Positions 1-36,724 of a stretch of DNA of 36,724 nt are shown here, in pieces. Source of the DNA: an uncultured Gammaproteobacteria bacterium (GTDB taxonomy: Bacteria > Pseudomonadota > Gammaproteobacteria > PS1 > Pseudothioglobaceae). Location of the stretch: positions 1-36,724 of the forward strand of contig CALBNC010000050.1 in NCBI GenBank assembly GCA_937896195.1, read 5' to 3'. Every line of letters begins with the position of its first letter. Within the stretch, counting starts at the first letter, position 1. The position numbers were made by a program, and so were the translations under genes. The notes under the pieces were generated by a model. That model did no database searches and was not told the DNA's origin. It was given only the letters and a program-made list of their open reading frames with translations.

Positions 1-1811
1 TACTTTCCGCGTGAACGCTTACGATCTACTTCTTTAAGTTTACGCTTACGAATACGAGTAGCATTTGGTGTTACTTCTACCAACTCATCATCATCAATAA
101 ATTCTAATGCTTGCTCAAGATCTAGCTTGATTGCTGTTGTTAGTGAAACCGCTTCATCTGTACCAGAGGCACGAACGTTAGTTAGCTGCTTACCTTTCAT
201 GACATTGATAACAAGATCTTTATCACGTGCATGAATGCCTACAACCATACCTTCGTAGACTTCAGTGTTATGCTCTACAAAGAACTTACCACTTTTCTGT
301 AAATTGAAAATTGCATAAGCAACTGCCTTACCTTGGTTCATTGAAATTAGTGAGCCGTTTGCACGCTGACCAATGTTGCCTGGCTTTTGAGGCTTGTACG
401 CATCAAAAGTAGAGTTCATCAAGCCTGAGCCAGTTGTCGCTGTTAAGAATTCTGTTCTAAAGCCAATCAAGCCACGTGCAGGAATATTAAAGTCAAGCTT
501 AACACGGCCATTGCCATCAGGTTGCATATTGGTTAGTTCACCTTTACGCTCGCCTAATTTTTCCATGACTGTACCTTGGTGTTGTGATTCAACATCAACG
601 CTTAAGTCTTCAAATGGTTCACAAATAACACCATCAATCTCTCTTAAAATAACTTGGGGACGACCAACAGCTAACTCAAAACCTTCACGACGCATGGTTT
701 CAATAAGTATTGATAAATGTAATTCACCACGACCAGATACTAAGAATTCTGACGGATCTGGGGTGTCTTCCACACGCAATGCAACGTTATAGATAAGCTC
801 TTTATCTAGGCGGTCGCGAATATTTCTTGAAGTGATGTACTTTCCATCTTGACCAGCAAATGGCGAATCGTTAACTCTAAAGGCCATCGATACAGTTGGC
901 TCATCAACACTTAGTGGTGGCAACGCTTCAATAGTTTCTGGATCACAAATAGTATCTGAAATTGAAAGACCTTCAATACCTGTAATACAAACAATATTAC
1001 CTGCTTCAGAAGTGCCAACATCAATCTTTTCTAAACCTAGGAATCCTTGTAAATTAGCAATTTTAGCTTTTCTCTGAACGCCATCTGGGCCCACAACAAC
1101 GACTTGCTGGTTCTTTTTAATAGTACCACGAGTAATACGGCCAATGCCAATTGCACCAACGAATGATGAATAATCTAGTGCTGAAATTTGCATTTGCAAT
1201 GGTGCATTGACATCGACTTCTGGTGCAGCTACTTTTTCAACAATAGTTTCAAACATTGGAAGCATATCGCCTTCACGCACGTCATCTTTTAATGATGCAT
1301 AACCATTAATACTTGAAGCATAAATAATAGGGAAATCTAGTTGCTCATCAGTTGCACCTAGTTGGTCGAATAATTCAAATACTTGGTCAATTACCCAGTC
1401 AGGGCGAGCTGCATCTTTATCAATCTTGTTAATAACAACAATTGGATTAAGGCCTTGGTCAAATGCTTTTTTAGTCACAAAACGCGTTTGAGGCATTGGA
1501 CCCTCTTGTGCATCCACTAATAGTAATACTGAATCTACCATAGATAGTACACGCTCAACTTCACCACCAAAATCGGCGTGTCCTGGGGTGTCTACGATAT
1601 TAATATGGTAATCTTTCCACTTAATCGCTGTATTCTTAGAAGAAATAGTAATGCCACGCTCTTTTTCAAGATCGTTTGAGTCCATCATACGGTCTGTTGA
1701 CTCAAAACGCTCCTCGAAAGTTTCTGATTGCTCCAATAGTTTATCAACCAGTGTCGTTTTACCGTGGTCAACGTGAGCAATAATGGCAATATTTCTAAGT
1801 TTAGTATTCAT
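1..1811 (-). CDS. typA: GTP-binding protein TypA/BipA, 3' end truncated by the window edge
   Basis: Reverse-strand translation from ATG at 1811: [60 protein letters not shown]...[42 protein letters not shown]1/G2/G3/G4 GTPase motifs and TypA-specific C-terminal region. Absent from the ORF track because no stop occurs inside the window. Confidence 0.96.
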
Positions 1812-1902
1812 GCGTTTAAGGATGATTCGAAAAAGACACTATTATCCCCTAACTCTCTTATAATATTATCATTTATTAATGTGAATCAATCACTTAAGAC
1901 TT

Positions 1903-2520
1903 ATGGGTAAAAAAAGTTCTTCGGGTCGCTGGATGAGCGAACATTTGAGTGACGAATATGTCAAAAAAGCTCAAAAAGAAGGTTATCGATCTCGAGCCGT
2001 CTACAAACTAACTGAAGCAGTTGCTAAAGACAAGTTTATCAAACCTGGTGATCGGGTTCTTGATTTGGGCGCCGCTCCAGGCAGTTGGAGTCAAGTGGCT
2101 ATCAGCATGGTTGGTAATAGCGGGCAAGTAATCGCAAGTGACATCCTAGATATTGACCCCATTGATGGCGTTGATTTTCTCTGTGGTGACTTTACCCAAA
2201 ATTCAGTTTATGAAGAACTTTTAGCATTAACAGCCGGTAAAAAAGTTGACGTTGTTCTGAGTGATATGGCGCCTAATATGAGTGGACAGCTCTCAGTTGA
2301 TATTCCTAAATCCATGTATTTATGCGAACTCGCACTTGATATGGCTATTAAAACGATAACGCCAAACGGCGCTTTTTTTATCAAAGTGTTTCAAGGTGCT
2401 GGATTTGATGAGTATGTTAAATCTTGTAGGGTAGCTTTTAACAAAGTTATTATTCGCAAACCTAAAGCGTCAAGATCACGATCTAAAGAAGTATATTTAC
2501 TGGCAAATGGATTAAAATAG
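1903..2520 (+). CDS. rlmE: 23S rRNA (uridine-2'-O) methyltransferase RlmE (FtsJ/RrmJ)
   Basis: 205 aa; [26 protein letters not shown] and [11 protein letters not shown] motifs typical of FtsJ/RrmJ. Confidence 0.96.
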
Positions 2521-2524
2521 TCGG

Positions 2525-3496
2525 ATGAAAGATTTTGATGATATCCAGACACTACTAAAAGATGATTTAGCGCAAACAGATGCTTTATTGCATTCTCGCT
2601 TAAGCTCTAATGTTGCCCTGATTAATCAGGTCAGTAGCTATATCATTAGTGCTGGTGGTAAGCGTCTACGCCCATTATTGCTATTATTATGTGCACGCGC
2701 CACTCACTATCAAGGTGAGCACCATCGTTTAATGGCGGTAGTGATCGAGCTTATCCACACTGCCACTTTATTACACGATGATATTGTCGATGAATCATCA
2801 ACGCGGCGTGGAAAGAATACCGCTAATGAAGTTTGGGGAAATGCTGCCAGTGTTTTGGTGGGAGATTTTTTATATTCAAGATCCTTTGAGATGATGGTTG
2901 AGCCAGGTTCAATGAAAATCATGCAAATTTTATCTAAAGCCACTAATGAAATTGCCCAGGGTGAGGTGTTACAATTACTCAATTGTAAAAATTCGACTCT
3001 AACGCAAGATGAATACTATCAAGTAATCGAACGTAAAACTGCGATACTTTTCCAAGCAGCAACACAAATTGGTGGCATTCTTTCAAAGGTTAACAACACT
3101 CAAGAACAAGCTTTAAAAGATTATGGCCTACATTTGGGTAATGCTTTTCAAATCATTGATGACGTCCTAGACTATGAATCAGACAGTGACACCATGGGTA
3201 AAGAAGTGGGTGATGACTTAAGCGAAGGAAAAACCACACTCCCAATGATCTACGCTTTGGCAAATACATCAGGTGCGGACAAGCAACTGCTAGAAGATGC
3301 AATTAACAATGCTGATAACACCAAGATTACTAAGGTAGTACAAATATTACAATCAGTTGATGCATTTGAGTACACTCGCAAGCAAGCAAAAAAATCTGCA
3401 GATTTAGCTAAAACTTCATTAGACAGTATTGATCAATCGCCTTACAAAGATGCATTAATTCTATTGTGTGATTTATCTTTAGCACGTAAGTCATAG
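2525..3496 (+). CDS. ispB: Octaprenyl/polyprenyl diphosphate synthase
   Basis: 323 aa; GGKRLRPLLLL, first Asp-rich motif LLHDDIVDE, second motif IIDDVLDY; family-typical length. Confidence 0.93.
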   Translation: MKDFDDIQTLLKDDLAQTDALLHSRLSSNVALINQVSSYIISAGGKRLRPLLLLLCARATHYQGEHHRLMAVVIELIHTATLLHDDIVDESSTRRGKNTANEVWGNAASVLVGDFLYSRSFEMMVEPGSMKIMQILSKATNEIAQGEVLQLLNCKNSTLTQDEYYQVIERKTAILFQAATQIGGILSKVNNTQEQALKDYGLHLGNAFQIIDDVLDYESDSDTMGKEVGDDLSEGKTTLPMIYALANTSGADKQLLEDAINNADNTKITKVVQILQSVDAFEYTRKQAKKSADLAKTSLDSIDQSPYKDALILLCDLSLARKS

Positions 3497-5556
3497 TGTT
3501 ATCTGACGAGCTTAAAGCTCAAATTCGAGACTCATTTATTAAGCTAAAGTCTGATATGTCGGATTTTAACGTGCGCCCTTCACAAAACAAAATGATTGCT
3601 GAAATCTCTAAAACTTTATGTGGAGACTATAAAGATTCTAACAAAATTTTATGTGTGGAAGCGCCCACAGGAACAGGGAAAACTTTTGCCTATCTTCTTA
3701 GTAGTATCCCCATTGCCAAAGCCAATAAAAAGAAATTAATTGTATCTAGTGCGAATGTTGCCCTACAAGAGCAGCTTTTATTAAAGGATATCCCTGAGGC
3801 TCAAAAATATTGTCAAGTTGATTTTGAGTATGCCTTAGCTAAGGGAAGATCTCGTTATGTTTGCATTCGAAATTTAATTAATCTGTGCGAAGAAAAGTCA
3901 GCAGACAGTACACTGTTTGATTCAGACTTATTGTTTGATGAGCCTCCTGGTAAATATCAGTTAGAAGAAATGGGTGAGCTTTTAGAGGATTATTCTACCA
4001 AAAAATGGAACGGTGAAATTGACGACCTAATGCGTGCACCTGATCATAGTATTTGGCAAAAAATTAATTGTAATCGTTTTACTTGTACTGCAAAAAGTTG
4101 TGAGTTTTATCAAGATTGCGCTTTTTTCAAGGCTCGTAAGCAAATCACCAAGGCAGATGTAATCATTGCCAACCATGATTTGGTATTAGCAGATTTAGCA
4201 ACAGGAAACACGGTATTGCCCGATGTTGATGAATCTATTTTTATTTTTGATGAAGCACACCATTTGAGCGCCAAAGCTTTGTCTCATTTTTCTTTAAGTA
4301 CCGGTACTGAATTTATTAAAACCAGTATTCGCCAAGCCAAAGGCGTTAGTGATCAAATTTGTAAAATTACCCAGCAAGATTCCACAGATGTCAATATTAA
4401 ACAGGTGGATGATTATTTATCTGATTTAACAACAATACTCAAGACACTGGACTTTGATGAGGAGGTTTATTTATTTGATAAAGGTGTGGTTGATCAGCCC
4501 ATTAAAGATATTGCTAAAAACCTATTTATTGTCATTGGCAATATACAAAATAAGTTTTCTACATTAAGAGAATCTTGGTCTGATTATCTAAAAATAAAAG
4601 TCCTAGATAAAAGTATTAGTGACCCGATCAATACCGCTAGTGGTGAGTGTGAACAGCACCTTTCAGGCATTGTAGAATTACTGTCTTCTTTCTTAAAAAG
4701 TGATGATAACTCCCAATCTCCTCACTCTAGATGGATTGAAAAAAATACATTGGCTAACAAAAAAATTAACTATAGCTTATTTAGTGCGCAGACAGATGTT
4801 TCAGATAATTTAGATGCACTTATTTGGTCAAAAGCCTCTGGCGCAATCCTTACATCTGCAACTTTATCATCGTTAGGCAGTTTTGATCGACTCAACAAGC
4901 AGCTGGGTCTTAAAAAATCTGAGAATCAGTATTTACGCCTACCCTCTCCTTTTGTATTTGACCAAGTTGACTTTATTGTTGCTAAATTTAAAGCTAACCC
5001 TACCCAAGTATTTGATCATACTAAAGAGGTCGCCAGCCAACTTCTCAAGCGCATTGATACACAGCAAGGCACCTTGGTTTTATTTGCTTCTAATAAGCAA
5101 ATGCAAATGGTGGCCGATATGATTGAGAAAAAACTCGATTGTAGTCTTTTCATTCAAGGCGAATACCCAAAAAAAACCATCCTAGAAAAGCATACTAATC
5201 TGCGAAAAAATAACAAAGGCAGTGTAATTTTTGGACTAGATAGCTTTGCTGAAGGTGTTGACCTTAAAGGGGATAATTTAACCCACGTGGTGATTGTTAA
5301 ATTGCGATTTAGTGTGCCTACTTCGCCAATCGATAAAACCTTATCTGACTATTTACAATCTCAAAATAGAAATCCTTTCATGGAGATTTCTTTGCCTGAC
5401 GCATCACTAAGACTGATACAAGCCTGCGGGCGATTAATTCGCACTGAAACTGACACGGGAAAAATCACTATTTTTGATAATCGTTTAGTGAGTAAATTCT
5501 ATGGCAAGCAACTGTTAGCTGCCCTACCAAACTATAACATCGTTATCGAATCTTAA
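3496..5556 (+). CDS. dinG: DinG-family ATP-dependent helicase (XPD/Rad3-like, likely Fe-S)
   Basis: 686 aa; GTG start overlapping the ispB stop (TAGTG). Walker A EAPTGTGKTFAYLL, DEAH box, Cys cluster CNRFTCTAKSCEFYQDC, C-terminal QACGRLIRTETD. Confidence 0.88.
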   Translation: MLSDELKAQIRDSFIKLKSDMSDFNVRPSQNKMIAEISKTLCGDYKDSNKILCVEAPTGTGKTFAYLLSSIPIAKANKKKLIVSSANVALQEQLLLKDIPEAQKYCQVDFEYALAKGRSRYVCIRNLINLCEEKSADSTLFDSDLLFDEPPGKYQLEEMGELLEDYSTKKWNGEIDDLMRAPDHSIWQKINCNRFTCTAKSCEFYQDCAFFKARKQITKADVIIANHDLVLADLATGNTVLPDVDESIFIFDEAHHLSAKALSHFSLSTGTEFIKTSIRQAKGVSDQICKITQQDSTDVNIKQVDDYLSDLTTILKTLDFDEEVYLFDKGVVDQPIKDIAKNLFIVIGNIQNKFSTLRESWSDYLKIKVLDKSISDPINTASGECEQHLSGIVELLSSFLKSDDNSQSPHSRWIEKNTLANKKINYSLFSAQTDVSDNLDALIWSKASGAILTSATLSSLGSFDRLNKQLGLKKSENQYLRLPSPFVFDQVDFIVAKFKANPTQVFDHTKEVASQLLKRIDTQQGTLVLFASNKQMQMVADMIEKKLDCSLFIQGEYPKKTILEKHTNLRKNNKGSVIFGLDSFAEGVDLKGDNLTHVVIVKLRFSVPTSPIDKTLSDYLQSQNRNPFMEISLPDASLRLIQACGRLIRTETDTGKITIFDNRLVSKFYGKQLLAALPNYNIVIES

Positions 5557-7001
5557 AAGCGCCAAAAAGCTTTATGTAATAAAGCCATTAATGTCAAGAT
5601 TTCCAGACGGCCTAATAACATTGAAAAACTCAAAATCCACTTTGCACTCTCACTAATAGAGCCGTAATTTTCTGCCACACTTCCCAAACCTGGGCCAAGG
5701 TTATTAATACTTGCAGCGGCTGCTGAGAAAGCACTAACTTGGTCCATACCGGCAAACATGAGTGCTACTAGAATGAAAACAAAAGCAATGACAAAAAGTG
5801 AAAAGAATCCCCATACTGAAACCAAGGTACTTTCAGCAACACTTCGCTGATTTAGCTTGATATTAATTTGTGCATTAGGATGAATAAATTTCTTAATTTC
5901 TTTCATGGCCAACTTAAACATTAGCAACACTCTAACCATTTTAATACCGCCGCCTGTTGACCCGGCGCAAGCACCTATAAAACTGGCAAAAATGAGTAGT
6001 ACTGGCAGCATAAATGGCCATAATGAAAAATTAGTAGATGCAAATCCAGTAGTAGTTGCCATCGAAATACTTTGAAAAATACCATATCTAAGCGCATCTT
6101 CTGCTGTTTTATAATAACCCTCATTCCATAATTCGATTGAGATTATCAAGCTTAAGACGCTCAATACCAAGACATAGGCTTTAAATTCAGAATCCTTGAA
6201 AAATTCTAAAATATCCTTCTTTCGCCAAACAAAGAAATGTAGGGAAAAATTAATACCAGCTAAAAACATAAACATAATGGCTACTGATTCAATAGCGATA
6301 GAGTCAAAGTATCCAATAGATAAATCATGAGTAGAAAAGCCACCAATAGCAACAGTGGTATAGCTATGCCCGATAGCATCAAACACACTCATGCCCGCCC
6401 AATAATAAGCCAATGCACAAGCAAGTGTAAGGCTTAAGTAAATTTTCCACAATGCTTTAGCAGTCTGCGTGAGTTTTGGGGTTAACCTATCTTTAGAAAT
6501 GCCACTAGACTCAGCATGATACAGCTCCATACCACCAACACCCAGCATAGGCAAAATAGCCACTGCCAAAACGATAATACCCATGCCACCAAGCCATTGC
6601 AGCTGTTGACGGTAATACAAAATAGCTCTTGGTAAATCATCAAGGCCTGATAAAACAGTCGCACCTGTTGTTGTTAAACCTGACATTGACTCAAAAAATG
6701 CATCTGAGAAAGTCACGTGTAAAGACTCTGACAATAAAAAAGGAATGGTCGCAAATAGTGACAAAACAAACCAAAAGCTCACTACAACTAAAACACCTTC
6801 GCGAATTCTAAAATCTTTAGTGGATTTTCTAAAAGGCAAATAAAGTAATAATCCACTGCTTAGCGTTAGTGCAAATGCTATTAAAAATGACGAAGCCTCA
6901 TTCTGTTGATAAATAAAATCTACAACAACCGGAGGTAGTTGAGTTAAGCTAAAGACCATTAGCAATAAGCCAATAGTTTTAAAAACAATACTAAATTGCA
7001 T
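5553..7001 (-). CDS. trkH: Trk potassium uptake system membrane subunit TrkH
   Basis: 482 aa, many TM segments; pore-like TTTGATVLSGLDDLP, VAIGGFSTHD, GACAGSTGGGIKMVRVL. Confidence 0.93.
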   Translation of the reverse strand: MQFSIVFKTIGLLLMVFSLTQLPPVVVDFIYQQNEASSFLIAFALTLSSGLLLYLPFRKSTKDFRIREGVLVVVSFWFVLSLFATIPFLLSESLHVTFSDAFFESMSGLTTTGATVLSGLDDLPRAILYYRQQLQWLGGMGIIVLAVAILPMLGVGGMELYHAESSGISKDRLTPKLTQTAKALWKIYLSLTLACALAYYWAGMSVFDAIGHSYTTVAIGGFSTHDLSIGYFDSIAIESVAIMFMFLAGINFSLHFFVWRKKDILEFFKDSEFKAYVLVLSVLSLIISIELWNEGYYKTAEDALRYGIFQSISMATTTGFASTNFSLWPFMLPVLLIFASFIGACAGSTGGGIKMVRVLLMFKLAMKEIKKFIHPNAQINIKLNQRSVAESTLVSVWGFFSLFVIAFVFILVALMFAGMDQVSAFSAAAASINNLGPGLGSVAENYGSISESAKWILSFSMLLGRLEILTLMALLHKAFWRF

Positions 7002-7014
7002 AATTTATCCCAGT

Positions 7015-8388
7015 TTAGTCAAAATAGCCTGCAAACAGCTTTTCAACTTCGTGAATTTTGTTCACATCTGTTAATACCAAAAGCACATGGTCATCTTCTT
7101 CAATCACTACCTTTCTTGAGCCCATAATAACTTCATTGTTGCGCACGATAGAACCCACGACAACACCATCTGGGAGTTTAATCTCACCAATGGTTTTGCC
7201 CACTACATCCGAATGATTTTTATCTCCATGAACAATCACCTCAATTGCCTCAGACTTACCTTGGCGCAAGGAATGAACCATCATTGTGTCTCCTTTACGA
7301 ATATGCGCGAGGATACCACTTGTGGTAATTTGGTCAGGCGAGATAACCATATCTACATCTTCACTCTGCTCCGCTAAATCTTCATAAACGTTACGCTTAA
7401 CAAGAGCAATTGTCTTATGTGCGCCAAGACGCTTTGCCAAAATAGAAACGATAACATTAATCTCATCAGAGTCAGTAAGGGCCAAGAATAAATCTGTGTT
7501 TTCGATGCCTTCTTCCAATAACAATTCCTCATCAGAAGCATTGCCACGAAGCACCAATACATCGTCTAATTCATCGGCAATTTCTTTAACGCGATCTTGG
7601 TCCATTTCGATAATACGGACACGGTGATTTGCCTCTAAATGCTTGGCTAAATTAAGACCAATACGTCCACCACCTGCAATAATAATATTTTTATAGGCCT
7701 TGTCTACTCGTCTAAATTCTTTAAGCACTTTAGAGACGCTACTTTTTTTAGTAACGAAATAAACACGATCGCCATCTTTGATAACCGTATCTCCATAAGC
7801 TGGAATTGCTCGACCATTGCGATACAAGCTCACAATACGCATGCGTATTTTAGGCAAATGTTTATGTAATTCCTTAATAGGATGGCCAACAATAGGAGTG
7901 CCAGCATAAGCCCTAGTTTCAACCAATTGCACCAATCCATTTTCAAATTCAAATACTTGCTCAGATCCTGGCTCTTCTACGACTCGCTTAATGTAGTTAG
8001 TCACCAAGATTTCAGGCGTAATCACAAAGTCAATAGGGATAGCTTCATCGGAAAATAACTCTTTTCGATGGAGGTATTCAGCAGTACGTATACGGGCAAT
8101 TTTTTTATTAACCCGGTAAAGTGTATGTGCCATTTGACAAGCAAGCATATTATCTTCATCAGATTTGGTTACAGCAATAACCATATCCATATTATGAATA
8201 TCAGCCTCTTCAAGGATGTTTGGATAGGAGGCCTGGCCACAAATAGTTTTAATATCTAGATGACGTTGGAGATCAAGCAAGTTGCTTTCAGCTTTATCAA
8301 TAATAGTAATATCGTTATCACTATCTTCACTTAAATATCGAGCCAATGTTGCGCCAACTTGTCCAGCACCTAAAATTAAAATTTTCAT
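7015..8388 (-). CDS. trkA: Trk potassium uptake regulatory NAD-binding protein TrkA
   Basis: 457 aa; MKILILGAGQVGATLARYL and second Rossmann NIIIAGGGRIGLNLAKHLE: duplicated RCK/TrkA-N domains. Confidence 0.95.
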   Translation of the reverse strand: MKILILGAGQVGATLARYLSEDSDNDITIIDKAESNLLDLQRHLDIKTICGQASYPNILEEADIHNMDMVIAVTKSDEDNMLACQMAHTLYRVNKKIARIRTAEYLHRKELFSDEAIPIDFVITPEILVTNYIKRVVEEPGSEQVFEFENGLVQLVETRAYAGTPIVGHPIKELHKHLPKIRMRIVSLYRNGRAIPAYGDTVIKDGDRVYFVTKKSSVSKVLKEFRRVDKAYKNIIIAGGGRIGLNLAKHLEANHRVRIIEMDQDRVKEIADELDDVLVLRGNASDEELLLEEGIENTDLFLALTDSDEINVIVSILAKRLGAHKTIALVKRNVYEDLAEQSEDVDMVISPDQITTSGILAHIRKGDTMMVHSLRQGKSEAIEVIVHGDKNHSDVVGKTIGEIKLPDGVVVGSIVRNNEVIMGSRKVVIEEDDHVLLVLTDVNKIHEVEKLFAGYFD

Positions 8389-8390
8389 GA

Positions 8391-8984
8391 TTAAGCCTTA
8401 TTTTTATCGATTCCTAGATCTCTTAGTTTTCGGTATAGCGTTGTTCGCTCCAATCCTGCCAAGGTGGCAACTGTTGCAATATTGTAATTATTTTCTTCTA
8501 AATGATGATTAAAATATTCTTTTTCAAAAATATTTCTCGCTACTTTCAAAGGCGCATCAAAATCAATACCTGTAATACTATTTTTACTAGCATTGTTATT
8601 ATTTTTGAAAACTTGTTCTGACAAAATTCTACGCACAAATGGCAAGATATCGTGCAAGGGTTTTTTCAAAAAATCAACTGCACCGAGTTTAATGGCTTTC
8701 ACCACATCATTGTGCTCCGCATGGCCGGACATCATAACAATTGGGGTTGAAAAATCTGCGTTAATCCATTCTTCAAGCAATGACATACCATCCTGGCCCG
8801 GCATCCAAACATCCATCATAACCAAGTCAAAAGATTGATCCTCAATAAGAGCTTTAGCCTCTTGAGCGTTAGCTGCCAAACTTACTTGATAATTGACATC
8901 TTCTAAGGTGTCCATAATTGTTTCTGCATTAATACTTTCGTCATCAATAATAAGAATTTTTCCGATAATGTTTTTCTCGTTCAT
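8391..8984 (-). CDS. NtrX-like response regulator: REC plus Fis-type HTH, no AAA+ domain visible
   Basis: 197 aa; receiver KILIIDDESINAETIM, phosphoacceptor VMMDVWMPGQDG, FLKKPL; C-terminal FEKEYFNHHLEENNYNIATVATLAGLERTTLYRKLRDLGI resembles the NtrX DNA-binding end. No Walker A or sigma54-interaction (GAFTGA-type) motif. Confidence 0.88.
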   Translation of the reverse strand: MNEKNIIGKILIIDDESINAETIMDTLEDVNYQVSLAANAQEAKALIEDQSFDLVMMDVWMPGQDGMSLLEEWINADFSTPIVMMSGHAEHNDVVKAIKLGAVDFLKKPLHDILPFVRRILSEQVFKNNNNASKNSITGIDFDAPLKVARNIFEKEYFNHHLEENNYNIATVATLAGLERTTLYRKLRDLGIDKNKA

Positions 8985-8999
8985 TGCACCGTCCTTTTT

Positions 9000-11159
9000 T
9001 TATACTTGGTAATCAAATTCAATAGTAATCTTAGCACCATGTGGCTTCACATTGGCGGCAAATATTCGTCCATCATGCTGCTCAATAATATTTTGCACTA
9101 TGGCCATTCCCAGTCCACTACCTTTAACTTTTGTTGTGACATAAGGCTCAAAGACACGGTCTAATACCTCTTCATTAAAACCTTCGCCATTATCTGTTAC
9201 GCTCAGGCGAACTAAATGCTTCTTAGGTAAATACTGAGTGGAAATCTTCACTAGAGTTTGCTTATCAAGAGATGACTCTACTGAGTTTTTAATCAAATTA
9301 ATTAACACCCTGGAAAGACTAACTGCGTCTAATAACAATGGCGGAATATCGTCTGTTAAATCAAAAACGATCTCTAAACCTTCTTGCGAATCATATAAAG
9401 AAATGGATTGATTAATAATCTCATTTAGATGGCTTAACTTACGTTCGATTTTAGGCGTGTTGGCATAGTCAGCAAAAGCACTAACCATAAGATCCATAGA
9501 TTTTACTTGGTCAATAATAGTGTTAGTGGTTTTATCAATTATCTCTAAATCTCGACCCTCTAATGACTCCATAAATCGATTACGCAAACGTTGTGCTGAA
9601 AGCAAGATTGGTGTCAATGGATTCTTAATTTCGTGTGCCATACGAACTGCCACCTCTCCCCAGGCTGCCTTCTTTTGCGCACGATTAAGTCTGGAAATAT
9701 CTTTAATGATAATCACATAGCCCAATGTTTCACCGTGGCTTTCAAGTATAGCACCCTGGCAAGATAAAAGCAGATGACGATCTAATGAAGTTAACTCAAG
9801 ATTCTCATTCCATTCACTGTTTTTTGCTTTAAATTTTTCTGCCGTTAACGTGAATAGGGAATCCAATTCTGGATACTTATCACTGATTTTTGAACAACTA
9901 CCGCCAATAAAAGATTGCTCATCTTGAATATTAAACATTTCACCAATAATTGGATTAATAAGTCGAATATCTTTATTTTGGTCTAAAGCAATAACGCCAT
10001 AAGAATATTTGAGAATGGTTTCTAAATAAAGATTATGTGTGTCCAAGCCCTCTTGAGAGGTTTTAATTTTTCTTGACATGATATTGAACTGATTAATCAA
10101 TAAGTGCACATCATCAGTATCTTTGCTCTGCTCTATACGAACACCATAGTTACCTTGAGCAACTTCTCGAGTGGCAAGAGACAATTTATTAAGCGGTTTC
10201 ATTAGTTTTTCTATCATACGAAAAACTAACATTAATGCACTCAATACCGCTAACAAAACGGTTGAAGAAAAATCAATCATAAAACGCTTTTGAGTGATTG
10301 AAGTGTTAAGGTCTAATTTAATACCCTTAGTGCGCTTGGTAAAAGAGCTAACTTGCAATAAGAAGTTTGAAAGTCCAGGATCTGTTGCATAAACCACATC
10401 AACTGAAGAAAAGTTTTTTTCTGGCGTTCTGGTTAAGTACCGAGTGGACATCTTAACTTGAGCAACGTTCGTACCCGCATCTACAAAAATCATAGCGGGT
10501 TGTGTCGCAGGTAAAGGCTGGTCGTCTATCGCCAAACAATTAGAAACATCATCCGTTTTAGCAATGATATTTGCCTGATCGTCCAATAAGGCGATTTGAC
10601 ACGCCCAACCCTTGTCAATCAACCCTTCTAAAAATGCCTGCATACTCATTTTATAATTTTCTGAATCTTTCCTAAAATTACCAAATGAGGTGATTAGTGT
10701 TAATACTCGCTTAGTTTGCTCGGTATAGCGCTCAACTCTAACCTGGTCTATGCCTTCATATAAGCCATCTACTTGTTGAATAAATTTTTTGTTAAAACTA
10801 TCAAAGGCGTTTTCAGATTCGGCCACATTGTTTTGAATAGTCTGAAATGAAAACATATAAAACGACAAAACTGGCACAATCACCAGCATAGGAACAATTT
10901 TAATAAATGACCAAGTAAATTTTGAGCCAACAATATCGCTACCTATATCACGCTTTAATCGGTTCACATCTGTATAAATATAATAAACAGCTATCACACT
11001 TAATGCAATGTTATAAGTCACTAAATAAGCCCACCAGCTACTAATCAACTCCGGATTTAAGCCTAAGTAAAACGTGCCTGAAATAGAAATTAAGAAGACT
11101 GCTGCCCAAAACCAGACAGGTGGTGACTTTATAAAGCTTTTTTGTTGACGAGTAGTCAT
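9000..11159 (-). CDS. ntrY: NtrY-like sensor histidine kinase
   Basis: 719 aa; N-terminal TM segments, HAMP region, PAS-like region, H-box AWGEVAVRMAHEIKNPLTPILLSAQRLR, N-box LINLIKNSVE, G-boxes; immediately upstream of the NtrX-like regulator. Confidence 0.88.
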   Translation of the reverse strand: MTTRQQKSFIKSPPVWFWAAVFLISISGTFYLGLNPELISSWWAYLVTYNIALSVIAVYYIYTDVNRLKRDIGSDIVGSKFTWSFIKIVPMLVIVPVLSFYMFSFQTIQNNVAESENAFDSFNKKFIQQVDGLYEGIDQVRVERYTEQTKRVLTLITSFGNFRKDSENYKMSMQAFLEGLIDKGWACQIALLDDQANIIAKTDDVSNCLAIDDQPLPATQPAMIFVDAGTNVAQVKMSTRYLTRTPEKNFSSVDVVYATDPGLSNFLLQVSSFTKRTKGIKLDLNTSITQKRFMIDFSSTVLLAVLSALMLVFRMIEKLMKPLNKLSLATREVAQGNYGVRIEQSKDTDDVHLLINQFNIMSRKIKTSQEGLDTHNLYLETILKYSYGVIALDQNKDIRLINPIIGEMFNIQDEQSFIGGSCSKISDKYPELDSLFTLTAEKFKAKNSEWNENLELTSLDRHLLLSCQGAILESHGETLGYVIIIKDISRLNRAQKKAAWGEVAVRMAHEIKNPLTPILLSAQRLRNRFMESLEGRDLEIIDKTTNTIIDQVKSMDLMVSAFADYANTPKIERKLSHLNEIINQSISLYDSQEGLEIVFDLTDDIPPLLLDAVSLSRVLINLIKNSVESSLDKQTLVKISTQYLPKKHLVRLSVTDNGEGFNEEVLDRVFEPYVTTKVKGSGLGMAIVQNIIEQHDGRIFAANVKPHGAKITIEFDYQV

Positions 11160-11245
11160 TGACTGTTCTTAAATGGTTAGCTAATTATTTAGAATTATCT
11201 CATAAATAAACCGACAGTATCATTACTTGTTGCTAAAATACAACA

Positions 11246-12289
11246 ATGATTCAAACGCAACAGCAATTAACCAATTTTTTAAACGCTATTAAGACAGATA
11301 CGCATTTAGCAATTGATACCGAATTTAAACGTATTGATACTTTTTATCCTATTTTATGTCTGGTGCAAATAGCTACAAAAAGTGCTGTTGATTGCATCGA
11401 CATTCTAGCCATTGAAAATCTTGAACCGCTTTTTGACAAGCTTTATCAAAAAGATAGCATTTGGATTGTTCACGCTGCCCGTCAAGATATTGAAGCCTTA
11501 TACTATTTATCTAAAAGACTTCCAAGCCAGCTATTTGATACTCAAATCGCTGCTCACTTCCTTAATCATCCAGCTCAGATATCTTACCAAAATCTTACTG
11601 AAATTTTACAAGGCGTTTTATTGGATAAGGCTTATACAAGACTTGACTGGACAACGCGCCCTCTGCCTGAAGAAGCTATTGAATATGCGCTTGATGACGT
11701 GCGCTATTTGATTAAAAATTACTCGCAATTGATTGAGCAGCTAACCCAAGAGCAAAAGCTTGACTGGCTAATGGCAGATGGCTTAGAATTATCAAATATT
11801 AACTTATACTTGCCAAATCTTGACCAGGCATGGAAAAAAGTTAAAGGCTTGTCACGCCTTCCAAAGAGTATTCATCAGAAAGCTGCACATTTAGCTGCTT
11901 GGCGAGAATCTCAAGCTATAGATAACAATAAACCTAGAAAATGGATTATGAGTGATGATCAATTAATTAATTACAGCCTTAACAAAACAAAAATGCCTGA
12001 CCAAGATAAAACAACTTTTAGTGAATTTTTATCTCGACAAGCGCAACTCACACAACAGCGTATTCAAATTGATACACATCAGGCGCCTAGTAAAAGTGAA
12101 AATAAGCAAAAAAATGAACTTCAAATACTCATTAAAAAAATCGCAGTTCAGTATAATCTAGATGAAGCAATCATTGCTAATGATAAAACATTGATTAAAT
12201 TTATTCGTAGCAATCAATCCGTCAACTTTTTTACTGGTTGGCGCTATCATATTTTAAAAGAGGAGTTGGAAAATGCAAAACAGTCTTAA
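11246..12289 (+). CDS. rnd: Ribonuclease D
   Basis: 347 aa; DEDD exonuclease motifs [34 protein letters not shown]. Confidence 0.93.
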
Positions 12290-12803
12290 ACCCGTATCAG
12301 CAGGAAATCTACCTGATGAAATTAATGTTATTATTGAAATCCCGGCACATTCATCGCCGGTAAAGTACGAAATCGATAAAGAAACTGGTGCTATGTTTGT
12401 TGATCGCTTTATTTCTACGCCAATGTTCTACCCATGTAACTACGGTTTTGTACCAGAAACATTAGCAGATGATGGTGATCCAGCTGACGTATTAGTAATT
12501 ACTCCTTATCCACTCATTCATGATTCAGTCATTACAGCTCGCCCAATTGGTGTTCTTCGTATGACTGATGAAGCGGGTAAAGATTCTAAAATTTTAGCTG
12601 TGCCTACTGATAAGCTTTGTAAATCGTATCATGATATCAAAGGTATTAATGATGTAGGTGCAACACTTAAAGATCAAATCGAGCATTTCTTTCGTTACTA
12701 CAAAGATTTAGATGATGGTAAGTGGGTTGAAATTGATGGTTGGGGTGATGCTGCTGAAGCAAAAAAAGAGCTTCAAGAATCTTTTGATGCATATAAGCCT
12801 TAG
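12273..12803 (+). CDS. ppa: Inorganic pyrophosphatase (family I)
   Basis: 176 aa; [49 protein letters not shown] ribosome-binding site lies inside the end of rnd. Confidence 0.97.
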
Positions 12804-12806
12804 CCG

Positions 12807-13382
12807 TTGATTCAAGCCACCAACAATTTTCAAATTATTGGTGGTGAGCATCGAGGTAGAAAGTTTAACTTTCCAGATGCACCAGGGCTAAGACCCACGC
12901 CTAACAAAGTTCGAGAAACCTTATTCAACTGGATTCAGTTCAAGTCCAGTAATAAGGTTTTTTTGGATTTGTTCGCAGGTAGTGGTGCACTGGGTTTTGA
13001 AGCGCTTTCTCGAGGTGCTAGAAAAGTTATCAGCATTGAAAAAGATTCAGGTGCCTTTAAAAGTTTAGAAAAAAATCGGAAAAACCTAAGATCCGACAAA
13101 ATCCAAATTATTAACACCGATGCTTTGGACTTTTTAAGCAATAAAACCACTCAAGTCTTTGATTTCGTCTTACTTGATCCGCCTTTTCATCAAAAACTAC
13201 TAGAAAAAGCACTCAAAAGACTTTCAAAAGGTGGTTTTTTAGCATTAGGCAGTCAAATATATATAGAATCTGAATTTGAAATAACTGATGATTTCTTAAA
13301 TCAAGAAATTTCGCAAAAAATCAAAATCAACAAACAAAAACGCTCAGGACAAGTACACTACTGCTTAATTGAAGTATTATGA
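12807..13382 (+). CDS. rsmD: 16S rRNA (guanine(966)-N(2))-methyltransferase RsmD
   Basis: 191 aa, TTG start; GGEHRGRKFNFPD...RPTPNKVRETLFNW, LDLFAGSGALGFEALSRGA, LLDPPF. Confidence 0.94.
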   Translation: MIQATNNFQIIGGEHRGRKFNFPDAPGLRPTPNKVRETLFNWIQFKSSNKVFLDLFAGSGALGFEALSRGARKVISIEKDSGAFKSLEKNRKNLRSDKIQIINTDALDFLSNKTTQVFDFVLLDPPFHQKLLEKALKRLSKGGFLALGSQIYIESEFEITDDFLNQEISQKIKINKQKRSGQVHYCLIEVL

Positions 13383-13407
13383 ATCCAATTAACCACTAAA
13401 ACACCTT

Positions 13408-13887
13408 ATGACAAAAAAAATTGCTATTTATCCAGGTTCATTTGATCCGATCACCAATGGACACATTGATCTTATCAAGCGTGCGAGCAAACTATTTGAC
13501 GAGGTTGTTGTTGGCATTACTCAAAATAGTAAAAAAACAGCCTTCATAAGTATTGATGAGCGCATCAGCTTAACTAGCGAAATTTTAAAAGATATTAATA
13601 ATGTCAAAGTATTAAGCTTTAATACATTATTAGTCGATTTTGCTGAAGAGCAAAATGCTCAAGTGATTTTGCGTGGATTGCGAGCTGTAAGCGATTTTGA
13701 ATACGAATTCCAATTGTCTGGCATGAATAAACATCTAAATTCAAATATTGAAACCCTGTTTATGACGCCAGCAGAGCAATATGCCAACATCTCCTCTTCA
13801 CTGGTTCGAGAGATTTTATCTCTTGGCGGTGATATCAGCCACTTTGTCCCTATCTCGGTCGAAACCCTACTAAAAGAACGTCTTTAA
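13408..13887 (+). CDS. coaD: Phosphopantetheine adenylyltransferase
   Basis: 159 aa; AIYPGSFDPITNGHIDLIKRA, VILRGLRAVSDFEYEFQ, ISSSLVREI. Confidence 0.97.
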   Translation: MTKKIAIYPGSFDPITNGHIDLIKRASKLFDEVVVGITQNSKKTAFISIDERISLTSEILKDINNVKVLSFNTLLVDFAEEQNAQVILRGLRAVSDFEYEFQLSGMNKHLNSNIETLFMTPAEQYANISSSLVREILSLGGDISHFVPISVETLLKERL

Positions 13888-13906
13888 TTTTTTTTAACCT
13901 TTTCTG

Positions 13907-13935
13907 CTTGAATTAAAAACACTCATCCCTATATA
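13907..13935 (+). promoter_or_regulatory. Candidate sigma32 (RpoH) heat-shock promoter of dnaK
   Basis: CTTGAA at 13907-13912, 14-nt spacer, CCCTATATA at 13927-13935; compare the CTTGAAA / CCCCATnT consensus. Lies about 33-60 bp upstream of the dnaK ATG at 13968. Confidence 0.5.
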
Positions 13936-13967
13936 GGGTGTATATCAAATTACAAGGAGTAAGAAAA

Positions 13968-15878
13968 ATGTCAAAAATTATAGGTATTGACTTAGGAACA
14001 ACCAATTCATGTGTGGCCATTATGGATGGTGGCACGGTTAAAATTATTGAAAACTCAGAGGGCGATCGCACAACCCCGTCCATTGTTGCTTTTCCAAAAG
14101 ATTCTGATGAAGTTTTAGTTGGTCAATCCGCTAAGCGTCAAGCGGTCACAAACCCTGAAAATACATTGTATGCAATTAAGCGTTTAATTGGTCGTCGTTT
14201 CGATGAGGAGGCTGTTCAAAAAGATATTGATCTTGTTCCGTACAAAATTGTTAAAGCAGACAATGGCGATGCTTGGGTTGAAGTTAAAGGCAAAAAAATG
14301 GCTGCTCCTGAAATCTCAGCAAAAATTATTGCTAAGATGAAGAAAACAGCTGAAGACTACTTAGGTGAAACTGTTACTGAAGCAGTGATCACTGTTCCAG
14401 CATACTTTAACGATTCACAACGTCAAGCGACTAAAGATGCTGGCAAGATTGCTGGTCTTAACGTTAAACGTATTATTAACGAGCCAACAGCGGCAGCATT
14501 AGCTTACGGTTTAGACAAATTAGTCGGTGACAAAACAGTTGCTGTTTACGATCTAGGTGGTGGTACATTTGACGTATCTATCATTGAAATGGAAGATGTT
14601 GATGGTGAGAAGCACTTTGAAGTATTATCAACCAATGGTGATACTTTCTTGGGTGGTGAAGACTTTGATCAAAGAATTATTTCATACCTAGTAGAAGAAT
14701 TCGACAAAGAACAAGGTGTTAACTTAAAGAACGACCCAATGGCACTTCAGCGCTTAAAAGAAGCAGCAGAAAAAGCTAAAATCGAATTATCATCTTCTGA
14801 GCAAACAGAAGTTAACCTACCTTACGTGACAGCTGATGCTTCTGGTCCTAAGCACATGAACATCAAAATTACACGTGCAAAGCTTGAATCATTAGTAGCG
14901 GATCTTATTCAGCGTTCGATTGACCCATGTCAAGTCGCGCTAGATGATGCTAAGCTTACGGCTAGTGACATTGATGAGGTTATCATTGTTGGTGGTTCAA
15001 CAAGAATGCCTAAAGTACGAGAAAAAGTTAAAGAATTTTTTGGCAAAGAGCCTAAGAAAGATGTTAACCCTGATGAGGCAGTTGCTATGGGTGCTGCAAT
15101 TCAGGCAGGTGTATTAGGTGGTGATGTTAAAGATGTATTGTTACTTGATGTCACCCCATTATCTTTAGGTATTGAGACAATGGGTGGTGTAATGACTAAG
15201 CTTATCGAGAAAAATACAACCATTCCTACGAATGCTTCTCAAACTTTCTCAACAGCAGCAGATAACCAATCAGCAGTAACAGTTCACGTCTTACAAGGTG
15301 AGCGTGAAATAGCCAGTGCCAATAAGTCACTAGGTCAATTCAACCTAGAAGGTATTGATTCAGCGCCTAAAGGAACACCGCAAATTGAAGTCACTTTAGA
15401 TATTGACTCTGATGGTATTTTGAATGTTTCTGCTAAAGATAAAAATACAGGCAAAGAGCAATCAATCACCATTAAGGCCTCTAGTGGTTTAAGTGATGAA
15501 GAAGTTGAAAAAATGATTAAAGATGCTGAAGCAAATGCTGATGAAGATAAGAAATTCCAAGAACTAGTCACTTCTAAAAACATGGCAGACTCTTTGATTT
15601 ATTCAACTAAGAAAACATTAGAAGAGCTTAAAGAAGAAGTTTCTGAAGATGAAAAGACAGCTATTGAAGCAGCAATTACCGATCTTGAAAAAGCAATTAA
15701 AAGCGACGACAAAGAAGCAATTGATAGCAAGTCACAAGCATTAACGCAGAAAGCTCAACCATTAGCTGAAAAAGCACAAGCTAAAGCTGGTGCAGCAGAT
15801 GGCGGTGCTTCTGAAGCAGCCGATGCAGGTGATGATGTAGTTGATGCAGATTTTGAAGAAGTTAAAGACGACAAGTAA
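13968..15878 (+). CDS. dnaK: Molecular chaperone DnaK (Hsp70)
   Basis: [22 protein letters not shown]..., [22 protein letters not shown] at 13954-13959 points to ATG 13968 rather than the track's upstream start at 13938. Confidence 0.98.
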
Positions 15879-15902
15879 TCTTTAAGATTTAAATCAATTA
15901 CT

Positions 15903-15940
15903 AACCTTCTTCAGATCTCAGAATTTGAAGAAGGTTTTTT
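15903..15940 (+). terminator. Rho-independent-type hairpin between dnaK and dnaJ
   Basis: AACCTTCTTCA (15903-15913) / TGAAGAAGGTT (15926-15936), perfect 11-bp stem followed by TTTT. Confidence 0.75.
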
Positions 15941-15960
15941 AACTTTACATAAGGTAGCTC

Positions 15961-18358
<2,398 letters not shown>

Positions 18359-18393
18359 ACTAAGCTTTAATTTATTTAATACACTACAACTGA

Positions 18394-19641
18394 TTGGAAT
18401 CACTTTCGACTTTCTGGCTTAGTATCTTGTTATTTGGTTTGATACTAGCCTCTGCTTTCTTCTCATCTGCTGAAACCTCAATGATGGCAATTAATCGCTA
18501 TCGTCTGAAAGCTTTAAGCCTGACTAATAAAAATGCAAAAAGAACTGAGCATTTACTGCAGGACACAGATCATCTAATTGGCACCATCCTACTCGGTAAC
18601 AACTTTGTTAATATCTTTGCCTCTAGTGTTGCAACTATTTTGGCTATTAAACTCTGGGGAGAAGACTCCATTTTCCTTGCATCATTGACACTTACTTTTG
18701 TCATTTTGGTATTTGCAGAAACCACGCCTAAAACTTTTGCCGCCAAAAACCCTGAGAAAATAGCCCTCCCTGCTTCTATAATAATCAAATTTTTGATTAC
18801 GCTATTCAAGCCTTTTGTTTGGACGATTGCGCAACTTTCAAAGCTCATCTTAAGGCTTTTTGGTATTCATACTGATCAACAAAATAACAACATTAGTTCT
18901 GAAGAATTACGCATGGTAGTAAATGACGCCAAACCCATTATTGCTTCAAATTATCAAAAGATGTTGCTTAATATTATCGACCTAGAAAAAGTTAAGGTTG
19001 AAGATATTATGATTCCTAGACATGAGTTAATTAGTGTGGACATTAACAAGCCAGATGAAATCCTAAAGCAACTTGAGCGCATTCAGCATACACGCTTACT
19101 TACTTACGATAATTCTAGTGATAACATTACAGGTGTTTTACACATGAGAGATGTTGTAAATCTCTACGCTAAAGGGGAATTTAACATAGACAATGTTTTG
19201 TCGCTAGTTCGCGCCCCATATTTTGTGCCAGAAGGCACTTCTCTTGCACATCAGCTTGAACATTTTCAAACACAAAAAAAACGCTTAGGCCTTATTGTCG
19301 ACGAATATGGAGAGGTTCGAGGTTTAATTGTACTTGAAGATATCTTAGAGGAGATTGTTGGCCAATTTACCTCAAATCAAAATGAACGCCTTGATGAAGT
19401 TAGTCTACAAGACGACGGGAGTTATTTGGTTGATCCTAGAATCAGTGTGCGAGAGTTGAATGCACTACTTAGTGCTAAACTACCAACCTCAAGAGCTAAA
19501 ACATTAAATGGCCTTATTTTAGAAGAATTACAAGCTATTCCAGAGCGCGACGTTAGTCTAAAAATTGGGAAAATATTGGTAGAGATCTTACAAATTTCTG
19601 ATAAGACCATAAAATTAGTTAAGCTTACCAAGCTAGATTAA
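18394..19641 (+). CDS. CNNM-domain (DUF21) plus CBS-pair membrane protein, CorB/CorC/HlyC family
   Basis: 415 aa, TTG start; SAFFSSAETSMMAINRYRLKAL, VEDIMIPRHELISVD, LGLIVDEYGEVRGLIVLEDILEEIVG. Confidence 0.9.
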   Translation: MESLSTFWLSILLFGLILASAFFSSAETSMMAINRYRLKALSLTNKNAKRTEHLLQDTDHLIGTILLGNNFVNIFASSVATILAIKLWGEDSIFLASLTLTFVILVFAETTPKTFAAKNPEKIALPASIIIKFLITLFKPFVWTIAQLSKLILRLFGIHTDQQNNNISSEELRMVVNDAKPIIASNYQKMLLNIIDLEKVKVEDIMIPRHELISVDINKPDEILKQLERIQHTRLLTYDNSSDNITGVLHMRDVVNLYAKGEFNIDNVLSLVRAPYFVPEGTSLAHQLEHFQTQKKRLGLIVDEYGEVRGLIVLEDILEEIVGQFTSNQNERLDEVSLQDDGSYLVDPRISVRELNALLSAKLPTSRAKTLNGLILEELQAIPERDVSLKIGKILVEILQISDKTIKLVKLTKLD

Positions 19642-20445
19642 AGACTCACCCATTCGAACTATTTGTCCAGCACTCAAATTTAACTTACTCTCTTGATTTG
19701 GCATCAACATAACAATGGTTGAGCCCATATTAAAACGCCCCATTTCCTCACCTTTTTTAAGCTCAATATTTTGATTTGTATAGTCAAAATTCTGAACTTT
19801 CTTCTGATAAGGTGGATTAATTTGACCTTCCCAAACTGTCTGCATAGAGCCCACAAAAATAGCACCCACCAGTACAAAAGCACATAAGCCAAACTGAGTC
19901 TGGAAATAGCACACAACCCGCTCATTTCTTGCAAAAAGATTATCAACACCTTCCACAGTCGCCTTATTTACCGAGAACAAATCACCAGGAATATAATCCA
20001 TAGATACTAACTTACCGTCAAAAGGCATATGAATACGGTGATAGTCTTTGGGTGACAGATAGATTGTAGAAAAATAGCCTGACTCAAATTGATTCGCTCT
20101 ATAGTCTCCACCTAGTAACGCTGAAACGGTGTAATAATGATTTTTTGCTTGAAAAATAGTGGCATGACTAATCTCACCAGATTGTGATACAGTCCCATCA
20201 ACAGGGCATACAATATTAGCAGAACCAATTTTACGTGCCTCTGGTTTTAAGGCGCGAGTAAAGAAATCATTAAAGTGCTGATAATCTTCTACTTTTTCTC
20301 GAACTGCTTCAGATAGATTTACCTGATATGATTTAACAAACCAATGTGTAAATTTATTTTTAAGCCAAATATTTTCAAGTCGAGCGAAACGAAACATAAG
20401 CTTTGATAGCGAATGCTGGGGAATAATATATTGCCACCAAATCAT
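19633..20445 (-). CDS. psd: Phosphatidylserine decarboxylase proenzyme
   Basis: 270 aa; FFTRALKPEAR, LSPKDYHRIHMPFDG, C-terminal self-cleavage motif GRFNMGSTIVML. Confidence 0.94.
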   Translation of the reverse strand: MIWWQYIIPQHSLSKLMFRFARLENIWLKNKFTHWFVKSYQVNLSEAVREKVEDYQHFNDFFTRALKPEARKIGSANIVCPVDGTVSQSGEISHATIFQAKNHYYTVSALLGGDYRANQFESGYFSTIYLSPKDYHRIHMPFDGKLVSMDYIPGDLFSVNKATVEGVDNLFARNERVVCYFQTQFGLCAFVLVGAIFVGSMQTVWEGQINPPYQKKVQNFDYTNQNIELKKGEEMGRFNMGSTIVMLMPNQESKLNLSAGQIVRMGESLI

Positions 20446-20519
20446 AATTTTTTTCCTTACCTGGTTCTATTAAAAAATTTTACTACTCAGTATCTCAATA
20501 TAAGAGAAAGTAGATAAAT

Positions 20520-22202
20520 TTAGAGTAATTGAGATTGGATAAAGCTCAAGGCTTCATCATAGTGAACTTCAAGCTTTTCCGCATTATTTCTTGCCTTATA
20601 CTCAACCATACCATTATCAGCATGTGTATCACTAAGAACAATTCGATGAGGAATGCCTAATAACTCAGAGTCTGCAAACATAATACCTGCTCGTTCTTTT
20701 CGATCATCTAATAAAACCTCAATACCTGCCTTTAAGTATTGCTGATATAGCTTATCTGCTAAATCCTTAACTCGAGTAGATTTATTATAATTAATTGGCA
20801 CAATAACAACTTGAAAGGGTGCAATTGCCTCAGGGAAGATAATACCTCGATCATCGTAGTTTTGCTCAATAGAGGCTGCAATAACACGAGTAACGCCAAT
20901 ACCATAACAACCCATGGTAGTTGTAACAGCCTTTCCTGATTCACCAATCACATTAGCTTTCATGGCTTTAGAGTATTTGTCACCCAACTGAAAAATATGC
21001 CCGACTTCGATGCCGCGCTTAATCACTAGTTTTCCTTGACCATCTGGAGATTCATCTCCTTCAGTAGCGTTACGTAAATCTGCCTCGACAAATTCAATAC
21101 CTTTCCAATTTGCCCCTGTGAGGTGTTTATCCCACTCGTTAGCGCCACAAACGAAATCACATAAAGCGCTAGCTGAGTAATCCACTATAAGCTCAATATC
21201 TAAGCCTTTAACGCCGATAAAGCCTTTTTTCAAACCTAACGATTTAATGTCTTCATCAGAAGCTAATTCAAACTCGCCCAATAAATTCTGTGCTTTAATT
21301 TCATTAAGCTCGTGATCACCTCGAAGTGCTAATGCTTTAAATCCACCTACTACTTTTATAATTAAAGTTTTAATGCAGATTGATTTTTCAACAGATAAAA
21401 AATCAGCCACTTCTTCAATACTAGATTTTTTCTTAGTTAAGACTTCAGTTTCTTGAGCTTTAGGCGAACAGATATTTGCTTGCTTAGAAAAAGCCACCTT
21501 TTCAATATTAGCCGCGTAGTCAGACTCATCTGAAAAACAAATAGCATCTTCACCACTTTGTGCCAACACATGAAATTCATGCGATGCGTCGCCGCCAATA
21601 GATCCTGAATCTGCCAATACTGAACGGTAATCTAAACCTAGGCGATCAAAAATATTACAATAAGTTTGATGCATTGCATCATAAGTTTTCTGCAACGACT
21701 CTTGGTCTAAATGAAAAGAATAAGCGTCTTTCATGATAAATTCACGCGAACGCATAACACCAAATCGAGGACGAATTTCATCCCTAAACTTCGTTTGAAT
21801 TTGATAAAAACTCATTGGTAATTGCTTATAGCTACGAATGTATTGAGCCGCTAAATTGGTAATGACTTCTTCATGAGTTGGGCCCATACAAAATTCACGA
21901 CCATGGCGATCATGAAAACGCAGTAATTCTGGGCCATACTCATCCCAACGCCCAGACTCTTGCCAAAGCTCTGAAGGTTGTGTTACTGGCATTAACACTT
22001 CTTGAGACCCTGCTTTATCCATTTCCTCACGAACAATGGCTTCCACTTTTTTAAGTACTCTCACTCCCATTGGTAAGTAAGAATACAAACCAGAAGCCAG
22101 CTTAGAAATAAGACCGGCTCGAATCATTAACTGATGTGAAATAATTTTAGCGTCATTTGGCGCTTCTTTCTGGGTTGGAATTAATAGTTGTGTAGTTTTC
22201 AT
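20520..22202 (-). CDS. proS: Prolyl-tRNA synthetase
   Basis: 560 aa; class II motifs, [35 protein letters not shown], editing domain insertion. Confidence 0.97.
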
Positions 22203-22260
22203 ATAAAATGAAGTGATGTTTTTTAAATAATTGTGTTAATTTTACCCGAGCAGCCATATT

Positions 22261-22890
22261 ATGATTGATATTCAAACACTATTAATTTACGCCATTCCTG
22301 TCTTGTTTGCAATTACGGTTCATGAAGCTGCGCACGGCTGGGTAGCCTCTCTATTAGGGGATCATAGCGCAAAAATGATGGGTAGAGTTACCCTTAATCC
22401 AATTAAGCATGTTGATCTGGTTGGCACAATTATTGTTCCGGCTTTTCTATACTTTACTGCTGGATTCATTTTTGGCTGGGCAAAGCCTGTTCCTGTTAAT
22501 TTTAGAGCCCTTAGATCACCAAAAAAAGACATGCTTTGGGTGGCAATTGCCGGTCCTATGAGTAACTTTATAATGGCGACGTTATGGCTGATTGTTGTCT
22601 TTGTCGCTATTAATACTGGATCTCAGTTTTTGGCAGACATGGCGCAAGTTGGTATTCAGATAAATTTATTACTAGCAGTATTAAACTTACTGCCGCTACC
22701 CCCTCTTGACGGTGGTCGCGTCGTTAGCTCACTACTGCCATCCAAGCTTGCCTATCAATATGATCAATTGGAACCTTACGGTTTGTTTATATTGCTTGGT
22801 TTATTATTCTTAGGTGTCTTTCAAACTGTTATTTTACCGATTGTCAAACTCATTCAACACTGGGCCTATACTTTAGTTGGACTGATTTAA
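22261..22890 (+). CDS. Site-2 protease (M50) family membrane metalloprotease
   Basis: 209 aa; HEAAHGWVASLLGD (HExxH) and NLLPLPPLDGGRV motifs. Confidence 0.9.
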   Translation: MIDIQTLLIYAIPVLFAITVHEAAHGWVASLLGDHSAKMMGRVTLNPIKHVDLVGTIIVPAFLYFTAGFIFGWAKPVPVNFRALRSPKKDMLWVAIAGPMSNFIMATLWLIVVFVAINTGSQFLADMAQVGIQINLLLAVLNLLPLPPLDGGRVVSSLLPSKLAYQYDQLEPYGLFILLGLLFLGVFQTVILPIVKLIQHWAYTLVGLI

Positions 22891-22997
22891 CATAGTTTAT
22901 GATGAGCAGCTAACATTTGCGAATCTTGTAATGCTGGAAAATGATGTTCAATGACAAAATCATCACTAAGTTTCAAAAAATCAAGCGCGATATTAGC
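22887..22997 (-). pseudogene. Possible 3' remnant of an unidentified gene downstream of gatB
   Basis: 36 sense codons after a [39 protein letters not shown]; no start codon or RBS; +1 frame relative to gatB. Confidence 0.35.
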
Positions 22998-24423
22998 CTA
23001 ACTTTTCTCTAAGTAGTTGGTTAATTAGTTTTGGGTTGGCCTTACCTTGTGAGGCTTTCATTGCTTGTCCTACAAAAAATCCTAAGATTTTTTCATTGCC
23101 GGACTTGAACTGCTCAACCTGAGGTGTATTATTAGCGATAATTTCATCAATAATTGCTTCAATTGCACCTGTATCAGTTACTTGTTTAAGGCCTTTAGAC
23201 TCAATAATAGCATCTGCAGAACCCTCACCATCCCACATAGCTTTAAAGACATCTTTAGCAATTTTTCCTGAGATGGTGTCATCACCAATACGTGCAATTA
23301 ATTGTGACAAGTTGTTTGCAGATATAGGTGAATTCTCAATATCCAGCTGATACTTATTAAGCGAAGCAGACAGCTCTCCCATCACCCAATTTGCACATAG
23401 CTTGGCATTTTTTTCATTATCTTTCAGCATAATTTCAAAATAATCAGCCAAAGATTTTTGTGATGTCAGTACATCTGCATCATATTCATTCAAGCCTAAT
23501 TCAGCTATAAAACGCGCTTTTTTCTCTACTGGAAGCTCAGGTAGGCTGGCCTTAATAGACTCTATTAGTTCATCAGTAATTTCGACGGGCAACAGATCAG
23601 GGTCTGGGAAATAACGATAATCATTAGCTTCTTCTTTAGAACGCATTGATCGCGTTTCATGCTTAACCGCATCATACAAACGGGTTTCCTGCACTATCTT
23701 GCCACCTTCTTCAAGAATATCTTGTTGACGTTCGATTTCTAGGTTGATGGCACGCTCTATAAATTTAAAAGAGTTGATATTTTTAAGCTCTGCTCGTGTA
23801 CCTAATTCTTCTTGGCCCATTGGACGAATGGAAACGTTTGCATCACAACGAAATGAACCTTCTTGCATGTTGCCATCGCAAATACCAATATATTGTACCA
23901 ATGCATGAATCTTTTTAGCATAAGCTACAGCCTCTTTAGCGCTGCGCATATCAGGCTCTGAAACAATCTCAAGCAGTGGCGTGCCAGCACGATTTAAATC
24001 TATTGCTGTGTACTCGTTAAACATGTCATGCACTGACTTACCCGCATCTTCTTCCAAATGAGCACGCGTCACGCCAATCACTTTGGTTTCATCACCTATT
24101 TTAATTTCAATTTCACCTTCACCAACAATCGGTAAATCCATTTGTGAAATTTGATAACCTTTTGGCAAGTCTGGATAGAAGTAGTTTTTTCTATCAAAAA
24201 TATTTCGCTGATTAATGTGCGCATTAACCGCTAAACCAAACTTAATTGCCTTATTGACAGCTTCCACATTTAATACAGGCAATACACCTGGTAAGCCTAA
24301 ATCAACTGCGCAAGCCTGAGAATTTGGCGCTTGACCAAACTTAGTAGAAGCCGATGAAAATATTTTTGATTTTGTGTTTAATTGTGCATGAATCTCTAAG
24401 CCAATGACTGTTTCCCATTCCAT
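22993..24423 (-). CDS. gatB: Asp-tRNA(Asn)/Glu-tRNA(Gln) amidotransferase subunit B
   Basis: 476 aa; [45 protein letters not shown]. Confidence 0.98.
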
Positions 24424-24424
24424 A

Positions 24425-25873
24425 CTAATCCTCCTGTGGCATTTGCTGATGCCAGTCAGTTTGTAGTTGGAACTGGTGTGCGATATTTAACAATTTAGAC
24501 TCAGACCAATAATTGCCAATCAGCTGTAAGCCAACTGGTAGTTTATTTGAAAATCCTGCTGGAATACTCATGGCTGGTAGGCCCGCTAAATTAGCACTTA
24601 GCGTATAAATATCGGCTAAATACATCGATACTGGATCTTTAACTGAACCTAAATCAAATGCAGTTGTTGGTGATACTGGACCCATAATCACATCAACATC
24701 ATGAAATGCTTTTTTAAAATCTTCGCTAATTAAATGGCGTGTTTTCTGTGCTTTTAAATAATAGGCATCATAATATCCAGCTGATAATGCGTAAGCACCA
24801 ATCATAATACGACGCTTAACTTCACTGCCAAAGCCCTCTGAGCGAGAGCGTGAATACAAATCTTCCAAATCTTTTGGGTTTTCACAGCGATATCCATAAC
24901 GCACGCCATCTAGGCGTGATAAGTTTGATGAACATTCACAAGGTGCAACAATATAGTAAGTGGGTATGGCATAAGCAGAATTAGGTAGTGATATCTCTTT
25001 TACCACAGCACCCATAGCTTCAAACTCTTTGATAGCATTCATTACTTGGCTAGCAACGTCATCATCCAAGCCTTCAGAGAAAAACTCTTTAGGTAGGCCA
25101 ATGGTTAGCCCTTTGATTGAATCATTTAAATTAGCCGTGTAATCAGGCACATCTTGTTCAGCTGAGGTTGAATCTTTTTCATCAAAACCAGCCATTGCAT
25201 TTAAAACAATAGCCGCATCTTGCGCTGTTTTTGTCATCGGTCCCGCTTGATCTAAACTAGAAGCGTAAGCAATCATCCCGTATCTTGAAACGCGCCCGTA
25301 AGTTGGTTTTAATCCTGTGATACCACACAAACTTGCTGGCTGGCGAATAGAGCCGCCTGTATCTGTTCCTGTCGCAAAACAGCTTAATCCGCCTGCTACA
25401 GCTGCTGCTGAACCGCCTGATGAGCCACCTGGGATTTTATTTGTGTCCCAGGGGTTTTTAACCGCACCATAAAAAGAACTTTCGTTGCTAGAGCCCATGG
25501 CAAATTCATCCATGTTCACTTTGCCCAGCATAACAGTATCAGCTTGATTTAGTTGATGTGAAACCGTTGCATCATAAGGTGAAATAAAGTTGTCTAGCAT
25601 TTTAGAGCCAGCTGAGGTTTTAACCCCTTTTGTACAAAATATATCTTTATGCGCGTAAGGGATACCTGTCAGAATATTACTAGTTCCAGCAGCAATCTTA
25701 TCATCTGCAGTTTGAGCTTGCTTCATGGCTAGCTCATCTGTTAGCGTAATAAAAGCATTCAAATCAGACTTTTTAATACGTTCTAAATAATGCTGAGTAA
25801 TTTCTACAGATGAAAATTCTTTGTCTTTTAGGCCTTGTGCAAGTTGCGCAATGGTTTTTGTATAGATACTCAT
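24425..25873 (-). CDS. gatA: Asp-tRNA(Asn)/Glu-tRNA(Gln) amidotransferase subunit A
   Basis: 482 aa; amidase signature [29 protein letters not shown]. Confidence 0.98.
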
Positions 25874-25875
25874 AC

Positions 25876-26163
25876 TTATTCAATAACCGTTGGCACTAAA
25901 TAATGTTTATTGCCAATTTTTGGTGCAATTGATTGAAATAATTCTGAGTGATCCTCTTCTGTTACAACATCTGCACGCAGCCTTTGTGTCATGTGAAGTG
26001 GGTGAGCCATTGGCTCAATACCATCTGTTTCAATAGCGCCTAATTGCTCCGCTAAACCCAAAATAGCATTTAAGTCTTTAGTATTGTCTTTTAACTCAGT
26101 TTCACTTAGAGACAAGCGAGCCAAATAAGCAATTTGCGTTACTTCTTGCTCAGACAGGGACAT
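25876..26163 (-). CDS. gatC: Asp-tRNA(Asn)/Glu-tRNA(Gln) amidotransferase subunit C
   Basis: 95 aa; [26 protein letters not shown]; directly upstream of gatA. Confidence 0.95.
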
Positions 26164-26165
26164 AC

Positions 26166-26750
26166 TTATAACATTGGAATCTTGTTAAAGATTCTAAGTG
26201 GCTTAGAGAAAGAAGAGCGTAATATGTTTAAATCACGCTGCATCCACTGCATAGAAGTTTGCATATCTGTCATATTTTTGTTCATTTCTTCCATGTTAAT
26301 AAGCATTGGCTCTAATGAATCCATCTTTACACTAACACGTGTTAAATCAGCGGCAATAGAATCTAATGCATTAAGTTTAAATGCGATTACATCCATATTT
26401 TTATCAACCTTTGAAAAACTCTTTTGCATTTGAGCGACCGACGTTGTCATTTGACTAACATTATTTGAAAGTTTTTCAATACTACCCACCATAGATGACA
26501 TATTGCCAGCCATGTTTGGATCCATAGAATTAGCAAGGCGTGTCATGTCACTAGTGATTGAGTAAATAACAATAAAGAAACCCATGATAATTGCACTAAA
26601 AACAGCCAAAGCTGGCAAGAACATGCGTTCAAATTTTGTATCAGTCCGCTTATCTGCATTTTCAAGCATTTTTTCCAAATCAGAAATGCTTGAAGTAATC
26701 ATCACTTCATCGTCTTTGATTGGTTCTTTTTTTTGCTTACTATCTGTCAT
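26166..26750 (-). CDS. Hypothetical membrane-anchored coiled-coil protein
   Basis: 194 aa; one TM segment (FLPALAVFSAIIMGFFIVIYSI), then about 120 aa of Met-rich heptad-like repeats; 2-nt gap to gatC. Confidence 0.8.
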   Translation of the reverse strand: MTDSKQKKEPIKDDEVMITSSISDLEKMLENADKRTDTKFERMFLPALAVFSAIIMGFFIVIYSITSDMTRLANSMDPNMAGNMSSMVGSIEKLSNNVSQMTTSVAQMQKSFSKVDKNMDVIAFKLNALDSIAADLTRVSVKMDSLEPMLINMEEMNKNMTDMQTSMQWMQRDLNILRSSFSKPLRIFNKIPML

Positions 26751-26770
26751 TTACTACCCTTATATTGTGG

Positions 26771-27847
26771 TTAACAAAAATCCCCAATTACTTGATCTAG
26801 CCTCTCTTTTTGATACATATCACTGATGTATGATTCACCTAATTTTTTCATTAGAATGAGTCGAATATTGCCATCAATCACTTTCTTATCAACACTCATG
26901 GCTGACAAGAACTCAGAAGCGCTAATTTTACCGTCTACACTGATTGGTAAATTAGATTTTTCTAATAAATCTTGAATTTCAGATACCTCTTGGCTGGTTA
27001 AATCACCTTCTAGTTGTGATAATTTCGCCGCCATTAACATCCCCACAGAGATCGCCTCACCATGTAAAAATACACCATAGCCGAGTGTGTTTTCAATAGC
27101 ATGGCCAAAAGTATGGCCTAAATTTAATAAAGCTCTTTTACCAGATTCCAACTCATCTTGAGCAACGATATCAGCCTTATCTGTACAAGATTGATGTACT
27201 GCCTGAATGATTAAACCCTTGTCTCTATTCATTAAATTATGAATATTGTCTTGTAAAAATTTTAAAAAATCGCGATTACCTAATAATCCATATTTAATAA
27301 CCTCAGCCATGCCAGCTGCATATTGTCTATCATCTAAAGTATCAAGTGTATCAACATCGATCAGCACGCATTTTGGCTGATGAAATGCGCCAATCATGTT
27401 TTTCCCTAAAGCATGATTAACACCTGTTTTTCCACCGACACTAGAATCAACCTGAGAAAGTAAAGTAGTTGGAACTTGAATAAAATTTACACCGCGCTGA
27501 TAACTACTAGCAGCAAATCCTGTCATATCACCAACAACACCGCCACCTAAGGCGATTAGCGTACATGAGCGGTCAAAACGACTCTCCAATAAAGCATCAA
27601 AAATTAAATTTACCGTGCCCAGGGTTTTGTATTGCTCACCATCAGGCAAAACAACATCAGCCACTTTAAATGAGCCAAGTAATGATTTAATCTGCTCCAA
27701 ATAAAGAGGTGCAACTGTTGTATTAGTAACGATCATTACCTGCTTACCAGTAATATGTTTGGTGAGTAATTCTGCCTGAGACAATAGCGCCTGACCAATG
27801 TAAATCGGATAAGATTTAACGCCTAAATCAAGCTGTAGTGTCTTCAT
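26771..27847 (-). CDS. aroB: 3-dehydroquinate synthase
   Basis: 358 aa; DGEQYKTL, ALGGGVVGDMTGFAASSYQRGVNFIQVPTTLLSQVDSSVGGKTGVNH, LNLGHTFGHAIE. Confidence 0.98.
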   Translation of the reverse strand: MKTLQLDLGVKSYPIYIGQALLSQAELLTKHITGKQVMIVTNTTVAPLYLEQIKSLLGSFKVADVVLPDGEQYKTLGTVNLIFDALLESRFDRSCTLIALGGGVVGDMTGFAASSYQRGVNFIQVPTTLLSQVDSSVGGKTGVNHALGKNMIGAFHQPKCVLIDVDTLDTLDDRQYAAGMAEVIKYGLLGNRDFLKFLQDNIHNLMNRDKGLIIQAVHQSCTDKADIVAQDELESGKRALLNLGHTFGHAIENTLGYGVFLHGEAISVGMLMAAKLSQLEGDLTSQEVSEIQDLLEKSNLPISVDGKISASEFLSAMSVDKKVIDGNIRLILMKKLGESYISDMYQKERLDQVIGDFC

Positions 27848-30615
27848 TAGGCGTACTCTCGCTTTTCACCATCACCGGCAACATTCTCAATGCAACGGCC
27901 ACACAATTCAATATGCTCAGCATGCTGACCAACATCTTCGCGATGATGCCAACAGCGCACACATTTTTCATTTTCTGATTTACTCACTTTAATAAACACC
28001 CCTTCTAACGCCTCAATACATTCATCAGTTTTGTCAATCAATGGATGAATACGCGCATCTGAAGTAATAAACACAAAGCGAAGTTCATTGTCTAGCTGAT
28101 CTAAAGCTTGATAAGTTTTCTCATCACAATACAAATCAACTTGTGCATCTAACGACGAACCAATCGTTTTGTCGCTTCGCATGACTTCCATTTGCTTGCG
28201 AATGAATGGGTTAATGTTTCTAGCAGTATCGATGGCAATATTCTCATAGCCCACTGACAAGCCTTTATACCATTCGCTTAGAAAAATACTTTGTGATTTT
28301 TCATTAGGCATGTTTTGCCAAATTTCTTCAGCAGTGAATGACAACACAGGAGAAAGCCAGCGAACCATTGCCTCAAGAATATGATTAAGTGCTGTTTGAG
28401 CGCTTCGTCTTGCTCTAGAATCTTCTTGAGTAGTATATTGTCTGTCCTTGATGACATCCAGATAGAATCCACCCAAATCATTACTACAAAAATTCAGAAT
28501 AAGTTGCATAGCATTATGAAAATTATATTGCTCATAAGCTTTTAAAACTTGCACTTGTAGGTCTGCTGTTTTAGACACAATCCACTTATCTAAATCTAGC
28601 ATATTATCAAACTCAATCGCGTTTTGTGCCGGGCTAAAGCCACTAGTATTTGCCAACATAAAGCGCATGGTATTGCGAATACGTCGATAAGCATCAGCTG
28701 AACGATTTAAAATTTCATCAGATACAGTCATCTCACCGGTGTAGTCAGTAGAGGCAATCCATAAGCGCAAGATATCAGCACCTAAATTATTCACCACTTT
28801 TTGTGGACTCATAACATTGCCCAACGATTTGCTCATTTTCTTACCGTCTTTATCAACGGTAAATCCGTGGGTTAATACTTGTTTATAAGGCGCCTTGCCA
28901 TTGATTGCTACTGATGAAATAAGAGATGATTGGAACCAGCCTCGATGCTGATCAGAGCCTTCTAAATATAAATCAGCAACATCAGACAAGCCTGCTCTAG
29001 CTTTAAGAACAGCAAAATGACTCACGCCAGAATCAAACCAAACATCTAGTGTGTCAGTGGCTTTTTCATAATCCTGAGCATCAGTTCCCAATAAATCTTT
29101 GATATCTGTTTCAAACCAAGCTTCGATCCCCTCTTTTTCAATCATTGCTGAAATACTTACAAATAATGCTTGAGTATCTGGATGTAGTTGCCCTGTTTGT
29201 TTATGAGTAAACAATGTAATTGGAACACCCCAAAATCTTTGGCGAGAAATACACCAATCAGGGCGATTACTCACCATCAATTCGATACGCTTCTTGCCCC
29301 AATCTGGAATCCAGTCTACCTTTGGGATTTCTGCATTAACCGCATCTCTTAATCCGTTATCCTGCATAGAGATAAACCATTGTGGTGTTGCCCTAAAAAT
29401 AACTGGCGTCTTGTGGCGCCAGCAATGTGGGTATGAGTGTATCAATGGCGCATGTTTAACCAGTGTATTGGTTGACTTTAAAATTTCAATAACACTTGCG
29501 TTTGCTTTAAAAATAAATTGACCAGCTAATAGCTCTGTATCTTCAAAAAATATACCACGGCCATCAACTGGACAATTAACAGGTAAATCATATTGTTTAC
29601 CAACAATAAAATCCTCTTGTCCATGGGCTGGCGCGGTATGAACTGCACCAGTACCCGCATCGGTCGTTACATGGTCACCTAAAATAATTGGTACTTGCTT
29701 ATCATAAAACGGATGCTGTACTTGCAAACCTTCTAGATCACTACCGGTAAAAACCGTAGGAGCGATACTCGCTTTTAGCTCATAACGCGCTAAAGCATCT
29801 TGCGCTAAATCTTGTGCTAATAGTAAATACTCATCTCCAGTATCTGCTAATACATAACTCATTTCAGGGTGAAGAGCGACAGCCTCATTGGCAGGCAGTG
29901 TCCATGGTGTTGTGGTCCAGATAACAACAGAAACTGGCTTATCAACCTTAAAAATACTATTATCAATAATACGAAATTTAACATCAATAGCATCTGATTG
30001 CTTATCTTTGTATTCTACTTCAGCCTCTGCCAAAGCTGAACCACACTCCGTACACCAGTGCACAGGCTTATAGCCCTTAGACACATGCCCATTATCAACA
30101 ATCTTTCCTAGAGCGCGAACAATGTCTGCCTCGTATTGGAAGTCTTTGGTTAAATATGGATTATTCCAATCACCTAAAATACCCAAACGTTGGAAATCAA
30201 GCTTTTGTTTAGCTACTTGAACATCGGCATATTTTCGACATTCCGCTCTAAATGAATTGGCATCAATTTTTACCCCAGCCTTACCCTTCTTCTTTTCAAC
30301 GTTTAGCTCGATTGGTAAACCATGGCAATCCCAGCCTGGCACATAAGGCGCATCAAAGCCTGATAAAGACTTAGATTTAACAATAATATCTTTTAAAACT
30401 TTATTAACAGCATGGCCAATATGAATGTCACCATTGGCATATGGAGGGCCGTCATGTAATATAAATTGAGGCTTACCTTGATTGTGCGCACGAATTTGAC
30501 CATACAAATCATCGTCTTGCCATTTTTTAAGAAATCCACCTTCACGATTTGCAAGATTTGCCTTCATGGCAAACTTGGTGGCAGGTAGGTTTAAAGTAGG
30601 TTTGTAATCAGACAT
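27847..30615 (-). CDS. ileS: Isoleucyl-tRNA synthetase
   Basis: 922 aa; [32 protein letters not shown]-terminal zinc finger [12 protein letters not shown]...CGRC. Confidence 0.98.
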
Positions 30616-30814
30616 GAATACTTAAAAGTTTGGAAACTAAAAAGCACCATTATACGTGATAGGCTTGGTTTTTTGAAAACGAAAATTAAGAGTTAAACGT
30701 GATATTTAGCTATTTTATCAATGACAAATAAAGCTTTAAAACAACCAATACGCCTGAAGATGGTGCAAAAATTGCCATCATTCTAAATATTTTGATTATC
30801 TCGGAATTGTGCCT

Positions 30815-30856
30815 AAGAAAATAACCTAGAATTAATCAAATTCTAGAGAGTTATTT
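30815..30856 (-). terminator. Hairpin directly after the 40-aa ORF
   Basis: CTAGAATT (30826-30833) / AATTCTAG (30839-30846), outer arm AATAAC (30820-30825) / GTTATT (30850-30855) with a 3-nt bulge; TTTCTT follows on the minus strand. Confidence 0.6.
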
Positions 30857-30973
30857 TCTAAAGATTTTAAATCGTCTACCAATAGCAAAAATAATAAAGC
30901 TAACAATTGCTAATGCAACCATTAATAGGCTCGTGTAAAACACTGTATCAGCGTTGAGTTCGTTCATAATCAT
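30851..30973 (-). CDS. Putative 40-aa single-pass membrane microprotein
   Basis: MIMNELNADTVFYTSLLMVALAIVSFIIFAIGRRFKIFRK*; AGGAG at 30981-30985 (minus strand), 7 nt from ATG; hydrophobic core then basic C-terminus; hairpin immediately downstream. Below the ORF track's length cutoff. Confidence 0.65.
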   Translation of the reverse strand: MIMNELNADTVFYTSLLMVALAIVSFIIFAIGRRFKIFRK

Positions 30974-31038
30974 TGTTGTTCTCCTGTTTTCTTTTTAACA
31001 ACAGAATTCTATCAACAATGTAGGAATAAATATTTGAC

Positions 31039-31067
31039 CTAGGTTAACTATTTAAATATTAACCTAG
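31039..31067. repeat. Near-perfect inverted repeat overlapping the rluB stop codon
   Basis: CTAGGTTAA...TTAACCTAG (9-bp arms) around an inner TATTTAAATA palindrome. Confidence 0.75.
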
Positions 31068-31792
31068 AGTCTGGCCGAATCAAGCAACAATCTAACCTGT
31101 CCAGGTTTTAAATAGTCGTATTCATTAGCTCTAAGATTTTCAGGCAGACGAATTTCACCATAACGAATACGGATTAAACGTGAAACTTTAAAGCCTAAAG
31201 ACTCCCAAAGCCTTCTAACTTCTCGCTTTCTACCTTCTTTAAGGACCACTTTATACCAGCGGTTTGCACCTTCACCACCGCCAACAGTTACTCTAATAAA
31301 TTTAGCAATTCCATCGTCTAACTCAATACCAGTGGTTAGCTGTTTAATATCTTCACTTTCCACTTGACCTAATACTCTAACAGCATATTCTCGATCAATC
31401 TCTGAACTTGGATGCATAAGTTTATTGGCTAAATCACCATTATTGGTAAACAACAACAAGCCAGAAGTATTAAGATCCAAACGACCCACCATAATCCATC
31501 TAGATTCTTTAGGTAGTAAGCTATAAACACTCTTACGACCTTCATCGTCTTTATTAGAGCAAATTACACCAGCTTGTTTATTAAGAATAAGCACTTTAGT
31601 TTCTTCTTCTTTATAGCGTTCAAGGTCAATGCTTCTACCATCAATTTTCACTTTATCGGTCACTTCACATTTGTCGCCAATTTGAGATGTCTTATTATTG
31701 ACCTCAATGCGTCCTTGCTCAATAAGTCTTTCAGCCCAGCGGCGTGAGCCATAGCCCGCCGTTGCAATTAGTTTTTGTAGTCTTTCAGCCAT
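31064..31792 (-). CDS. rluB: Pseudouridine synthase RluB family
   Basis: 242 aa; S4 domain AERLQKLIATAGYGSRRWAERLI, VGRLDLNTSGLLLFTNNGDLANKLMHPSSEIDREYAVRV, EGRKREVRRLWE. Confidence 0.93.
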   Translation of the reverse strand: MAERLQKLIATAGYGSRRWAERLIEQGRIEVNNKTSQIGDKCEVTDKVKIDGRSIDLERYKEEETKVLILNKQAGVICSNKDDEGRKSVYSLLPKESRWIMVGRLDLNTSGLLLFTNNGDLANKLMHPSSEIDREYAVRVLGQVESEDIKQLTTGIELDDGIAKFIRVTVGGGEGANRWYKVVLKEGRKREVRRLWESLGFKVSRLIRIRYGEIRLPENLRANEYDYLKPGQVRLLLDSARL

Positions 31793-31822
31793 AATAAATT
31801 TCTTGTAATTTGTTAGTTATAA

Positions 31823-33022
31823 TTAGTAAGTAATGCCCATTGAATCTCTCACTTCTTTCATGGTTTCCTTGGCGACGCCTCGTGCTTTTTGAGAACCTTC
31901 ATGAATAATTTGTTTAATTAAATCTGGATCTGCTTGATACTTAGCAATATTCTCTTGCATAGGCATAAGCTCAAGCTGAATCGCTTTAATGACCGGCTGT
32001 TTACATTCCACACAACCCATCTTAGCTTTCGTACAACCATCAACAACCCAATCGCGTGTTTGACTATCTGAATATATCTCATGCAGTTGCCAAACAGGGC
32101 ATTTATTCGGATCACCTGCATCAGTCAATTTAATACGCGCAGGATCTGTTGGCATGCGCCTAACTTTAGCCTCAATTTCTTCAGACTTATCTCTCAAAGA
32201 AATGGTATTACCATAAGACTTACTCATCTTTTGTCCATCTAAACCTGGCATTTTTGATGCTTTGGTGAGTAAAGATACCGGCTCAGGCAAAATAATTTTT
32301 CCAGTCCCTTCAATATACCCTGCTAAACGTTCAAGATCACCCAAGGTAATATTTTGCTGCTCTTGTAATAAAGCTTGAGCCTTGACCAAAGCCTCATCAT
32401 CACCCGTTTCTTGATAAGCCTTGCGCAATGAACGGAATAATTTAGCTTGTTTTTTGCCCATTTTGCCAATAGCGGCTTCGGCTTTTTCTTCAAAATCTAC
32501 TTCACGACCATAGATATGATTAAAGCGTCTTGCGACTTCACGAGTCAGCTCAATATGCGCAACCTGATCCTCGCCAACGGGCACCAAACCAGCTTTGTAC
32601 ATTAAGATATCCGCACTTTGCAATAAAGGATAACCCAAAAACCCATAGGTGCCTAAGTCTTTAGTTTTTAGCTTAAGTTGTTGATCTTTATAAGAAGGTA
32701 CGCGCTCAAGCCAGCTTAGCGGTGTGGTCATGGATAATAATAAATGCAACTCAGCATGCTCTGGTACTTTTGACTGAACAAAGATCGTTGCTGTATTTGG
32801 GTTAATGCCAGCTGCAAGCCAATCAACCACCATTTCTATGACATTTGCTTCAAGATCAATTTTGTCTGAATAATGTGTGGTAAATGCATGCCAATCAGCT
32901 ACAAAAAAGTAAGAATCATACTCATTTTGTAGCTCAAGCCAATTTTTTAATACACCGTGATAATGGCCCAAATGCAGCTGGCCTGTTGGTCGCATGCCGG
33001 ATAAAACTCGATTGTCTTGCAT
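31823..33022 (-). CDS. trpS: Tryptophanyl-tRNA synthetase
   Basis: 399 aa; SGMRPTGQLHLGHYHGVLKNW, GLDGQKMSKSYGNTI. Confidence 0.97.
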   Translation of the reverse strand: MQDNRVLSGMRPTGQLHLGHYHGVLKNWLELQNEYDSYFFVADWHAFTTHYSDKIDLEANVIEMVVDWLAAGINPNTATIFVQSKVPEHAELHLLLSMTTPLSWLERVPSYKDQQLKLKTKDLGTYGFLGYPLLQSADILMYKAGLVPVGEDQVAHIELTREVARRFNHIYGREVDFEEKAEAAIGKMGKKQAKLFRSLRKAYQETGDDEALVKAQALLQEQQNITLGDLERLAGYIEGTGKIILPEPVSLLTKASKMPGLDGQKMSKSYGNTISLRDKSEEIEAKVRRMPTDPARIKLTDAGDPNKCPVWQLHEIYSDSQTRDWVVDGCTKAKMGCVECKQPVIKAIQLELMPMQENIAKYQADPDLIKQIIHEGSQKARGVAKETMKEVRDSMGITY

Positions 33023-33051
33023 TGTTCTAGCGTTAAGTTAATTAACGCGCA

Positions 33052-33738
33052 TTATACCAAGCCTGCCCTTACTTGTGCGTAAAGCGCGAGCCCGTCTAGA
33101 ACTAAATTTGGTTTAATTTGAGTTTGCTGATTTAACCTAATCCCAATCATCTTGGCATCACCGCCTGTTAGGATAATTTGTAAATCACCATACTGATTCA
33201 GATAGTTGTTAATCTGCTCATTAATCACACTCATCAGCATCTGTGCTGTACCATATTCCCAGGCGTCTGTCGTGTTGTTAGCACTTTGACCCAACAACAA
33301 CTGCTTAGATTCACTAGAAAATTGCTTAAAACTACGACGTAAAACACCCAAGCCCGGCATAATTAACCCGCCTTTGTGTTTGCCATCAGCAAGCACTAAA
33401 TCAAACGTAAGTGCACTACCTGCATCAATAATAAGACGTGTTTGGTTAGGATACTGATCCATACTTGCAATCATCGCTAAAAAACGATCCACCCCTAATT
33501 CTTGGGGCGATTCATAGGCTGATATAAATTGCTGAAATGTTGATTCTGATTCAACAAATACTGTATTTTTCACGCTCTCTAAAACAGATCGATCCCCCAC
33601 ACAGCTTACAAAAGTTTGATCAGCTTTGGGTAGCAAATCAACACTAAAGTCTGAAATTAAAACAGAATTATAATCACCATTAAACAGCCATTTAATGGCT
33701 GTATTTCCAATATCTAAAAATAAATTAGACTTATACAA
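33052..33738 (-). CDS. coaX: Type III pantothenate kinase
   Basis: 228 aa; LFLDIGNTAIKW, GVDRFLAMIAS, LIIDAGSALTFDLV, GGLIMPGLG. Confidence 0.94.
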   Translation of the reverse strand: MYKSNLFLDIGNTAIKWLFNGDYNSVLISDFSVDLLPKADQTFVSCVGDRSVLESVKNTVFVESESTFQQFISAYESPQELGVDRFLAMIASMDQYPNQTRLIIDAGSALTFDLVLADGKHKGGLIMPGLGVLRRSFKQFSSESKQLLLGQSANNTTDAWEYGTAQMLMSVINEQINNYLNQYGDLQIILTGGDAKMIGIRLNQQTQIKPNLVLDGLALYAQVRAGLV

Positions 33739-35101
33739 ATGGAATGTCGGTTAGCCACATATGCACCGCAACACTGGCAATATAGCCCAGCGCAATCACC
33801 GGCATCCACTTAAGATGCGAGGCGAACGTATATACACCTTTTGACTGGCCCATCAGTGCTACACCTGCTGCACTACCGACAGACAGTAAACTACCACCAA
33901 CACCTGCAGTAAGCGTTACTAACAGCCATTGTGCGTTTGACATTTCAGGACTCATGGTTAGCACTGCAAACATGACAGGAATATTATCAACTACGGATGA
34001 CAACAAGCCAATCAAAATATTTGCATAAGTAGGACCTAAAGAGGCGTACATTGCCTCAGAAGTAAGCGCTAAATAGCCCATAAAACCAAGTCCACCAACA
34101 CTCGCAATAACACCAAAGAAGAATAACAGCGTATCCCACTCAGCGCCAGCTACCTTTCTAAACACATCAAATCCATCTTCTTGAATGTGTTTCTCAGCTT
34201 TACGAATAAAGAATGCAGCAATCATCAGATAGCTTAAACCGGTCATCATGCCCATCGCTGGTGGCAAGTGTAGGAAGCTATGAAAACTAACGGCGGTTAC
34301 GATAGTCAGCATAAATAGCGCCACAATAAATAAACCACCATGTTTAATATCAATATGTTTTAGTTTAGCGCCCGCAGTTTCATCTTTAATAGCAAAGTGC
34401 ATAATCGATGCTGGCACAACAAAGTTAATCAACGATGGAATGAATAATGAGAAGAATTCATTGAATTCCAAAATACCTTTTTGCCAAACCATCAACGTCG
34501 TAATATCACCAAACGGACTAAACGCGCCACCTGCATTCGCAGCAACTACGATGTTAATAAAAGCAATAGAAACAAAGCGTGGATTACCTACACCCACGGC
34601 CATTACCACTGCACCCATTATTAGTGCCGTGGTTAAGTTATCAGCTACTGGGGAGATGAAGAACGCTAAAAATCCTGTTATCCAGAATAATTGTCTAAAC
34701 GTATAGCCTTTATTAATCAACCAAACTTTAAGTGCTTCAAAAATCAACCTTTCACGCATGGCTTCAATGTATGTCATGGCGACGAGTAAAAATAAAAATA
34801 GCTCAGCATATTCCAAAATGTTGTGACGCAAAGCGATTTCAGCTGCATGCGGCAAACCATTTGATGCATAAACCCAGCCAATTAAACCCCAGATTAGACC
34901 TGCCACCAAAATAACAGGCTTGGATTTTCTAAAGTGGGTAAATTCTTCCACCATGACTAAAATATATGCGATTACAAACAAAGCTAATGCTGTATAACCC
35001 ACCCAATGGTTGGTTAAATCAAGCCTGTCAGTAACCACTAGATCTGTTGCAAATACAATGTTTGGTAATAAAGTTATCAATAATAATAAAGATTTAGTCA
35101 T
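33731..35101 (-). CDS. nhaD: Na+/H+ antiporter NhaD family
   Basis: 456 aa polytopic; ISPVADNLTTALIMGAVVMAVG, AANAGGAFSPFGDITTLMVW, SSVVDNIPVMFAVLTM. Confidence 0.9.
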   Translation of the reverse strand: MTKSLLLLITLLPNIVFATDLVVTDRLDLTNHWVGYTALALFVIAYILVMVEEFTHFRKSKPVILVAGLIWGLIGWVYASNGLPHAAEIALRHNILEYAELFLFLLVAMTYIEAMRERLIFEALKVWLINKGYTFRQLFWITGFLAFFISPVADNLTTALIMGAVVMAVGVGNPRFVSIAFINIVVAANAGGAFSPFGDITTLMVWQKGILEFNEFFSLFIPSLINFVVPASIMHFAIKDETAGAKLKHIDIKHGGLFIVALFMLTIVTAVSFHSFLHLPPAMGMMTGLSYLMIAAFFIRKAEKHIQEDGFDVFRKVAGAEWDTLLFFFGVIASVGGLGFMGYLALTSEAMYASLGPTYANILIGLLSSVVDNIPVMFAVLTMSPEMSNAQWLLVTLTAGVGGSLLSVGSAAGVALMGQSKGVYTFASHLKWMPVIALGYIASVAVHMWLTDIPFV

Positions 35102-35894
35102 GGTTTATCCTGATGAGTTGAGCACCCTGTGCATCATTAAGTGTAATTTGATCATCCTCATGCGCAATTTCTATCGTAGCTAGACATAAAGATTTTGCGT
35201 CTAATTTTACACGACGAACAACAACTCCTGACGCTTTAGCTGACTTCGAACTCAAAGAAAATAGCTTGTCACCTACCTTTAAATCATCTTTGCATTCAAA
35301 CATGCGAAGTCTGCGCTTAGATTTACCCAAATAATGCAAACGTGCCACCACTTCCTGGCCAGGATAACAACCCTTGGTAAAACTTACACCTACTTCATCA
35401 ATATCCAAATTTAACAACTGCGGTACAAATTGCTCAGAAGTATCTAGAGTTACTTCAGCAATGGTATTTTCAATGCAAGCTTTTTCCCAGGTACTCTCAT
35501 CCGCCAACTCAACAGCATCTAGCGTTTCAACCAAGGCCACAGACTGCTGATCATTGAGCTTAAAAGCACCCTTAAAATCTTCATCAACAATACCCAGCTG
35601 GATCATGTCATTACTTAAATCACTAATCTGTACATCCGACATCATCTTAAACATGGTTAGTCGCTTAATGATTACATCTGCTAAATCCATCGGAAATGAC
35701 AAATAAAAGCTTTCATTTTTTTTCATCACCCATATCAGCGCAATAATCTTACCCTGATGCTGACAATAAGCATTTAGCTGAACAACCCCTTCTTCTAAAG
35801 TGTTAATATCATTTGAAAACTGTCCTTGTAAGAATGTTTTCACGTCATTACCAGTTAGTTGTAACAGGGCACGTTTTGTAAGTTGAGTAATCAT
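35094..35894 (-). CDS. ygfZ: YgfZ/GcvT-domain folate-binding protein
   Basis: 266 aa; diagnostic KGCYPGQEVVARLHYLGKSKRRL. Confidence 0.93.
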   Translation of the reverse strand: MITQLTKRALLQLTGNDVKTFLQGQFSNDINTLEEGVVQLNAYCQHQGKIIALIWVMKKNESFYLSFPMDLADVIIKRLTMFKMMSDVQISDLSNDMIQLGIVDEDFKGAFKLNDQQSVALVETLDAVELADESTWEKACIENTIAEVTLDTSEQFVPQLLNLDIDEVGVSFTKGCYPGQEVVARLHYLGKSKRRLRMFECKDDLKVGDKLFSLSSKSAKASGVVVRRVKLDAKSLCLATIEIAHEDDQITLNDAQGAQLIRINHD

Positions 35895-35949
35895 TTGTAT
35901 TAGGTCAGTATTATAATTGTCTTATTTTAAGGTGATTTATATCCTAGAT

Positions 35950-35979
35950 TTACCTGAGCAGGCCTTGCCTGCTCAGAAA
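35950..35979. repeat. REP-like hairpin repeat, left copy
   Basis: TTACCTGAGCAGGCCTTGCCTGCTCAGAAA; perfect 10-bp stem CTGAGCAGGC/GCCTGCTCAG with CTT loop; identical to 36657-36686. Confidence 0.93.
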
Positions 35980-35980
35980 G

Positions 35981-36646
35981 TTAAAACTCAAAATCGTCAA
36001 GTTTTAGGGTGTTTCCTTTGTTATCAGCAAAGGTGATTGAGGCTTGTTTGATGAATTTTTTGTACTCGATTAAACCATCAGCTTCCTCAATAATAGCTTG
36101 TATTTCAACCGGATTACAAATGCTTTCGCCCAGTTCTTGATCTAAGTATTCAAAAATACTTGATTTAACCAAATTAATACTTGGGTCAATTCTATGATGC
36201 TTATGATTTAGATTAATATATGCAGATACTGTTGGCAATGCAAAGTCACCACTCAGATGCGTGGCTTTAAATTTTCCTTGAAACAGACTGCCACTTCGTT
36301 TTTCTTGTTGATTAAAATACATAGTATAAGAGGTTCCCAGCTTTTGCATAAACTGCGAAATACCGTTATCAACCTCTTGCTTCAAGAGTAAATGATAATG
36401 ATTGGGCAGAAGGCTATACGCAATAATACTCACCAATTGACCGCCGTCACCGACAATACCACTATCTTTGTGTTTGTTTCTCTGATTGTTAAAAAACTTT
36501 GAGCTATCTGTTGTGTTTAAGACTTGCATTCGATTAAAAAAGAAATATTGTTGGGCTTTATTGCTAAATATATTACGCTTATCCACCCCGCGGTTAAACA
36601 CGTGATAATACTCACCATTTACAAATTCTATATTTCTAATACTCAT
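35981..36646 (-). mobile_element. REP-associated tyrosine transposase (RAYT / TnpA_REP, Y1/IS200-like HUH)
   Basis: 221 aa; EYYHVFNRGVDKRNIF, HUH motif LLPNHYHLLLKQ, ISQFMQKLGTSYTMYFNQQEKRSGSLFQGKFKATHL. Confidence 0.9.
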
Positions 36647-36656
36647 ACTTGTTATG

Positions 36657-36686
36657 TTACCTGAGCAGGCCTTGCCTGCTCAGAAA
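36657..36686. repeat. REP-like hairpin repeat, right copy
   Basis: Identical 30-nt direct copy of 35950-35979, just upstream of the transposase start. Confidence 0.93.
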
Positions 36687-36693
36687 AAGGACG

Positions 36694-36722
36694 AAAAAAA
36701 ACCCCCAACCGAAGTTGAGGGT
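36694..36722 (-). terminator. Rho-independent terminator of a minus-strand gene beyond the right edge
   Basis: Minus strand ACCCTCAAC-TTCG-GTTGGGGGT (9-bp stem with one G-T pair, UUCG tetraloop) followed by TTTTTTT. Confidence 0.85.
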
Positions 36723-36724
36723 TT

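Follow-up and report, generated by a model that had tools for sequence, protein, structure and literature searches.

A transposase gene in a marine, sulfur-oxidising bacterium of the SUP05/Thioglobus group is bracketed by two identical hairpins, and the arrangement is quite probably a REPtron-like unit, in which a RAYT-like single-strand HUH transposase, inherited vertically, is combined with a small REP-like hairpin family of its own. Such units, and single hairpins as well, come and go at fixed places. A bolder reading, which we put forward tentatively, is that a loop-reading, stem-tolerant HUH enzyme swaps hairpin for hairpin, so that scattered copies, even in essential genes, would take on, in place, the stem that belongs to the resident transposase. 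To our knowledge, few domesticated bacterial transposases lack a settled function, and RAYT/REP systems belong to these few. In the lineage described here, a constant loop stands in place of the GTAG foot, the hairpin families are small and easily counted, and copies are found in frame inside housekeeping genes. Since there are small, countable families, in-frame copies and orthologous sites where one stem has given way to another without a change in length, the switching mechanism is directly testable. The locus is a good place for the study of hairpin exchange and would represent a new branch of the REP/RAYT repeat systems.

The window locus and its transposase

The window (the whole stretch of DNA that was analysed, 36,724 nt) is one whole contig, C50, of the 1.42-Mb source genome; the features of the locus are collected in Table 1. 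The 30-nt copies (TTACCTGAGCAGGCCTTGCCTGCTCAGAAA) are direct repeats that bracket the transposase gene. Each is made up of a 10-bp stem and a 3-nt loop, reading CTGAGCAGGC-AAG-GCCTGCTCAG on the coding strand, and folds with -11.8 kcal/mol as single-stranded DNA (z = -5.7 relative to shuffled sequences). The first-pass annotation had described a Y1/HUH reading frame lying between identical 30-nt hairpins of the same orientation, with the transposase stop 1 nt from the left copy, and the coordinates, the fold and a match to Pfam Y1_Tnp (E = 1e-8, above the cut-off) all agree with that description. The contig ends directly past the repeat, within the upstream terminator (window 36687-36724). Since G001, a single-contig genome, has the same arrangement, the position of hairpins and gene at a contig end is no assembly artefact.

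Table 1. Coordinates of the hairpins, the transposase gene and the borders of the locus
Feature	Positions	Strand	Remarks
ygfZ-like gene	35094..35894	(-)	Conserved right border of the locus; own copy free of hairpins, copies in G001 and G009 with one
Downstream (3') hairpin copy	35950..35979	(-)	Stem 35954-35963 / 35967-35976, loop 35964-35966; starts 1 nt past the transposase stop
RAYT-like HUH/Y1 transposase ORF, 221 aa	35981..36646	(-)	From ORF list, Pfam, alignment and fold search
Upstream (5') hairpin copy	36657..36686	(-)	Identical to the 3' copy; stem 36661-36670 / 36674-36683; 10 nt from the transposase ATG
Intrinsic terminator of the upstream gene	36699..36724	(-)	Left border of the locus; conserved in relatives with and without the element

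The 221-aa protein has the motifs H83-Y-H85 (NHYH) and F122-Q123 and a catalytic Y143 (Y-I-N-L-N). In the alignment, the catalytic positions, including H83, H85 and Y143, are invariant across 30 homologues, and the tyrosine motif is Y---N followed by H, Y, F or N, never by P. The NCBIfam REP transposase model (NF047646) matches all 30 homologues and the IS200 model four of the 30, weakly; for the window protein itself, the REP transposase model gave 28.3 bits, below the 80-bit cut-off. A PDB search by sequence alone returned nothing usable, and the relationship emerged from the fold search: an AlphaFold model based on the 30-sequence alignment (pLDDT 87.6) had as its top match the E. coli RAYT with its REP hairpin (4er8; E = 1.1e-5), with the IS608 and ISDra2 transposases next. 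The predicted fold and the catalytic residues alike support a RAYT-like transposase. An origin from a phage or plasmid was rejected, as the matches were merely partial and 22-41% identical. Residues ~45-70, N-terminal to the HUH strand, are poorly predicted and hypervariable, and it is in this region that the in-gene hairpin is positioned in L069, L077, L081 and the Patescibacteria relative L040; at a guess, these residues might help to read the stem.

Stems and loops of the hairpin families

In the source genome, a search for the 30-nt repeat with up to three mismatches recovered the window pair and two copies with one mismatch each (C64:18010 and C103:2755), both of them intragenic, while the reversed control pattern gave no match under the same conditions. 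These copies bear out the expectation that the unit has a hairpin family of its own, recurring in the genome. The core, GGCAAGGCC, has 18 matches in the genome, compared to one for its reversed control, and ten of these matches lie at the centre of a hairpin whose stem measures ~10 bp. The hairpins belong to three families: A (TGAGCAGGC), B (TGATACGGGC) and C (GGTGACAGGC). All three have the core GC-AAG-GC in common and differ in their stems. Two additional transposases, ~59% identical, are found in the source genome, with no near-identical copies, and each of the three paralogs is bracketed by its own stem family. Because there are only ~4 copies per stem family and ~10-11 in the genome (11 hairpins in all), this is not a high-copy REP system with BIME arrays. 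Most of the dispersed copies are intragenic, not intergenic. The proposal of a complete REPtron-like unit in the first-pass annotation stands as regards the RAYT-like fold and residues, the unit's own hairpins and the empty sites described below, whereas the copy number, the recognition mark and the genomic setting are not canonical.

Searches covering 12 genomes from the genus and 83 from the order gave homologues in 23 genomes belonging to eight genera. Three loci are conserved. Locus 1 is upstream of ygfZ and locus 2 precedes aspartokinase; at locus 3, the unit separates rsgA from the gene that follows it. The stems at locus 2 vary among orthologues (TGATACGG, TAGAACGG, GTATTATAG and CGTCATAG). 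Upstream and downstream stems were compared over a 9-nt arm with at most one mismatch, counting only those loci for which both flanking hairpins were found (n = 21), and they match in 20 of these; in 400 shuffles, the mean was 2.2 and the maximum 7. (The sole mismatched locus is L079, where the start codon in the ORF call is doubtful.) Syntenic orthologues carry different stems, yet both flanks change together. Protein pairs with at least 80% identity share the stem in nearly all cases and those below 80% have different stems in nearly all; since stem sharing splits at ~80% protein identity, the stem follows the protein tree. Despite their differing stems, the proteins cluster by locus.

Could the hairpins simply be terminators or mRNA-stability elements of the neighbouring genes, unrelated to the transposase? 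Their strong stems, directly past a stop codon and upstream of a gene, would be appropriate for such a role. However, the flanking hairpins have no T-tract and matched no Rfam family, and the terminator scan flagged just the separate terminator at the contig end. Furthermore, the stem is tied to the transposase lineage, and the dispersed copies are intragenic and track the presence of the transposase. An arrangement invariant among relatives had been named as the mark of plain terminators; what was found is a conserved place at which the stem changes between orthologues, on both sides together. It is thus very improbable that the hairpins are elements of this sort.

Constant across the hairpins are the loop and the pairs that close it, GC-AAG-GC (GC-CCG-GC in a few members); CTCAGGTAA, which the first-pass annotation had suggested as a recognition motif, is not one. 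GTAG, GTAA and TTAC were also rejected as recognition motifs, being unconserved across the stem families. The absence of GTAG by the window hairpin, which had been pointed out previously, holds more generally: GT[AG]G occurs anywhere near the foot in 9 of 69 hairpins, and no flank position is conserved. The GTAA beside the hairpin is, in relatives, part of a longer palindrome (TTACCTGAGC...GCTCAGGTAA), and it is no conserved tetranucleotide.

There is some variation on this theme. In L071, L075 and L079, the loop is CCG/CGG instead of AAG/CTT, with the closing GC pairs retained, and L070 and L079 have a common stem with different loops. The hairpin centre in L069 is wholly different (GGTTCGACC), and a recognisable hairpin is absent from L068 and L074. 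In L007, L035, L063, L031 and L070, the palindrome extends several bp beyond the ~10-bp stem in a copy-specific manner (up to 20 bp in L063), which gives the impression that one arm served as the template for the other. The upstream flank of L027 and of L067 has a head-to-head inverted pair of hairpins of the same family, which is REPIN-like. In the distant homologues L040 (Parcubacteria) and L042 (Staskawiczbacteria), hairpins of their own are found around the transposase gene as well as within it, and these have a different constant core, TCTCCGA. Their sequences suggest that the rule of a variable stem and a constant loop is wider than this family.

Gain, loss and possible exchange of hairpins

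Empty sites are present at loci 1, 2 and 3 in relatives without the transposase. At locus 1 of G007 and G008, the terminator is followed by ygfZ with nothing between them, which is the empty site that the first-pass annotation had proposed to look for. At locus 3 of G008, the rsgA stop abuts the next start; the neighbouring gene is 98% identical, and the source genome has the whole hairpin-gene-hairpin unit there. At locus 2 of G011 and G005, there is a lone hairpin of the expected stem type and no transposase. Overall, the core density is 11.7 per Mb where the transposase is present and 3.3 where it is absent (one-sided Mann-Whitney p = 2.6e-7, uncorrected for phylogeny). Since copy numbers are low, recent mobility is not directly seen.

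The whole-unit insertion at locus 3, together with the same architecture at three loci, would also be expected of an autonomous insertion sequence of the IS200/IS605 type, in which hairpin, transposase and hairpin move as a unit and lone hairpins are remnants. The class 1 members of that family have a Y---Q motif and multiple near-identical copies in a genome. The likeness to IS608 and ISDra2 includes the Y1 HUH chemistry and the subterminal hairpins, and these were the second-best structural matches. However, the copies within the genome show too little identity to each other, recent near-identical ones being absent, and there is no adjoining tnpB; the loci are conserved across species; the transposase dN/dS is low (0.05-0.14 where computable), indicating purifying selection; and the motif is Y---N, with structure and profile closer to RAYT. 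An insertion sequence is therefore an unlikely explanation. The strong purifying selection and the single copy per locus might instead reflect a transposase domesticated for autoregulation or DNA processing only, which would still bind its flanking hairpins, located in the 5' leader and at the stop codon, having lost the ability to move them. This is rather unlikely as well, as the lone copies, the empty sites and the turnover of stems imply past exchange.

Lone hairpins with the stem of a transposase are dispersed elsewhere, often in frame within genes. (The hairpin-bearing genes mpl, purL, yfiH, ygfZ and fmt-like were named by sequence resemblance, not database annotation.) Three of those in the source genome are in frame, within mpl, purL and yfiH; in the complete genome G001, hairpins lie within yfiH, mpl, ygfZ and an fmt-like gene. 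The transposase gene itself has its own cognate hairpin in frame in L029, L030, L069, L077 and L081. Plain 23-nt insertion was rejected as the origin of the intragenic hairpins: the net change is 0 in mpl, +3 in yfiH, +6 in ygfZ and +15 nt in purL, the last measured against the closest empty relative. In ygfZ of G001 and G009 (L026, L156/L028), the hairpin is of family C and in frame. The two genomes are distinguished by a compensatory pair, with GGTGACA/TGTCACC in one and GGTGATA/TATCACC in the other, and the sequence around the hairpin in G009 looks imported from a G001-like donor. A 358-nt segment of the fmt-like gene, including the hairpin, is identical in L083 (G004) and L084 (G001), from otherwise different species, reflecting either recent transfer or contamination.

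The mpl site is constant in length among 34 orthologues. Its hairpin is of type A in G000, G001, G002 and G009, GTGCAAGC in G006, GACCCAAGC in G076, B in G011 and near-B in G077; in the remaining orthologues, it is decayed or absent. There is no transposase gene at the mpl locus, yet four different stems are found at this one site. In four of the eight genomes (G000, G001, G006 and G076), the mpl stem is that of the resident transposase (permutation p = 0.06, which is weak alone), and the B-type copy in G011 agrees with the lone B hairpin at its locus 2. The four non-matching hairpins may be relics of transposases that have been lost. The mpl hairpin types also co-vary with two flanking allele types, and recombination of gene segments may have helped the stem to change.

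How might hairpins be exchanged? By analogy with TnpA_REP (PMC8266576), the enzyme would bind the extruded hairpin on single-stranded DNA via the loop, the closing pairs and part of the stem, and Tyr143 would cut beside it. The enzyme could then copy, move or exchange hairpins. A new stem would arise at the transposase gene and spread to the partner copy and to some dispersed copies, with the older hairpin replaced in place. The joint turnover of both flanks and that of the mpl copy at constant length suggest an exchange between hairpins in addition to insertion; this is the least certain step. Alternatively, the matched stems might be brought about by replacement of the whole hairpin-transposase-hairpin cassette, through recombination or re-insertion, and not by switching in place. 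Stem classes do track protein clades, and horizontal exchange is present in the group (the identical fmt-like segment in G001 and G004 and the G001-like ygfZ stretch in G009), so that part of the stem concordance could have this origin. However, the grouping of proteins by locus cuts across the stem differences, and at mpl a single site changes its stem although there is no cassette to be replaced. As a full account, cassette replacement is possible but doubtful.

Relation to known REP and RAYT systems

Canonical REPs have a GT[AG]G tetranucleotide at the foot and usually number more than 100 per genome. The present system resembles RAYT/REP systems (the REPtrons, including E. coli TnpA_REP and group 3 of Stenotrophomonas and Pseudomonas) in the HUH/Tyr single-strand fold, in having its own hairpins on both sides and dispersed elsewhere, in its vertical inheritance and in the differing hairpin classes at syntenic genes. 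It differs from them in having no GT[AG]G foot, a constant GC-AAG-GC loop, ~10 copies as opposed to hundreds and an NCBIfam score below the cut-off. The kind is thus known, while the loop-marked, low-copy, largely intragenic form in a divergent RAYT lineage appears to be new, no description of it having been found in the literature searched, the coverage of which was incomplete. TIRYTs, on the other hand, have long terminal inverted repeats, often with GGGGWSAS; here, the gene is flanked by self-complementary hairpins, in one orientation or the other, whose loop is constant, and no GGGGWSAS-like motif is common to them.

In group 3 REPs, positions in the loop are critical (Corneloup 2021, PMC8266576). 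Syntenic RAYTs flanked by different REP classes have been described in Pseudomonas and Stenotrophomonas, an 'orthoswitch' whose mechanism was stated to be unknown, and several of the orthoswitch REPs have a common constant inner core, GGCTTGCC (Nunvar 2013, PMC3686654). If true, in-place exchange of hairpin for hairpin would supply the molecular mechanism that has been lacking for the orthoswitch.

The class 2 signature is Y---NP (PMC6006769), from which the present proteins depart by the absence of P. By motif only, they resemble the consensus of subclass 2.1 of TnpA_Y1 (Bertels group 1), namely in NH[YF]H, FQ, Y[IV]-x-L-N and the presence of a C-terminal extension, the P of Y---NP being replaced by H or Y. 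REP-like sequences were not found in subclass 2.1 (Quentin 2018, PMC6006769), whereas here they are present at nearly every locus; hairpins have now been assigned to a part of TnpA_Y1 that resembles a subclass reported without any. RAYTs of subclass 2.4 have REPs inside tnpA (Quentin 2018, PMC6006769), and in this they are like the five transposase genes with cognate in-frame hairpins. However, the insert there is between HuH and Y, while here it is before the HuH motif or C-terminal, and there is no GTAG foot.

REPs have been reported inside genes; in recB, two Xanthomonas species have different ones at approximately the same position (Di Nocera 2013, PMC3733652). The hairpins described here are like these intragenic REPs and the Rickettsia palindromic elements (PMC3733652) in being in frame within conserved genes, but in this case there is a cognate transposase, whose stem can be matched by the one at a common site.
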